Assembly: GCA_022800215.1 (NCBI GenBank)
Contig: JAAWPV010000002.1
Coordinates: 55,191-119,190 of the forward strand
Direction: 5' to 3'
Length of the DNA: 64,000 nt
Origin: Oscillospiraceae bacterium
Lineage (GTDB): Bacteria > Bacillota > Clostridia > Oscillospirales > Oscillospiraceae
Shown here: piece by piece, positions 1-64,000 of the stretch
Layout of the letters: the number at the start of each line of letters is the position of its first letter
How positions within the stretch are numbered: the stretch's first letter is position 1
Notes under the pieces: model-generated
Databases searched by the model: none
Told to the model about the DNA's origin: nothing
Seen by the model: the letters and a program-made list of their open reading frames with translations, nothing else
Made by a program: the position numbers and the translations under genes

Positions 1-468
1 CTGGCCCAGTTGGTCCTGAAAGGCGTTTTCGTGGACAGCCACCCGCCGGAAGCCCAGCTTCTCATAGACGTGCTGGGCCCGGAGGTTTTGAAGGTTGGTG
101 TCCAGAACAATCTTGCTGTAGCCCATGTCAAAGAGCCCGGCAATGAGCATGGAGAGGAACACCCGCCCGTAGCCCTTCTCCTGCTGGGAGAGGACGCAGA
201 TTTTGATGCCGATCTCGGCGCTGCCGTTTTGAAGGTTCCGGTAGTTCATCTCCCCCACGGGCCAGCCGTCCACCTCCAGAATAAGGCGGCGGTGGGTGCT
301 GTCATCGTCCCCGGCAAGTTTTTGGGCGATGCCCCCGGCAGTCTCCCCGGTGCCGTTGGGGTAGCCGGCGTGGGCCATCAGGGCCCCGTTGTTCCACCAG
401 GCGGCCAGCAGGGGGGCGTCGGCGGCGGTGGCGTTGCGGATGGTCTGGTTTTTATAGGTTAAGAGCAT
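1..468 (-). CDS. GNAT family N-acetyltransferase (partial, runs off the left edge of the window)
   Basis: Manual minus-strand translation from ATG at 468: MLLTYKNQTIRNATAADAPLLAAWWNNGALMAHAGYPNGT...GEMNYRNLQNGSAEIGIKICVLSQQEKGYGRVFLSMLIAGLFDMGYSKIVLDTNLQNLRAQHVYEKLGFRRV; GNAT-like core. The + strand ORF 10..462 is its shadow. Confidence 0.85.
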   Translation of the reverse strand, partial: MLLTYKNQTIRNATAADAPLLAAWWNNGALMAHAGYPNGTGETAGGIAQKLAGDDDSTHRRLILEVDGWPVGEMNYRNLQNGSAEIGIKICVLSQQEKGYGRVFLSMLIAGLFDMGYSKIVLDTNLQNLRAQHVYEKLGFRRVAVHENAFQDQLGQ

Positions 469-551
469 AAAGTCTCCTTTCGGCGATGGGTGGATAGGTA
501 CGGTTTCTCATGATGTACGTCATGTAGATCGCCTCCTTTCGTAAGTTTGGG

Positions 552-1244
552 TTATTGGTTTTTGAGCTCCTCGTAAACGGTTTTGTATTTGGGACGGCGG
601 GAGAAAAGGGCCTCCAGCAGGGTGAGGAGCAGGCCGGAGCCGAAGGCCAGCCCTGCCACCAGGGCTGCTGCCCGCGCCCAGAAGTCCTCGGGCAGAATGA
701 GGATGATGGCATCGGCACGGTAGTCAAAGACCCAGTTGGTCTTGCCGGGGAAGAAAGCGTGGTGGAAGGCGGTGAAAAGGCTCTCGAAGTCCACAAGCCC
801 CCAAATGCCGAAGACCAGCACGGCCGCCGTCATCAGGAAAAAGGCCCAGGCACAGGGCCCCCGGCCCAGGAAACGGTGGAGGGAGACCTTTTTCCGCCAC
901 ACCAGCAGGAGCATCAGGAGCAGAAAGAGGGCGGAAAGGCCCAGAACGATGAAGTCCAGCCGGAAAAGGCCTTTGCAGTCGGCAAAGTGGGCCATGCCCT
1001 CTTGGGACCAGGGGAGGGCCCCGGTGCCGAAGGGGCCGTCCAGGACCAGGTAGTCCATCACCTCGTCGAAGGCGCCCCGGATGATTTCGGGGGAAAAGCC
1101 CGTCCGGGCGGGGAGGGAGAGGGCGTCGATCTGCCCGTAGTAGAAGCCCCGCCAGAGGATGGGCACCGCCACCGAAGTGGTGACCAGGAACACCGCCAGA
1201 GCCAGGGAGGTAAGGGCGGAGAGGAGTTTAGAGGGCTTTTTCAT
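552..1244 (-). CDS. TIGR01906/DUF1461-like integral membrane protein
   Basis: ORF from MKKPSKLLSALTSLALAVFL...; several hydrophobic segments and an extracytoplasmic loop typical of the family. Confidence 0.6.
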   Translation of the reverse strand: MKKPSKLLSALTSLALAVFLVTTSVAVPILWRGFYYGQIDALSLPARTGFSPEIIRGAFDEVMDYLVLDGPFGTGALPWSQEGMAHFADCKGLFRLDFIVLGLSALFLLLMLLLVWRKKVSLHRFLGRGPCAWAFFLMTAAVLVFGIWGLVDFESLFTAFHHAFFPGKTNWVFDYRADAIILILPEDFWARAAALVAGLAFGSGLLLTLLEALFSRRPKYKTVYEELKNQ

Positions 1245-1935
1245 GGGTATCACCTGTTTCTTGAGATAAGACAATGAGCACTTGGGAGGGGAGGTAAAAG
1301 AGCCACATTCCGGGGAAAGTGAGGGTGGGGAGAAGGCCCAGGTTGTAGGCACCCACGCAGAGGTCGCAGCAGACGAAGAGGAACAGGCCGAAGGCGAAGG
1401 TCCGCTTTTTCAGGGCGAAAGCCTCGGCGGCGTTGATACAGAGGTTAGAGAAGTAGAAAAGAGGGAGCCATTCGGAAAAAATAGACCATAAATCCTGATA
1501 AATAGTGGTTCTGGGAGGGCCATCCCAGCCAAAAGCGGCTCGCGCAAACAGATAAAGCCCCATTAAGAACACTCCAGAGAATAACCCCAGCAGTATGCGA
1601 AGAGTAAAACAACGGAAATGAATATGTTTTCCCCGAAACAGGTAGAGCCGGTAGGCGTAGATGCCTTGTACCACAAGGAACAAGGCTACTCCCAAAGTAT
1701 AATGCTTGTCCAGCACCAGCAGGAACCAGTCTGCCGCCACGGTGAAACACAAAGCCACCGCCACCAGCTTTCCGTCTGTTGTCTTCGCCCCCAAAAGAGC
1801 GGTCAAACAGCACAGGCAGATGGAGGCAAACTTCACCCAGCGGGAATCGCACAGCCCGGTGAGGTCCAGGGTGAGGAAGCAGACCCACAACGCCCCCGCC
1901 AGAGCGGGGAAGAGCCTTCTGCGGTAAACGGCCAT
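1228..1935 (-). CDS. Multi-pass membrane protein, possibly lysoplasmalogenase/YhhN-like
   Basis: MAVYRRRLFPALAGALWVCFLTLDLTG...VAADWFLLVLDKHYTLGVALFLVVQGIYAYRLYLF; hydrophobic, about 8 TM segments. Confidence 0.45.
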   Translation of the reverse strand: MAVYRRRLFPALAGALWVCFLTLDLTGLCDSRWVKFASICLCCLTALLGAKTTDGKLVAVALCFTVAADWFLLVLDKHYTLGVALFLVVQGIYAYRLYLFRGKHIHFRCFTLRILLGLFSGVFLMGLYLFARAAFGWDGPPRTTIYQDLWSIFSEWLPLFYFSNLCINAAEAFALKKRTFAFGLFLFVCCDLCVGAYNLGLLPTLTFPGMWLFYLPSQVLIVLSQETGDTHEKAL

Positions 1936-2014
1936 ACGCCTCACCTCCTTTGCATCAGAATACCACATTTTCCCGGCCGCCGCAAGGGTTTAGGGATAAG
2001 TGGCCGTATACGCA

Positions 2015-2044
2015 GACAGACGGTCTCGTATGAGACCGTCTGTC
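2015..2044. repeat. Perfect 13-bp inverted repeat (GACAGACGGTCTC-GTAT-GAGACCGTCTGTC) without a T-tract
   Basis: Direct reading; just downstream of the MATE stop codon. Confidence 0.8.
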
Positions 2045-2057
2045 AGGTGGTTAGATT

Positions 2058-3440
2058 TTAGTTGGAAGCGGCGGCCGGCTCGGGGGTGGGGACAGCCACC
2101 CGGGCGTAGGCTTTCTTCCGGATGCAGAAGAAGCAGGTCAGATGGATGGCTCCGGTGATGATCCAGCTGATAGGGTAGGAGAGGTAGAGACACCGGGGAG
2201 TGTGGTAAACCTGGAAGATGGTGGCGATCCAGATGAGCCGCACGCCGCAGACGCCCGCGATGGAAATGACCATGGGGGCCACCGACCAGCCCAGGCCCCG
2301 GAGCGTGCCCACGGTGATGTCCATGATGCCGCAGAGGAAATAGGGGGCGCCCACGTAGGCAAGGCGGACCATGCCCTGGGCGATGACATCGGGGTTGGGG
2401 GTGTAGAAGCTCAGCAGGGTTTCCCCGAAGAAGTAGGCCAGATTGCCCAGCACCAGGCCGCTGATGATACCAAAGCACTGGCACCAGAGAAGGACCTTGT
2501 CCACCCGGTCTGTCTTGGCGGCGCCGTAATTCTGGCCGGTGAAGGACAGGCAGGTCTGGTAAAAAGCGTTCATGCCAACATAGACAAACCCCTCCACATT
2601 GGCGGCAGAGCCGGAACCTGCCATGACGATGTCACCGAAGGAGTTGATGGAGGACTGGATGACCACGTTGGAGATGGCGAAGATGGTGCTCTGGAACCCG
2701 GCAGGCAGGCCGATGCGGATGATGTTCATCATCACGTCCCTGTCGATGCGAAGAGCCTTCAGGTCCAGATGGAGGGGACCGCTCTCTTTTATGAGACACC
2801 GCAGTACCAGCACGGCGGAGATATACTGGGAGGTGATGGTGGCGATGGCTACGCCGGCCACGTCCAGATGGAAGACGATGACCAGAATCAGGTTGAGGAT
2901 CACATTCACTACCCCGGCAATGCCCAGGAAGAACATGGGCCGCTGGGTGTCGCCGCCGGCCCGGAGAAGGGCGGCGCCGAAGTTATAGGCCAGGTTGGCG
3001 GGCATACCCAGGAAGTAGATGCGCAGATACAGGCTGGAAAGGTCAATGACGTTTTCCGGGGAGGACATAAGCTCCAGAATGGTCCGGGAGGCAAAGAAGC
3101 CCACCACGGCCAGCACCAGCCCCACCACCAGGCTTAAAAGGATGGAGGTATGAACCGCCCGGTTGACCCGGTCCCCGTCTCCGTGGCCCAGGGCGTGGGC
3201 TACCACCACGTTGGCGCCGATGGAGAGCCCCATAAAGAGATTGACCAGCAAAGCGGTGGGAGAACCTGTGGACGTCACGGCGGCAAGGGAGGTGTCGCTG
3301 GCAAAGTTGCCCACCACAATGATATCGGCGGCGTTAAAAAGAAGCTGCAGGATGCTGGATGCCATCAGGGGGAGGGCAAAAAGCAGGATCTTGGATGCCA
3401 AAGGGCCGCTGCACATATCGATTTCATAATGTCGTTTCAT
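2058..3440 (-). CDS. MATE family efflux transporter
   Basis: 460 aa; MKRHYEIDMCSGPLASKILLFALPLMASSILQLLFNAADIIVVGNFAS... typical MATE N-terminus. Confidence 0.92.
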   Translation of the reverse strand: MKRHYEIDMCSGPLASKILLFALPLMASSILQLLFNAADIIVVGNFASDTSLAAVTSTGSPTALLVNLFMGLSIGANVVVAHALGHGDGDRVNRAVHTSILLSLVVGLVLAVVGFFASRTILELMSSPENVIDLSSLYLRIYFLGMPANLAYNFGAALLRAGGDTQRPMFFLGIAGVVNVILNLILVIVFHLDVAGVAIATITSQYISAVLVLRCLIKESGPLHLDLKALRIDRDVMMNIIRIGLPAGFQSTIFAISNVVIQSSINSFGDIVMAGSGSAANVEGFVYVGMNAFYQTCLSFTGQNYGAAKTDRVDKVLLWCQCFGIISGLVLGNLAYFFGETLLSFYTPNPDVIAQGMVRLAYVGAPYFLCGIMDITVGTLRGLGWSVAPMVISIAGVCGVRLIWIATIFQVYHTPRCLYLSYPISWIITGAIHLTCFFCIRKKAYARVAVPTPEPAAASN

Positions 3441-3613
3441 TCATTAAGACCTCTTTTCCGTGAGGGATAGGATAGCACCTTTTTTCTTGATTTGCAAGGA
3501 CTTTGAACCACTTCAAACGGATTTTCTGTTTTGACAATTTTCTTTCTTCTTTCACCCCAATTTCCTGTGGAAAAAAACCATGGAAATCCGGCTCTGTTTT
3601 TGGCCAAAAGCGT

Positions 3614-3642
3614 TTGCAATGTGGCGGGAAAATTGTTATAAT
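3614..3642 (+). promoter_or_regulatory. Sigma-A type promoter for smc (TTGCAA-17 bp-TATAAT, TGTTATAAT extended -10)
   Basis: ttgcaat gtggcgggaaaattgttataat read directly upstream of smc. Confidence 0.65.
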
Positions 3643-3692
3643 AGATCATTAAGATTATTCTGGAAAATTATGACCACTGAGAGGTGCCCACT

Positions 3693-6600
3693 TTGTACCT
3701 AAAAGCATTGGAAATTCAAGGCTTCAAAAGTTTCCCGGACAAAACGGTGCTGTCCTTTGGCGAGGACATCACCGCCATTGTAGGGCCCAATGGCTCGGGA
3801 AAATCAAATATCTCCGATGCCATCCGCTGGGTCATGGGGGAGCAGTCCACCCGGGCTCTTCGGGGCGGCAAAATGGAGGACGTCATCTTCGGCGGCACAG
3901 CCAAGCGGAAGCAGCTGGGCTTTGCCGAGGTGTCCCTTGTGCTGGACAACACCGAGCATATCTTTCCCCACATGGAGGAGAGCGAAGTGATGGTCACCCG
4001 GCGGTATTACCGCTCTGGGGAGAGTGAGTACTACATCAACCGCCGCTCTGTCCGGCTCAAGGATGTGAACGAGCTCTTTATGGATACGGGCCTGGGCCGG
4101 GAGGGATACTCCATCATCGGCCAGGGCAAGATCGACGAGATATTGTCGGTCAAATCCGCCGACCGCCGGGAGGTCTTTGAGGAGGCCGCCGGCATCTCCC
4201 GCTACCGTCACCGGAAGGAGGAGGCGGAGCGGAAGCTGGAGCGCACCGAGGAGAATTTGACCCGGGTCAATGACAAGATCGACGAATTGGAGCTTCAGGT
4301 AGAGCCCCTGCGCATCTCCGCCGAGAAGGCCAAGAAATTCCTTATCCTGCGGGATGAACTGCGAGGGTTGGAGATCTCCTTGTGGCTGGAGCAGCTGGAG
4401 CGGATCCGCACCGGCTCCATCAAGGTCCAGTCCGACTATGAGAACGCTGTCCGGCAAAAGACGGAGGCCCAGGCAGAGGTGGAGCGGCTCTATGCCGCCG
4501 CCGAGGCCATCGCCCAGCAGATGCGCCAGAAGGAGATGGACGCTGAGGGGATTCGTTTCGAGATGATGGGCCGCCAGGCTGACGCCAACGAGTGCGAGAA
4601 CGCCATCGCCGTTTTGAAAGCCAACATCCAGAACAACCTGGAGAATACCGACCGGCTCCGGCGGGAGCTGGAGGCCCAGGAGGGCCGGGCCGGCTCCATC
4701 GAGGGGCAGATCGAGCAGCGAAAGGGGCGGCTGGAGGAGATCGAGAGGGAAACTGCCGCACTGGCGGCGCAGATCGCCCAAAAGCAGGCCGAGGCCGACG
4801 AGCTGGGCAAGAGCGCCGGCACCCTGGCCAGCGAGATGGAGGCCCTCCGCCAGAAGGAGAGCATGGAGAATGCCTCTGCAGCCGAGGCCAAGGCCCTTCT
4901 CTCCGCTCTGGCTGCCGCCGCCCAGGAGGTCATGGACCGGGACGGGGCGGTGCGGCAGGACCTGAACGCCGGCGAAGAGCGGCTGGAGAGCGCCAAAGCG
5001 GAGGCACAGGCCGCCCAAAAGGAGCTGGAGGAGGCCCGGGAGGACCGGGACTCCATCAAGAACATCATCAGTGGCTACGCCCTCCGGCTGGACGGGCGGA
5101 ACCGGAAAATGAAGGAAGCGGAAGAGAAGTACAATAAGCTTCAAATCGAGGTAAATACCCTCCAATCCCGCATCCATATGCTGCTGGACATGGAGAAGAT
5201 GTACGAGGGCTACTCCAAGGCCGTGAAGATGGTCATGGGGGAGGCCGAGCGGGGCCAGCTGAAGGGCGTTTTGGGTCCGGTGGCGGGGCTTCTCCGGGTG
5301 CCGGGTGAGTACACCGTGGCCATCGAGACCGCTTTGGGCGCCGCCATGCAGAACATCGTGGTGGAGCGGGAGGAGGACGGCAAGGCCGCCATCCAGTACC
5401 TGAAGCGCCGGGACGGTGGGCGGTGTACGTTCCTGCCCTTAAACGCCATCCAGCCGTCCGACTTCAAAGAGAGTGACGTGGTGGACGAGCCCGGCTTTGT
5501 GGGCCTGGGGGACGAGCTCATCGAGTGCGAGAAGAAGTACGAGACCGTCTTTTCCAACCTGCTGGGCCGCACCGTCATCGCCGAGGACATGGACGCTGCC
5601 ATCGCCATGGCCCGGAAGTATAAGCACAAGCTGAAGATTGTCACCCTGGACGGTCAGGTGCTAAACCCCGGCGGCTCCATGACGGGCGGGTCCGCCTCCC
5701 GGACGGCGGGCATTTTGTCCCGCCAGGGGGAGCTGGAGCGGCTTCGGGAGCAGGAGTCAGGGCTGAACGACAAGCTCTCTGCTGCCAGCAAGGAGTTTGA
5801 GGAGGCCAAGCGGGAGGTCACGGGGGCCCAGTATGAGATGGAGACCGCCCAGGCCCAGCAGCGCTCCCACGAGGATGACATTTTGAAGCTGGAGGAGCGG
5901 GTGAGCCACCTCAGCCAGGCAGTGGCCGACCAGGAGCGAGCGCGGGACGAGTGGAAGAAGGAATTGGAACAGCTTGCCCTTCGGGCCCAGCGCACCGAGG
6001 AGGACACTGCCAATGCCCGGAAGCGGATCGAGGAGCTGGAGGGCTCCGCCTCTGCCCTCCGCTCGGAGGCGGAGGCCAAGGCACAGGGCCAGAATGAGGT
6101 CCGGGAGCGGAGCGACGCCATCCAAAGCGAGATCGCGGCCCTGAACGTCCAGAAGGCGGCCCTGGAGGCCGAGACTCTGGCCTCCCGCCAGTCTCTCCGG
6201 GAGCTGGAGGACCTGCGGAAGGATATGGTGGGGGACCGGGAGGACCGGACCAACCGTATTGAGGAGCTGAAAAAGCAAAGTGAAGAGCTGCGCGCCCAGA
6301 TCGCCGAGCGGGAGCAGAAGCTCCAGGCATTGAAAGCGGAAAGCGCCCAGAAGCAGGCCGATATCCAGCGCATCAATCAGGAGCGGCTGGACCTGGAGGG
6401 GGAGCGCACCAAGGCGGACAAGCTGAGCCGGGACAAGAACAACGAGCTTCTGGCCATGGAGCGGGAGGTCTCGGTGCTGGAGCAGAAGAAGGCCGCCGCC
6501 GAGATGGAGGAAAAGCAGATCCTGGACCGGCTGTGGGAGACCTACGAGCTCTCCCACGAGGCGGCCAAGGCCCAGCGGGTGGAGTTGGAGAGCGTTCCCA

Positions 6601-7265
6601 AGGCCCAGCGCCGGGTGGGAGAGCTGAAAAGATCCATCTCCGCTCTGGGCAATATCAACCTGGACGCCATCGAGGAGTTCCAGCGGGTCAACGAGCGTTA
6701 TACCTACTTCACCGACCAGAGGAACGATGTGCAGAAGGCCAAGAGCGAGCTTTTGAAGGTCATTGCCGATGTGACCGGGGAGATGGAGCGCATCTTTGCA
6801 GAGCAGTTCGGCAAAATCAACGAAGCCTTCCAGCAGACCTTTACCGAGCTTTTCGGCGGCGGCAAGGCCACCTTGGAGCTGGATGACCCGGAGGACATTT
6901 TGAACTGCGGCATCGAGATCAAGGTCCAGCCCCCGGGGAAGACCTTGAAGATCATTACCCTCCTCTCGGGCGGCGAGAAGGCCTTTGTGGCCATCGCCCT
7001 CTATTTTGCCATTCTGAAGGTCCGGCCCACCCCGTTCGTGGTCATGGACGAGATCGAGGCGGCTTTGGACGACGCCAACGTGGCCCGGTTTGCAAGCTAT
7101 ATGCGCTCCATGGCGGACCACACCCAGTTCATTGTCATCACCCACCGCCGGGGCACCATGGAGGAGGCCGACGTGCTCTACGGCGTCACCATGCAAGAAC
7201 AGGGCGTTACAAGGGTTTTGACGATCAACCTCAATGATGTGGAGAAGGAGCTAAAAATCAAATGA
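3693..7265 (+). CDS. smc: Chromosome segregation protein SMC
   Basis: ~1190 aa; Walker A GPNGSGKSNISDAIRWVMGEQS, long coiled coil, hinge, C-terminal LLSGGEKAFVAIALYFAILKVRPTPFVVMDEIEAALDD. A TTG start at 3693 fits better than the upstream GTG at 3684, which lies within the putative SD GAGAGGTG. Confidence 0.97.
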   Translation: MYLKALEIQGFKSFPDKTVLSFGEDITAIVGPNGSGKSNISDAIRWVMGEQSTRALRGGKMEDVIFGGTAKRKQLGFAEVSLVLDNTEHIFPHMEESEVMVTRRYYRSGESEYYINRRSVRLKDVNELFMDTGLGREGYSIIGQGKIDEILSVKSADRREVFEEAAGISRYRHRKEEAERKLERTEENLTRVNDKIDELELQVEPLRISAEKAKKFLILRDELRGLEISLWLEQLERIRTGSIKVQSDYENAVRQKTEAQAEVERLYAAAEAIAQQMRQKEMDAEGIRFEMMGRQADANECENAIAVLKANIQNNLENTDRLRRELEAQEGRAGSIEGQIEQRKGRLEEIERETAALAAQIAQKQAEADELGKSAGTLASEMEALRQKESMENASAAEAKALLSALAAAAQEVMDRDGAVRQDLNAGEERLESAKAEAQAAQKELEEAREDRDSIKNIISGYALRLDGRNRKMKEAEEKYNKLQIEVNTLQSRIHMLLDMEKMYEGYSKAVKMVMGEAERGQLKGVLGPVAGLLRVPGEYTVAIETALGAAMQNIVVEREEDGKAAIQYLKRRDGGRCTFLPLNAIQPSDFKESDVVDEPGFVGLGDELIECEKKYETVFSNLLGRTVIAEDMDAAIAMARKYKHKLKIVTLDGQVLNPGGSMTGGSASRTAGILSRQGELERLREQESGLNDKLSAASKEFEEAKREVTGAQYEMETAQAQQRSHEDDILKLEERVSHLSQAVADQERARDEWKKELEQLALRAQRTEEDTANARKRIEELEGSASALRSEAEAKAQGQNEVRERSDAIQSEIAALNVQKAALEAETLASRQSLRELEDLRKDMVGDREDRTNRIEELKKQSEELRAQIAEREQKLQALKAESAQKQADIQRINQERLDLEGERTKADKLSRDKNNELLAMEREVSVLEQKKAAAEMEEKQILDRLWETYELSHEAAKAQRVELESVPKAQRRVGELKRSISALGNINLDAIEEFQRVNERYTYFTDQRNDVQKAKSELLKVIADVTGEMERIFAEQFGKINEAFQQTFTELFGGGKATLELDDPEDILNCGIEIKVQPPGKTLKIITLLSGGEKAFVAIALYFAILKVRPTPFVVMDEIEAALDDANVARFASYMRSMADHTQFIVITHRRGTMEEADVLYGVTMQEQGVTRVLTINLNDVEKELKIK

Positions 7266-7522
7266 CCTTGAAGAAGTTTGCCCGGCTGCGGCTGGGGCTG
7301 TGGATCGTGTGTATGGTCCTCTGGATCGGGGCGGCCTTCCTGACGGGGCTGCCGCGGTATCTGCTGACGGCGGCGGGCGCTGCGGTTCTTGTGGTCACGG
7401 TGGTGCTGACAAGCCGCCACTGGAAATGTCCCTACTGCGGCACCCCCATTGCCGGCTGGTGGAAGGGGAAGAACAGCGTCTGCGCCAAGTGCGGCAAAAG
7501 CTGGAAGGAGGAATGGGAATGA
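7262..7522 (+). CDS. Small membrane protein with C-terminal zinc ribbon (CPYCG...CAKCG)
   Basis: 86 aa ORF between smc and ftsY with hydrophobic N-half and two CxxC pairs. Confidence 0.7.
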   Translation: MTLKKFARLRLGLWIVCMVLWIGAAFLTGLPRYLLTAAGAAVLVVTVVLTSRHWKCPYCGTPIAGWWKGKNSVCAKCGKSWKEEWE

Positions 7523-8418
7523 GCTTTTTTGACAAGATCAAGCAGGGCCTTACCAGGACCAAACAGAACATCGGACACTCCTTTGAACAGCTTTTTGCCG
7601 GGGAGCTGGACGACGATTTCTATGACCTTTTGGAGGAAACTTTGATCCTCTCCGACATGGGGGTGGACACCGCCTTGGAGGTCAGCGAAAACCTGCGGAA
7701 AAAGGCGAAAGAAGAGAAGATCAAAACAGCCGCCGAAGCCAGGGAGGCACTGAAAGCCATCCTGACGGAGATGCTCACCGTGGAAAGCGGGGAGCTTGAT
7801 ATGACGAACCGGCCCGCCGTGTGCCTTTTCATCGGGGTGAACGGGGTGGGCAAGACCACCACCATCGGCAAGGTGGCCGCCCGGCTGAAGGGGGAGGGGA
7901 AGAAGATCCTCCTCTGTGCCGGCGACACCTTCCGGGCCGCTGCTGCCGACCAGCTTACCATCTGGGCCGAGCGGGCCGGGGTGGACATTATCAAGCAGCA
8001 TGAGGGGGCTGACCCCGCCGCGGTGGTCTTTGACGCCCTGAGCGCCGCCAAGGCCCGAAAGGCGGACATGGTGCTGGTGGACACCGCCGGGCGGCTCCAC
8101 AACAAGCAGAACCTGATGAACGAGCTAAATAAGATCAGCCGGGTCATCCAGCGGGAGCTTCCCGACGCCAGCCGGGAGACCCTTTTGGTGCTGGATGCCA
8201 CCACCGGGCAGAACGGCCTTATCCAGGCCCGGCAGTTCAAGGAATCCGCCGGCCTTACCGGGGTGGTGCTCACCAAGCTGGACGGCACTGCCAAGGGGGG
8301 CATCGTAGTGGCCATCGCCAAGGAACTGGGAGTACCCGTGAAGTTCATCGGTGTGGGGGAGGGCGTGGACGACCTGATGCCCTTCGAGCCGGAGAACTTT
8401 GTGGAGGCGTTGTTGTAA
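7519..8418 (+). CDS. ftsY: Signal recognition particle receptor FtsY
   Basis: MSFFDKIKQGLTRTKQNI...GVNGVGKTTTIGKVAARLKGEGKKILLCAGDTFRAAAADQL...DTAGRLHNKQNLMNEL...TKLDGTAKGG. Confidence 0.97.
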   Translation: MSFFDKIKQGLTRTKQNIGHSFEQLFAGELDDDFYDLLEETLILSDMGVDTALEVSENLRKKAKEEKIKTAAEAREALKAILTEMLTVESGELDMTNRPAVCLFIGVNGVGKTTTIGKVAARLKGEGKKILLCAGDTFRAAAADQLTIWAERAGVDIIKQHEGADPAAVVFDALSAAKARKADMVLVDTAGRLHNKQNLMNELNKISRVIQRELPDASRETLLVLDATTGQNGLIQARQFKESAGLTGVVLTKLDGTAKGGIVVAIAKELGVPVKFIGVGEGVDDLMPFEPENFVEALL

Positions 8419-8419
8419 T

Positions 8420-8662
8420 ATGGATAATTTGTTTGGAGTCTACACGTCCCGGGAATGGCTCCTCAGCGGCGCCATCTTGCTGGGGCTTGGCATTGCCTTT
8501 CTGGTGTTCAGCAGGTCTGTGGATAAGTCGGGGGGCAGTGGCAAGGGAAAGATAGCCGGGAGCCGGGCCCAAAGGGCCAGATCCAGCGGCTGCCTGATGT
8601 TGGTCCTGGGTATTCTGATGGTGGGGGTCGGTATTTGCGGTATGATTGGAGTGTTTTCATGA
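8420..8662 (+). CDS. Small two-TM hypothetical protein
   Basis: ATG at 8420, 80 aa; overlaps the rph start; two hydrophobic stretches. Confidence 0.6.
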   Translation: MDNLFGVYTSREWLLSGAILLGLGIAFLVFSRSVDKSGGSGKGKIAGSRAQRARSSGCLMLVLGILMVGVGICGMIGVFS

Positions 8663-9378
8663 TGGAACGGCTTGACGGACGGAAAAAAGATGAACTGCGC
8701 AAGGTGGAGATCCTGCCAGGCATCAACAAATTTGCCGAGGGCTCCTGCCTCATTCGCTGCGGCAACACCCATGTGCTGTGCTGCGCCAGCGTGGAGGAAG
8801 GGGCGCCCCGCCATGTCCCCGAGGGGACGGGTTGGGTGACGGCGGAGTATTCCATGCTCCCCCGGGCCAACCGGGAGCGGTCCCGCCGGGACATTGCCAA
8901 ACTGAAGCTCTCCCCCCGGTCGGCGGAGATCCAAAGGCTGGTGGGCCGGTCCCTCCGGGCCTGCGTGGATATGACCAAGCTGGGGGACAGGACAGTCACC
9001 ATCGACTGCGACGTTTTGCAGGGGGATGGCGGCACCCGGACTGCCAGCGTCACCGGGGGCTATGTGGCTCTTGCTCTGGCGGTGAAGAAACTGCTGGCTG
9101 AGGGCGTTTTGACGGAAGATCCCCTCATTGACAGCGTGGCCGCCGTCTCGGCGGGCATCGTGGGGGAGGAACTGCTGCTGGATCTCTGCTATGAGGAGGA
9201 CTCCTCCGCCCAGGTGGATCTTAACTGTGTTATGACAGGCTCCGGGGGTATCGTGGAGCTTCAGGGCACCGGGGAAGGCCGGGCCTTTACCGTGAAGGAG
9301 CAGCGGGCCCTGGTGGACCTCTGCGCCAAAGGAATCGGAGAGCTGCGGGCTATCCAGAAAGCCGCACTGGAGGGCTGA
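8659..9378 (+). CDS. rph: Ribonuclease PH
   Basis: MMERLDGRKKDELRKVEILPGINKFAEGSCLIRCGNTHVLCCASVEEGAPRHV...GWVTAEYSMLPRANRERSRRD; classical RNase PH. Confidence 0.96.
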   Translation: MMERLDGRKKDELRKVEILPGINKFAEGSCLIRCGNTHVLCCASVEEGAPRHVPEGTGWVTAEYSMLPRANRERSRRDIAKLKLSPRSAEIQRLVGRSLRACVDMTKLGDRTVTIDCDVLQGDGGTRTASVTGGYVALALAVKKLLAEGVLTEDPLIDSVAAVSAGIVGEELLLDLCYEEDSSAQVDLNCVMTGSGGIVELQGTGEGRAFTVKEQRALVDLCAKGIGELRAIQKAALEG

Positions 9379-9382
9379 AACG

Positions 9383-9982
9383 ATGAAAATGGTATTGGCA
9401 AGTAAGAATCCGCACAAACTGACTGAGATGAAAGCCATTCTGAGTCAGTTGGGCGTTGAGGTGGTCCTGGAATCCGACGTTGGCGTGGATGTGGACGTGG
9501 AGGAGACGGGCACCACCTTTGAGGAGAACGCTCGGCTGAAGGCGGAGGCTGTCATGAAGGCCGCCGGCCTTCCCGCCATCGCCGACGACTCCGGCCTCTG
9601 CGTCACCGCCTTGGGCGGCGGGCCGGGGGTCTATTCCGCCCGGTACGGCGGGGAGGGGCTCAATGACCGGCAGCGGTATGAACTGGTGCTGCAAGGCCTT
9701 TCCGGCCAGATGGACCGGAGCGCCAAGTTCGTCTCCTGCATCTGCTGCTGCTTCCCGGGCGGGGATGTGCTGAACGCTCGGGGGGAATGTCCGGGGCTCA
9801 TCACTTACTCCCCCAGGGGAGAGGACGGCTTCGGCTACGACCCCATCTTCCTGGTGCCCGAGACCAAAAAGACCTTTGCCCAGATGACGGCGGCGGAGAA
9901 GAACGCCATCTCCCACCGGGGCCGGGCCTTGGAGGTATTTCGGACGGAATTGGAACAATATTTGGGAGGACAACATGGCTGA
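9383..9982 (+). CDS. rdgB: XTP/dITP diphosphatase (RdgB/HAM1 family)
   Basis: MKMVLASKNPHKLTEMKAIL...ADDSGLCVTALGGGPGVYSARYGG...GEDGFGYDPIF; signature motifs. Confidence 0.95.
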   Translation: MKMVLASKNPHKLTEMKAILSQLGVEVVLESDVGVDVDVEETGTTFEENARLKAEAVMKAAGLPAIADDSGLCVTALGGGPGVYSARYGGEGLNDRQRYELVLQGLSGQMDRSAKFVSCICCCFPGGDVLNARGECPGLITYSPRGEDGFGYDPIFLVPETKKTFAQMTAAEKNAISHRGRALEVFRTELEQYLGGQHG

Positions 9983-10295
9983 ATTGACAAGTAAGCAGCG
10001 GGCCCAGCTCCGGGCTTTGGGCAACAGCCTGGAGCCTATCGTCCACATCGGCAAGGAGGACATCGGGGACAACCTGATCCGCCAGGCTGACGAGGCCTTG
10101 GAGGCCCGGGAACTCATCAAGTGCCGGGTGCTGGAGAATTCGGAGTACACCGCCCGGGAGGCCGCGGAGCTTCTTTCTCAGAAGGTCCGTGCGGAGATTG
10201 TCCAGGTCATTGGAACAAAATTCATTTTATATCGTCCAAGTCATAAGAAGGACAAAAAAGACAAGATCGTTCTGGTGAAAGCCAGCAGGAAATAA
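9975..10295 (+). CDS. yhbY: YhbY/CRS1-family RNA-binding protein
   Basis: [55 protein letters not shown]. Confidence 0.93.
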   Translation: [106 protein letters not shown]

Positions 10296-10345
10296 GGCCC
10301 ATTGCCTGAGAAACTGTCTGCCCAAGAGAAAAGGGGGAGTCCTTT

Positions 10346-11548
10346 GTGAAGATTGGTATCTATGGAGGCACCTTTAACCCGCCCCACCTGGGGCATCTCA
10401 CCTCGGCCCGGTTTGCCATGGAGGCCCTGGGGCTGGACAAGCTGCTGTTCATGCCGGCAGGAACACCACCCCACAAGGTTTTGCCGGAGGGCTCTCCCAC
10501 ACCGGAGCAGCGGCTCCGGATGATGGAGCTTGCCGCTGACAGTATGCTCCTGCCTGACCGGGTGGAGATATCCGATCTGGAGCTTCAGCGAGAGGGGAAG
10601 AGCTTTACCTCGGACACTCTCCGGCAGCTTCATGAGGTATTTCCCGATGACGAGCTGTGGTTCCTCATGGGCACCGATATGTTTCTGACCCTTCACAAGT
10701 GGCACGAGCCGGAAGTCATCTGTTCCCTGGCCCATTTGGCGGCCTTTGCCCGGACTGAGAAGGACACGGGAGAGATGCTGGAGATCCAGGGGAAGTATCT
10801 CGGCGAGACTTATGGGGCAAGCTGTACCGTTGTCCAGTTGCCCCGGATCATTCCCGTGTCCTCCACCCAGCTGCGGGAGCTGCTTCGGAAGGGGGAGGGA
10901 CGGCAATACCTTGCCCCGGGGGTCTACGGCTATGTCCTGCGTCATGGACTTTATGGGACCAAAGCCGATCTGAAGCACCTCAGTGATGAGGATTTGAAGG
11001 CCTGCTCCCTCTCCATGGTTCATGCCAAGCGCCACGCACATATTCTGGGTGTGGCCGGGGAGGCGGTGCGTTTGGCGGAGCGCTGGGGTGCCGACAAGGA
11101 GAAGGCTTACCGGGCCGGTATTCTCCACGACTGCACCAAGTACCTGGAACTGGAGGCTCAGTTAGCCATCTGCCAAAAATACGGCGTGGAGATAGACGAG
11201 CTGGAGCGGAAAGACGCCAAGCTGCTCCACTCTAAGACGGGAGCGGCCATCGCCCGGGGTGAGTATGGAGTGGACGAGGAGATATACACCGCCATCTTCT
11301 ACCATACCACGGGGCGGGCAAATATGACTTTAATGGAGAAGATTATTTATCTGGCCGATTACATAGAGCCCAATCGGGACTTCGAGGGGCTGGAGACGCT
11401 GCGGCGGCTCTGCTACGAGGATCTGGACGCGGGGCTTGAGATGGGCTTTGCCATGAGCGTGGCCGATCTGAAGCGGCGGGGCGTTGTGATCCATGCAAAT
11501 ACACAGGGAGCGCTGGACTGGGTGCGGGAGCACCGGAAAGGACCGTAA
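10346..11548 (+). CDS. nadD: Fused nicotinate-nucleotide adenylyltransferase (NadD) and YqeK-type HD-domain phosphohydrolase
   Basis: Single 400-aa ORF: N-terminal GIYGGTFNPPHLGHLTSARFA... (NadD) and C-terminal HAKRHAHILGVAGEAVRLAERWGADKEKAYRAGILHDCTKYL (HD/YqeK). Confidence 0.93.
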   Translation: MKIGIYGGTFNPPHLGHLTSARFAMEALGLDKLLFMPAGTPPHKVLPEGSPTPEQRLRMMELAADSMLLPDRVEISDLELQREGKSFTSDTLRQLHEVFPDDELWFLMGTDMFLTLHKWHEPEVICSLAHLAAFARTEKDTGEMLEIQGKYLGETYGASCTVVQLPRIIPVSSTQLRELLRKGEGRQYLAPGVYGYVLRHGLYGTKADLKHLSDEDLKACSLSMVHAKRHAHILGVAGEAVRLAERWGADKEKAYRAGILHDCTKYLELEAQLAICQKYGVEIDELERKDAKLLHSKTGAAIARGEYGVDEEIYTAIFYHTTGRANMTLMEKIIYLADYIEPNRDFEGLETLRRLCYEDLDAGLEMGFAMSVADLKRRGVVIHANTQGALDWVREHRKGP

Positions 11549-13675
11549 ATGAAGGACGAAAAAGAACAGGGGACCGGCGGCAAGACTCCGCCGAAAAAGC
11601 CACGGGGGAACGGACGAGGCGCCCAACCCATACAGGGGACGAGCCGAGGCACAACCCGGCCCGTTCGAAGGTTTGATGTGGACATTCCAGGCCCGGGAGA
11701 GCCGGAAACCGGAATGGGACTCGGAGCGGAAACGCCTGTACCTGCCGGGGAAAAACCGGAAGAGTCTGTGGCTGCCGAAAAAAAGCCCGCTGAGAGGCCG
11801 AAAAGAACTGCCGGAGCCAAGGACACCGGAGAGACAAAAGCTGCCGGGACGGTCCCGCCTGCCGGAAAAGCGGCCCAGGAGCAGTGGGCACCTCCGCCGG
11901 AGGAGCCCACCGTCCGGTTCCGGAAGGGGCAGGTGCCCGTAAAGGGGCCCAAGCCCCCCGCCCGGCGGGGAGCGGTGTCCTCCAGAAGAGGAAGCGTCCC
12001 GGCAGGGGGCAGCCAGACCAGGCGGGAGACCCCCGGACCGACAACGGACGGAAAAACCGGACAGGGTACAACCAAGCCGGCCACCAGCCAGAGCGGACAA
12101 GGAACGCCGAAGACGGCAGCGGACGACAGGCAGCAGGCGGGGCAGTCTTCCCCTCCTGCGGAGGGCCGCCAGGGCAGAGGCCGCCCGGTGGGGGTCAGAG
12201 GCGTTCGGGCGGACGGTCCCCGGACAGCCGGACAGCCGCCAAAGGCAAAGGAAGTGCCCGCCGGAAACGGCCGGGGCGCCCAGAAGAGCCAGCGGCCCGT
12301 GCCGCCGCCCTCTTCCCGCCCCCCCAGAGAGCAGGAAGAGGCGGAGAAGCCCCGGTACACCGGCAAACAGCTGATCCTTCGCCGCTGCTATATTGCCCTC
12401 ACCGTTCTCTCTGCCATCATCGTGGCGGTGTATGCGGGATTTCGGCTCTTTGCCGCCCCGCCCGAGGTGAAGCCTCCTGCCATCAGCCGTCCTCCAGTGG
12501 TCATTACCACCACCGACCCGGAAGGGAATCAAGTGGAGATGATCGAGCCGGATATTTCCAGCAGTGACCGGAAGCAAGAGTTTTATACCTTCCTGCTGGT
12601 GGGGGAGAGCCAGGAGGCAGGCGGCGGCCTTACGGATACCATGATCCTGGTGTCCTACGACGTGCCCAACCAGAAGCTGAGCCTGATGAGCCTGCCCCGA
12701 GATATCTACGTCAGCGAGAACGAACGGCTCCTCAACTCGGTCTATACCCGGGCCGGGGGTGGAGAGGAGGGCATGACGGCCCTTCAGGAGCAGGTGCAGA
12801 AGCTCACCGGCATATACCCCGATTTCGGTATCAGCCTGAAGTGGGAGGCAGTGGGCGAACTGGTGGAGGCCATCGGCGGGGTGTGGTTCGATGTGCCCCG
12901 GGACATGCACTACTGGGATCCCACCCAGAACCTGCGGATCAATGTGGACAAGGGCTATCAGCTTTTGAACGGCGAGGACGCCATGGGTGTGGTTCGGTTC
13001 CGGGCCACCTATGTGGATGGTGACCTGGGGCGCATCAAGGTCCAGCAGGACTTTTTGAAGGCCCTTATCAGCCAGTGCCTCCAGATGGACAACCTGCTGA
13101 AAAATCTGGGCAGCTACCTGGATATTTTCCAGCGGAATGTGAATACCAACCTGACAGTGGGCAACTTGACCTATTTCGCCACCAACGCCCTGACGGGGCT
13201 GGATATGGACAATGTGACCTTTACCACCCTACCCAACGCCTCCCCATACGAGGGCTGCGACCATCTGGTGGGCGTCCCCCGGCAGATCGTGGTGACGGTG
13301 AACCAGTATTTCAATCCCTATAAGACGGACATTCGGCTGAGTGAGCTGGATGTGGTGACCAACATCTCCCGGCCCACTCCAAAGCCCACCCCCACCCCGG
13401 AGCCTACGGAGACGCCGAAGGTGGAGGACCCGAAGGAAAGCCATCGGCCCACTGAGTCGGAGGAGCCGGAGGACCCCGTCACCCAGCTGCCGCCGGGAGT
13501 GAGCCCCACACCCAAGCCCTCTGCCCGGCCCAGCCAGCCCCCCGAAGAGAGCCGGGAGCCGGAGCCCACGGCGGCACCAACCCCCACCCCGGAGCTCCCG
13601 GCCCTCACCCCTCCGCCTGCGCCTTCGGCGCCTTCTGAACCGGAGGGAGAGCCTTTGTTACCTCCGGGCATATAA
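11549..13675 (+). CDS. LytR-CpsA-Psr (LCP) family protein with long disordered N-terminal tail and Pro-rich C-tail
   Basis: TM segment at ~aa 285 followed by an LCP core (TDTMILVSYDVPNQKLSLMSLPRDIYV...RFRATYVDGDLGRIKVQQDFLKAL); Pro/Thr C-terminal repeats. Confidence 0.9.
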   Translation: MKDEKEQGTGGKTPPKKPRGNGRGAQPIQGTSRGTTRPVRRFDVDIPGPGEPETGMGLGAETPVPAGEKPEESVAAEKKPAERPKRTAGAKDTGETKAAGTVPPAGKAAQEQWAPPPEEPTVRFRKGQVPVKGPKPPARRGAVSSRRGSVPAGGSQTRRETPGPTTDGKTGQGTTKPATSQSGQGTPKTAADDRQQAGQSSPPAEGRQGRGRPVGVRGVRADGPRTAGQPPKAKEVPAGNGRGAQKSQRPVPPPSSRPPREQEEAEKPRYTGKQLILRRCYIALTVLSAIIVAVYAGFRLFAAPPEVKPPAISRPPVVITTTDPEGNQVEMIEPDISSSDRKQEFYTFLLVGESQEAGGGLTDTMILVSYDVPNQKLSLMSLPRDIYVSENERLLNSVYTRAGGGEEGMTALQEQVQKLTGIYPDFGISLKWEAVGELVEAIGGVWFDVPRDMHYWDPTQNLRINVDKGYQLLNGEDAMGVVRFRATYVDGDLGRIKVQQDFLKALISQCLQMDNLLKNLGSYLDIFQRNVNTNLTVGNLTYFATNALTGLDMDNVTFTTLPNASPYEGCDHLVGVPRQIVVTVNQYFNPYKTDIRLSELDVVTNISRPTPKPTPTPEPTETPKVEDPKESHRPTESEEPEDPVTQLPPGVSPTPKPSARPSQPPEESREPEPTAAPTPTPELPALTPPPAPSAPSEPEGEPLLPPGI

Positions 13676-13690
13676 GAAAGGAGAACCCAT

Positions 13691-14053
13691 ATGACACCCA
13701 AAGAAACCGCCCTGCTGCTGGCCAAAGCCCTGGACAGCAGGAAGGGGCTTGATATCAAGGTACTGGAGACCGGGCACCTCACCACCCTGGCCGACTATTT
13801 CGTCCTCTGCTCCGCCACCTCCTCCACCCAGATCCGCGCCCTTGCCGAGGCCTGCGAGAAAGCCATGAAAGAGCAGGCGGGGGAGGACCCCCACCACGTG
13901 GAAGGCCACCGGGGCGGCACCTGGGTGCTGCTGGACTTCTCCGCCGTGGTGGTCCACATCTTCAATGAGGAGGCCAGGGAGTTCTACGATCTGGAGCGGC
14001 TCTGGAGTGATGCCACCCCGGTGGATCTCACCGGCATCCTTACGGATAACTGA
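13691..14053 (+). CDS. rsfS: Ribosomal silencing factor RsfS
   Basis: MTPKETALLLAKALDSRKGLDIKVLETGHLTTLADYFVLCSATSSTQIRALAE...DPHHVEGHRGGTWVLLDFSAVVVHIF. Confidence 0.95.
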   Translation: MTPKETALLLAKALDSRKGLDIKVLETGHLTTLADYFVLCSATSSTQIRALAEACEKAMKEQAGEDPHHVEGHRGGTWVLLDFSAVVVHIFNEEAREFYDLERLWSDATPVDLTGILTDN

Positions 14054-14054
14054 G

Positions 14055-14094
14055 AAAAAAGGAGGCTTCCCGTTTTTGGGAAGCCTCCTTTTTT
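14055..14094. terminator. Bidirectional rho-independent terminator
   Basis: AAAAAAGGAGGCTTCCC-GTTTTT-GGGAAGCCTCCTTTTTT. Confidence 0.9.
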
Positions 14095-14103
14095 GCGTGA
14101 AGA

Positions 14104-14646
14104 TCAAAATTTCTCCGCCAAGGCGGCGGCACGGGGCTCGCCGTCGGTCTTCTTGACAGCGCCTGCTTCCAAAACGCCGGGGACCAGCACCTGGCCCACG
14201 TCTGTCCAGCCGTTAAGGGCGGCGGTGCGCTCGTAGGGGATGCGGATACCGTCCAGGACGGCGGGGTCCTCCTCCTCGCAGCAGGCGATGAGGGCCGTCT
14301 TCTTGCCCTTGAAGTCCTTGCCGCCAATGACAAAGGAGAACATTTTGTCGATGACATTCTTAATTTGCCCGGGCATGGAGTACCAATAGAGGGGCATGGC
14401 GAAGACAATGCCGTCGGCAGTGAGAAGGTCGTCGGCGATGACATTGAAATCGTCGTCGAATGTACAGGGCTTGCCGGTGGAGTAGCAGGTCTCGCAGCCG
14501 TGGCAGCCGCCCACGTTCAGAAGGGCGGCATCATGGCGGATGACAGTGTGGCCTTTGGCCTGGGCGGCCTCGGCAAAGGCCTGGGCCATGGCGGCACTGT
14601 TGCCGTTTTTCCGGGCGGAGCCGGTGAGCAGGACGATCTTGGACAT
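14104..14646 (-). CDS. Flavodoxin-fold NAD(P)H-dependent oxidoreductase
   Basis: MSKIVLLTGSARKNGNSAAMAQAFAEAAQAKGHTV...GCHGCETCYSTGKPCTFDDDFN; FMN reductase-like. Confidence 0.88.
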   Translation of the reverse strand: MSKIVLLTGSARKNGNSAAMAQAFAEAAQAKGHTVIRHDAALLNVGGCHGCETCYSTGKPCTFDDDFNVIADDLLTADGIVFAMPLYWYSMPGQIKNVIDKMFSFVIGGKDFKGKKTALIACCEEEDPAVLDGIRIPYERTAALNGWTDVGQVLVPGVLEAGAVKKTDGEPRAAALAEKF

Positions 14647-14764
14647 GATGATAACCTCTTTTACTTGAAATTTGGCGCGGCGTCTGCTATGATTATAGCG
14701 GATAGGAGAAAAAGGGCAAGTACGCACAATTAGGTGATATACTTACCCAAAGGGAAGTGTAAGG

Positions 14765-15097
14765 ATGAACGGACGGTGCATTTCGGCGGAGTGCCTGGGG
14801 GAGACGGGGTTTTCCTACACCCTGTCCCTCATCAGCGGGAAATACAAGATGACGGTGCTCTACACCCTCTCCGAGTTCGGGGTGGTCCGGTTCAACGAGA
14901 TGAAGCGGTACATCGGCGGGGTGTCCTTCAAGACCCTCAGCGCCACGCTAAAGGAGCTGGAAGCCGACGGGCTGGTCCACCGGGAGGAGTATCCCCAGAT
15001 CCCGCCCAAGGTGGAATACAGCCTGACAGAGCGGGGAAAGTCCCTGATGCCCATTCTGGACGGGATGTGCGAGTGGGGCGAGCAGAACAGGATATGA
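14765..15097 (+). CDS. HxlR family winged-helix transcriptional regulator
   Basis: CLGETGFSYTLSLISGKYKMTVLYTLSEFGVVRFNEMKRYIGGVSFKTLSATLKELEADGLVHREEYPQIPPKVEYSLTERGKSLMPIL. Confidence 0.93.
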   Translation: MNGRCISAECLGETGFSYTLSLISGKYKMTVLYTLSEFGVVRFNEMKRYIGGVSFKTLSATLKELEADGLVHREEYPQIPPKVEYSLTERGKSLMPILDGMCEWGEQNRI

Positions 15098-15132
15098 AAA
15101 AAGGAGCGGACCTATGAGGTCCGCTCCTTCTG
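15097..15132. terminator. Rho-independent terminator
   Basis: AAGGAGCGGACC-TATGA-GGTCCGCTCCTT between convergent genes. Confidence 0.85.
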
Positions 15133-15134
15133 TG

Positions 15135-15869
15135 TTATTCCGCCGGGATATAGTGGTATTGCAGGTACTCCAGCCAGACCTTGTAATAGGAGGCGTTGAA
15201 GTGTATGCCGTCCCAGGTCTTGTTGGCGGGGAGGAAGCCGTCCTCCCCGGCCAGAGCGTCGCAGAGGTCAATGTAATAACATTCCTTCTCCTGGGCCAGC
15301 TCGTAGAGGTTCTCGTTGAAGCGGCGGACATTGGCCATGGTGAAGGAGCCGCCGGCGGCGTCCTTGTTGGCGCTGACAGGGGAGATGCCCATGACGTAGA
15401 TGAGGGCGTCGGGATGGTCGGCGGCGAGCCGGTCCAGCACCCCGCCGTAGGCGGACATGAGCCGGTCCATGCTGTAGCCGATCTCGTTGATGCCCAGAAG
15501 GATATAGATTTTTCCGTAGTCCTTCCCGGACATCTGTGTGATGTATTCATCCACGGTGAATACAGTTTTGCTGGTGGCGGCGTAGTAGTCGCAGACCGAC
15601 AGGCCGCTGTACATCCGGAAGCCGTCCACCAGGGAGTTGCCGATGAAAGCGGCGTCGGCAAAGTAATCGTCCTCCGCGGGGGCCTCCTGAGCCGGGACCT
15701 GGGGGCCGGAATAGGAGGGCTCCGGTTCCATCTCCGGCTCTGCCTCCACAACAGAAACAGCCGGGATCTCTTCTGCCGGGCTGGTATCTTCAGGCGGGGT
15801 AAGGCCGGGGCCCAGCAGGGCGGAAACCAAATAAAAGGCGGCGAAAAGAGCGGCGGTGTTTGGGGTCAC
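15135..15869 (-). CDS. Exported SGNH/GDSL-type hydrolase
   Basis: N-terminal hydrophobic segment, Pro/Glu-rich linker, then DAAFIGNSLVDGFRMY...YILLGINEIGY...WDGIHFNASYY (SGNH blocks). Confidence 0.82.
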   Translation of the reverse strand: MTPNTAALFAAFYLVSALLGPGLTPPEDTSPAEEIPAVSVVEAEPEMEPEPSYSGPQVPAQEAPAEDDYFADAAFIGNSLVDGFRMYSGLSVCDYYAATSKTVFTVDEYITQMSGKDYGKIYILLGINEIGYSMDRLMSAYGGVLDRLAADHPDALIYVMGISPVSANKDAAGGSFTMANVRRFNENLYELAQEKECYYIDLCDALAGEDGFLPANKTWDGIHFNASYYKVWLEYLQYHYIPAE

Positions 15870-15884
15870 TTGGGTTTCATCTCC

Positions 15885-16595
15885 TTATGCTGGGAAATCA
15901 CATTCCGGGCAAAAGCCGTAGATGGGGGCCTTGCCCGTCCGGGCGGCCCACTGGCGTTCCCCGTAGGCATAATGCCACCATTCACATTCGTAGTTCACAA
16001 GGCCCACCGAGGCCATCAGGTTGAAGAGGAGCCGCCGGTGGTCCCGGGCTTTCTCCAGGCCGGGAGGACAGTCCTGCTCCAAAGCGACCGTGCGGGCCAG
16101 GGCGGTGAAATCGTCAAAGCCGGTGCCCATGTCCAGAGGAACCCCGTTTTTGCACAGGGTCAGGTCCACGGCGCCCCCGGTGGTGTGGGGAGCGGGACGG
16201 TGGAGCCGCTTCACGGGCTTTGCCACAAAGTCGTCCAAAATAAGCTCCAGCTCCGCTGGGCTTGCCTCGGGCCGCTCCCGGAGGAGCTGGGCCTTGAAGC
16301 GGTCATAGATGGCCTGCTGGACCGGAAGGGGGCGGAGCGCGTCGAAAATAAGGATGGAGTAGTCCAGAGGCAGCTTGTTCACCGCCTGGCAGAGCTTCCG
16401 GCACAGGGTCTCCCGCAGAAGGCAGGTCTCCATGGCCCCGGAGAGGTCCTGCCTGTGGTAGGAGCCCTCATAGACGATGCGGCCGCAGAGGGCGGTGGGG
16501 TCCCCGAGGGCCTCGCCGCAGTCCTGGGGGGCGGGGACCGCCGCCCAGTCATACTGCTTGGGGCCGGGGATGGGGGCGGAAAATTCCCGCAGCAT
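15885..16595 (-). CDS. M15D/VanX-type D-Ala-D-Ala dipeptidase
   Basis: FDALRPLPVQQAIYDRF...PAPHTTGGAVDLTL...YECEWWHYAYGERQWA: zinc-binding HxxxxxxD and EWWH motifs. ATG at 16595 overlaps the upstream stop codon. Confidence 0.85.
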   Translation of the reverse strand: MLREFSAPIPGPKQYDWAAVPAPQDCGEALGDPTALCGRIVYEGSYHRQDLSGAMETCLLRETLCRKLCQAVNKLPLDYSILIFDALRPLPVQQAIYDRFKAQLLRERPEASPAELELILDDFVAKPVKRLHRPAPHTTGGAVDLTLCKNGVPLDMGTGFDDFTALARTVALEQDCPPGLEKARDHRRLLFNLMASVGLVNYECEWWHYAYGERQWAARTGKAPIYGFCPECDFPA

Positions 16596-17269
16596 CAGAC
16601 CACCTCGAACCAGCCGGAAACGACCCCCGTCTGCGCGAAGCCCTCGCTTTGGAGAAGGCCAAGGGCGGGGGCGTTGGTGGAACACACCGTCAGGGTGCAG
16701 GCAGGGGCCTTGCCCAGAGACTCCAAAGCGGCGCGGAGCAGCGCCCGGCCCAGCCCCTGGCGTTGATATTCGGGGGCCACCGCCAGGGTGATGAGCTCCG
16801 GGGTCTTGTCGCTGAGGTCCAGCCCAAAAGCACCCACCGGCTTATCCCCCTGGGAGGCCAGGAAAAAGCGATGGTTCTGCTTCTTTAGGCTGCCGGTCCG
16901 CAGGGTGGCGGCGCCGGGGACGGCGGCATAGGCCTTGTTCACAAGGTCCAGATAGGCGTTCTCCTCCTGGGCCCGCTTGGGGGCGCGGAGGTTCAGCTTC
17001 ACTTCGGCCTTGGCATGGCCCTGGGAGAGGGGGCATTCCATGCGGATATCGTCGTAGACATGGGTGAGCCGCCAGACCCCTATGGGGCCGGGGTTCAAAG
17101 GCTCCCCCTCAGGCAGGGAGGTGGCCCAGACCTGCTTGGCCCCGGCCTTTTTCAGCTTTTCCATGCCCTTGCCCAGGGCCTCGCCCAAGCGCTCCTCCGG
17201 GCAGTCCCGGAGGATAACGTAGCCGATGCCCCGGGTGGGGATCTCTCTTTGGATGACTTCCAGTACCAT
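16595..17269 (-). CDS. GNAT family N-acetyltransferase
   Basis: C-terminal ELITLAVAPEYQRQGLGRALLRAALESLG...NAPALGLLQSEGF. Confidence 0.88.
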   Translation of the reverse strand: MVLEVIQREIPTRGIGYVILRDCPEERLGEALGKGMEKLKKAGAKQVWATSLPEGEPLNPGPIGVWRLTHVYDDIRMECPLSQGHAKAEVKLNLRAPKRAQEENAYLDLVNKAYAAVPGAATLRTGSLKKQNHRFFLASQGDKPVGAFGLDLSDKTPELITLAVAPEYQRQGLGRALLRAALESLGKAPACTLTVCSTNAPALGLLQSEGFAQTGVVSGWFEVV

Positions 17270-17359
17270 GGCTGGGGCCTCCTTCTTTGATGGTATTCCA
17301 TAAGGCAGAGGGACGGCTCTTCTGCCGTGCCGACAGCAAGAACCGCCCCTGCTGTCTTC

Positions 17360-18430
17360 TCAGAGAATAATAAGCTCCTCTTTGGGGGACTTGGTGATGG
17401 ACATACAGCCGCCGTCCAGCATCCGCACGCAGTCCTCGATCCGTACGCCGTACTTGCCGGGGACATAGATGCCCGGCTCGGCGGAGACCATGGCGCCCAC
17501 GGGCATGGGGGTGGTGCCGCGGGAGTTGGCGTTGGGGGCCTCGTGGACCTCAATGCCCAGGCTGTGGCCGTAGCCGTGGCCCATGAGGCCCACATATCCG
17601 GCGTCGTCGATGACCTTCACGGCGGCGTTGTGGATGTCACAGCCCAGCACCCCGGCCTTGGAAACGGCCATGCCCGCCTTCTGGGCGGCCAGGACGGTGT
17701 AGTAAATTTTCTCCTGCTCGGCGCTGACCTGGCCGATGGCCACGGTACGGGTCATGTCGGAGCAGTAGCCCTTGTACACGCAGCCGAAATCCATGGTGAC
17801 AAGGTCGCCCTTCTGGACCTGGCGCATGGAGGGGATGGCGTGGGGCCGGGAGCCGTTGGGGCCGGAGGCCACGATGGGGTTAAAGCTCATGCGCTGGGCG
17901 CCCCGGGCCATCTGCTCGAACACAAGCTGAGCGGCGATCTGGGCCTCGGTCATGCCGGGCTTGATGTAGCTGAGGATGGCGGTGAAGGCCTCGTCGGTGA
18001 TGCGCTGGGCCTCCAGCATGAGGGCAAGCTCCTCCTCGTCCTTGGAGCCGCGAAGGCCCACAATGAGGTCGTTGGCGTAGCAGAGCTCCACGCCCTTCAG
18101 GTTGTCCTTCAGGTAGTTGTACTGGCCCAGGGACATATAGCCGTCTTCGATGCCCAGGGTCTTGATGCCGTGGGCATCAATGAAGGACTGGATGCAGGCG
18201 GCGTAGTTGCGCTGGCCGTCCACGATGATGACCTCGGCGTCCTTGACGGACTCCTGGGCCACCTCAGTGTAGCGGGAGTCGGTGATGAAACAGGCCCCCT
18301 TGGGGGAGACAACGCCGTAAGCCTCGCCGTTGCAGTTGAAGGTGTAAAGCTCACCGGGGCGGCTGGTGACCAGCATAGCGTCAATGTGGAACTCGGGCAG
18401 TTTGGCAACGATTTTCTGGATACGGGACAT
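17360..18430 (-). CDS. M24 family Xaa-Pro aminopeptidase-like metallopeptidase
   Basis: 356 aa; VTMDFGCVYKGYCSDMTRTVAIG...GHGYGHSLGIEVHEAPNAN...VSAEPGIYVPGKYGVRIEDCV. Confidence 0.94.
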   Translation of the reverse strand: MSRIQKIVAKLPEFHIDAMLVTSRPGELYTFNCNGEAYGVVSPKGACFITDSRYTEVAQESVKDAEVIIVDGQRNYAACIQSFIDAHGIKTLGIEDGYMSLGQYNYLKDNLKGVELCYANDLIVGLRGSKDEEELALMLEAQRITDEAFTAILSYIKPGMTEAQIAAQLVFEQMARGAQRMSFNPIVASGPNGSRPHAIPSMRQVQKGDLVTMDFGCVYKGYCSDMTRTVAIGQVSAEQEKIYYTVLAAQKAGMAVSKAGVLGCDIHNAAVKVIDDAGYVGLMGHGYGHSLGIEVHEAPNANSRGTTPMPVGAMVSAEPGIYVPGKYGVRIEDCVRMLDGGCMSITKSPKEELIIL

Positions 18431-18475
18431 AGTGATACTTCCTTTCCTATATGAAATTTTACGGAGCAGGTGAAG

Positions 18476-18697
18476 TTAATTGGGCTCGTCGGTGCGGCCC
18501 AGGAGATAGTCGGCGGAGACGCCGAAGTAGTCGCAGAGGAGACAGAGCCGGGCAAGGGTGGTAGTTTTTAAGCCCTTTTCCATTTGACTGATTTGGTTGG
18601 TGCTAACATCAATCACATCAGCCAAAACTTTTTGAGAAATATCAGCGTCTCTTCGCAACTTTCGAAGACGGGTAGAGAATTTTTCTTGGTCAAACAT
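18476..18697 (-). CDS. XRE-family helix-turn-helix regulator
   Basis: MFDQEKFSTRLRKLRRDADISQKVLADVIDVSTNQISQMEKGLKTTTLARLCLLCDYFGVSADYLLGRTDEPN. Confidence 0.92.
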   Translation of the reverse strand: MFDQEKFSTRLRKLRRDADISQKVLADVIDVSTNQISQMEKGLKTTTLARLCLLCDYFGVSADYLLGRTDEPN

Positions 18698-18708
18698 TGA
18701 GTACCCCC

Positions 18709-18744
18709 TTGACAATTATACTTAAAGTTGATAAACTATACTTA
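18709..18744 (+). promoter_or_regulatory. Divergent promoter/operator: TTGACA-17 bp-TAAACT with two direct TATACTTA repeats
   Basis: TATACTTA at 18717-18724 and 18737-18744 (20-bp period), between the divergent XRE gene and small ORF. Confidence 0.6.
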
Positions 18745-18756
18745 GAGGTGATTTTG

Positions 18757-19005
18757 ATGGATGAACTGGAAACACTTTTCTACGCACTCTGGGAGGAATC
18801 GGATCCCAAAACGCCGGAGTACAAAGAAAACAAGGCACGTCAGAATGCTCTTATGGAGCAGGCGATGAAAGCCATGGGCCTGGAATGGGTGGACAACTGG
18901 GACAATGTTTACTATGACTATTTGGAGCTGGTCAGCAAACGGTATTTCCAGGAAGGTCTGCGGTTTGGCCTGAAATTATTGCTCCTGCTTCACGAGGACT
19001 GGTAA
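18757..19005 (+). CDS. Small acidic protein, possibly DUF6809-like
   Basis: MDELETLFYALWEESDPKTPEYKENKARQNALMEQAMKAMG...YYDYLELVSKRYFQEGLRFGLKLLLLLHEDW; divergent from the XRE gene. Confidence 0.65.
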   Translation: MDELETLFYALWEESDPKTPEYKENKARQNALMEQAMKAMGLEWVDNWDNVYYDYLELVSKRYFQEGLRFGLKLLLLLHEDW

Positions 19006-19844
19006 AGCCGTTTCATGGTCAGGGCGTCCTTGGCCTGGGTTCCGGCGCTTTCACAAATGAAGGTAGGCTCCCAGCCCCGGCGGGCGATCTCCGCCATGAG
19101 AGGGGCCGGGTCAGGGCCGAAGCCGCCGTTGTCGTCAAAGGTCCGGTGGCACTTCTCGCCCCCTTTGGGGGTGAACTCGATTTGGGAGAAGTGACTATGG
19201 AAGGTCCTGACCCGCTGGGGGCCAAGGGATTTCTCCATCTCATCCAGCATGGTCTTGCAGGCCTCAGATCCGGTGAGCTCCCCCAGGGAGCGGGCGTAGA
19301 GGTGGCCGAAATCCACGCAGGGGATGAGCCGTTCATCCAACCCGCACAGCTCCAAAACCTCGGCAAGGTCCCCAAGCTGACCGATCTTGCCCATGGTCTC
19401 AGGGCAGAGGGCGATGTGGGCGTAACCCTCGCCCTCCCAGGCTTTCAGGACCTCCTGCATGGAGGCAAGGGCGATGTCCAGGGCCTCCCGGCGGGTGCGC
19501 TTCATGAGGGCGCCGGTATGGACCACGATGCGTCCGGCTCCCATCCAGTCCGCCGCCTGACAGGCGGCGAGGATGTAGCCGGTGGTCTTTTGAAGGGCCT
19601 CGGGGTCGGGGTTTGCCAGATTGATGAAGTAGGGTGCGTGGAGGGAGAGGGTGATATCCGCCTCCCGGGCGGCCTCGCCCAGCTTGCGGGCAGTGGCTTC
19701 CCCCACGTGAACGCCCTTGCCGCACTGGTATTCGTAGCAGTCCAAACCAAGAGACCTCAGCCACTTGGGGGCGTCCACCGAGGATTTGTAGGGGAAATCG
19801 TCGGGATTTCCCGCAGGGCCGAATTTGGCGGGCATGGCGTTCAC
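18990..19844 (-). CDS. TIM-barrel protein, endonuclease IV/xylose isomerase-like
   Basis: LHAPYFINLANPDPEALQKT...GAGRIVVHTGAL...CVDFGHLYARSLGELT...HSHFSQIEFTPKGGEKCH...FICESAGTQAKDALTMK. Confidence 0.85.
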   Translation of the reverse strand: MNAMPAKFGPAGNPDDFPYKSSVDAPKWLRSLGLDCYEYQCGKGVHVGEATARKLGEAAREADITLSLHAPYFINLANPDPEALQKTTGYILAACQAADWMGAGRIVVHTGALMKRTRREALDIALASMQEVLKAWEGEGYAHIALCPETMGKIGQLGDLAEVLELCGLDERLIPCVDFGHLYARSLGELTGSEACKTMLDEMEKSLGPQRVRTFHSHFSQIEFTPKGGEKCHRTFDDNGGFGPDPAPLMAEIARRGWEPTFICESAGTQAKDALTMKRLYQSS

Positions 19845-19859
19845 TTCCTTTCGGAAAAA

Positions 19860-20366
19860 TCAGCGGTCATGGCGGGCCATGGCGGCCAGGCGGAAAGGGG
19901 TCTCGATGGCGTAGCGCACCCGGCGGCCCGGGTTTTTGCCCCAGGCTATGGGCTTCACCAGCACGGAGGTGATGCCTGCCCGGTTGGCCCCCAAAATATC
20001 GGTGAATATCTGGTCCCCCACCATGATGGCGTTTTCCGCCGGGATGCCGGTCTGCGCCAAGGCTTCCCGGAAGCCTTTTGTCCCCGGCTTGCCCGCATGG
20101 CGGACGTAGGGGACGCCCAGAGCTTCACAGAAATCGGGACAGCGGCGGCTTTTCCGGGAGTTGGACACCACGAAGAGGGTGATACCGTTCTGCTCCAGTT
20201 CCTCCTTCCACCGCCGGAGGGCGGGGGAGGGAAGCGCCTCCTCATAGGGAGTCAGGGTGTTGTCCAGGTCGGCAAGGACCAGGCGGACCCCGGCTTCCTG
20301 TAAGCGTTGGGGGATTAGAAAATAGATACTTTCCACCAGATGGCAGGGCACCAGGGGACAGGCCAA
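19860..20366 (-). CDS. yqeG: YqeG-type HAD IIIA phosphatase
   Basis: VRLVLADLDNTLTPYEEALPSPALRRWKEELEQNGITLFVVSNSRKSRRCPDFCEALGVPYVRHAGKPGTKGFREAL...MVGDQIFTDILGANRAG; TTG start proposed after SD AAAGAGGTG. Confidence 0.9.
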   Translation of the reverse strand: MACPLVPCHLVESIYFLIPQRLQEAGVRLVLADLDNTLTPYEEALPSPALRRWKEELEQNGITLFVVSNSRKSRRCPDFCEALGVPYVRHAGKPGTKGFREALAQTGIPAENAIMVGDQIFTDILGANRAGITSVLVKPIAWGKNPGRRVRYAIETPFRLAAMARHDR

Positions 20367-20497
20367 GGGGATCACCTCTTTCCGGCCGGGACGTCTGTTT
20401 TTGCGAAAAGCAACATAAGATAAATGTGATGATATCAGGAAGCAAATACTTCTTCCAAACATTATATCACTTTTAGGGCGGTCAGGACAAGGGGGAA

Positions 20498-21283
20498 ATG
20501 AAAATGGAGTTGATGAAACGTATTATTTTGGCGGTCCCAACCGGGCAGCTTACCGCCGCCGGAGCCTGGGGCCGGCCTTTGGCCCACCTCTGTTACCGGG
20601 TGGGGGAGGGGCCTCATCTTTTCCGGGCCAAAAGTCCGGTGATGCCCCAGGGGGGATTGATGGTCATTGACGGCACCGGTTTTTCCGGCGGCGGCGAGGG
20701 GGAGGCCTTCTGCAACGAGGTGCTGCGGGAGTGCGCCGCCCGGAAATTTACCGGGGTGGTGTGCAGCTTTCCGGGAAGGCCCCAGGGGGCTCTTCTGAGC
20801 ACCGCCGCCCGGCTGGGGGAGCTGTGCCAGAGCCGGGGGCTGGAATGCTTTGTGTCCGAGGGCTGCGGAGGCGCTGCCCCCACGGCCACGGTCATCATCC
20901 CCACCGCCCTTTCGGGAGGCTCCCTCCAGAACCGGCTGGAGGAGGCCCAAAACCGCTATGGCCCCGACCGGGTGGCGGTGTGGGTGGAGCGGTCGGCGGA
21001 GGACTTTTTGCTGCCCTCCCCCACGGGCAGCGGTACGCCCCTCACCATGGAGGAGCTGGAGCGCCGGAGGGAGGAGTATGGCTCCAGCGTGTTTTTCTCC
21101 TCCGAGCTGTGCGCCCATTACTTTACCTATATGGCGGGAGAACAGGGGCATTTTGTCCTCTTCGACGACGCCGGGAGCATCCGCAAAAAGCTGCTGATGG
21201 CCCGGCAGCTTGGCATCACCACCGCCTTTTTGCCCTATGGGGCCACGGCGGAATTGCTGGGGGAGCTGTTGGAACGGCCTTGA
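20498..21283 (+). CDS. Hypothetical protein, 261 aa
   Basis: Long ORF with strong coding character; no family recognised from sequence. Confidence 0.7.
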   Translation: MKMELMKRIILAVPTGQLTAAGAWGRPLAHLCYRVGEGPHLFRAKSPVMPQGGLMVIDGTGFSGGGEGEAFCNEVLRECAARKFTGVVCSFPGRPQGALLSTAARLGELCQSRGLECFVSEGCGGAAPTATVIIPTALSGGSLQNRLEEAQNRYGPDRVAVWVERSAEDFLLPSPTGSGTPLTMEELERRREEYGSSVFFSSELCAHYFTYMAGEQGHFVLFDDAGSIRKKLLMARQLGITTAFLPYGATAELLGELLERP

Positions 21284-21342
21284 CACGGAGGGCGGTTTTT
21301 GCTATACTCAAGCTCCATTTTACCAAAGAGGGGGAGAACAAG

Positions 21343-22005
21343 ATGCTGAAAGATGCGTACGGTTGGCTGGACGGCTTGATAGGGGAACTTCAGGCCGAAT
21401 TGGGGGAGCGGGTACTGTTTGTAGGGCTCCAGGGCAGCTACCGCAGGGGGGAGGCCACCGAAGAGAGCGACATCGACGTGGTGACCATTCTGGACAAGGT
21501 GGACCTGCCCACGTTGGACGCCTACCGGAGACTGGTCCGCTCTATGCCCCAGGGGGAGCTGGCCTGCGGGTTCCTGTGCGGGCGGGAGGAGCTGCTTCGC
21601 TGGCCCAGGTTCGACCTTTTGCAGATGGTGCTGGACACCCAGCCCCGGCTGGGAAGCTGGGAAGACTTACTGCCCGGGTTTATGGCGGAGGATACCGCTG
21701 AGGCGGTGCGGGTGGGCGCCTCTGGGCTTTACCACGCCGGGGTCCACTGCTGGCTCTATGAGCAGGACCGGGCCGCCGCCCTCCGAGAGCTTGCGAAAAG
21801 CGTTTTCTTCCTCCTGCGGATGGAGGCCTATCAGAAAACAGGCCGCTACTGCATCAACAAAAAGGAGCTGGAGGGCTGCATTTCGGAGGAGGAGCGGCCT
21901 CTGCTGGCGCTTTCCCGGGACCCGGCAGGGGCGACGGCGGACTTGGCACAGGTGGAGAGGCTGTACGCACAGCTTCTTCCATGGAGCGCCGGGCTGATGG
22001 CCTGA
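21343..22005 (+). CDS. Nucleotidyltransferase-domain protein (MNT-like)
   Basis: VGLQGSYRRGEATEESDIDVVTIL: GS-x(n)-SDIDV nucleotidyltransferase signature; HEPN-like helical C-half. Confidence 0.8.
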   Translation: MLKDAYGWLDGLIGELQAELGERVLFVGLQGSYRRGEATEESDIDVVTILDKVDLPTLDAYRRLVRSMPQGELACGFLCGREELLRWPRFDLLQMVLDTQPRLGSWEDLLPGFMAEDTAEAVRVGASGLYHAGVHCWLYEQDRAAALRELAKSVFFLLRMEAYQKTGRYCINKKELEGCISEEERPLLALSRDPAGATADLAQVERLYAQLLPWSAGLMA

Positions 22006-22026
22006 GGATACCCGCAGGGAAACGCA

Positions 22027-22061
22027 AAAACCCCGTGGCGCACTGCGTCACGGGGTTTTAT
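22027..22061. terminator. Rho-independent terminator
   Basis: AAAACCCCGTG-gcgcactgcgt-CACGGGGTTTT between convergent genes. Confidence 0.85.
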
Positions 22062-22068
22062 TGGTCAC

Positions 22069-22251
22069 TTAATAAAACTTTTTGCGATTCTTGCGGGCGG
22101 CCTCAGACTTCTTGCGGCGCTTGACGCTCGGGCTCTCATAGTGCTCGCGCTTGCGGACCTCGGCCAGGACTCCGGACTTGGCGCAGCTGCGCTTAAAGCG
22201 CTTCAGTGCGTTTTCCAGGGACTCGCCCTCTTTGATGCGGACTTCCGACAT
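22069..22251 (-). CDS. rpsU: 30S ribosomal protein S21
   Basis: [60 protein letters not shown]. Confidence 0.97.
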
Positions 22252-22414
22252 TGACTTTCCCCTCCCTCCAAAGCGGCAGAACCTGTCCACCGCAAAAGGG
22301 CCACATAGCTATGGCTTTAACAGTAGTATTATATGCGGAAATCCAACGCTTGTCAAGGGAGAATTTTTGAAGTTTCCATCGACTTTTGCGGGGGACAAGC
22401 GCTGTCTGCCGGTT

Positions 22415-22954
22415 TCATATCTGTGCAGAAAAAGCCAGGATCTCCGGTGCTCTGTGGGTTGCCGCCTCTTTGCATTCCATCGAGCAGAGGCCGAGGCTTC
22501 CGCAGCATTGGATCTCCAGATGACCGTAAAAATGCTCTATACTGCTAATGATTCGCTCACATTCTTTCATACCAGGGCCTGTCCGCAGTGCGATGGCATA
22601 GCCTTTTTTGCCGGGCTGGATGGACGCATGAGGCTCGTGGGTGTTGCACCAAGGGGTACACCTATCAATAAATGCTTTGAACCGCCCCGGGATATCCGCC
22701 CAATAGGAGGGAGAAACCGAGACGATGATATCCGCCCATTCCAATTCTCCCATCAGCAGGTCCACATCATCATGCTGCACACATGCTGCGGTGGTATGAC
22801 AGGTCCGGCATCCCTTGCAGAATTGAAAGTCATAGTCGTCGATACAAATACATTTCGTGTTGTACCTGCGGGACAGATCATCTCCCACCATGCGTACGAT
22901 CTCCGCGGTGGCCCCGGTTCGGACCGGGCTGCAATTTATGACAAGGGCATTCAT
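22415..22954 (-). CDS. Flavodoxin family protein / NAD(P)H-dependent oxidoreductase
   Basis: MNALVINCSPVRTGATAEIVRMVGDDL...DDYDFQFCKGCRTCHTTAAC...SPSYWADIPGRFKAFIDRC. Confidence 0.88.
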   Translation of the reverse strand: MNALVINCSPVRTGATAEIVRMVGDDLSRRYNTKCICIDDYDFQFCKGCRTCHTTAACVQHDDVDLLMGELEWADIIVSVSPSYWADIPGRFKAFIDRCTPWCNTHEPHASIQPGKKGYAIALRTGPGMKECERIISSIEHFYGHLEIQCCGSLGLCSMECKEAATHRAPEILAFSAQI

Positions 22955-23101
22955 AGGGTCATCGCCTCCCGTTGATTTTTAGCATCTTATCACAATGAAA
23001 GCCCGCAGTCAAGGCTGCAAAGCCTTCCCTTTTGGGAAAAAGAAGTATATAATATGGGGCAGAGAATCAGCCCGGTTCGTTGGGGCAATCGGAGGGAGCA
23101 T

Positions 23102-23554
23102 ATGGACAAGTTAGAGATCAGAATGGCAGGAGCGGAGGATCTGGTGCAAATCGTTGCCATGCAGAACGCCGCCTTTCACGGGGAACAGGGTATCCCGGAG
23201 GACAGCGTGGAGAATTTCAGCAAAAAGGAGCCCCTCTGCTGGTGTGCCTTTCTGGGAGAGAAACTGGTGGGGACGGTGGCCGCCTGGCAGGAGGAGGGCC
23301 GGACCCACGTGGGCCGCTTTGTGGTAGACCCCGCCCACCGGGGCCATCACATCGGGAAACGGCTCATCTGCGCCGCCTTTGAGGACCTGTTTGCCGATGG
23401 GGCGGAGGAGCTTTACATGGAAGCCCGGGCCATCACGGTGAAGCTGGTGGAAAGCGTGGGCGGCAAGGTGGTGGGGGAGACGGTGCCCTTTTTCGGGGGG
23501 ACCATCACGCCCATGACCCTGGCCCGGGAGGACTATCGGCGGACGGTGGGATAG
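23102..23554 (+). CDS. GNAT family N-acetyltransferase
   Basis: MDKLEIRMAGAEDLVQIVAMQNAAFHGEQG...VGRFVVDPAHRGHHIGKRLICAAFEDLFADG. Confidence 0.88.
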   Translation: MDKLEIRMAGAEDLVQIVAMQNAAFHGEQGIPEDSVENFSKKEPLCWCAFLGEKLVGTVAAWQEEGRTHVGRFVVDPAHRGHHIGKRLICAAFEDLFADGAEELYMEARAITVKLVESVGGKVVGETVPFFGGTITPMTLAREDYRRTVG

Positions 23555-23583
23555 AGCGTCTATTCAGGCGTTTAAGCCCCCGA

Positions 23584-24105
23584 TTAAGCATGGGGTTTCA
23601 GGTGATCCAAGATCCAAAATGTGACTGGCCTGAACACAACGAAAAAAGCATATCCGAGCGCACCGCCGATCACATTCGTGATCAAATCCGTAATATCCGA
23701 GGCCCTGAGACCATCAATGAGCGGCTGCAACAGTTCAATGCCCAAACTCATCAAAAAACAGAAAAATACCGTTCTGCCCAGCTTGGCAGTTCTCCTTTGC
23801 GTCAATGGAAACAGAAAACCAAAAGGCATCGTCATAATAACGTTCAGCACGATCTGCCTTATAAAGTCTCCTCTTCCCTCTAAAACATCTATAAAGGGCA
23901 CCATATTCATAGGGGTGTAGGGATGATTTAGAATATAGGGGAGCTTTACAAGGATCGGCATCAAGGTGAAATAGAGCACAAAAGAAAGATAGATATACAT
24001 CAGTGTATTGACAAGCAGGATATCCCTGCCTTTGTATTTCCACTTCCTGAAGAAGACAAAGACGTATAAAAAGGCCAGCGCTACAAAGTCTATCAAGCAT
24101 TTCAT
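23584..24105 (-). CDS. VanZ family membrane protein
   Basis: NMVPFIDVLEGRGDFIRQIVLNVIMTMPFGFLFPL...SLGIELLQPLIDGLRASDITDLITNVIGGALGY. Confidence 0.9.
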   Translation of the reverse strand: MKCLIDFVALAFLYVFVFFRKWKYKGRDILLVNTLMYIYLSFVLYFTLMPILVKLPYILNHPYTPMNMVPFIDVLEGRGDFIRQIVLNVIMTMPFGFLFPLTQRRTAKLGRTVFFCFLMSLGIELLQPLIDGLRASDITDLITNVIGGALGYAFFVVFRPVTFWILDHLKPHA

Positions 24106-24207
24106 AACGATCCTTCTTTCAAAGCCTGATTTTCTGCGTGTATCCTAACTGTTATTTTAGATGTTCAGCTTACGTGGCTCTCCGGACTGGGACAAGGAAA
24201 ATACATC

Positions 24208-24254
24208 AAGAAGCTCCCTTGCCGCATCATCAGCGGCAGGGGAGCTTCTTTTTT
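24208..24254. terminator. Bidirectional-type terminator hairpin
   Basis: AAGAAGCTCCCTTGCCG-catcat-CAGCGGCAGGGGAGCTTCTTTTTT. Confidence 0.85.
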
Positions 24255-24256
24255 GC

Positions 24257-24640
24257 TTACAGCTCGCAGAAAAACTCCAGCTCTTCCCCGGCAGGACCCC
24301 GGCAGAAGGCTACCCGGGCGGGGTGATCTTCCCCTAGCTTCACATCGGTGGGAGCCATGATGAGGGAAAAGCCTGCTCCGGTCACCCTGGCCACATCGCC
24401 GTCCACATCGTCGGTACGGAAAGCGATGTGGGCGAAGGGGCCGGGTTGGGCACTGGAGACGCCGTTGGCGCTCAGCTCCAGAATGGTGTTGCCCAGATCC
24501 AGCATGGCCATCTGCTTCTCTCCCTGTCCCCAGGTCCGAAGCAGAGGAAAGCCCAAAAGGTCACGGTAGAACGTGATGGCGGCCTGAAGGGCCTCTTGGC
24601 TGGCCACTTTCAATGAGACATGATGCAGTCCCTTTAGCAT
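24257..24640 (-). CDS. VOC (glyoxalase/bleomycin resistance) family protein
   Basis: MLKGLHHVSLKVASQEALQAAITFYRDLLGFPLLRTWGQ...PFAHIAFRTDDVDGDVARVTGAG. Confidence 0.92.
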   Translation of the reverse strand: MLKGLHHVSLKVASQEALQAAITFYRDLLGFPLLRTWGQGEKQMAMLDLGNTILELSANGVSSAQPGPFAHIAFRTDDVDGDVARVTGAGFSLIMAPTDVKLGEDHPARVAFCRGPAGEELEFFCEL

Positions 24641-24689
24641 AGGATCCTTCCTTTCTAAGATGCGGTATCACGCCTTGGGCTTGCCGATG

Positions 24690-27119
24690 TCAAACCTTCG
24701 GCTTGCCAATAAAGTTCACCAGCTTGCCGGGGACATGGATGACCTTCACAATATCCAGCGGGGCCAGAAACTTGGCCACGGTGGGGATCTCCTTGGCGGC
24801 GGCCTCAATGACCTCATTGCCGCTGCCCGCGGGGACCTCCACGGTGCCCCGGAGTTTGCCGGAGACCTGGACGGCGATGGTGACGGTGGAGGCTACCGTC
24901 TTGCTCTCGTCATAAACGGGCCAGGACTGCTGGCAGGCCATGCCCTCCCCGGCGAAGCCCAGGTTTTCCCAAAGCTCCTCGGCAATGTGGGGAGCGAAGG
25001 GGGAGAGGAGGGTGATGAGGGTTTTCATGTCCCCCTTGGTGCAGCCGTTCTTCTGGAAGTCGCCCACCAAGGTCATCATGGCGGCGATGGCGGTGTTGAA
25101 CTTCATGTTCTCAATGTCATCGGCTACCTTCTTGATGCACTTGTGGATGCCCGCTTCGTTCTCCTTGGTGTACTCCAGGCTGTCCGAACAGCTTTCCGAG
25201 AGGTTCCACACCTTGTCCAGGAACCGCTTGCAGCCCTTGACGGCGTTGTCCGACCAGGTGGCGGCCTGCTCAAAGTCGCCGATGAACATGATATAGAGCC
25301 GCAGGGTGTCGGCACCGTAGGCCTGGATGATATCGTCCGGGTTTACCACGTTGCCCCGGCTCTTGCTCATCTTCTCGCCGCCCTCGCCCAGGATCATGCC
25401 GTGGCTGGTCCGCTTGGCGTAAGGCTCCTTGGTGGGCACCACCCCGATGTCGTAGAGGAAGCGGTGCCAGAACCGGGAGTAGAGAAGGTGGAGGGTGGTA
25501 TGCTCCATGCCGCCGTTGTACCAGTCCACCGGGGACCAGTACTGAAGGGCCTCCTTGGAGGCGAGGGCATCGGGGTTATGGGGGTCCATATAGCGAAGGA
25601 AGTACCAGGAAGAGCCTGCCCACTGGGGCATGGTGTCCGTCTCCCGCTTGGCGGGCGCACCGCAGCAAGGGCAGGTGGTGTTGACCCAGTCGGTCATCTT
25701 GGCGATGGGGCTCTCTCCGTCGTCGGTGGGCTCGTAGTTCTCCACCTCGGGAAGGGTGAGGGGAAGCTGGTCCTCGGGCACGGGGACCCAGCCGCATTTG
25801 TCGCACCAGACCATGGGGATGGGTTCGCCCCAGTAGCGCTGGCGGGAGAACACCCAGTCCCGGAGCTTGTAGTTGACCTTCGCCTCGCCAATGCCCTTCT
25901 CCTCCAGCCACTTGGTGATGATCGGGATGGCGTCCTTTACGGTAAGGCCGTTGAGGAACTCGGAGTTGCAGAGAATGCCGGTCTCGTCCTTGGCGGTGAA
26001 AGCGGCCTTCTGCACGTCCTCGCCGCCGGACACCACCTCAATGATCTCACAGCCGAACTTCTTGGCAAACTCCCAGTCTCTATCGTCGTGGGCGGGCACC
26101 GCCATGATGGCTCCGGTGCCGTAGGTGGAGAGCACATAGTCGGAGATGAAGATGGGGATCTCCTTGCCGTTCACCGGGTTGACGCCTCTCACCCCGTCCA
26201 GTTCCACGCCGGTCTTATCCTTGTTGAGCTCGGTGCGCTCCATGTCGGACTTGGAGGCGGCCAGCTTCTGGTAGGCGGTGATCTCCTCCGCATTCTTTAG
26301 CTTGCCGCTCTCCAGCCAGCCCTTCACCAGGGCATGTTCGGGGGAGAGGACCATATAGGTGGCGCCGAAGAGGGTATCGGGCCGGGTGGTGAAGACCACG
26401 ATGTCGTCCCCGGTGGTGGATTTGAAGGTGACCTCAGCGCCGGTGGAGCGGCCGATCCAGTTGCGCTGCTGGGTCTTGACCCGCTCAATGAAGTCCACCT
26501 CGTCCAAACCGTCCAACAGTTTCTGGGCGTACTCGGTGATCTTCAACATCCACTGGCTCTTCTCCTTCCGGATGACGGGGGAGCCGCAGCGCTCGCAGAC
26601 GCCCTCCACCACCTCCTCGTTGGCCAGCACGCACTTACAGGAGGTGCACCAGTTCACCGGCATGGTGGTCTTGTAGGCAAGGCCGTGCTTCCAGAGCTGG
26701 AGGAAGATCCACTGGGTCCACTTATAGTAGGTGGGGTCAGTCGTATCGACGACACGGTCCCAGTCGAAGGAGTAGCCGATCTTCTTAAGCTGCTCGGTGA
26801 AGTGGGCAATGTTCTGGCGGGTGACGATGGCAGGGTGGATGTGGTTTTTGATGGCGTAGTTCTCCGTGGGTAGGCCGAAGGCATCAAAGCCCATGGGGAA
26901 GAGGACGTTATAGCCGTCCATCCGCTTTTTCCGGGCCACAATATCCATGGCGGTGTAGGGCCGGGGATGGCCCACGTGGAGCCCCTGGCCCGAGGGGTAG
27001 GGGAACTCAATGAGGCCGTAGAACTTGGGCTTCTCGCTCTGGTCCAGGGCGGCGTAGACCTTGGATTCCTCCCAGCGCTTTTGCCATTTGGGTTCAATGG
27101 AGCCGAAATCGTATTTCAT
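24690..27119 (-). CDS. leuS: Leucyl-tRNA synthetase
   Basis: 809 aa from [47 protein letters not shown] (HIGH region) and KMSKSRGN. Confidence 0.97.
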
Positions 27120-27167
27120 ATTCTCACGCTTTCCTTGGTAATATAGGGAATGTGGCTTTGGGCGCAA

Positions 27168-27199
27168 AATAGCCGCATACAAAGCTGTATGCGGCTATT
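27168..27199 (-). terminator. Terminator-like hairpin immediately upstream of leuS
   Basis: 14-bp perfect stem AATAGCCGCATACA / TGTATGCGGCTATT with 4-nt loop, reading into TTTT on the minus strand. Confidence 0.6.
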
Positions 27200-27426
27200 A
27201 TAAAGGAAAAAGGAAGGAATTGCAAGGGGAAAGGGAGATTTAGGGAAGCTCGGCCAGCCAGTGGCCCTCCCCACAGGAATCCTCTGTCAGGGGGATGTAC
27301 CATTTGCCCAGGGCGAGTCCTGTCGCAAGAGCGGTGTCCTCCAAAAGCTCCAGTGGTTGGTGGTGCAGCGGTCACTGACAGAGGTGCTGTCCTTGTCTCC
27401 GGCCACCCAGGCGCGGCTGGAAAGGT

Positions 27427-27457
27427 AGGTGGTGGAGAAACGCTTTCTCCACCACCT
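27427..27457. repeat. Perfect 14-bp inverted repeat (3-nt loop)
   Basis: AGGTGGTGGAGAAA-CGC-TTTCTCCACCACCT. Confidence 0.85.
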
Positions 27458-27638
27458 CCTTTCACTTCATACACGTTTCAGGTGGGGAAAAGGTTACACA
27501 GAAGAAGGTAAAATGTCAAATCGGAGGAAAAGAAGGGGGAAATCTTAAATAATTAGTTAGGAATCTTAAGCATTTCTTTATATACATGGCGGTCGATCTC
27601 TGATATACTGTAACAGACGAATCAAAAGGGGGAAGAAC

Positions 27639-28196
27639 ATGAAGGACCAAACCGATGTTCGTACCATTTACATACTGCTCACCCGGTCGGAGACCTATTT
27701 CTCCCGGCTTATCCATCTTGCCACCAAGGCGGACTATACCCACTCCTCCATCGGCTTTGAGGGTCCCGCCGGACCCTTCTACAGCTTTGCCCGGAAGAAT
27801 CCCCAGATGATGCTGCCCGCCGGCCTCATCCAGGAGCGGGCGGGGAGAGGCTTCTTCGGCCTCCATCCCCATATCCCCTGCCGGCTTTATGAGCTGAAGG
27901 TGTCGGAGAGTACATATCAGGACATTTGCCGCCGGGTGGAGGAGATGTACGCCGATAAAGAGCGCTACCACTACAACCTTTTGGGAACGGTGGCCGCCTT
28001 TTTCCGGTTTGGCCGCCTGAAGCGGCGGCATCACTACTTCTGCTCCCAGTTTGTGGCGGAAATGCTCATCGAAAGCGGAGCGGCGGAGCTTCCCAACCCC
28101 TCGGCCTTGTCAAGGCCGGAGGACTTCCGCCATGTGGCGGAAGTCCAACAGATCTTTCAGGGCAAGGTAGGGGCCCTGGCAAATTGGGCGGCATGA
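27639..28196 (+). CDS. Permuted papain-like / YiiX-type (NlpC/P60-related) cysteine hydrolase
   Basis: ATKADYTHSSIGFEGPAGPFYSFARK (His block) preceding HYFCSQFVAEMLIESG (Cys block): permuted order. Confidence 0.65.
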   Translation: MKDQTDVRTIYILLTRSETYFSRLIHLATKADYTHSSIGFEGPAGPFYSFARKNPQMMLPAGLIQERAGRGFFGLHPHIPCRLYELKVSESTYQDICRRVEEMYADKERYHYNLLGTVAAFFRFGRLKRRHHYFCSQFVAEMLIESGAAELPNPSALSRPEDFRHVAEVQQIFQGKVGALANWAA

Positions 28197-28205
28197 CATA
28201 ACACG

Positions 28206-28240
28206 AAAAAATATCAGGCTTTCGGGCCTGATATTTTTCT
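28206..28240. terminator. Rho-independent terminator
   Basis: AAAAATATCAGGC-tttcg-GGCCTGATATTTTT. Confidence 0.85.
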
Positions 28241-28241
28241 C

Positions 28242-28270
28242 TTTTCAAGTACACATATATGTGTTATAAT
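28242..28270 (+). promoter_or_regulatory. degV-family gene promoter with palindromic operator in the -35/-10 spacer
   Basis: TTTTCA-17 bp-TATAAT; the spacer contains the perfect 14-bp palindrome ACACATATATGTGT (28251-28264). Confidence 0.65.
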
Positions 28271-28312
28271 GAACCGAACAAGGACATTATCGACAGGAAG
28301 AGAGGAACCTCT

Positions 28313-29182
28313 ATGAGCGAACAGACGAAGGATCCCTCCATTCTTTTGATGGCGGAGACCGGTGCGGATATTCCCCCTGCGCTTGCGGAGCGCTACAACA
28401 TCCAAATCGTCCCCATGCACGTCACCTTCGGTGACGAAACAAGGGACGACGGAGATTTCCCTTCTGAGGAGATCTGTGCGTTTTATGACCGGACGGGGAT
28501 ACTGCCCAAGACCAGCGGCAGCACGCCGGAGGACTTTACCAAGGCCTTTGACGCCCTCCACGCCAAGTGGCCCGACGCCCAGATCCTGTATTTGGCCTAC
28601 TCCTCCGTCACCACCTGCTCCTACCAGAGTGCCCAAATCGCCGCCGAGGGCCGGGATTATGTGGTGAGCTTGGACACCAAGATGGTCTGCGCCGGCCAGT
28701 GCGCCATCGTGGTCAGCATGGCCCGGCTTTTGGAGGAGAATCCCGGCTGGACCATCAAAGAGGCTGCCGAGGCGGCCAAACCCCTCATTGAGAAGGCCCG
28801 CATGTGCTTTATCCCGGACGATTTGGAGTACCTCCGGGCCGGCGGCCGGGTGAGCAATGCCGTGGCCTTGGTGGGCCGGGTGCTGGGGCTTCATCCGCTC
28901 ATTGAGATTCAGGACGGCAATCTGGTGGCCACCAAAAAGCTCCGGGGCAAGCTCATCAAGCTGGCTCCCCAGCTTGTGAAGGACTATGCCGCCGAGCATA
29001 ACCTGGACAAAAAGGAGCTGTGGCTCATCTGGACCCCCGGCTTTCCCGATGAGGTCCGCTCCGCCGTCAACGAAGCGGCGAATGAGTACGGTTTCGAGGA
29101 CGTCATCTGGGTCAAGAGCGGCGGCGTCATCACCACCCACTCGGGCCCCAGCGCCTTCGGCGTGGTGGGCTTTGCGGGGTAA
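28313..29182 (+). CDS. DegV family fatty acid-binding protein
   Basis: SILLMAETGADIPPALAERYNIQIVPMHVTFGDETRDDGDF...KTSGSTPEDFTKAFDAL...SLDTKMVCAGQCAIV; DegV signatures. Confidence 0.94.
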   Translation: MSEQTKDPSILLMAETGADIPPALAERYNIQIVPMHVTFGDETRDDGDFPSEEICAFYDRTGILPKTSGSTPEDFTKAFDALHAKWPDAQILYLAYSSVTTCSYQSAQIAAEGRDYVVSLDTKMVCAGQCAIVVSMARLLEENPGWTIKEAAEAAKPLIEKARMCFIPDDLEYLRAGGRVSNAVALVGRVLGLHPLIEIQDGNLVATKKLRGKLIKLAPQLVKDYAAEHNLDKKELWLIWTPGFPDEVRSAVNEAANEYGFEDVIWVKSGGVITTHSGPSAFGVVGFAG

Positions 29183-29193
29183 AGAAGGAAGAG

Positions 29194-29226
29194 AAAAGCG
29201 CCGGGCATTTTGCCCGGCGCTTTCTT
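29194..29226. terminator. Rho-independent terminator
   Basis: AAAGCGCCGGGCA-TTT-TGCCCGGCGCTTT. Confidence 0.88.
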
Positions 29227-29227
29227 G

Positions 29228-29710
29228 TCACAGAATTCCTTCCAGAATGGGGACCAATAGTTCCAGCCCGTCGGCGTCGGCCTGGGTGAACCGCCCTGTG
29301 GTGGGGCTGTCGATGTCCAGCACCGCAGCGACCTGCCCATCCTTGCGGAGGGGGATCACCACCTCCGCGTTGGAGGCGCTGTCGCAGGCAATGTGGCCGG
29401 GAAAATCGTGGACATTCGGAACCAGCATGACCCTATTTTGGGCCACGGCCCCGCCGCAGACGCCTTTGCCCACCTCGATCTCAATGCAGGCGGGCTTGCC
29501 CTGAAAGGGGCCCAGCACCAGCCGCCCCTTCTCCATCAGGTAAAAGCCTACCCAGTTGATGTCCCGCAGGGCCATCCATAGAAGGGCGGAGGCGTTGGCC
29601 AGATTGGCCGTCCGGTGGGGCACCCCGCCGGTGAGGGCGCGAAGCTGAGATGCCAGCATGGGGTAGAGCCGTTCCGGCTCAACGGGAAAGGAGAGGGAGA
29701 CCTCCTCCAT
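29228..29710 (-). CDS. GAF-domain protein, free methionine-(R)-sulfoxide reductase-like
   Basis: INWVGFYLMEKGRLVLGPFQGKPACIEIEVGKGVCGGAVAQNRVMLVPNVHDFPGHIACDSASNAEVVIPL: fRMsr-like Cys positions. Confidence 0.88.
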   Translation of the reverse strand: MEEVSLSFPVEPERLYPMLASQLRALTGGVPHRTANLANASALLWMALRDINWVGFYLMEKGRLVLGPFQGKPACIEIEVGKGVCGGAVAQNRVMLVPNVHDFPGHIACDSASNAEVVIPLRKDGQVAAVLDIDSPTTGRFTQADADGLELLVPILEGIL

Positions 29711-29858
29711 AAAAATCATCCTTCCTGTCGATTGGTTGGCTCCATTATATACCGGCAGTCTCTTTTTGTCAGCCCAAATCTTCAAAGAATCTTAAAGGAT
29801 TTGTAAAGCAGCCTCAAAAAACCTCTGGTAAGATGTGGCTTGCAAAGGAGGCTTTGAA

Positions 29859-30584
29859 ATGGAATATGTGTTGACGACAAAGGACCTGTGCAAGCGCTAC
29901 AAGGACTTTGAGGCTCTCCGGGGCCTCACCATGTCGGTGCCCAAGGGCGCTATCTACGGCCTTGTGGGCCGGAACGGAGCGGGCAAGACCACCCTCATCC
30001 GCCTGATCTGCGGCCTGCAAAGCCCCACATCGGGCACTTTCGCCCTCTGGGACATCCCCGGGGACAGCGGGGAGATCGCCGCCGCCCGCCGGCGGATGGG
30101 GGCGGTGGTGGAGACCCCCTCCATCTACCAGGACCTGACGGCGGAAGAGAATCTGCGCCAGCAGTACATGGTCCTGGGCCGCAGGGATTTTGAAACCATT
30201 TCCGCTCTTTTGGAGCTGGTGGACCTTGCGGGCACAGGCAGAAAAAAGGTCAAAAATTTCTCCCTGGGCATGAAGCAGCGGCTTGGCATCGCCGTGGCAT
30301 TGGCGGGGGATCCCGACTTTCTGGTGCTGGACGAGCCGGTGAACGGCCTGGACCCCCAGGGCATCATCGAGATGCGTCGGCTCATCCTGAAGCTGAATCG
30401 GGAAAAAGGCATTACGGTGCTGATCTCCAGCCACATTCTGGACGAGCTTTCCCGCCTTGCCACCCACTACGGCTTTGTGGACAAGGGGAAAATGGTGCGG
30501 GAGATCACCGCCGGGGAGCTTCCGGCCCAGGAGCATCTGGAGGACTATTTTATGGACCTGGTTGGAGGTGGACAGCATGACTGA
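29859..30584 (+). CDS. ABC transporter ATP-binding protein
   Basis: VGRNGAGKTTLIRLICGLQSPTSG...NFSLGMKQRLGIAVALAGDPDFLVLDEPVNGLDPQG. Confidence 0.95.
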   Translation: MEYVLTTKDLCKRYKDFEALRGLTMSVPKGAIYGLVGRNGAGKTTLIRLICGLQSPTSGTFALWDIPGDSGEIAAARRRMGAVVETPSIYQDLTAEENLRQQYMVLGRRDFETISALLELVDLAGTGRKKVKNFSLGMKQRLGIAVALAGDPDFLVLDEPVNGLDPQGIIEMRRLILKLNREKGITVLISSHILDELSRLATHYGFVDKGKMVREITAGELPAQEHLEDYFMDLVGGGQHD

Positions 30585-31410
30585 GCTGTTTCGGGCCGAT
30601 TTTGTGCGGCTGTGGAAAAACAAGGTATTCTGGGGCTGTATGGCCCTTATGGCAGCCGTCGAAGCTGTCGTGGTCCTCAACGGCTGCCGCCAGGCAAGGC
30701 TTTTGGCGGCGGAGGGCTATCTCCGCAGCCTGGACGACTACTATTTCGGCACTTCCGTCCTGCTGGGCCTTCTTCTCGCTCTGACCCTGGGACTGTTCCT
30801 GGGCACCGAATACAGCGACGGCACCCTTCGGAATAAGCTCGTCGTGGGCCATACCCGCCGGGAGGTGTACCTTTCCAGCCTGCTGACCGGTTTTGGGGCG
30901 GCCCTTCTGCTCACCCTGGCCCTCTTCCTGGCAGGGCTGGTGGGGATCCCAACCCTGGGCCTTTGGAAGATGGGCCTCCGGGGGGCATTGCTGCACGTTC
31001 TGGTGATCCTGTGCGCCGCCATGGCCCTCTGCGCCCTCTATACCCTGGTGGGTATGCTCAGCGGGAAAAAGTCCACCACGGCGGTGACTGTCATCCTGCT
31101 GTTCCTGGGGCTTTTCCTGCTGTCCAGCTGGATATACTCCCGGCTCAATGAGCCGCCCATGAACAGCGGCATCATTATCACCGCCGCCGGCATGGAGATG
31201 GCCCCGGAGACCCCCAATCCCAACTATGTGGGCGGCGCTCTGCGGCAGGTGTTTGAGGCACTCATGGAATTTCTGCCCACGGGCCACATCATGCTCATCC
31301 TAAACGGCGCCCTGACCCGGCCTCTGCTCAACGCCGCCGCCTCCCTGGTGCTGACGGTGCTTACCACGGTTCTTGGAATTGTCCTCTTTCAGAGAAAGGA
31401 CCTGAAATGA
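30577..31410 (+). CDS. ABC transporter permease (ABC-2 type)
   Basis: MTELFRADFVRLWKNKVFWGCMALMAAVEAVVVLNG...LFLGTEYSDGTLRNKLVVGHTRREVYLSSLL; overlaps the ATPase gene. Confidence 0.92.
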   Translation: MTELFRADFVRLWKNKVFWGCMALMAAVEAVVVLNGCRQARLLAAEGYLRSLDDYYFGTSVLLGLLLALTLGLFLGTEYSDGTLRNKLVVGHTRREVYLSSLLTGFGAALLLTLALFLAGLVGIPTLGLWKMGLRGALLHVLVILCAAMALCALYTLVGMLSGKKSTTAVTVILLFLGLFLLSSWIYSRLNEPPMNSGIIITAAGMEMAPETPNPNYVGGALRQVFEALMEFLPTGHIMLILNGALTRPLLNAAASLVLTVLTTVLGIVLFQRKDLK

Positions 31411-31429
31411 CCACGTCATAAGTGCGAAT

Positions 31430-31471
31430 AAAAGGCCCCAAACCGGACTTTTCCGGTTCGGGGCCTTTTTG
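31430..31471. terminator. Rho-independent terminator
   Basis: AAAAGGCCCCAAACCGGA-CTTT-TCCGGTTCGGGGCCTTTTT. Confidence 0.9.
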
Positions 31472-31583
31472 TTGTATCCGGAGATGCAAACATAACAGTT
31501 TTGTTACAAATTTTCACTGGATGTACGAAAACGTACAACACCCGAGGGCGTTTTCACTACCATTAAAAGGGCTTTTTCAAATG

Positions 31584-33068
31584 TCAGCCACCCAACTGGC
31601 TGATGCCCTTCTCCATCCGCCGGAGGCTCTCTTCCTTCCCAAGAATAAGGCACAGCTCCACCGCCCCGCCGGGGGTGACGGCCTTGCCCGAAAGGGCAGT
31701 GCGCACCGGCCACATGATGCGCCCATTCTTCAGCTCCAGCTTCTCCGCAAGGCCCACCAGCGCGTCATGGATGCCGTCGTAGGTCCACTGGGTCAAGCCC
31801 TCCAAAACAGGAAGCGTTGCCTTGAGGGCCTCCAGCGAGTTCTGTTCGTCGGTTTTCATCTTCTTGTGGCAGTAGAGCTCGTTGGAGTACTGAGGCAGTT
31901 CATCGAAGAAATCCACCTGAGGGGCAATGTCCAGCAGGGTATCGCACCGGCCTTGGACCAAAGGAGCGATGAGGGTAAGGCCGATGCCCGGGGTCTTGAC
32001 GGCCTCCTTCAGGTAGGGCTCCGCCAAAGCGTAGAAGGCCTGGGGCTCCATCTCCCGCAGGTAGTGGGCGTTGAAGTAGTTGAGCTTCTCCTTGTCGAAG
32101 ATGGCGGGAGATTTGGAAACGCCGGAAAGCTCAAAGATCTCCGCCAGCTCGTCAAGGGTGAAGAACTCCCGCTCCGCGTTTTCTCCCTTGGGGGCCCAGC
32201 CCAAAAGCGTTACATAGTTGAGGATGGCCGGGGTGATGTACCCCTGGGCCTTCAGGTCCTCGTAGGAGGGGTCCCCGTGGCGCTTGCTCATCTTGTTGTG
32301 CTGGTCCCGCATGACGGGGGAGCAGTGGACGTAGGTGGGCACCTCCCAGCCGAAGGCTTCGTAAAGAAGGTTATACTTGGGGGCGGAGGAGAGGTACTCG
32401 CTGCCCCGGACCACGTGGGTGATGCCCATGAGGTGGTCGTCGATGACGTTGGCGAAGTTGTAGGTGGGCAGCCCGTCCCGTTTCAGAAGCACCTGGTCGT
32501 CCAGGGTGTCATTGTCCACGGTGATGTCCCCAAAGATGGCGTCGTGGAAGGTGGTCTGGCCGCTCTCCGGGATGCGCTGGCGGATGACGTAAGGCTCCCC
32601 GGCCTCCACCCGGGCCTTGGCCTCGGCCAAAGAGAGGTTCCGGCAAGGGTCCTCCGCCCGGTCAAACTCGCCCGAGTCCTCGGCGGACTCCGCCTTCTCG
32701 CAGAAGCAGTAGTAGGCGTGGCCCTTCTCCACCAGCAGGTGGGCATACTTGCCGTAGGTGTCCCGGCGCTCCGTCTGGATATAGGGCCCTACCGGGCCGC
32801 CGATATCCGGGCCCTCGTCCCAGGTGAGGCCGCACTCCTTCAGGGTGTTGTAGATGACGTCGGTGGCGCCCTCCACCAGCCGGCCCTGGTCGGTGTCCTC
32901 AATGCGCAGGATGAAGGTTCCCTCCTGGTGCCGGGCGATGAGCCAGGTATAGAGGGCGGTGCGGAGATTGCCCACGTGCATGTACCCCGTGGGGGAGGGA
33001 GCGAACCGGGTCCGGACCTTGCCGTGGGGGATGCGGGCTTCCATATCGTTGAACCATGTCATATCCAT
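31584..33068 (-). CDS. gltX: Glutamyl-tRNA synthetase
   Basis: VRTRFAPSPTGYMHVGNLRTALYTWLIARHQEGTFILRIEDTDQGR...HNKMSKRHGDPSYEDL; SD GGAGG 8 nt before ATG 33068. Confidence 0.97.
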   Translation of the reverse strand: MDMTWFNDMEARIPHGKVRTRFAPSPTGYMHVGNLRTALYTWLIARHQEGTFILRIEDTDQGRLVEGATDVIYNTLKECGLTWDEGPDIGGPVGPYIQTERRDTYGKYAHLLVEKGHAYYCFCEKAESAEDSGEFDRAEDPCRNLSLAEAKARVEAGEPYVIRQRIPESGQTTFHDAIFGDITVDNDTLDDQVLLKRDGLPTYNFANVIDDHLMGITHVVRGSEYLSSAPKYNLLYEAFGWEVPTYVHCSPVMRDQHNKMSKRHGDPSYEDLKAQGYITPAILNYVTLLGWAPKGENAEREFFTLDELAEIFELSGVSKSPAIFDKEKLNYFNAHYLREMEPQAFYALAEPYLKEAVKTPGIGLTLIAPLVQGRCDTLLDIAPQVDFFDELPQYSNELYCHKKMKTDEQNSLEALKATLPVLEGLTQWTYDGIHDALVGLAEKLELKNGRIMWPVRTALSGKAVTPGGAVELCLILGKEESLRRMEKGISQLGG

Positions 33069-33136
33069 GTGTGATTCCTCCAAACAAATTGGCTTTCATT
33101 TGTTAAGCAGTTCTATTTTATAGGCAAGGGAAGAAC

Positions 33137-33165
33137 TTGTCAAGCGGGGAAGAATGTGGTATACT
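33137..33165 (+). promoter_or_regulatory. trpS promoter TTGTCA-17 bp-TATACT
   Basis: Read directly upstream of trpS. Confidence 0.55.
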
Positions 33166-33227
33166 GTTTTAACATGGATTTTTGTATCCATGCCAGTTGA
33201 AAATGTAAGAAAGGAGCGCTTAGGAAC

Positions 33228-34229
33228 ATGGAAAACGCAAAAAAGGTCATGCTCTCGGGCATTCAGCCCAGCGGCGAACTGCACATCGGAAATTATTTGG
33301 GGCCCCTCCGTCACTGGCCGGCCATGCTGGACGAGTACGACTGTTATGTCTTCCTGGCGGACCTTCATACCATCACGGTACGGCAGGACCCTGCTGAGCT
33401 TCGCCAGCGGGTCATGAAGCTGTTGGCCAACTATATCGCCTGCGGCCTGGACCCGGAGAAATGCACCCTCTTTATCCAGTCCCACGTCCCCGCCCACTCT
33501 CAGCTTGCCTGGGTGCTGAACTGCTACACCATGTTCGGGGAGCTTTCCCGCATGACCCAGTTCAAGGATAAGTCCGCCCGGAACGCCGATAATATCAACG
33601 CGGGCCTTTTCACCTATCCGGTGCTCATGGCGGCGGATATTCTCATCTACCAGCCCGATGTGGTCCCCGTGGGGGAGGACCAGCGCCAGCACGTGGAGAT
33701 CTGCCGGGACATTGCCCAGCGGTTCAACGGTATCTACGGCGACGTGTTCAAGATTCCCGAACCTGTCATCCAGAAGGTGGGGGCCCGGATCATGAGCCTT
33801 TCCACCCCGGAGAAGAAGATGAGTAAATCCCAGCCCGAGGGCTGTGTGTACCTTATGGATAAGCCCGAAGACATCCTGCGCAAGTTTAAGCGGGCTATCA
33901 CCGACTCGGACACCGAGCGCTGCGTCCGCTACGCCCCCGAGGAGAAGCCCGGGGTGGCAAACCTCATGCAGATCTATTCCTCCGTTACCGGCAAAAGCTA
34001 CGCCGAGATCGAGCGGGAGTTTGACGGCAAGGGATACGGCGCCTTCAAGCCCGCCGTGGGCGAGGCGGTGGTGGAGTGCCTGCGCCCTATCCGGGAGGAG
34101 ACCGAGCGGCTTTTAAAGGATAAGGCCTACCTGGAGTCCGTCTACCGTACCGGGGCCGAGAAGGCTGCCTATGTGGCAAATAAGACCCTCCGCAAGGTCT
34201 ACAAAAAAGTGGGCTTTATCCAGCCCTGA
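33228..34229 (+). CDS. trpS: Tryptophanyl-tRNA synthetase
   Basis: MENAKKVMLSGIQPSGELHIGNYLGPLRHWPAML...KMSKSQPEG. Confidence 0.97.
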   Translation: MENAKKVMLSGIQPSGELHIGNYLGPLRHWPAMLDEYDCYVFLADLHTITVRQDPAELRQRVMKLLANYIACGLDPEKCTLFIQSHVPAHSQLAWVLNCYTMFGELSRMTQFKDKSARNADNINAGLFTYPVLMAADILIYQPDVVPVGEDQRQHVEICRDIAQRFNGIYGDVFKIPEPVIQKVGARIMSLSTPEKKMSKSQPEGCVYLMDKPEDILRKFKRAITDSDTERCVRYAPEEKPGVANLMQIYSSVTGKSYAEIEREFDGKGYGAFKPAVGEAVVECLRPIREETERLLKDKAYLESVYRTGAEKAAYVANKTLRKVYKKVGFIQP

Positions 34230-34334
34230 GTGGAACTTTTTTCCCTTCCTTCCGTCTAATTCGGTAGGGGCCGGACACTGGCCGGCTCAACACAGAAAGA
34301 ACTCCGGCAATGCCGGTACGAAGGAGATCATCTC

Positions 34335-35426
34335 ATGCCGATATCAATAGAACTCATCGGGCAGGTGGCGGGCGCGCTGGGCGTTGCGTTTCTCATTGCC
34401 TTTATGCTGACGCCGGTGGTGAAGAACCTGGCGGTGAAGATGGGGGCGGTGGACGTGCCCAAGGACAACCGCCGGATGCACAAGCGGCCCATGCCCCTCA
34501 TGGGAGGCCTTGCCATTTTCCTGGGCTTTCTTCTCTCCACCCTCATCTTCGTGCCCCTCAACGAGCAATACCGGGGTATGCTGCTGGGGGCGGTGGTCAT
34601 TCTGGTGCTGGGGGTTTTTGATGATATCTACGCCTTGGGGGCCAAATTTAAGCTGGTGGTCCAGATCATTGCCGCCCTCATTGCCGTCATGACGGACAAC
34701 GTGATTGAGGCTTTGTCCAACCCCAATATTTTCTCCTCCGACCCATACTGGATCCTGGGCTGGCTCTCCGTCCCGGTGACGGTGGTGTGGATCGTGGGCA
34801 TGACAAACGCCGTCAACCTCATCGACGGCCTGGACGGCCTGGCCTGCGGCGTTACCTCCATCAGCGCCCTCACCCTTTTAGTGGTGGCCCTTCTCATGGG
34901 GGAGCCCGCCGTGGCCCTCCTGGTGGCCGCCCTGGCGGGGGGGTGTCTGGGCTTTTTGCCCTACAACATGAACCCGGCCAAGATCTTTATGGGGGACACG
35001 GGCTCCACCTTCCTGGGCTACGTCCTGGCGGTCATCTCCATCCAGGGCCTTTTCAAGATGTACGCCCTTATCTCCTTTGTGGTGCCTTTCCTTATCTTCG
35101 GCCTTCCCATCTTTGACACCTGCTTCGCCTTCACCCGCCGCATCGCCCACGGCCAGAGCCCCATGCACGCTGACCGGAGCCATGTTCACCACCGGCTTAT
35201 CGACATGGGCTTTTCCCAGAAGCAGGCGGTGGCCGTCCTCTATGTCATCACTGCCATTTTGGGCCTCTCCGCCGTGGTCCTCACCACCTCGGGGGCCATG
35301 AAAGCCATGCTGCTCCTCTTTGCCTTCTGCGCCGCCGGCGCCGTGGCCCTGAGCCTCTTCCAGAGCGCCCACCACACGGCCAAGGAGGAGCCTAAGGAGC
35401 GGGAAGAGAAGGAGGGACTGAAATGA
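34335..35426 (+). CDS. MraY/WecA-family undecaprenyl-phosphate glycosyl-1-phosphate transferase
   Basis: KMGAVDVPKDNRRMHKRPMPLMGGLAIFLGFLL...TNAVNLIDGLDGLACGV...MGDTGSTFLGYVLAV...HADRSHVHHRLIDMGFS. Confidence 0.94.
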   Translation: MPISIELIGQVAGALGVAFLIAFMLTPVVKNLAVKMGAVDVPKDNRRMHKRPMPLMGGLAIFLGFLLSTLIFVPLNEQYRGMLLGAVVILVLGVFDDIYALGAKFKLVVQIIAALIAVMTDNVIEALSNPNIFSSDPYWILGWLSVPVTVVWIVGMTNAVNLIDGLDGLACGVTSISALTLLVVALLMGEPAVALLVAALAGGCLGFLPYNMNPAKIFMGDTGSTFLGYVLAVISIQGLFKMYALISFVVPFLIFGLPIFDTCFAFTRRIAHGQSPMHADRSHVHHRLIDMGFSQKQAVAVLYVITAILGLSAVVLTTSGAMKAMLLLFAFCAAGAVALSLFQSAHHTAKEEPKEREEKEGLK

Positions 35427-36571
35427 AGCAGCTTCGCGTTATGAGTATCTTCGGCACCCGGCCCGAGGCTATCAAGATGGCCCCCCTGGTGAAGGAGTTG
35501 GAGCGGCGGGAGGGCCTGGAAAGCCTCTGCTGTGTCACCGCCCAGCACCGGGAGATGCTGGACAGCGTGCTGGACATTTTTAACATCAAGCCCGACTTTG
35601 ACCTCAACATCATGGAACCGGGCCAGACCCTCTCTACCATCACCACCAAGTGCCTGCTGGGGCTGGAAAAGGTGTTCGGGGAGGCAAAGCCCGACCTGGT
35701 GCTGGTCCACGGGGACACCTCCACCGCCTTCTCCGCCGCCCTGGCGGCCTTCTACGGCCAGATCAAGGTGGGGCATGTGGAGGCGGGATTGCGCACCTAC
35801 GACAAGTATTCTCCCTTTCCCGAGGAGATGAACCGGACCCTGGTGGGGGACCTTGCCGACCTTCATTTCAGCCCCACCGCTGCCAACCGGGATAACCTCC
35901 GGCGGGAGGGCATTACCAAAAACGTCTTTCTCACGGGCAATACGGTTATCGACGCCATGGCCACCACCGTCCGAGCCGATTTTCAATTTGGGACCGATGT
36001 TCTGAACCATCTGGACTATGAGAATAAGACTATCATCGCCGTCACCTGCCACCGGCGGGAGAACTACGGTGTGCCCATGAAGAACATCATGACCGCCCTC
36101 CGCCGCCTGGTGGAGACCTATCCCCAGGTGGAGCTTGTCTACCCCGTCCATCTCTCCCCGATGGTCCGGGAAGCGGCGGGGAAGTACCTGGAGGGCCATG
36201 ACCGCATCCACCTCATCGACCCGGTGGACGTGGAGGAGATGCACAACCTGATGGCCCGGTGCAAGTTCGTCATGACCGACTCCGGGGGACTTCAGGAGGA
36301 GGCCCCCGCCCTTGGCAAGCCGGTGCTTGTCCTCCGCCGGGAGACCGAGCGGCCCGAGGCCGTGGAGGCAGGGACCGTGAAGCTGGCGGGCACCGATGAG
36401 GAGACGATCTTCTCCCTGGGGTCCCAGCTCATCACCGACCCCACCGCCTACGACGCCATGGCCCACGCGGTGAACCCCTACGGCGACGGCCGGGCCTGTC
36501 GGCGCATCGCCGACGCCATCGAGCACTTTTTCGGCCTTCGGGCGGAGCCCCCGGCAGAGTTTGGGGTATAA
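35423..36571 (+). CDS. mnaA: UDP-N-acetylglucosamine 2-epimerase (non-hydrolysing)
   Basis: MKQLRVMSIFGTRPEAIKMAPLVKELERREGLES...VHGDTSTAFSAALAAFYGQIKVGHVEAGLRTYDKYSPFPEEMNR. Confidence 0.96.
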   Translation: MKQLRVMSIFGTRPEAIKMAPLVKELERREGLESLCCVTAQHREMLDSVLDIFNIKPDFDLNIMEPGQTLSTITTKCLLGLEKVFGEAKPDLVLVHGDTSTAFSAALAAFYGQIKVGHVEAGLRTYDKYSPFPEEMNRTLVGDLADLHFSPTAANRDNLRREGITKNVFLTGNTVIDAMATTVRADFQFGTDVLNHLDYENKTIIAVTCHRRENYGVPMKNIMTALRRLVETYPQVELVYPVHLSPMVREAAGKYLEGHDRIHLIDPVDVEEMHNLMARCKFVMTDSGGLQEEAPALGKPVLVLRRETERPEAVEAGTVKLAGTDEETIFSLGSQLITDPTAYDAMAHAVNPYGDGRACRRIADAIEHFFGLRAEPPAEFGV

Positions 36572-36637
36572 ACAAAAAATTTTCTCAGCGTCAACACTTG
36601 TATATGCTGAAAGGTTATGGGACAGGGGGGTGAAAAG

Positions 36638-37384
36638 GTGGAACGCCGCAACCGGAATATCCTGATCGTTCTCATCGGCGTGGTCATCATCATCGCCGTC
36701 GTTTCCAGCTTCGGCCTGCCCCTCTTCGCAAGCCCTACTCCCACCATCACCCTGCCCACCGCCCAGCCCACCGCTACTGTCCCTCCGGAGGGAGCGGACC
36801 AGGGGGAGGGCACCCGGGTGGAGGTGACCCCCTCCACCGTTCAGAGCGTCATCGCCGCCCTGAGCCGATTGGAGAGCTACTCCCGCACCGTTACAACAAC
36901 TTTGGAGGATTCCTCCGCCACTGCCCAGGTTTGGGTGGACGGGGCCTGGACCCGGGCGGATATGACTCTGCCCACCGGTCTTGTGGTCCACACCATCGTG
37001 GGGGAGGGAACCCTCTGGCGCTGGTATGGGGAGGACCAAACGCTGGTCTCCTGGAGCGCTGACAGCGCCTCGGTGGATGTGGAGGGACAGCGGATCCCCA
37101 CCTATGAAGATGTGCTGGCCCTGGATACGGACACCATCACCGCCGCCGGGTACGAGGAGAAAAACGGCTTTGCCTGCGTCTATGTGGAGGTGTCCGTTCC
37201 GGCGCTTTCCCAGGTGGAGCGGTATTGGGTCTCGGCGGACAACGGCCTTCTGGTGGCCTCTGAGACCGAGACAGGCGGCACGGTAGTCTACTCCATGACC
37301 GCCGAGGTGCCCGAGGTCCCTGTGCCTGCCTCCGCTTCCTTTACCTTGCCTGACGGTACGGTACTTCATCAGGTAGGAGAATAA
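36638..37384 (+). CDS. Membrane-anchored exported protein, LolA-like fold possible
   Basis: GTG start (VERRNRNILIVLIGVVIIIAVVSSFGLPLF: one TM), then a beta-rich extracytoplasmic region. Confidence 0.6.
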   Translation: MERRNRNILIVLIGVVIIIAVVSSFGLPLFASPTPTITLPTAQPTATVPPEGADQGEGTRVEVTPSTVQSVIAALSRLESYSRTVTTTLEDSSATAQVWVDGAWTRADMTLPTGLVVHTIVGEGTLWRWYGEDQTLVSWSADSASVDVEGQRIPTYEDVLALDTDTITAAGYEEKNGFACVYVEVSVPALSQVERYWVSADNGLLVASETETGGTVVYSMTAEVPEVPVPASASFTLPDGTVLHQVGE

Positions 37385-37386
37385 AA

Positions 37387-37412
37387 ACCGGGCGGCCTCT
37401 GCCGCCCGGTTC
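37387..37412. terminator. Terminator hairpin
   Basis: ACCGGGCGGC-CTCT-GCCGCCCGGTT. Confidence 0.75.
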
Positions 37413-37655
37413 CTATAGAATAAGCATCAAACCCAATGTGATGAGAAGCTCCAGATTGTCCTCCCGGTCGTCCAGAAAGAGGAAGAGAAGGATCAGCAGG
37501 AGCAGCACGTCCCCCGTGTCTAGATCCTCCAGCTTCAAAGCCTTCAAAAGACCGCCCAGCCCTTTCTTTTCAGCCGGAGGTTCCTTTTGCGGCGGTGGGG
37601 AGGGTGGAGGTGCCGTCCGCTCCGTCCAGCTTTGGGATAGGTAAGGGTTATACAT
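37413..37655 (-). CDS. Small Pro-rich hypothetical protein with C-terminal hydrophobic segment
   Basis: 80 aa; MYNPYLSQSWTERTAPPPSPPPQKEPPAEKKGLGGLLKALKLEDLDTGDVLLLLILLFLFLDDREDNLELLITLGLMLIL; overlaps the next gene by 8 bp. Confidence 0.65.
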   Translation of the reverse strand: MYNPYLSQSWTERTAPPPSPPPQKEPPAEKKGLGGLLKALKLEDLDTGDVLLLLILLFLFLDDREDNLELLITLGLMLIL

Positions 37656-38124
37656 GGCCGTCCCCCTCCTCTTTCAGAAGCTGGATAGCCACCCGCACCA
37701 CCCGGCTCAGCCGGGCGATTTTCTCCGCTTTCTCCATCTTCTCCAGCCGCTCCGCCTTCAAAAAGGGCTTCAGAGAGGCAAGCAGGGCCGCCTTCTCATT
37801 GTCCTGGGCGGAGTATTCCGAGTAGACCCGCAGGGCGATCTGAATCAGCCGGGGGTCAATGTCGGGCAGCCCGCCGCCTCCCAGCATACCCAGAAGGGCA
37901 GAGAGGTCAGGCCCGTCATTGACCACCGTGCCCTCCTGGCTTTGGGTGGGTTCTTCCTCCACCGGTACGAACTCCACGTCCTGGGCCTCGGGCTCCTGGG
38001 GCTGGGAAGGGGGCGGAGAGGACTCTCCGCCCCCGCCCGTCAGGGCCTTGGCAATGGCGGCGATCTGCCCCATGGCCTGGGGGTCCCCTAAAATGGCCTG
38101 GAGTTGCTCTTGTAGATCCGCCAT
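37648..38124 (-). CDS. Hypothetical protein, 158 aa
   Basis: MADLQEQLQAILGDPQAMGQIAAIAKALTGGGGESS...LERMEKAEKIARLSRVVRVAIQLLKEEGDGHV-type sequence; operon position. Confidence 0.65.
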   Translation of the reverse strand: MADLQEQLQAILGDPQAMGQIAAIAKALTGGGGESSPPPSQPQEPEAQDVEFVPVEEEPTQSQEGTVVNDGPDLSALLGMLGGGGLPDIDPRLIQIALRVYSEYSAQDNEKAALLASLKPFLKAERLEKMEKAEKIARLSRVVRVAIQLLKEEGDGHV

Positions 38125-38144
38125 ACCAACACCCCCTCAACAAA

Positions 38145-38423
38145 TCATTTCTGGGTCTTCTTTTTCAGCCCCTCCACCGCTTGGGAGCCTTCCTGGGTGT
38201 TCATCACCTGATTGAGAAGCCCCATAAGAGCCTCGGGCTTGCCGGTGGCCGCCGCCTTGGCCGCCGCCTGGAGTCCGTCTCCGGCGCTCTGGTTTAAGAG
38301 GCTCATGAGCTTCTGGGTCTCCGGGGAGGAGAGGAGAGCCTTGAGTCCTGCGGGGTCGCCCAGAAGTTGGGCGGCCTGGGGGTCCTTTTTCAATGCTTCC
38401 AGGGTGGGATCGCTCTTGCCCAT
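38145..38423 (-). CDS. Hypothetical protein, 92 aa, with DP-x(n)-LL / SPETQKLMSLL motifs
   Basis: MGKSDPTLEALKKDPQAAQLLGDPAGLKALLSSPETQKLMSLLNQSAGDGLQAAAKAAATGKPEALMGLLNQVMNTQEGSQAVEGLKKKTQK. Confidence 0.68.
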   Translation of the reverse strand: MGKSDPTLEALKKDPQAAQLLGDPAGLKALLSSPETQKLMSLLNQSAGDGLQAAAKAAATGKPEALMGLLNQVMNTQEGSQAVEGLKKKTQK

Positions 38424-38495
38424 AGAAAGTTCCTCCTTGTACCTTATTTGGCTTCTCTTCATTATATGAATACAAACAGGAAAGGTGACAACGTT

Positions 38496-38975
38496 ATGAA
38501 ATGGTTGGTTTTTTCCGACTCCCACGGCCGTTGGGAGTATATGAAACAGGCGGTGGAGCTGGAAAAGCCCGACCGGGTCCTCCACCTGGGGGATGTGACC
38601 CGGGACGCCCAGCGGCTTCTGAAGGAGTGCCCCGGCCTTCTGCTGGAGCAGGTCAGGGGTAACTGCGACGGCTTCATCGACGAGTATCCCGATGAGAAGG
38701 AGCTTTTCTTCGGCACCAAGCGGGTCTGGATGCTTCACGGCCACACCTACCGGGTGAAGCTGGGCATCGGCATGGCGGTGGCGGAGGCCCGGAGCCGGGG
38801 GGCGGACGCGGTCCTCTTCGGCCATACCCATGAGTCCCTCTGCTTTCTGGAGGGCAGTCTTTGGGTCATGAACCCCGGCGCCATCGGCGGTCCCGCCGCC
38901 CAGCGCACCTACGGCGTTATGGAGGAGCGGAACGGGGAGCTCTACTGCCGTATAGCGGTGTTGCCCAAAGACTGA
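38496..38975 (+). CDS. YfcE/MJ0936 family metallophosphoesterase
   Basis: MKWLVFSDSHGRWEYMKQAV...VLHLGDVTRDAQRL...VRGNCDG...WMLHGHTYRVKLG...VLFGHTHESLCFLEGSLWVMNPGAIG. Confidence 0.94.
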   Translation: MKWLVFSDSHGRWEYMKQAVELEKPDRVLHLGDVTRDAQRLLKECPGLLLEQVRGNCDGFIDEYPDEKELFFGTKRVWMLHGHTYRVKLGIGMAVAEARSRGADAVLFGHTHESLCFLEGSLWVMNPGAIGGPAAQRTYGVMEERNGELYCRIAVLPKD

Positions 38976-39001
38976 GTCAGGACAGGGAGGAGTCGGCTGA
39001 C

Positions 39002-39832
39002 ATGAAGGAGAAAGAGATGCGTCGCCCCCCTTACCGCATTGCGGAGTTTGCCAAGATGGTAGGTATTGATCCCTCCACCGTGCGCTACTATGAAAAGCAG
39101 GGCCTGCGGGGGAAGGAGCGGGCTGAGAACGGCTACCGGATCTTTGATGAGCAGGATGCTTTTCAAATGAATACCTTCCGTTCTATCAATGCCCGGGGCT
39201 ATTCCATCAGCGAGGCTTTGAAACGAATGGAGCCTACGGATCCCGTTACCATAGTTCGGGAGCTGGAGGAGAAGAGTGCCGCCATGGAGCGGGAGCGGTT
39301 GCTGTTGGAGGGCCGCCGTCAGTGGACGGAAGAGACATTGTTTCTAATGAGAAAGGTGGCGGCGGGGGAGCCGTTGTTCTGGCGGACGGAGTTGGAGGAT
39401 TTCTACTATCTTCCGGCGTCCCGGCGGGGCGACTTTTCCATCACGCAGAAAAACGGACAGGTACGCAGCGATTGGGAGGAGTGGCTGGGCTATACCCGTT
39501 TTGTGGCCCTGGGGGACAGTGCGGCCCTATGCCGGAGCGAACATTCTCTTATCGGCCTGGGAGAGGCGGTCAAGGTTTGCGATTTTGAGCGTTTGGGCTA
39601 TCTTGGTGATGATACGGTGCGCCGTATCCCCATGGGAGACTGCTTGTGCTTCAGCGGTAAAAAACTGCCGCGGAACGGTGGGGCGGCCGGCTATGACGAG
39701 GTTCGGGAATACCTGGACCGGCACGATTTGGAGCCCTGGGGAGAGTATTTGGAGTTCTTCTTTATGCTGTATACCGGCGAGGATGTGGTGGAAGATGGGA
39801 TCATCGCAATGCCGGTACAAAAAAGAGAGTGA
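39002..39832 (+). CDS. MerR family transcriptional regulator with large C-terminal domain
   Basis: YRIAEFAKMVGIDPSTVRYYEKQGLRGKERAENGYRIFDEQDAFQMNTFRSINARGYSISEALKRM. Confidence 0.92.
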   Translation: MKEKEMRRPPYRIAEFAKMVGIDPSTVRYYEKQGLRGKERAENGYRIFDEQDAFQMNTFRSINARGYSISEALKRMEPTDPVTIVRELEEKSAAMERERLLLEGRRQWTEETLFLMRKVAAGEPLFWRTELEDFYYLPASRRGDFSITQKNGQVRSDWEEWLGYTRFVALGDSAALCRSEHSLIGLGEAVKVCDFERLGYLGDDTVRRIPMGDCLCFSGKKLPRNGGAAGYDEVREYLDRHDLEPWGEYLEFFFMLYTGEDVVEDGIIAMPVQKRE

Positions 39833-39935
39833 ATTATTTGACAAAAGATGCTTGACCTTCGACCAGGTTTAAGGAATATACTTCTTTTCGTAACCTGTGG
39901 GCTGATGCCCATGGAATATGAAAAGGAGGACAGAC

Positions 39936-41807
39936 ATGAAGAAAAGAGTACTTTGTTTCCTGCTGGGCGCGGCCATGGTGCTGGGCATGGCAGGCTGCGG
40001 CCAGAAGCCGCAGGAACCCACCCCCACCGCAGGTATCCAGGATGGTACCTATACCGGTGTGGGTACCGGTAAGGGTGGTGAAATGAAGGTAGAGGTCACC
40101 ATCTCCGGCGGCGCCATTACCGCTGTCAATGTGACCGAGCACCAGGAGACCGAAGGGATCTGTGAACCTGCCATCGAGCGCATCCCCAAGACCATTGTAG
40201 ACAACCAGTCTGTGCTGGTGGATGCCATTGCCGGGGCCACCATCACCAGTGATGCCATCCTTGATGCGGTCAAATCCTGCATCGAGCAGGCCGGCGGCAA
40301 TGTGGCCGATTTTGAGAAGGAGATCGAGGCTGCCGGCGGCAAGACTGTGGAGTACGAGACTGACATCGTCATCGTGGGTGCTGGAGCTGCCGGACTGATG
40401 GCGGCCTACACCGCCAGCGAGGGCGGCGCCAAGGTCATCGTGATGGAGAAGGGAGCCAGTGCGCTCCAGTCCAACTTTGCTACCTGCGGCGGCCCTGCCG
40501 GTGCTGAGACCATCACTGCCAAGGAGGCAGGGGTCACCACCACCAACAAGGAGATCTTCGAGCATCTTTATGCTTTCGCCAACACCACCGTGGACGCCAA
40601 GCTGCTGTGGGAGAGTTGGAGCCGTGCTGGTGTGGCTATTGATAACATGATCGGCCTGGGGATCCCCTTCTCTCTGAACGAGGATGTTTACGGCGTGGGT
40701 TTTCGGGCCCGCCACTCCTTTGAGGCCGGTGGTGCCGACCGCATTGGACCCATCACCTCCGCTGTGGAGGCCAATGGCGGTCAGTTCCTTTATGAGACCC
40801 CCGGTGAGCACATTATCATGGAGAATGGTAAGGCCGTGGGGGTTCAGGGAACCAACGCCAACGGCGATACCGTGATCGTTCGTGCCAAGGCTGTTATGAC
40901 GTGCACCGGAGGTTTCCAGGGCAACAAGGAGATGTTGCAGGAGTATCTGGGGTATTCCAATGTGGTATCCCTGGGCAGCAACATGCCCACCGGCGATGGC
41001 ATCAATATGGTGCTGGAGGCCGGAGGCATCCTGGACCGGAACTTCGGCGTCCTGGGCAATGAGGGCTCGGGCAATAACTCCAAGACTGCTGTCAATGTGG
41101 CCTTTTTCCCCGACTTCAACCAAAATTTGGCCTTCTGGATGTACGGTGGCCTTTATGTGGACCGTGACGGTGACCGTTTTATCAATGAGAAGCGGGTCGC
41201 TGATTTCCCTCTGGCTCTGGGTGGCGAAGCAGTCCTGCGTCAGGGCAAGGTCTACGCCGTGGTGGATGCGGCCTACTATGATGCCTGCTGCACGGAAGGC
41301 GTCTACAACTATATGGGTCAACCTGAGAACTGGAAGTCTGGCACTGAGCTCTGGGTGCCCGTAGTGAGCAAGGGTAAGGAGCAGCTTCAAAGCGCCATTG
41401 ACGAGGGCTGGGCTTACACAGCCGATACCTTGGCCGAGTGCGCTGAGTATTTCGGTCTGGAGAACCTGGAGGCGACTGTGGCGGAGTACAATGAGATGTG
41501 CGCCAAGGGGGAGGATACCCTCTATGGCAAGGCGGCCAACTTCATGCTCCCCATCGGTGAAGGCCCCTACTACGTCTTTGAGTATGAGCCTGGTGCCTGG
41601 TCCACCTTCGGCGGCGTTAAGACCGATAGCTATCTGCGGGCGGTGGATACGTCCGGCGAGGCTATCCCTGGTCTGTACTGCGGCGGCTGCGAAGTCGGCA
41701 GCTATTACGCTGTGCCCTACTACGACGGTCCCGGTAGCTGCGTGGGAATTTCCGTGGGCAGCGGTATTTGGGCGGCTGAAAATATGCTGGAGTATATCGG
41801 CAAGTAA
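39936..41807 (+). CDS. Exported lipoprotein flavoreductase: FMN-binding domain + FAD-binding fumarate reductase/succinate dehydrogenase-type domain
   Basis: Lipobox VLGMAGCGQ; N-terminal FMN_bind with AGATITS flavinylation-like motif; FAD motif DIVIVGAGAAGLMAAYTASEGGAKVIVMEKG. Confidence 0.92.
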   Translation: MKKRVLCFLLGAAMVLGMAGCGQKPQEPTPTAGIQDGTYTGVGTGKGGEMKVEVTISGGAITAVNVTEHQETEGICEPAIERIPKTIVDNQSVLVDAIAGATITSDAILDAVKSCIEQAGGNVADFEKEIEAAGGKTVEYETDIVIVGAGAAGLMAAYTASEGGAKVIVMEKGASALQSNFATCGGPAGAETITAKEAGVTTTNKEIFEHLYAFANTTVDAKLLWESWSRAGVAIDNMIGLGIPFSLNEDVYGVGFRARHSFEAGGADRIGPITSAVEANGGQFLYETPGEHIIMENGKAVGVQGTNANGDTVIVRAKAVMTCTGGFQGNKEMLQEYLGYSNVVSLGSNMPTGDGINMVLEAGGILDRNFGVLGNEGSGNNSKTAVNVAFFPDFNQNLAFWMYGGLYVDRDGDRFINEKRVADFPLALGGEAVLRQGKVYAVVDAAYYDACCTEGVYNYMGQPENWKSGTELWVPVVSKGKEQLQSAIDEGWAYTADTLAECAEYFGLENLEATVAEYNEMCAKGEDTLYGKAANFMLPIGEGPYYVFEYEPGAWSTFGGVKTDSYLRAVDTSGEAIPGLYCGGCEVGSYYAVPYYDGPGSCVGISVGSGIWAAENMLEYIGK

Positions 41808-41829
41808 GAAGCGCCAAAATAGAGTAAGC

Positions 41830-41862
41830 AGAGCGGACAGCCATTGGGCTGTCCGCTCTGGG
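41830..41862. terminator. Terminator hairpin
   Basis: AGAGCGGACAGCC-attg-GGCTGTCCGCTCT. Confidence 0.75.
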
Positions 41863-41895
41863 TATATATAGGGGGAATACAACTAAGGGTACAAC

Positions 41896-42792
41896 TTACT
41901 TCCGCTCTGCCAAAAATTCCTCCACCTCGGCCCTTGTGGGGATGGAGGGCACCGCCCCCTGGCGGGAGACGGCAATGGCCGAAGCGGCGCTGGCCTCCTT
42001 AAGGCACTGGGGGATGTCCTTCTGAAGGCACAGCCCCGCCAGGAAGTAGCCGCAAAAGGTGTCACCGGCGGCGGTGGTGTCCACCGCCGTCACCTTGAAA
42101 ATGGGGTGGGCGAAGGTTTCGCCGCCCTTCCGGCACACCACCCCGCTGCCCCCTAAGGTGAGGACCACCCAGGCGTTGGGGAACCTCTCCCCAATTGCGT
42201 TCAAAATGGTCTCAGGCTGAGTATCCAGGGGAAGTTCCGCCAGCAAGGCCCCCTCGATCTCGTTGACGATGAACAGGTCCACCAGCTCATAGGGCAAAGG
42301 CTCGGCGGGGAAGGGGGAGGGATTGAAGACGACGGTGAGGCCCTTCTCATGGGCGCGGCGAATAATCTCTGCCGTGCCGCTGGTCTCATTCTGGAGAAGG
42401 ACCAGATCACCCACATCACCCAGGGCCAGCATTTTGTCAATATATGCTTCGTCCAGGCACTGGTTGGCGCCGCCATAGACAATGATGGCGTTCTGACCGG
42501 CGGAGTTGATCTGAATGACGGCATGGCCTGTCTCGGTTTCCGGTCGGAGCAGATGCCCGGCGTCTGCCCCGGACTGGGTAAGCGCATCCACCAGAAAACC
42601 TCCCTCAGGGCCAACGGCCCCGGCGTGGATGACCTGGGCCCCGGCCCGGGCGGCGGCAACCGACTGGTTTAGACCCTTGCCGCCGGCGTAAATGTGGAGG
42701 CCGCCGGCTGAGATGGTCTCCCCGGGTGCCACCATCTGGGCCACATCATAGACACGGTCAATGTTCATGGAGCCGAAATTGATGATCTTCAT
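41896..42792 (-). CDS. Ribokinase-like PfkB family carbohydrate kinase
   Basis: MKIINFGSMNIDRVYDVAQMVAPGETISAGGLHIYAGGKGLNQSVAAARAG...VDTTAAGDTFCGYFLAGL. Confidence 0.93.
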   Translation of the reverse strand: MKIINFGSMNIDRVYDVAQMVAPGETISAGGLHIYAGGKGLNQSVAAARAGAQVIHAGAVGPEGGFLVDALTQSGADAGHLLRPETETGHAVIQINSAGQNAIIVYGGANQCLDEAYIDKMLALGDVGDLVLLQNETSGTAEIIRRAHEKGLTVVFNPSPFPAEPLPYELVDLFIVNEIEGALLAELPLDTQPETILNAIGERFPNAWVVLTLGGSGVVCRKGGETFAHPIFKVTAVDTTAAGDTFCGYFLAGLCLQKDIPQCLKEASAASAIAVSRQGAVPSIPTRAEVEEFLAERK

Positions 42793-42809
42793 GGGGAGAC
42801 CTCCTTCGG

Positions 42810-45371
42810 TTATTTGCTGTGGATGAATTTATCCAGCAGCCGGGCCACCTCCCGGACGTCAATGGGCTTGGATATATGGGCGTTCATGCCGCAGTCCAGG
42901 CACTTTTTCACATCCTCGGCGAAGGCGTCGGCAGTCATGGCGATGATGGGGATGTCCCTGTCCGGCCGGTCCAGGGCCCGGATCTCCTGGGTGGCTTCGT
43001 AGCCCGTCATCACCGGCATACGGATATCCATAAGGATGGCGTCGTAATAACCGGGCTGGGCAGCCTTGAACTTGTCTAGACAGATCTGGCCGTTCTCCGC
43101 CCAGTCCAGCTCCAGCTCCAGTTCGGCGGTAAGCAGCTCGTTGGCGATCTCCCAGTTCAGGTCGTTGTCCTCGGCCAACAGGATACGCTTGCCGGCCAGT
43201 GATTCGAAGCTGTCAGCGGCAACCTCGGCCGGCGTGCCGGTCTCCTCGCCCACAAAAGGCTTCAGGCCGTGATAGAGGGTGGATTTGAAAAGAGGCTTGG
43301 AGATGAAGCCGGTGATGCCGGCCTGGCGGGCTTCCTGCTCGATCTCACTCCAATCGTAGGCGGAAATGAGGAGGATGGGCACGTCCGCCCCCAACCGGGC
43401 GTGGATGCGGCGGGCGGTCTCAATGCCGTCAATGCCGGGCAGCTTCCAGTCCAGCAGGATGATGTGGTAGGGATCCCGGGCCTTGGCCCGGGTTTCGGCC
43501 ATTTCCACGGCGCTTTCGCCGTCCAGGGTCCAGTCGGCTTTGACGCCGATAGACTGAAGAGAAGTGGCAGCACTCTCGCAGAGCTGCTGGTCGTCGTCCA
43601 CCACCAGCATGTTCCAGTCAGGCAGGATCATGTCGGCTTCGGGAACATCCGCCTTCTCCAGGTCCAGGGTCACGTGGAACTCGCTCCCCTTGCCCAGCTC
43701 GCTGTTGACCTCGATGGTGCCGCCCATGGCGTCCACGATGTACTTGGTGATGGTCATGCCAAGGCCGGTGCCCTCAGTCTTGTGGACCCGGGTGGAGTCC
43801 TCCCGGGTGAAAGAGTCAAAGATCCGCTGCTGGAACTCCTTTGTCATGCCGATACCTGAGTCCTTCACCAGAATGTGGGCCCGGACATAGTTTTCTCCCT
43901 TGGGGGAATCCTCCTCATAGAGGGAGACAGTGATACTGCCGCCGTCTGGGGTGAACTTGATGGCGTTGGAGAGGAAGTTCAGCAGTACCTGGTTGAGCCG
44001 TACGCTGTCGCAGTATACGCTTTCGGTGGAAATATCGTGAATGAAGACATTGAACTGCTGGTTTTTGGTGTGGATCTGGGGTTGGACGATGCTGACGATG
44101 CTGTCCAGCACCTCCCGGAGGGAGATGAGCTCCATGCTGAGGGTCATCTTGCCGCTTTCGATCTTGCTCATATCCAGCACGTCGTTGATGAGACCCAGCA
44201 GGTGCTTGGAAGACAGTGTGATCTTTTTCAGGCAGTTCTGCACCTGCTGTTTGTCGTCTATGTTGGCTGTAGCGATGGCCGTCATGCCCACGATGGCGTT
44301 CATGGGGGTGCGGATGTCATGGCTCATGTTGGAGAGGAACTCGCTCTTGGCTTTGGTGGCGGCCTCCGCGTCCTCACGGGCCTTATCCAGCTCTTTCATC
44401 TGCTGCCTGGTAAGGTGGAAATAGACGGCAAAGAGCAGCAGCAGCGTTCCCAGAATGGCTCCGGCGCCCAGCAAGGCGCTGACCGACCATTGCCAGCTCA
44501 GGTTGCTGACGATGGCGTTCATGGTGTTGTAGGGCATAAAGGTGAGCAGATACCATTCAGAGTAATTCAGCCGGGTACAGTATAGGTGCCGCCGCTCGCC
44601 GCCCACCCGGAACTCGCTGGAATAGTCCTCGTTCCGGTCCATGGCCTCCTGGAGTTCGGCGAGATATTCCACTGGCGTTTTTCCGTCCACATCATCGTAG
44701 AGGGCCAGCGCCCGGTCAAAGTAGCTGTCCCGGTACGCGTCTGAGGTCTGGACCACGAAGGAGCCGTCCCGGCGGATGATGAAGGAATAGACATGGTCGC
44801 TGTTTTCATCCAGGGAAAGGGTCTCGTTGATGTAAGAAACGGGAAGGGCGGCCACCAGGGCCATGCAGGGATGGCCCTCTCCCAGCGTGCGGACGGTGGG
44901 GACCCCCAGCAGGATCACGCTGTTGCCCTCGGCGTCACTGCCGATGGCGGCCTTTTTCTCCCCGTTCTGCAGAGAGGTAAAAAAGGGCTCCGGGTCGGTG
45001 ACGGAGAGAGGAGAGCCGTAGAGCATATCAAAGTTGCCGTCGGCGCTGTAAAAACCCAAATAGGAGAAACCCAGAGCCTTTGCAGAGGTGATCAGCCGTT
45101 GCTGGGCCGCGCCTTCATGAATATCCTCTGAGACAGCCGTTTTCACCAAGGCCTCCACCTCGTCCAGCTGAAGGGTGATGGTGGTGCTGAAGTGAAGGGA
45201 GATCTGCTGACTCATACTGGACATATAGAACCCGCCCACCTCGTTGATGGTCTGGGTGCTCTGGTTGCTCATGTGGAACGCAAGGAAGGAAAAAATGCAG
45301 GTGCAGACAAGGATGACCAGAGCCAGGCTTCCGCCCAGGAAGCGGGTAGTCTTGTTTTGAAAAACTTTCAT
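42810..45371 (-). CDS. Hybrid sensor histidine kinase with extracytoplasmic sensor, HisKA, HATPase and two REC domains
   Basis: TM-sensor-TM; FLSNMSHDIRTPMNAIVGMTAIA (H-box), ATPase GTGLGMTITKYIVDAMGG, REC domains at NMLVVDDDQQL and RILLAEDNDLN. Confidence 0.94.
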   Translation of the reverse strand: MKVFQNKTTRFLGGSLALVILVCTCIFSFLAFHMSNQSTQTINEVGGFYMSSMSQQISLHFSTTITLQLDEVEALVKTAVSEDIHEGAAQQRLITSAKALGFSYLGFYSADGNFDMLYGSPLSVTDPEPFFTSLQNGEKKAAIGSDAEGNSVILLGVPTVRTLGEGHPCMALVAALPVSYINETLSLDENSDHVYSFIIRRDGSFVVQTSDAYRDSYFDRALALYDDVDGKTPVEYLAELQEAMDRNEDYSSEFRVGGERRHLYCTRLNYSEWYLLTFMPYNTMNAIVSNLSWQWSVSALLGAGAILGTLLLLFAVYFHLTRQQMKELDKAREDAEAATKAKSEFLSNMSHDIRTPMNAIVGMTAIATANIDDKQQVQNCLKKITLSSKHLLGLINDVLDMSKIESGKMTLSMELISLREVLDSIVSIVQPQIHTKNQQFNVFIHDISTESVYCDSVRLNQVLLNFLSNAIKFTPDGGSITVSLYEEDSPKGENYVRAHILVKDSGIGMTKEFQQRIFDSFTREDSTRVHKTEGTGLGMTITKYIVDAMGGTIEVNSELGKGSEFHVTLDLEKADVPEADMILPDWNMLVVDDDQQLCESAATSLQSIGVKADWTLDGESAVEMAETRAKARDPYHIILLDWKLPGIDGIETARRIHARLGADVPILLISAYDWSEIEQEARQAGITGFISKPLFKSTLYHGLKPFVGEETGTPAEVAADSFESLAGKRILLAEDNDLNWEIANELLTAELELELDWAENGQICLDKFKAAQPGYYDAILMDIRMPVMTGYEATQEIRALDRPDRDIPIIAMTADAFAEDVKKCLDCGMNAHISKPIDVREVARLLDKFIHSK

Positions 45372-45391
45372 GTTACCTCCAGCCTCTTTCT

Positions 45392-45754
45392 TTACGCTTC
45401 CAGACCGGCCTGATAGGCGCGGATGGCGTCTGCGGTCTGCCGGTAGTCAGCATCCACCTGCTCCTTAAGGGCGGGAGCCTCTGGATGAAAGCCGTCACGC
45501 AGCGCCTCACAGAGGGGGGCGCTGGACTGGTAGAGTCGGGTGAAGCTCAGATTCTGACACACACCCTTCAGGGTATGTGCGGCCCGAAAGGCCTCGCCGT
45601 AATCCTCGCCTTCCATGGAGCGGCAAAGCAGGTCATAGCTTCCGTCCTCCAGAAACTTGAGGACAAATTTTTGGACCAGCCGCTCGCTGCGGAGCCGGCC
45701 GGTGACGCTCTCGTAATCGCCGCCCAGGGCGGCATAGCATTCTTGCAAGGTCAT
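45392..45754 (-). CDS. Hpt (histidine phosphotransfer) domain protein
   Basis: 120 aa; EAFRAAHTLKGVCQNLSFTRLYQSSAPLCEALR (AHTLKG Hpt motif); overlaps the upstream gene by 4 bp. Confidence 0.9.
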   Translation of the reverse strand: MTLQECYAALGGDYESVTGRLRSERLVQKFVLKFLEDGSYDLLCRSMEGEDYGEAFRAAHTLKGVCQNLSFTRLYQSSAPLCEALRDGFHPEAPALKEQVDADYRQTADAIRAYQAGLEA

Positions 45755-47868
45755 TTGTCCTCGTCTCCTTTTTCTGCTTTTTGAAGTCCGCTGTCGATGG
45801 GGGAGATGGCGGACTGCGTTTCTTCATCAGCCATGGACTCATTGTAAAACACATATTTGGCGCCCTTGCCCCGCTGGCCCCGTTTGATGGTGTACAGGGC
45901 CTGGTCGGCCGCATTGAAAAGGTCACTGTACCGGATCCCGACGTCCTCCGTCTTTGCAACGCCCATGCTGAGTGAGATGGTAAAGTCGCCGAAGGGGCCG
46001 CACAGAGAGTTGTAGATCCGGCGGATAATGGGCTCCAGAGGATTTTTGTACTCCATAAAAATGAGGAACTCATCTCCGCCTACGCGCGCCACAATGTCAC
46101 CGCCGCGGATGCTCTTGCGAAGCTTGTCGGCCAGGTATTTCAAGAGCTCATCGCCGAAGAGGTGGCCGTAAGTATCATTGGCATGTTTGAAAAGGTCCAG
46201 ATCGAAGATGACCAGGGCATATCTGCCGTGCGGCCGCTCGTTGAGACGCACTTCGATCTGCTTTTTTGCGCTGGTGTGGTTCAAAAGGCCGGTGAGGGAA
46301 TCGCTGGAGGCTTGCCGTTCCAAATCATCCAGCTTCATCCGGTCGTCATGGATGTCGGTGGCCTTGCCGATGGCTCCCATGTAGCGGGGGGGCTCGTCAG
46401 CCGACCAGGTGGCCCGGGCGACGATTCGGTGCCAGCGCTCCTCGCCGTTCACATTCAACAGGCAGTCGCAGGTGACCACCGGCTGCCCCGGGGAGGTGGA
46501 GCGGAGCATATCGGAAAGGCGCATAACAGCTTCCGGCTTGGACATGGACAGAACGCCGGGATCGTGAAGGGGGTCCTTGATGACCTCGGGAAATCCCAGC
46601 TTCTTTGCGCCGAAAGCAGAAAACGTTACCTGAAGCGGGCTCATGGTGAACTCAAACTGAATTTCGTCCGAGAGGGCGGCAAAAAAGTCGTGCTTGACCC
46701 GCTCATGCTCCCAAAGCTGCAAGGTGCGCTTTGACACCGACAGATTCTCGTGCTGAAGGATCTCCGCGGTGATCGACAGTGCATTTTGACGGCTGTCTTC
46801 CGTGGCCATGTCTTGGCTCACTTCCTTCTGTATGACCTCGCTGAGTTCAGAGAGACATTCCAGCAGGAGGGGGTTAAAAGCGCCGCACTGTCCGTCCAAA
46901 ATCATTTGAATGGCCTCCTCGTGGGGAATGGCCTTCTTGTAGACCCGGTCACTGGTGAGAGCGTCGTAAACGTCAGCCAGGGCCACGGTTTGGGCGGAAA
47001 TGGGGATCTCATCCCCTTTAAGACCGTCTGGGTAGCCCCGGCCGTCATACCGTTCGTGGTGCCAGTGGCAGATCTGATGAGAGATCTGGACCAGCGGTTT
47101 GTCCCGGTAATCGGGCAGCTTCTCCAGCATCTCGGCCCCCACAGTGGTGTGGGTTTTCATGATTTCGAACTCCTCCATGGTCAGCTTGCCCGGCTTGTTG
47201 AGAATCTCCTCAGGGATGGAGATCTTGCCGATATCGTGCATGGCGGAGGCGGTGGCGATGGTGGAGATATCGGTTTGAGAAAAGTGGTAGCCGCAGTTTT
47301 TGCGGTCCAACTGTTCCAGCAAAAGCACGGTCAGATTCCGGACATGGCGCACATGAAGTCCGCTTTCGGAATTCCGGAATTCCACGATATGGCTCAATAT
47401 CTCGATCATCATGTTGCTCTGCTGCTCCCGCTCAAACATTTGGGAGACAACCAGATTCATAAGCCGCTTTTGCTTGGCGTAGAGAAGGATGGTATTCACC
47501 ACCCGCTTATGTACGATAAGGGCGTCAAAGGGCCGGGTGATAAAGTCGGTGGCTCCCAGCTCGTAGGCCCGCTCCACCTGGGCCACGCCGCTTTCGGCGG
47601 AGATCATGATGACAGGGATGTCCTCGATCCAGTGGTTCTGGTTCATCGCGGTGAGGACGCCGAACCCGTCCATCTCGGGCATGACGATGTCCAGTAGGAT
47701 AAGGGACAGTTCGGTGCCCTGAGACCCGATGACGGAGACGGCTTCCACGCCGTTTTCCGCCTCCACGATATCGTACTCGTCCCCCAGCATATCCGCCAGG
47801 ATGGCCCGGTTCATCTCCGAATCGTCGGCGATCAGTATTTTAGATCTCTGGTTTTCCGGCTTTTCCAT
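45751..47868 (-). CDS. Response regulator with REC, HD-GYP and GGDEF domains (c-di-GMP turnover)
   Basis: KILIADDSEMNRAILADML (REC); HDIGKISIPEEIL...HHERYDGRGYPDGLKGDEIP (HD-GYP); ARVGGDEFLIF (GGDEF). Confidence 0.95.
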   Translation of the reverse strand: MEKPENQRSKILIADDSEMNRAILADMLGDEYDIVEAENGVEAVSVIGSQGTELSLILLDIVMPEMDGFGVLTAMNQNHWIEDIPVIMISAESGVAQVERAYELGATDFITRPFDALIVHKRVVNTILLYAKQKRLMNLVVSQMFEREQQSNMMIEILSHIVEFRNSESGLHVRHVRNLTVLLLEQLDRKNCGYHFSQTDISTIATASAMHDIGKISIPEEILNKPGKLTMEEFEIMKTHTTVGAEMLEKLPDYRDKPLVQISHQICHWHHERYDGRGYPDGLKGDEIPISAQTVALADVYDALTSDRVYKKAIPHEEAIQMILDGQCGAFNPLLLECLSELSEVIQKEVSQDMATEDSRQNALSITAEILQHENLSVSKRTLQLWEHERVKHDFFAALSDEIQFEFTMSPLQVTFSAFGAKKLGFPEVIKDPLHDPGVLSMSKPEAVMRLSDMLRSTSPGQPVVTCDCLLNVNGEERWHRIVARATWSADEPPRYMGAIGKATDIHDDRMKLDDLERQASSDSLTGLLNHTSAKKQIEVRLNERPHGRYALVIFDLDLFKHANDTYGHLFGDELLKYLADKLRKSIRGGDIVARVGGDEFLIFMEYKNPLEPIIRRIYNSLCGPFGDFTISLSMGVAKTEDVGIRYSDLFNAADQALYTIKRGQRGKGAKYVFYNESMADEETQSAISPIDSGLQKAEKGDEDK

Positions 47869-47959
47869 AGCCTCACGTCCTTTTTGCTTCTGTTACAGTT
47901 GTGTGACATTTTGGGCTGGATACACCAAAACATGCAACACAGCTCCCCGAAACGACTAC

Positions 47960-49168
47960 TTATGGATTGGGCTCCAGGGGCTGCACAATGGCGTGGAGCT
48001 GAGCGGGGGAGTGGGGATACTGCCGGGTGAAGGATTTCAAAATACGGTCACAGACCATGCAGCTATTCTCGTAGTTGGCCTGAGGCAGCAGGAAGACAAA
48101 CTGAGATACGCTGCACCGGGCGGCTACGTCGCCCTTTCGGAGACCGGCGCAGATAAGTTCCTGAAGGTTTTCCACCACCCGGTCCAGGCTGCGGCGGGGA
48201 AGCTCCTTGCCGTCGGGGCCGGAGATGGAGAGCAGGGCCAGGTGGACGGCATCGCCGCTCCGGGCCACCGCCCGGGCGAAGCACTGGTAGATGGCCTTGA
48301 AAACATCATAATCACAAAGCAGTGCGCCGCTGCCGCTGTTTGTCTCCCGAAGCTGCTCCAGAATAACGCCGGAAGAAACAGTGTGGTCATTGACGGTGCG
48401 AATGGCCTCCCGATAGAGGGACAACATCTCATCGGAGGGCATGACCCCAAACTGTGTCAACAGAAGCTCGCTCATATCCTCATAGACCTTGACGGCAGAG
48501 TTTTGCTCCCCCAGCTGGATCTGGGCATTCATTAAATACCGATAGAGCTCCTCCATGTAAGGATCCTGCCCAAGGACCCCGCGGCAGAGGGAGATGATGT
48601 CCTGCCAGCGCCGCTGCTTTTCCAGTAGGGACAGGGTTTCCAGGGCCATCTGGATGTAAAGGTTGTGGTAGTGGGCGGCAATGGGGACCACCCAAGGCTC
48701 GGCGGACAGCTTGGAGAGGAATTCCCCTTGGTAAACATTCAGGGCTTCCAGCCAAAAATTCAGCCGTTCGGCAGGCGCCTTGGTCTGAATACCAGCCTGA
48801 TAGAGCGCGTCAAAGCGGTCAATATCCAGGTTCAGGGGGATATCGGTATTCCAGGCGTAAGTGCCTTCCCGCCGGAGTATCAAAGTCCGCCCGGCCCTTT
48901 CGTCCAACTGGCTGAGAGCCGTCCGGGCCCGGTGAAACATGGTTTTCAGTGCGTTGGCGGGGTTGGAGCTGCGACCGTCTTCTCCCCAAAGGAGGGAGAT
49001 CAATTCTTCTGGTGGAATGGGGCGGCTGCGGTAGTAGATCATATAGGCAAGCAAAAGCCAGACCTTCCGGGTCCGGTTGTCGCTGTCGTTGATCTCAGCG
49101 GAACCCAGCTGAATGGAGAATTCCCCCAGAAAATTGATGTTGATAGGTGTGGCTGTCTTTTCTGTCAC
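47960..49168 (-). CDS. BTAD/SARP-like transcriptional activator
   Basis: INFLGEFSIQLGSAEINDSDNRTRKVWLLLAYMIYYRSRPIPPEELISLLWGEDGRSSNPANALKTMFHRARTALSQL; winged helix + bacterial transcriptional activator TPR. Confidence 0.9.
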   Translation of the reverse strand: MTEKTATPININFLGEFSIQLGSAEINDSDNRTRKVWLLLAYMIYYRSRPIPPEELISLLWGEDGRSSNPANALKTMFHRARTALSQLDERAGRTLILRREGTYAWNTDIPLNLDIDRFDALYQAGIQTKAPAERLNFWLEALNVYQGEFLSKLSAEPWVVPIAAHYHNLYIQMALETLSLLEKQRRWQDIISLCRGVLGQDPYMEELYRYLMNAQIQLGEQNSAVKVYEDMSELLLTQFGVMPSDEMLSLYREAIRTVNDHTVSSGVILEQLRETNSGSGALLCDYDVFKAIYQCFARAVARSGDAVHLALLSISGPDGKELPRRSLDRVVENLQELICAGLRKGDVAARCSVSQFVFLLPQANYENSCMVCDRILKSFTRQYPHSPAQLHAIVQPLEPNP

Positions 49169-49436
49169 GAAGATTTCCCCCTTACAAAACCAAAATCCGT
49201 ATTTTTATATTCATCATAAAATATATCACAAATCATTTTCATTTGCAAATTGAAACTACGGGGAAAAGTCGTATGTTACAAAACAAAATAAAAAAAGAAA
49301 ATTTTTTTCAAAAAAGTACTTCCATTTCCCGGAGCAATGTGTTATACTGATGGCGAAACCGGAAGAGAAGACTGGTATGAAATACGTCAAAACTTATATT
49401 ATTCACTCCGACAAGATGATGATAGAGGTGTGAAAT

Positions 49437-50420
49437 ATGAAAAAAATCAAACAAATTTTACCGTTTGCGCTTGCGCTGGCCTTGCTGGCCGGATGCGCTG
49501 CGGGAGCAGCGGTTCCGGAGGACCCTATTTTTGCGGAGCAAGTAGAACTGGAGGAGGTAGAGCTGGAGGCGGAGGCCGTGGCTTTGGCTGATGTACCGGC
49601 TCTCCACGACCTGCTGGTGCCTGTAGCTTCGGGGACGCAGGTGAAGAAGAGCGCAAAGGCCCAGATCGACTATTCCAATATCACTGACGGCTATGTGATG
49701 GCCCAGTACACCACCGCTACCGAGAACCGGGTGAAGGTAAAGATCGTGAGTCCTTCTGACAACAACGACTATTACCAGTACAATCTGACCCCGGGAGTAT
49801 GGACCGCATTCCCTTTGTCTGACGGCAATGGGGAGTATAAGGTGTCTGTTCTGGAGCTGAACCCCGCCACCGGAAAGTATGCAGTTCTGGTTTCTGTAAC
49901 GGTTAATGTGACGCTGAAAGACGAGTTTGCGCCCTTTGTCCGGCCAAACCAATATGTGGATTATGCCGGCCAGACCAATACCATCGCAAAGGCGGAGGAG
50001 CTCATCGGAAACGAAACGGATACGCTGAAGAAAGTGGAGAAGGTCTATAAGTATGTGGTGGAAAATCTGACCTATGACAAGGAGAAGGCTGCTACTGTCC
50101 AATCTGGCTATCTCCCTGTGCTGGACACTGTACTGGCGGAGAAAAAAGGGATCTGCTTCGATTATGCCGCACTCATGGTGGGGATGCTTCGCTCTCAGGG
50201 GGTCCCTTGCAAATTGGTGGTAGGTTACGCCGGAACCGCCTACCACGCCTGGGTCAATGTCTGGAGCGAGGAGACCGGGTGGGTCACCGCCGCCATCTAC
50301 TTTGACGGCACTACCTGGCAGCGGATGGACCCCACCTTTGCTTCCTCCTCCAACAGCAGCGACGCCATCATGAAGTATATCGGCGACGGCTCCAACTACT
50401 CTGTGAAGTACCTTTATTAA
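49437..50420 (+). CDS. Transglutaminase-like domain lipoprotein
   Basis: Lipobox ALLAGCAAG; AEKKGICFDYAALMVGMLRSQGVPCKLVVGYAGTAYHAWVNVWSEETGWVTAAIYFDGTTWQRMDPTF (Cys-His-Asp core). Confidence 0.93.
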   Translation: MKKIKQILPFALALALLAGCAAGAAVPEDPIFAEQVELEEVELEAEAVALADVPALHDLLVPVASGTQVKKSAKAQIDYSNITDGYVMAQYTTATENRVKVKIVSPSDNNDYYQYNLTPGVWTAFPLSDGNGEYKVSVLELNPATGKYAVLVSVTVNVTLKDEFAPFVRPNQYVDYAGQTNTIAKAEELIGNETDTLKKVEKVYKYVVENLTYDKEKAATVQSGYLPVLDTVLAEKKGICFDYAALMVGMLRSQGVPCKLVVGYAGTAYHAWVNVWSEETGWVTAAIYFDGTTWQRMDPTFASSSNSSDAIMKYIGDGSNYSVKYLY

Positions 50421-50496
50421 AAGCCTATGTGGCGGAATTCTTTTCTCCGGCCACAAGATATGGAAAAAACTCTTTACGAATGACCCCAAATGGGTT

Positions 50497-50533
50497 AAAA
50501 TGGACTTGCGGTTTTTGCCGCAAGTCCATTTTT
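50497..50533 (+). terminator. Rho-independent terminator
   Basis: ATGGACTTGCGG-tttttg-CCGCAAGTCCATTTTT. Confidence 0.88.
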
Positions 50534-50553
50534 AAGTTGATGTGGGGGATCAT

Positions 50554-51594
50554 ATGAGAAAAATACTGTCCAATCAGGAGATTTCCTCCCTCTGTTTGGA
50601 GCTTTCCATGCTGCTCCATGCCGGTGTGATGGTGGGAGACGCGCTGACTTTGCTCAGTGAGGAAAGTGATAAAGAATACCGGGATATGCTTGAGACTATG
50701 GCCCGGAAGGTGGACGACGGTGCTTCCCTGGCTTCTGTGCTGCGGGACACCGGCCGGTTCCCCGTCTATGTCTGCGGCCTTGTGGAGGTGGGCGAAACTG
50801 CGGGCCGGACCGAAGAAGCCCTGGCCGCCCTGGCCGCCTACTACGAAAGCCGGGTCCGTACTGACCGCCGGACTAAGAGCGCCCTTCTGTACCCTGCGGT
50901 GATGCTGGTTTTGATGCTGGTGGTCATCGGTGTGCTTTTGGTGAAGGTGCTGCCCATTTTTGACGGCGTCTATACCTCTCTGGGCGGACGGCTCACCGGT
51001 GTGGCTGGTGGTCTGCTTTTGCTGGGCCGGGGGCTCAGCACTGTTATGCCTGTGCTGTGGGGAGTCCTCATTCTGGCGGTCCTGTTTTTGGTGGGCTTCA
51101 CTGCTGCCGATGGTTTCCGGGAAAAGGTCATGGTCTTCTGGCGGAAGTGCTTTGGTGATAAGGGCGTCAGCCGGAAGCTGAACGACGCCCGTCTGGCCCA
51201 GGCCCTTGCCATGGGGATGGCCAGCGGCCTTTTGATTGAGGAAGCTCTGGCACTTAGCGTCGGTCTTCTGGAGGATGCTCCCGGGGCCAAGGCCCGGTGC
51301 GTGGATTGCCAGAGCCGGATGGAGAACGGCTCTGCTATGGGGGAGGCTATGAAGGGCAGCGGCCTGTTCCCGGCCAGCGCCTGCCGGCTTCTGGAGCTTG
51401 GCCAGCGCAGCGGCTCCGCAGACACCACTATGGCCAAGATCGCGGTTGATCTGGAGGAGGAGGGCGAAGCTGCCCTGGAGGAAGTGGTGAGCCGTGTGGA
51501 GCCGGCGTTGGTCCTGGTCTGCTCGGTACTGGTAGGTCTTATTCTCCTCTCGGTGATGCTGCCGCTCATGAACATCATGTCGGCCATCGGGTAA
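50554..51594 (+). CDS. Type II secretion/type IV pilus inner-membrane platform protein (GspF/PilC family)
   Basis: LCLELSMLLHAGVMVGDALTLLSEESDKEYRDMLETMARKVDDGASLASVLRDTGRFPVYVCGLVEVGETAGRTEEALAALAAYYESR. Confidence 0.93.
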   Translation: MRKILSNQEISSLCLELSMLLHAGVMVGDALTLLSEESDKEYRDMLETMARKVDDGASLASVLRDTGRFPVYVCGLVEVGETAGRTEEALAALAAYYESRVRTDRRTKSALLYPAVMLVLMLVVIGVLLVKVLPIFDGVYTSLGGRLTGVAGGLLLLGRGLSTVMPVLWGVLILAVLFLVGFTAADGFREKVMVFWRKCFGDKGVSRKLNDARLAQALAMGMASGLLIEEALALSVGLLEDAPGAKARCVDCQSRMENGSAMGEAMKGSGLFPASACRLLELGQRSGSADTTMAKIAVDLEEEGEAALEEVVSRVEPALVLVCSVLVGLILLSVMLPLMNIMSAIG

Positions 51595-51598
51595 TGCC

Positions 51599-51916
51599 AT
51601 GAAAAGAAGAAAATCGCCTTGGGCCAGTGCACTCCAAAGCCTCTTGATGCCGGTGGCGGCTCTGGCTCTACTGCTCTGTTTTACGATTGCCATCGGCAAC
51701 ATGGAGGATGGACGGAATGCTGAAAGCCTTCGCCAGCTGGAAGAGGCCATTCACCGCAGTTGTATAGCCTGCTATGCCACTGAAGGGATTTACCCTCCTG
51801 ATATTGCCTACTTGCAGGACCGCTACGGTCTTCAGGTAGATGAGGAGCATTACATTGTGCATTACGAAATTTTTGCGCCCAACATGATGCCTGACGTCAC
51901 AGTATTGGAAAAGTAA
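51599..51916 (+). CDS. Small membrane-anchored pseudopilin-like protein
   Basis: N-terminal TM then RQLEEAIHRSCIACYATEGIYPPDIAYLQDRYGLQVDEEHYIVHYEIF; position in pilus-like operon. Confidence 0.6.
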   Translation: MKRRKSPWASALQSLLMPVAALALLLCFTIAIGNMEDGRNAESLRQLEEAIHRSCIACYATEGIYPPDIAYLQDRYGLQVDEEHYIVHYEIFAPNMMPDVTVLEK

Positions 51917-51919
51917 AAC

Positions 51920-52408
51920 ATGAAAAAGAAAGCCGATGCTATAAAACATCATATGGATACCTTGGCGGCACTGCTGCTGTTCGGGGTTTTTGCGGTGTGC
52001 GTGCTGGCGGTCCTGCTGACCGGCGCGGACGCCTATCGGCGGCTGACGGAGCGGGACCGGGAGGCCTATGACCGCCGCTCCTGCGTCCAGTACATCGCCA
52101 CCCGAGTCCGCCAGTCCGATGCCGCCGGAGGCATTGGGGTGGAGCCCTTCGGCGACACCACGGCCCTGGTGCTTGGAGAGGGCGATTTTGTCACCCGTGT
52201 ATACTGCTATGAGGGCTATATTATGGAGCTGTACTGTGCCGCCGGTGACACGGAGCTGACCCCCCGGGATGGGGAACGGGTCATGGAGGCCGACTCCATG
52301 GATGCCTACCTGACGGACGGGCTTTTACAGATCATAGTGGTGGATCCCAACTATCAGTATGACTCCATGGTCCTGTCCCTGCGCAGCGGAGAGGGGGGAG
52401 CGGCATGA
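51920..52408 (+). CDS. Membrane-anchored pseudopilin-like protein (DUF4860-like)
   Basis: MKKKADAIKHHMDTLAALLLFGVFAVCVLAVLLTGADAYRRL...; operon context. Confidence 0.65.
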   Translation: MKKKADAIKHHMDTLAALLLFGVFAVCVLAVLLTGADAYRRLTERDREAYDRRSCVQYIATRVRQSDAAGGIGVEPFGDTTALVLGEGDFVTRVYCYEGYIMELYCAAGDTELTPRDGERVMEADSMDAYLTDGLLQIIVVDPNYQYDSMVLSLRSGEGGAA

Positions 52409-52872
52409 AAAGCAAAGCGCCCCTTTCCTTGATGGAACAGATGGTGATGCTGCTGGTATTCGCCCTGGCCGCCGCCCTGTGCCTCCAGACTTTTGTAAAA
52501 AGTGACCGGATCTCCCGGGAGAGTGAAGCTCGGGACCGGGCGGCATTGCTGTGCCAGTCGGTGGCCGAGGCCGTCCGCCATAACGGCGGGGACCTGGAGG
52601 CAGCCATGACCCAGGTCAATGGGCGTGAACCCTTCCAGCGGGAGGGGTTCGGCTGGTTCGCGGGCTATGATGAAAGCTGGGTGCTTCTGGACGAGGGAAC
52701 TGTGGACAGACCTCAGCACAGCAGCTATACCCTCCGGATCATGGAGCTGGACAGCGGCCTGGAGGGCCTGGGTAAAGCCAATGTGGAAGCTTTTGCCTGG
52801 AACGGCGGGACCATGGAGTCTCTCTTTGCCATTGAAGTCTCCTGGCAGAAGGGGGTGGGCGGTCATGGCTAA
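52405..52872 (+). CDS. Pseudopilin-like membrane-anchored protein
   Basis: MKSKAPLSLMEQMVMLLVFALAAALCLQTFVKSDRISRESEARDRAALLCQSVAEAVR; Glu near +5 of a prepilin-like helix. Confidence 0.65.
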   Translation: MKSKAPLSLMEQMVMLLVFALAAALCLQTFVKSDRISRESEARDRAALLCQSVAEAVRHNGGDLEAAMTQVNGREPFQREGFGWFAGYDESWVLLDEGTVDRPQHSSYTLRIMELDSGLEGLGKANVEAFAWNGGTMESLFAIEVSWQKGVGGHG

Positions 52873-53281
52873 AAAGGACAAAGGTTCCTTCGCCCCTCCG
52901 GCCCTGGGAGGCATCTCCCTGTTGGTGGTCTTCGCAGTCCTCTGTCTGACGGTATTTGCCCTTCTGAGCCTCAGTACCGTCCGGGCTGATGAACGGCTCA
53001 GCGACGCTTCTGCCCAGGCGGTGAAGAACTATTATGCCGCCGACTGCAAGGCCCAGGAGCTCCTGGCCCGGCTCCGGTTCGGGGAGACTCCGGAGGAGGT
53101 CTGGACTGACGGTAGTCTCTGTGGCTATACGATACCCATTTCGGATACCCAAGAGCTTCAAGTGGAGGTGGAGATCCGGACCACGAACGATTATACCATC
53201 CTCCGCTGGCAGGCAGTGCCCATTGGGGAGTGGGGGTTGGATGAGGGTCTGGACCTTTGGGACGGCGAAACACTTTTTTAA
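52865..53281 (+). CDS. Membrane-anchored hypothetical protein of the pilus-like operon
   Basis: MAKKDKGSFAPPALGGISLLVVFAVLCLTVFALLSLSTVRADERLSDASAQAVKNYYAADCKAQELL. Confidence 0.65.
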   Translation: MAKKDKGSFAPPALGGISLLVVFAVLCLTVFALLSLSTVRADERLSDASAQAVKNYYAADCKAQELLARLRFGETPEEVWTDGSLCGYTIPISDTQELQVEVEIRTTNDYTILRWQAVPIGEWGLDEGLDLWDGETLF

Positions 53282-53320
53282 GAGAGAACAACGATACTTT
53301 TTAGAGAGAAGGAACCTGAT

Positions 53321-54379
53321 ATGGCACAACTTCTGGATTATTTGAAGCAAGCGGTGGCGGACGGTGCCTCTGACCTTTTCATCGTTGCCGGCGGTCCGGT
53401 GAGCGAGAAGCTGGATAAGCGGCTGCGGCCCATCAGTGGGGAGAGGGTCTATCCGCAGGAGACCAGCCAGCTCATCGCTGAGCTTTACGGCCAGGCCGGC
53501 CGGCCTATGGAGCCGTTCCTGAAGCGGGGGGATGATGACTTTTCCTTTTCAGTGCCCGGTCTGGCCCGGTTCCGGGTGAATGCTTACCGTCAGCGGGGCT
53601 CTTTGGCTGCGGTGGTCCGGGTGGTGGCCTTTGATATTCCCGACTATCTGGAGCTGGGGATCCCCAGCGACGTGCTGGATCTGGCTGACGTACAGCACGG
53701 TATGATCCTGGTCACCGGCACGGCGGGCAGCGGAAAATCTACCACCCAGGCCTGTATCATCGACCGGATCAACCGGACGAGGGAGTGCCACATCATCACC
53801 CTGGAGGATCCCATTGAATACCTCCACCGGAACCAGCGAAGCATTGTCTCCCAGCGTGAGATTGCCATTGATACCGAGGGGCACCTTTCCGCTCTTCGGG
53901 CCTGTCTCCGCCAGGCCCCGGATGTGATCCTTCTGGGGGAGATGCGGGATCATGAGACCATCCGTACCGCCATGACCGCTGCCGAGACGGGCCATTTGCT
54001 CATCGCCACCCTTCACACCAAGGGAACGGTGAACACCATCGACCGGATCGTGGATTCCTTCCCCAGCGCCCAGCAGGGCCAGGTCCGGGTGCAGCTGAGT
54101 ATGGTGCTTCATACAGTGGTGTCCCAGCAGCTTCTGCCCAGCACCAGCGGCGGACTGGTGCCCGCCTTTGAGATCATGCATATGAACAGTGCCATCCGCA
54201 GCATGATCCGGGAGAGCAAAACCCACCAGATCGACTCCGCCATTGTGGCCGGCAGCGGTGAGGGCATGATCACGATGGAGCAGTCCATCCTGAACCTGTA
54301 CCGGGCGGGGGAGATCACTGCGGAAACCGCCCTCAGTTACTCCGACAACCCGGATCAGCTTCGGCGCCATATGCGGTAA
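53321..54379 (+). CDS. PilT/PilU-type pilus retraction ATPase
   Basis: ILVTGTAGSGKSTTQACIIDRIN (Walker A), ITLEDPIEYLH, SALRACLRQAPDVILLGEMRDHETIRTAMTAAETGHLLIATLHT, AIRSMIRESKTHQI (PilT signature). Confidence 0.94.
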   Translation: MAQLLDYLKQAVADGASDLFIVAGGPVSEKLDKRLRPISGERVYPQETSQLIAELYGQAGRPMEPFLKRGDDDFSFSVPGLARFRVNAYRQRGSLAAVVRVVAFDIPDYLELGIPSDVLDLADVQHGMILVTGTAGSGKSTTQACIIDRINRTRECHIITLEDPIEYLHRNQRSIVSQREIAIDTEGHLSALRACLRQAPDVILLGEMRDHETIRTAMTAAETGHLLIATLHTKGTVNTIDRIVDSFPSAQQGQVRVQLSMVLHTVVSQQLLPSTSGGLVPAFEIMHMNSAIRSMIRESKTHQIDSAIVAGSGEGMITMEQSILNLYRAGEITAETALSYSDNPDQLRRHMR

Positions 54380-54477
54380 TGTACAAGCTGCACAAAAATG
54401 AAACGAAAAATTTATGAAAAATCACAACAAGCTTTTGAAAGAAAAAGTGGAAAATGTAACCGGTTTTGTAACCGACG

Positions 54478-54610
54478 TATGTTATAATAGCTTATAACCG
54501 CCGCACAAAGTGCCGATTATAGCTATTGCAACAATAGCAAAACCAGCTACGCTGGTTTTGCCGCGAAAGCGGCGCAAGTTGCTTTGCAACTTGTAGCTAT
54601 GTTATAATAG
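54478..54610. repeat. Multi-hairpin element flanked by exact 13-bp direct repeats (TATGTTATAATAG)
   Basis: Direct repeats at 54478-54490 and 54598-54610; internal perfect hairpins at 54503-54513, 54522-54538, 54537-54561, 54560-54573 (GAAA loop), 54575-54593. Confidence 0.9.
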
Positions 54611-54640
54611 GCGCAGAATATAAGAAGGGAGGCGGCTGAG

Positions 54641-55069
54641 ATGCAGGAACGGATCCGTGGAAACGAATACCGCACCACAGTGGTCTGTGTGGATTCCTAT
54701 CACCGGGGTATTCCGGTGGGGCGCTTTTATAATCCCAGCTGCAAGGAAGGAAAAAGCTTTGAGAGCTTAAGTCAGCTTCTTGTCAGAATGGAGGACATGC
54801 TGGACGACATGAAGTTCCCCCAGTCCTTCACAATGGCCAGGACCTTCGGTTCCTCTGTCTCCATTGGGACTGAGGGGACCTCCGGACAGGGTCAGAAGCA
54901 GAGCGGGCAGTTGGCTACCTTCGCGGTGCGGGTCCTTTTCCGGCAGAACGCCAGCTGGCAGGGTGAGGTCACCTGGCTGGAAGGCAAGCGGGAGGAGAGC
55001 TTCCGCAGCGTGCTGGAGTTGATCCTGTTGATGGACGGCGCCTTGCAGGAGAGCATGGGGACCAACTGA
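54641..55069 (+). CDS. Orphan hypothetical protein, 142 aa
   Basis: SD AGGGAGG then ATG at 54641; MQERIRGNEYRTTVVCVDSYHRGIPVGRFYNPSCKEGKSFESLSQLLVRMEDML...; followed by terminator. Confidence 0.75.
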   Translation: MQERIRGNEYRTTVVCVDSYHRGIPVGRFYNPSCKEGKSFESLSQLLVRMEDMLDDMKFPQSFTMARTFGSSVSIGTEGTSGQGQKQSGQLATFAVRVLFRQNASWQGEVTWLEGKREESFRSVLELILLMDGALQESMGTN

Positions 55070-55082
55070 GAAAGAAACCGAG

Positions 55083-55113
55083 AAAGGCCCGGACTTGCGT
55101 CCGGGCCTTTGTT
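55083..55113 (+). terminator. Rho-independent terminator
   Basis: AAAGGCCCGGAC-TTGC-GTCCGGGCCTTTGTTT. Confidence 0.9.
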
Positions 55114-55222
55114 TGTAACAAATAGAAGTGAGAACGGAACGAGACAAGCCTCGTTTGCATTTTTCCTCCTGCTGTGCTATCATGTCAGTGTAGAAAATGG
55201 AACAATAGGAGTGACCTGCCCC

Positions 55223-55990
55223 ATGTTGGAAACTTGGACTCTGACTATTCCGGCGCTCACCGGAGATACCCCCCGCCGGGCCTATTGCTATGTGCCTGAT
55301 TTCTGGAAGGAGAATCAAAACCTCCGCTACCCGGTCCTCTATATGTTCGACGGGCACAACCTGTTTTTCGATGACCACGCCACCTACGGAAAAAGCTGGG
55401 GCATGGGGGAGTACCTGGAGGAGAACGGGATCCCCCTCATGGTGGCGGCGGTGGAGTGCAACCACAGCCCCGACGGCGGCCGGCTGAAGGAATACTGCCC
55501 CTTTACCTGCGACCTGCCTACCTTCGGCCATATTCGGGGCCGGGGTAAGACCACCATGGACTGGATGACGGAGGAGTTCAAGCCCCTCATCGACCGGGAG
55601 TTCCCCACCCTGCCTGACCGGAAGCACACCTTCATCGCAGGAAGCTCCATGGGAGGGCTTATGAGCCTTTACGCCGTGACCCGATACAATAAGGTGTTCT
55701 CCCGGGCAGCCGCCCTGTCTCCCTCCATATGGTTCGGCGGGGAGAAGCTGGACAAGATTCTCCGCTCTGCCCGGATCCAGCCCGACACGGTGGTCTATAT
55801 GGATTACGGCGCCCGGGAGCTGGGCTTTCATCCGGGGACGACGGCCCGGTTCAGTGAGGTGGCCTCCATTTTGCTGGAGCGGAAGGTGGACCTGACCGCC
55901 CGGATCGTGCCCAATGGCAACCACAACGAGGCAAGCTGGGAGAAACAGATCCCCTTCTTTATGAACACTCTGCTTTATGAATTGGAATAA
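55223..55990 (+). CDS. Alpha/beta-hydrolase esterase (enterochelin esterase/Esterase D-like)
   Basis: RYPVLYMFDGHNLFFDDHATYGKSWGMGEYLEENG...HTFIAGSSMGGLMSLYAVTRYNKVFSRAAALSPSIWFGG (GSSMGG nucleophile elbow). Confidence 0.92.
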   Translation: MLETWTLTIPALTGDTPRRAYCYVPDFWKENQNLRYPVLYMFDGHNLFFDDHATYGKSWGMGEYLEENGIPLMVAAVECNHSPDGGRLKEYCPFTCDLPTFGHIRGRGKTTMDWMTEEFKPLIDREFPTLPDRKHTFIAGSSMGGLMSLYAVTRYNKVFSRAAALSPSIWFGGEKLDKILRSARIQPDTVVYMDYGARELGFHPGTTARFSEVASILLERKVDLTARIVPNGNHNEASWEKQIPFFMNTLLYELE

Positions 55991-56027
55991 AGAACAGCCG
56001 GGTCAATGACCCGGCTGTTCTTTCCTT
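55989..56027 (+). terminator. Rho-independent terminator
   Basis: AAAGAACAGCCGGGTC-AAT-GACCCGGCTGTTCTTT. Confidence 0.9.
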
Positions 56028-56092
56028 GTTGACTTTTTTGCTTTGCTGTGCTAAACTGTTAAAAACTTTTCCCGAAGGGAAGAAACAGGCCC

Positions 56093-56851
56093 ATGGAGAC
56101 ACAGTATTATAAAGTGTACAGCCCTGCCCTGGGCCGGGACATGGAGTGCAAGCGCTACGGCCACGCCGGCCGGCCGGTGCTCTACATCCCCTGTCAGAAC
56201 GGCCGCTTTTTCGACTTTGAGGATTTCCACATGGCGGACGCCCTGGCCCCCTGGATCGAGTCGGGGCAGATGATGCTCTTTTCCATCGACACCATGGACG
56301 CCGAAAGCTGGTCGGACAAGGGGGGCGACCCATATTGGCGCATCCGCCGGTATGAGCAGTGGATCGACTACATCACCCGGGAGATGGTGCCCTTCATCCG
56401 GGCGGAGGCCAATGGACACAACGGCTGGGAGGGGTATCCCGGCATCATCGCCTTCGGCTGCAGCCTGGGGGCTACCCACGCCGCAAACCTCTATCTCCGC
56501 TTTCCTGACCTCTTTGACGGTCTGCTGGCCCTCAGCGGGGTCTATACGGTGGACTTCGGTTTTGACGGCTACATGGACGAGGCGGCCTACCGAAATTCCC
56601 CCGTCCATTATCTGGCGGACATGCCGGCGGACCATCCTTTCATCGGACAGTACAACGCCCACCGGGGAGTCATCTGCGTGGGACAGGGGGACTGGGAGCT
56701 CCCCGAGACCACCTTCCGTATGGCGGAGATCTGCCGGGAGAAGGGCATCGGGCTCTGGGTGGATATCTGGGGCTATGACGTGAAGCATGACTGGGACTGG
56801 TGGTACAAGCAGGCGGCCTACTTTGTGCCCTATCTGTTGGGGCAATGCTGA
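56093..56851 (+). CDS. Esterase family alpha/beta hydrolase
   Basis: RPVLYIPCQNGRFFDFEDFHMADALAPWIESGQMMLFSIDTMDAESWSDKGG...IIAFGCSLGATHAANLYLRFPDLFDGLLALSGVY. Confidence 0.85.
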   Translation: METQYYKVYSPALGRDMECKRYGHAGRPVLYIPCQNGRFFDFEDFHMADALAPWIESGQMMLFSIDTMDAESWSDKGGDPYWRIRRYEQWIDYITREMVPFIRAEANGHNGWEGYPGIIAFGCSLGATHAANLYLRFPDLFDGLLALSGVYTVDFGFDGYMDEAAYRNSPVHYLADMPADHPFIGQYNAHRGVICVGQGDWELPETTFRMAEICREKGIGLWVDIWGYDVKHDWDWWYKQAAYFVPYLLGQC

Positions 56852-56870
56852 CAGAGAAAGAAGCGGTAAA

Positions 56871-58067
56871 ATGAAAAACGTGGTTTTTATTTCCCCCAAT
56901 TTTCCCACCAATTACTGGCAGTTCTGCCGGGAATTGAAAAACAACGGCATGAACGTGCTGGGCATTGGGGACGCCCCCTATGATAAGCTGATGCCTGAGC
57001 TGCGGGACAGCCTCACCGAGTACTACAAGGTGGACACCCTGGAGGACTACGACCAGGTTTACCGGGCGGTGGGTTACTTTATTTTCCGCTACGGCCGCAT
57101 CGACTGGCTGGAGTCCAACAACGAGTACTGGCTGGAGCGGGACGCCCGGCTGCGCACCGATTTCCATATCACTTCCGGCTTCCAGACGGAGGACATGCCC
57201 CGGATCAAGTACAAGTCCCGGATGAAGGAGTATTATGAGAAGGTGGGCATCCCCACCGCCCGGTATCACCTGGTGGACGACGAGGCGGGCTGCAAGGCCT
57301 TTATCAAGGAGGTGGGCTTCCCCGTGGTGGTGAAGCCGGACAACGGGGTGGGCGCCTCCCATACATACAAGCTCTCCAGCGACGGGGAGCTGAAGGATTT
57401 TCTGGAAAACAAGCGGGAGCTGGAGATATCCTACATTATGGAGGAATTCGTCCACGCCGAGGTGAACTCCTACGACGCCATCATCGACTCCCGGGGGGAG
57501 CCCATGTTCGAGACGGGCAACGTGACCCCCATGTCCATCATGGATATCGTCAACGAGGAGGATAACTCCATCTACTACATCGTCAAGGACCTGCCCGCCG
57601 ATACCCGGAAGGCAGGCCGGGCTGCGGTGAAGAGTTTTGGGGTAAAGAGCCGCTTCGTCCATTTTGAGTTCTTCCGCCTGACCCAAGACCAGGAGGGCAT
57701 GGGCAAGAAGGGGGATGTGGTGGCCCTGGAGGTCAATATGCGCCCTTGCGGCGGGTTCAGCCCCGACATGATGAACTTTGCCAACGCCACCAATGTGTAT
57801 AAGATCTGGGCGGATATGATCGCCTTTGACTGCTCCACTATGCCTGATGGGGAGCACGCCTACTGCGCCTATGCCGGCCGCCGGGATGGGAAGGACTTTG
57901 TCCTGTCTCACAAGGAATTGCTGGAGAAGTACGCCGGCCAGCTCCGGATGGTGGAGCGGATCCCCGACGCCCTGGCGGGGGCCATGGCCAACCAGATGTA
58001 TGTGGCGGTCTTCCCCACCAAGAAGGCCATGGACCAATTCTATAAGGACGTTTTGAAGTGCCGCTGA
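56871..58067 (+). CDS. ATP-grasp domain protein (carboxylate-amine ligase-like)
   Basis: MKNVVFISPNFPTNYWQFCRELKNNGMNVLGIGDAPYDKLMPEL...VGFPVVVKPDNGVGASHTYKLSSDGELKDF...VALEVNMRPCGGFSPDMMNFANATNVY. Confidence 0.9.
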   Translation: MKNVVFISPNFPTNYWQFCRELKNNGMNVLGIGDAPYDKLMPELRDSLTEYYKVDTLEDYDQVYRAVGYFIFRYGRIDWLESNNEYWLERDARLRTDFHITSGFQTEDMPRIKYKSRMKEYYEKVGIPTARYHLVDDEAGCKAFIKEVGFPVVVKPDNGVGASHTYKLSSDGELKDFLENKRELEISYIMEEFVHAEVNSYDAIIDSRGEPMFETGNVTPMSIMDIVNEEDNSIYYIVKDLPADTRKAGRAAVKSFGVKSRFVHFEFFRLTQDQEGMGKKGDVVALEVNMRPCGGFSPDMMNFANATNVYKIWADMIAFDCSTMPDGEHAYCAYAGRRDGKDFVLSHKELLEKYAGQLRMVERIPDALAGAMANQMYVAVFPTKKAMDQFYKDVLKCR

Positions 58068-58106
58068 AAAAAGAGGGCCGAGGTAGTAACCTCGGCCCTC
58101 TTTTTT
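58067..58106. terminator. Bidirectional rho-independent terminator
   Basis: AAAAAAGAGGGCCGAGGT-AGTA-ACCTCGGCCCTCTTTTTT. Confidence 0.92.
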
Positions 58107-58113
58107 CCTTATA

Positions 58114-59607
58114 TTACAGCACGATCTTTTTCCATTTTCCGGTGCCGTAGCGAAGCCGGACCAGGGTAGTGCGGGTGATCTGGTCCATGGCGATGGCATA
58201 CCAGGCGCCCATCAATCCCAGGTCAAGCATATTGATGGTGACATAGGCGATGAGGGGACGCATGATAAGCACACCCATCATGGTGATCACAGCAGTCACC
58301 TTTGTGTCGCCTGCGCCCCGAAGGGAGCCGGACAGTATGAACTGGGGTGTCTGGATGGGCTGCATGATACCCAACAAGATCATCACGGGGACAGAGGCTT
58401 CCAAAACGGCAGATGTATCGCTGTACAAAGCTACCACATATTTGCCGAAGAAGGCAAAGAAGAGTCCCAATGCAAGGGAGATCCACATGCCCAACCGGCT
58501 GCATCGCCGGGAATAATGTTCGGCCATGTCAGGACGGCGTTTGCCCAGGGATTGGCCCACCAGGCTGGTGGAGCTGACGGCCATGGCCTGGCCCAGATTG
58601 AAGGTGAGGGACTGAATGTTCATACAGACCTGATGGGTGGTGAAGGAAATATCACCCAGGGAGGCCACCTGACGGGAGAAGAGGATGATGCCCACCCGCA
58701 TGACGAACTGCTCCGCCAGGGAGGGGATACCCACCTTGACGATCCGGCCGATGATGACCTTGTCCAGCTTGAAGCCACGGAAAAAGTCGGTGAGGAGGAC
58801 CTTAAAATAGTATTTGCCGGTGCCTACGGCCCAGAGGGCGATGAGCAGGGCCACGGTCTGGCCGATAACGGTGGCGATGGAGGCACCCACCACGCCCATG
58901 GCGGGGAAGCCGAAGTGCCCGTTGATCAGCAGGTAGTTGCCGCAGACATTGATCAGGTTTGCGGTCAGGTTATAGACCATAGGCAGCTTGGAGTTGCCAG
59001 AGCCCCGAAGGGCGGCGGTGAAGGTGGTGGTGATGCCCATGGTGAGGAAGCCCGCCATCTGGATCTTCAGATAGGAGGTGCTCATAGCCAGAATGTTGTC
59101 ATTGAGGCCGGAGTTTGCCATGAACCGCACCAGTGGTTCTGCAAAGGCAAAACCCACCACCGAGCCGAAAATACAGACGGCCAGCGAGATGACAAGACCC
59201 TGCCGGAGGGTATCATTGGCTTTTTCGTGATCCCCTTCGCCCCGGGCCCGGGCCACGGCGGCAGTAACGCCCACGTTGAGGGCGATCAAGAGGGAGAGAA
59301 AAATAAATTTGGGCTGGTTGGAAAGGCTCACCGCCGAGATGGCATCGTCGCCATAAAGGGGGATGGAGCCCACCATGATCATGTCGGCCATGGACACCAG
59401 GCTGGTGAGCAGCAGCTCCACCAGGGAGGGCCAGGCAATACGCATTACATCCCGGTACAGTACCGAATCCCGGCAGCCCTCGGGAAGAATCTTGCGCTCT
59501 TTGCGGCTTTTCTTTTCCTCAGCCTGGATGAATGCCTCATCCCCCTTGGGAAGCTCGTCCAGGTAGGTCTTTACCATCTTTCTTTCTTGACTTCCAGTTT
59601 TACTCAT
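58114..59607 (-). CDS. MATE family efflux transporter
   Basis: 497 aa; MRIAWPSLVELLLTSLVSMADMIMVGSIPLYGDDAISAVSLSNQPKFIFLSLLIALNVGVTAAVARARGEGDHEKA. Confidence 0.93.
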   Translation of the reverse strand: MSKTGSQERKMVKTYLDELPKGDEAFIQAEEKKSRKERKILPEGCRDSVLYRDVMRIAWPSLVELLLTSLVSMADMIMVGSIPLYGDDAISAVSLSNQPKFIFLSLLIALNVGVTAAVARARGEGDHEKANDTLRQGLVISLAVCIFGSVVGFAFAEPLVRFMANSGLNDNILAMSTSYLKIQMAGFLTMGITTTFTAALRGSGNSKLPMVYNLTANLINVCGNYLLINGHFGFPAMGVVGASIATVIGQTVALLIALWAVGTGKYYFKVLLTDFFRGFKLDKVIIGRIVKVGIPSLAEQFVMRVGIILFSRQVASLGDISFTTHQVCMNIQSLTFNLGQAMAVSSTSLVGQSLGKRRPDMAEHYSRRCSRLGMWISLALGLFFAFFGKYVVALYSDTSAVLEASVPVMILLGIMQPIQTPQFILSGSLRGAGDTKVTAVITMMGVLIMRPLIAYVTINMLDLGLMGAWYAIAMDQITRTTLVRLRYGTGKWKKIVL

Positions 59608-59777
59608 TCTTCTTCGTTACCTTTCTGCTCTGTTTCGTCATTCGTTTTCTTCATCTATTCTCACTTCATCACTGCGGGGAAAAACGTCTCCTTCCCTTTG
59701 TAAATAGATGTAACGTCAACCATTATACACCTTTGCCGGCGGCAATGCAAGTGGCCGGGAAAAGAAAGTTAGCCGCC

Positions 59778-62276
59778 TTACAAATACCGGCCTGTGAGGC
59801 TGTCCTTGCAGGCCCGAACCGACTTTACTGTCCCGGCGGCCACCACCCGGCCGCCCTGGTCCCCGCCGCCGGGGCCCATGTCGATGATATAGTCGGCGTT
59901 GCGGATCACGTCTAGATCGTGCTCAATGACGATGACGGTGGCGCCGCTGTCCATGAGGGTCTGGAAGACTTCCAGCAGGGTGCGCACATCCAGGGGGTGA
60001 AGCCCGATGGTGGGCTCGTCAAAGATGAACACGGAATCCGATTGGGCCCTGCCCATCTCGCTGGCCAGCTTGAGCCGCTGGGCCTCTCCGCCGGAGAGGC
60101 TGGGAGTCTCCTCTCCTAAGGTCAGGTAGCCCAGCCCCAGGTCCTTCAGCACCTGGAGCCGCTGACGGACCAGCTTCAGATCTTCACAGGCGGTAAGGGC
60201 GGTATTTACATCCAGGTCCATGAGCTGGGGAAGGGAGTATGCCTCGCCCGCCTTGCTCCGGTATTTGATCCGCCGGGCCTCCTTGCCGTAGCGGGAGCCC
60301 TGGCAGTCGGGGCAGGGGATCTCGATGTCGGGGAGGAACTGCACGTCCAGGCTGATGGTGCCCGTGCCATCGCAGACGGGACAGCGGAGGGAGCCGGTGT
60401 TGTAGGAGAAGTCTCCGGCCTTATAGCCCAGCTCCTTGGCGCCGGCCGAGCGGGCAAAGGCCTTCCGCAGCTCGTCGTGGATGTTGGCGTAGGTGGCCAC
60501 GGTGGAGCGGACATTGATGCCGATGGGGGTGGCGTCGATGAGCTTCACCTGCCGGATGCCGGGGGCGTCCACCGCCCGGACGTGGCCGGGCAGAGGCCGT
60601 CCGGCTATGGCGGCTTCCAGGCCGGGGACCAGGCTCTCCAGCACCAGGGTGGTCTTGCCCGAACCCGAGACCCCGGTGACCACCGTGAGCCGGCCCTTGG
60701 GGATGTCCACCTCCAAAGGCTTCACCGTGTGGATGGCCCCAGTGGAGAGGTGAAGGGTCCCCCCGGCAAAGAGGCTTTCCTCCGGGTGGGTGGCCCGAAT
60801 TCGGGCTTCCGCCTTGCCCGAGAGGAAGGGGCCGATCATGGAGGCAGGGTCAGCCTCGATTGCGGGGATGGTGCCCTGGGCCAGCACATGGCCGCCCCCG
60901 GCCCCCGCCTCGGGACCCATCTCAATGACCCAGTCAGCCTCAGAGAGGATCTGGGGGTCATGGTCCACTAGGATCACCGAGTTGCCGTCGGCAATGAGGT
61001 CGTGCATCACGCCGTTGAGTCCTACAATGTTGGAAGGATGGAGGCCGATGGAGGGCTCGTCCAGCACATAGAGGACCCCGGTGGTCCGGTTTCGGACCGC
61101 CCGGGCAAGCTGCATCCGCTGCCGCTCTCCGGTGGAGAGCGTGGCGGCGGAGCGGTCCAGGGACAGGTAGCCCAAGCCCAGGTCCATAAGCCGCCGGGCG
61201 GCCAGCCGGAAAGAATCGCAGATGCTCTCGGCCATGGGGCGCATCTCCTGGGGGAGGGAGGCGGGAACGCCGTTGACCCACGCCAGCAGCTCGGTAAGGG
61301 GTATGGTGCAGGCCTCAGCTAAGGAGAGCCCCCGGAGCCGGGGAGCCCGGGCGGCCTCAGAGAGCCGGGTGCCGCCGCAGTCAGGGCACACATCCTGCTT
61401 CAAAAACTTCTCCACCCGTTTCATGCCCTTCTCGTCCTTTACCTTGGCGAGGGCGTTTTCCACGGTGTAGATGGCGTTATAGTAGGTAAAGTCGATCTCG
61501 GCCACCTCTTCGGTGGTCTTGGCCTTGAAAAGGATATGCTTTTTCTCTGCCGGGCCGTGGTAGACAATATCCTTCTCCTCCGGGGTCAACTGGGAGAAGG
61601 GGATATCGGTGCGGACGCCCATAGCCCGGCATACGTCGGTCATGAGAGCCCACATAAGGGTCCGCCAGGGAGCCACCGCCCCCTGGTCGATGGAAAGGCT
61701 TTCGTCGGGCACCAGGGAGGCAAGGTCCACCGTCCGCACGGTGCCGGTTCCTCCGCAGGTAGGGCAGGCCCCCTGACTGTTGAAGGCCAGCTCCTCGGCG
61801 GAGGGGGCGAAAAACCGCTCCCCGCACTCTGGGCAGACAAGCTCCTGCCCCGCCGCCACGGCGAAGGAAGGGGGGACGTAATGCCCGTTGGGGCAGCGGT
61901 GGCTTGCCAACCGGGAAAACATGAGCCGCAGGCTGCTCAAAAGCTCCGTTCCCGTGCCGAAGGTGCTGCGGATGCCGGGGACGCCGGGCCGCTGGTGGAG
62001 GGCCAGGGAGGCGGGGACATACAGGACCTCGTCCACCTGGGCCTTCTCCGCCTGGGTCATCCGCCGCCGGGTGTAGGTGGACAGGGAGTCCAGATACCGC
62101 CGTGAGCCCTCGGCATAGAGGACCCCCAGGGCCAGGGAGGATTTGCCTGAGCCGGACACCCCCGCGATGGCCACGATCTGGTTGAGGGGCACATCCACAT
62201 CCACGTTTTTCAGATTGTGGACCCGGGCGCCCCGAACCTCAATGTGGTCGGGCGCATGAGAGAATTCCTGCTTCAT
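59778..62276 (-). CDS. UvrA-like excinuclease ATPase, shortened (UvrA2-like)
   Basis: From MKQEFSHAPDHIEVRGARVHNLKNVDVDVPLNQIVAIAGVSGSGKSSLALGVLYAEGSRRYLDSLSTYTRRRM; two ABC signatures (LSTGERQRMQLA, LSGGEAQRLKLA) and CxxC zinc modules; about 832 aa. Confidence 0.92.
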   Translation of the reverse strand: MKQEFSHAPDHIEVRGARVHNLKNVDVDVPLNQIVAIAGVSGSGKSSLALGVLYAEGSRRYLDSLSTYTRRRMTQAEKAQVDEVLYVPASLALHQRPGVPGIRSTFGTGTELLSSLRLMFSRLASHRCPNGHYVPPSFAVAAGQELVCPECGERFFAPSAEELAFNSQGACPTCGGTGTVRTVDLASLVPDESLSIDQGAVAPWRTLMWALMTDVCRAMGVRTDIPFSQLTPEEKDIVYHGPAEKKHILFKAKTTEEVAEIDFTYYNAIYTVENALAKVKDEKGMKRVEKFLKQDVCPDCGGTRLSEAARAPRLRGLSLAEACTIPLTELLAWVNGVPASLPQEMRPMAESICDSFRLAARRLMDLGLGYLSLDRSAATLSTGERQRMQLARAVRNRTTGVLYVLDEPSIGLHPSNIVGLNGVMHDLIADGNSVILVDHDPQILSEADWVIEMGPEAGAGGGHVLAQGTIPAIEADPASMIGPFLSGKAEARIRATHPEESLFAGGTLHLSTGAIHTVKPLEVDIPKGRLTVVTGVSGSGKTTLVLESLVPGLEAAIAGRPLPGHVRAVDAPGIRQVKLIDATPIGINVRSTVATYANIHDELRKAFARSAGAKELGYKAGDFSYNTGSLRCPVCDGTGTISLDVQFLPDIEIPCPDCQGSRYGKEARRIKYRSKAGEAYSLPQLMDLDVNTALTACEDLKLVRQRLQVLKDLGLGYLTLGEETPSLSGGEAQRLKLASEMGRAQSDSVFIFDEPTIGLHPLDVRTLLEVFQTLMDSGATVIVIEHDLDVIRNADYIIDMGPGGGDQGGRVVAAGTVKSVRACKDSLTGRYL

Positions 62277-62346
62277 AGTCTGGAAACTCCTTTCTCTGCT
62301 TCGGGCAAGGCCCGAAAGTTTATACTGCGGTGTTTTTTTGAGTCGG

Positions 62347-62402
62347 TGGTTCTGACCGGATTCGAACCGACGACCCCCACAATGCGAATGTGATGCGCTC
62401 CC
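62347..62402 (-). pseudogene. tRNA 3'-half remnant (anticodon-arm to acceptor 3' strand), no matching 5' half
   Basis: Minus strand ...GGAGCGCATCACATTCGCATTGTGGGGGTC GTCGG TTCGAAT CCGGT CAGAACCA CCGA: T-arm and acceptor-like 3' strand; the expected GGTTCTG 5' strand and D-arm are absent. Confidence 0.65.
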
Positions 62403-62610
62403 GGTTTGTGCAGATAGCAGGCGCTCAAAATCCATACTCCTCCGTATGGGATGTTTGTTTTCTTGTGATACCGTGAATGGAGGCTGTAGATAAGGAAGAG
62501 AAGGTAAGGTCTTGAGCAGGAAAACAGGAGAAAACGCATTGGAAACTTTGGTTGAGAAAATTGCGGTCTCATGCTACAATAATAAAAAATAAAAAAATGG
62601 AGGGAGAAAT

Positions 62611-63540
62611 GTGAAGACAGGGTTTACCCTACGGGAATTGGAGTGCTTTTTGACCATTGCCAAAGAGAAAAATTATACCCGGGCAGCCGAAAAGCTGTAT
62701 ACCAGTCAGCCGGCTCTGAGCCGCACAGTAACCCGAATGGAAGGAGAGATCGGGACCCTGCTGTTTATTCGGAAAAACCGACGTGTGGAGCTGACCCCTG
62801 CCGGAGAGATTCTCCTTCGCCACGCTCAGCGTATCATGCAGGAGTATGAGTGGTTGGGAAAAGAGTTGGAAACACAGTTTTCCGGGCAGGAAAATCCGCT
62901 TCGGATAGCCTATCTGGGAGATGGAATGCTTGCTGTTTTGATGAAACTCATCGCGTCTTTTTGCCGGCGGTATCCTGAGCAGGTCGTCACCTCTGTCCGT
63001 GCCCCGGAGTTGAAGGCGGTTCAGGAGGGGCTGGCGGATGCGGCGCTGTTGTACTTTCCTACGGGGGAGCGACCGGATTGGGCAGAGTCTATGACCTTAT
63101 ATTCTGTTGGGCTGTCGGCCTTTCTTCACAGCGAGCACCAACTGGCAGAGAGGGAGAGCGTTACCCTGGCCGATCTGCGGGGCAGTCAACTGTTGATACC
63201 GACCGGACAGTTTCCGATGTTCCAGCAGGAGTATGAAACAAGTTTTTTTGCCATCTCCCGCATTCTGGAGCATTGTGGAATGGATCCTGCCCGGTTTCAG
63301 AAGGCCGGAAGCTCCCATACTTTCCAAATGAACATCGTCCAAGAAAATATGGTGGGCATTCTGCCGGATCCATCTTGTTGTATTGCGAATAATCTTGTAC
63401 ACTGCGTTCCTATTCTTGACTGCAGGGAGAGTATGGAACTGGCTGTTGTATGGAAAAAAGGGGATAAGAGTCCTCAACTTGGCAGATTGAGGAAACTTTT
63501 GAAGGAACCAGAAGTCGTTGAACAGCTATGGGCTCCCTAA
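62611..63540 (+). CDS. LysR family transcriptional regulator
   Basis: FTLRELECFLTIAKEKNYTRAAEKLYTSQPALSRTVTRMEGEIGTLLFIRKNRRVELTPAGEILL. Confidence 0.95.
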   Translation: MKTGFTLRELECFLTIAKEKNYTRAAEKLYTSQPALSRTVTRMEGEIGTLLFIRKNRRVELTPAGEILLRHAQRIMQEYEWLGKELETQFSGQENPLRIAYLGDGMLAVLMKLIASFCRRYPEQVVTSVRAPELKAVQEGLADAALLYFPTGERPDWAESMTLYSVGLSAFLHSEHQLAERESVTLADLRGSQLLIPTGQFPMFQQEYETSFFAISRILEHCGMDPARFQKAGSSHTFQMNIVQENMVGILPDPSCCIANNLVHCVPILDCRESMELAVVWKKGDKSPQLGRLRKLLKEPEVVEQLWAP

Positions 63541-63570
63541 CCAGATAGCATAGGTATTGTATTTTGAAAG

Positions 63571-63608
63571 GCTATCATATCACTTGTGATATGATAGCTT
63601 GCTTTTTT
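63571..63608 (+). terminator. Rho-independent terminator
   Basis: GCTATCATATCAC-TT-GTGATATGATAGC followed by TTGCTTTTTT. Confidence 0.85.
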
Positions 63609-63728
63609 AATCGTTTTGGCATTTCCAATTTGAAATGGGGTTTGCTATAATTTTCTACAAGAAACCTCTTTATGCCTTAGCGCTGAAGGCATTTAAGGGG
63701 AGAAAAAGAACAGAAAGGAATCAGTGTT

Positions 63729-64000
63729 ATGAAGAAAAAAGTGATTGCGTTTGCCCTTGCTGCCGCCACAGCTTTGAGCCTGGCAGCGTGCGACGGCACG
63801 GCCGAAAGCACACCTCCAGCTGAGAACACTCCTGAGGCGGTCGGGAAGATCACCTATGCCGATACCATTGCCTGGGATGGCGAGTATGATGTGGTCGTAG
63901 TAGGCTTTGGCGGCGCCGGTTCCGTGGCCTCCATCACTGCTGCTGACGTGGGGGCTTCCGTCCTTCTTACCGAGAAGGCCCCGGAGGGCCATGAGGGAGG
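63729..64000 (+). CDS. Exported lipoprotein FAD-binding (fumarate reductase-like) flavoprotein, partial at right edge
   Basis: MKKKVIAFALAAATALSLAACDGTAESTPPAENTPEAVGKITYADTIAWDGEYDVVVVGFGGAGSVASITAADVGASVLLTEKAPEGHEG: lipobox then FAD-binding GxGGAG motif. Confidence 0.88.
   Translation, partial: MKKKVIAFALAAATALSLAACDGTAESTPPAENTPEAVGKITYADTIAWDGEYDVVVVGFGGAGSVASITAADVGASVLLTEKAPEGHEG

What the first reader, a model, noticed from the sequence alone, without database searches (positions are those of the whole stretch)
54478..54610. Five-hairpin palindromic element inserted between two exact copies of an extended -10 promoter motif
Seen directly: TATGTTATAATAG occurs at 54478-54490 and again at 54598-54610, exactly 120 bp apart. 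Almost the whole 107 bp between them is tandem short perfect inverted repeats with 3-4-nt loops: GCAC-AAA-GTGC, GCTATTG-CAA-CAATAGC, GCAAAACCAGC-TAC-GCTGGTTTTGC, GCCGC-GAAA-GCGGC (GNRA loop), CAAGTTGC-TTT-GCAACTTG. An outer TAGCTA/TAGCTA pair (54520-54525 / 54594-54599) could close the last hairpins into a cloverleaf, competing with the second hairpin. No known feature class I can name explains this. Possibilities: (a) a non-autonomous mobile or REP/MITE-like palindromic element with a 13-bp duplication; (b) a duplicated promoter with a structured 5' leader; (c) a recombination or slippage-generated switch that moves the promoter. The two TGTTATAAT copies would give either a long structured leader or a short 5' UTR for the gene at 54641.
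Basis: partly seen in the sequence, partly recalled or inferred. Interest (0 to 1): 0.85.

Follow-up and report, generated by a model that had tools for sequence, protein, structure and literature searches.

The report
Hairpin-array insertion splitting a promoter
A roughly 107-base block of back-to-back DNA hairpins appears to have inserted exactly into the core -10 box of a gene's promoter, with that box now present on both sides; related gut bacteria lack this insert but carry other insertions of the same design, so a kind of small mobile DNA seems to land in promoters without destroying them.

Summary
In detail: TATGTTATAATAG occurs at 54478-54490 and 54598-54610, with five abutting hairpins between (single-strand DNA fold z -6.6). 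Orthologous promoters show what happened. Four same-genus genomes have one -10 at this promoter, as does a more distant relative. A fifth, G008, has two -10 copies around a different 57-nt hairpin insert. G008's sister has the empty site. The G008 insert is a dispersed repeat ("type A", my label): its signature hairpin occurs in 37 of 201 family genomes. At a second G008 promoter the sister species again has the empty site, showing a 63-bp insertion exactly at the -10 with the box duplicated. G000 itself holds hairpin arrays of another family ("type B") between -10-like boxes.

The window insert has no second copy in 401 genomes and lacks the type A terminal hairpin. I place it by architecture, position and history, not by sequence membership. 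Best explanation: insertion of a small non-autonomous hairpin element into an extended -10, leaving two tandem promoter boxes and, from the upstream one, a structured leader. MITE-like elements are a known kind; the -10 as target appears new. The enzyme and any effect on expression are unknown.

The parts
54455..54474 (+). Operator-like direct repeat TGTAACCG x2 (54455-54462, 54467-54474), 12 bp apart; part of a promoter block shared by 19 promoters in six genomes of the genus
54478..54490 (+). D1: upstream copy of TATGTTATAATAG; extended -10 TGTTATAAT at 54480-54488 (P1), the ancestral promoter box
   Evidence: single box in orthologs
54491..54597 (+). Inserted hairpin array, 107 bp, no protein gene
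   Evidence: absent in orthologous promoters; fold z -6.6 for D1 to D2
54493..54521 (+). Hairpin 1: GCAC-AAA-GTGC core (54503-54513), extended by TATAA/TTATA
54522..54538 (+). Hairpin 2: GCTATTG-CAA-CAATAGC
54537..54561 (+). Hairpin 3: GCAAAACCAGC-TAC-GCTGGTTTTGC
54560..54573 (+). Hairpin 4: GCCGC-GAAA-GCGGC
54575..54593 (+). Hairpin 5: CAAGTTGC-TTT-GCAACTTG
54598..54610 (+). D2: downstream copy of TATGTTATAATAG; extended -10 at 54600-54608 (P2)
54627..54632 (+). Shine-Dalgarno-like GGGAGG
   Evidence: read directly
54641..55069 (+). 142-aa gene served by the promoter; no Pfam family; follows a type II/IV secretion ATPase gene (T2SSE, 53321-54379)

Best explanation
A small non-autonomous element, an array of abutting hairpins with no protein gene, inserted into the extended -10 box of the promoter of the 142-aa gene, and the box (13 bp, TATGTTATAATAG) ended up on both sides. 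Shown: related species have one -10 at this promoter; this species has two around 107 bp of hairpins; a related species has another, multi-copy hairpin element in the same -10; at a further promoter the sister species has the empty site. Inferred: the window array got there by insertion with copying of the target. Because the box is copied, both sides keep a promoter element: P1 keeps the old upstream operator and would make a hairpin leader of about 145 nt, P2 would give a short 5' UTR of about 25 nt. The insert is therefore probably tolerated, and may change regulation and mRNA stability (untested).
For: Single -10 at the orthologous promoter in G012, G013, G009 and G006, and a single degenerate box in the more distant L040. 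G008 has two boxes around a different insert at the same promoter; that insert is a dispersed repeat whose hairpin is in 37 of 201 family genomes, reversed control in 3, with compensatory changes beyond all 500 shuffles. Second site: G008 filled against G009 empty, same upstream gene, -35 and terminator. D1 boxes of type A copies have -35-like hexamers more often than flanking DNA, Mann-Whitney p 7e-5. In this genome, type B arrays lie between -10-like boxes, two of them with TTGAAA or TTGACA 17 bp upstream of the first. A type B copy in G015 lies between exact 11-bp TATGATATAAT repeats.
Against: The window array has no second copy in its genome or in 401 family genomes. It lacks the type A terminal hairpin H3, and its HMM and CM matches are weak (4.1 bits; 13.1 bits with E 0.11 over 9.6 kb, two other sites in that stretch scoring as high). 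No significant match to type B beyond 11 nt. No transposase is linked. No strain of the same species with the empty site could be examined.
Confidence: 0.68

Rival explanations
1. Local origin: the hairpins and the second -10 arose in place by replication slippage and template switching on quasi-palindromes (TTATAA, TAGCTA), without a mobile element.
For: No second copy of the array anywhere searched. D1 and D2 contain self-complementary TTATAA, and the array contains partial inverted copies of the box. In type A the variable base agrees in D1, D2 and the inverted copy, which arm-to-arm correction would also produce.
Against: The same promoter carries a proven dispersed element in G008, and the same architecture recurs at unrelated promoters in this genome. 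Five different hairpin sequences with no homology to the flanks are hard to make by local copying.
Confidence: 0.17
2. Selected regulatory leader: the array is kept as a cis-acting RNA (stability element, attenuator or protein-binding leader) of the 142-aa gene, whatever its origin.
For: RNA fold z -4.2. Other genes with the same promoter block have leaders with abutting hairpins, and one has a c-di-GMP-I riboswitch.
Against: Orthologs have short leaders without the array, the G008 leader at the same gene folds no better than shuffles (z -0.35), and there is no terminator on the gene's strand.
Confidence: 0.1
3. A diverged LOOT RNA (RF03000), a structured RNA candidate.
For: Best Rfam match, full length, 54489-54591.
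Against: 21.1 bits against a gathering score of 46.4; the best hits in relatives are a simple inverted repeat and a CRISPR-like repeat array, so the model reacts to hairpin arrays in general.
Confidence: 0.02
4. A promoter switch: recombination between the 13-bp repeats or inversion of the array moves or toggles the promoter.
For: Two identical 13-bp boxes could recombine and restore a single box.
Against: No allelic variants or recombinase were seen; only one allele is available. The boxes are direct repeats, so they would delete rather than invert.
Confidence: 0.03

Closest known systems
Correia / NEMIS elements of Neisseria (promoter-bearing MITEs; review PMC10969869)
   Same: Short, non-coding, in front of genes, carry sigma-70-like promoters, structured transcripts.
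   Different: From my own knowledge those have about 26-bp terminal inverted repeats and TA targets; here the flanks are direct copies of a host -10 box.
REP / REPIN elements moved by RAYT (TnpA-REP) transposases (PMC3116915, PMC3733652)
   Same: Small palindromic, intergenic, non-autonomous.
   Different: Low copy number here, -10 boxes as flanks; type A is found in genomes with no detected Y1 transposase, as assembled.
Pneumococcal BOX / RUP / SPRITE repeats (PMC3049150)
   Same: Small interspersed repeats of a Firmicute.
   Different: No relation by sequence was tested; insertion in the -10 is not a feature I know for them.
Type A hairpin elements found here
   Same: Two extended -10 boxes with the same variable base, palindromic interior, found in the orthologous promoter of G008.
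   Different: Window array lacks H3 and the strict H1, has a different set of hairpins, and is single copy.
LOOT RNA (RF03000)
   Same: Array of short hairpins, some with GAAA loops.
   Different: Score far below the family threshold; no relation shown.

Membership tests
MITE (miniature non-autonomous insertion element) | Short insert without a protein gene | tested here: met
   107 bp; no ORF of 60 aa or more lies within 54491-54597
MITE (miniature non-autonomous insertion element) | Empty site in relatives, flanked by a direct duplication | tested here: met
   Single box in orthologs, 13-bp identical boxes here; other species only, not other strains
MITE (miniature non-autonomous insertion element) | Terminal inverted repeats | tested here: inconclusive
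   Only partial inverted copies of the box inside the array; TTATAA and TAGCTA are self-complementary
MITE (miniature non-autonomous insertion element) | Several copies in a genome or clade | tested here: not met
   Window array: one copy in own genome and none elsewhere in 401 genomes. Met for types A and B
MITE (miniature non-autonomous insertion element) | Mobilised by a known parent transposase | not tested
   No parent element identified; only Y1 transposases were counted
   TGTTATAAT in both
   Degenerate: aligns with an internal insertion, 4.1 bits
   No ATTATAACA-like arm beside D2
   No blastn match; local alignment shares 11 nt only
REP / REPIN | Many copies of one palindrome per genome | tested here: not met
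   Single copy
REP / REPIN | GTAG or CGTC tag at the hairpin foot and a RAYT gene | tested here: inconclusive
   One Y1 transposase gene in G000, not shown to be a RAYT; tags not tested systematically
LOOT RNA (RF03000) | Score at or above the gathering score of 46.4 bits | tested here: not met
   21.1 bits

The most novel reading that the evidence does not exclude
These hairpin arrays form a class of mobile elements of Oscillospiraceae-type bacteria that use the extended -10 box of host promoters as target and copy it, so that every insertion leaves a promoter box at both ends. Near-identical type A copies in one genome (G030) carry A or C at the variable base of TGNTATAAT in both flanking boxes and in the internal inverted copy at once, which suggests that the target sequence is written into the element's end, in direct and inverted form, by an undescribed insertion or correction mechanism.
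Probability: 0.3. Interest if true: 0.8.

Novelty: new variant of a known kind. Interest (0 to 1): 0.57.

Why it matters
Mobile DNA that lands in a promoter usually damages it. An element that lands in the -10 box and leaves a box on both sides can spread through promoters at little cost, adding tandem promoters and hairpin leaders and possibly rewiring expression in abundant, poorly studied gut bacteria. The paired empty and filled sites found here make the insertion rule directly testable.

Tried and rejected
LOOT RNA: sub-threshold, and the hits in relatives are unrelated repeats. Second copy of the window insert in its own genome or family: none. Intrinsic terminator at the array: none on the gene's strand. 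A consensus -35 for either box: the simple scan found none, so both boxes would rely on the extended -10. Membership in type A by HMM and CM: weak. Membership in type B by blastn and local alignment: not supported. The first ortholog alignment A1 used the wrong strand for three loci and was discarded. Some scripted start-codon choices (L124, L128, L116, L122) are unreliable and not used. The row L176 in alignment A2 has its 3' end misplaced by a few bases; it is one row of twenty. Literature searches for a MITE that targets the -10 found none in the open-access library; subscription papers were not searched.

Full report
OBSERVATION. The two 13-bp boxes are identical. The interval between them folds far better than shuffled sequence, both as RNA (z -4.2) and as single-stranded DNA (z -6.6); in the DNA fold five hairpins abut and the two boxes close the structure. 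In a scan of 1.10 Mb of the same genome for two TGNTATAAT boxes (at most one mismatch in the pair) 55-230 bp apart with hairpins between, the window ranks first.

THE PROMOTER BEFORE THE INSERT. The 50 bp upstream of the first box recur in several copies in genomes of the same genus: TGTAACCG repeated with a 12-bp period, then an extended -10. Orthologs of the downstream 142-aa gene show the promoter of that very gene in related species. G012, G013, G009 and G006 have one -10 box and no array. A more distant relative (L040) has a similar block with one degenerate box. The single-box state is therefore most simply ancestral. In protein trees G008 groups with empty-site G009 at 99/99, and G000 lies near empty-site G012 with weak support. 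Two separate insertions at the same box are the simplest reading; several losses of an older insert are not excluded.

THE SAME SITE IN ANOTHER SPECIES. In G008 the same promoter has two boxes (TGGTATAATAG, 69 bp apart) around a 57-nt palindromic insert. That insert is a dispersed repeat: 91% identical at a second promoter of G008, 84-93% in G015, and found in G042, G030 and others. Its signature hairpin TATAATAG-N(8-16)-CTATTATA is present in 37 of 201 family genomes and 28 of 106 genera; the reversed control pattern occurs in three of the listed genomes.

TYPE A. I collected about thirty full-length copies. Layout: box D1 (TGNTATAAT), hairpin H1 (TATAATAGCYGC-AAA-GCRGCTATTATA), an optional GC-rich hairpin, then hairpin H3, whose 3' arm is the second box D2. 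Compensatory changes in H1 and H3 exceed all 500 shuffles and all slid controls; the rows are related, so the shuffle count is not a probability. D1 boxes have -35-like sequences at 16-18 bp more often than flanking DNA (p 7e-5; 35% against 4.5% above a score of 4), and no D2 box reaches that score. The upstream box is thus often the host promoter's own.

A SECOND EMPTY SITE. At the aldo/keto reductase promoter, G009 has TTGACA, then one TGTGGTATAAT followed by CAAAGGG. G008 has TTGACA, then TATGGTATAAT, the array, and TGGTATAAT followed by GAAAAAA, with the same upstream gene and terminator. This shows an insertion of 63 bp exactly at a -10 with the box duplicated.

OTHER ARRAYS IN THIS GENOME. 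G000 carries three copies of another family (type B), hairpin arrays between -10-like boxes. Two of them have TTGAAA or TTGACA 17 bp upstream of the first box. In most type B copies the two boxes are alike but not identical. In G015 a type B copy lies between exact 11-bp TATGATATAAT repeats on the strand opposite to the other copies, as a target duplication would predict.

WHERE THE WINDOW INSERT STANDS. Shown: two identical boxes, an array between, single-box relatives. Not shown: sequence membership. It has no second copy in 401 genomes. Its local similarity to the G008 insert beats 1000 shuffles, but part of that is the inverted -10 that both contain. The HMM and CM matches to type A are weak, it lacks H3, and it shares only 11 nt with type B. 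I file it as an insertion of the same architectural class, not as a member of type A or B.

HOW IT PROBABLY WORKS (inferred). An enzyme acts on the hairpin element and inserts it at an extended -10, which ends up on both sides. P1 keeps the operator-like repeats and would now start about 145 nt before the gene, with a hairpin leader. P2 is an extended -10 giving a 5' UTR of about 25 nt. No terminator lies on the gene's strand. Whether expression changes is untested.

OPEN POINTS. In type A the variable base of the box is mostly the same in D1, in D2 and, inverted, in H3, even among near-identical copies of one genome that differ there (G030, A against C). A plain target duplication does not explain the inverted copy; correction between inverted arms, or copying of the target, could. 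Survivor bias could also make -10 insertions look targeted, because insertions that keep a promoter are the ones tolerated. No transposase is linked: Y1 transposases are not detected in several carriers, as assembled.

COMPARISON. The nearest known kind is the bacterial MITE, above all the promoter-bearing Correia elements (PMC10969869), and more loosely REPINs (PMC3116915). The insertion into the -10 with the box left on both sides is what I did not find described in the open-access library.

Noticed in passing
window 54440-54490; L115-L133: Promoter block GTAACCGGTTTTGTAACCG-N7-TGNTATAAT occurs 19 times in six genomes of the genus (control 0), often before genes for exported or surface proteins; the tandem TGTAAC repeat resembles a response-regulator box (WalR-like, from memory only).
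   Followed up: partly
L115, L126, L130, L131, L132, L116, L128 and similar leaders: Many genes behind that promoter block have two abutting leader hairpins, the first a near-constant AAAGGCGTACGCCTTT palindrome, the second with a variable stem; no Rfam family at the gathering threshold.
   Followed up: partly
L012 1307-1400 (-), G006: A c-di-GMP-I riboswitch (72 bits) lies in the leader of one gene behind the same promoter block.
   Followed up: no
G000:C63:4610-4770, C39:6207-6340, C72:5897-5966 (L242, L250, L251): Second family of hairpin arrays between -10-like boxes in the window's own genome, also in G012, G001, G006 and G015.
   Followed up: partly
G030: L148-L152: Tandem type A copies 122-125 bp apart; near-identical elements differ at the variable base of TGNTATAAT (A or C), and the change is matched in both boxes and in the inverted copy.
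   Followed up: partly
window 27168-27202: Palindrome AATAGCCGCATAC-AAAGCT-GTATGCGGCTATTATA, reminiscent of the type A H1 hairpin (9.2 bits).
   Followed up: no
window 63571-63598: Palindrome GGCTATCATATCA-CTTG-TGATATGATAGC with -10-like arms, followed 56 bp later by TGCTATAAT.
   Followed up: no
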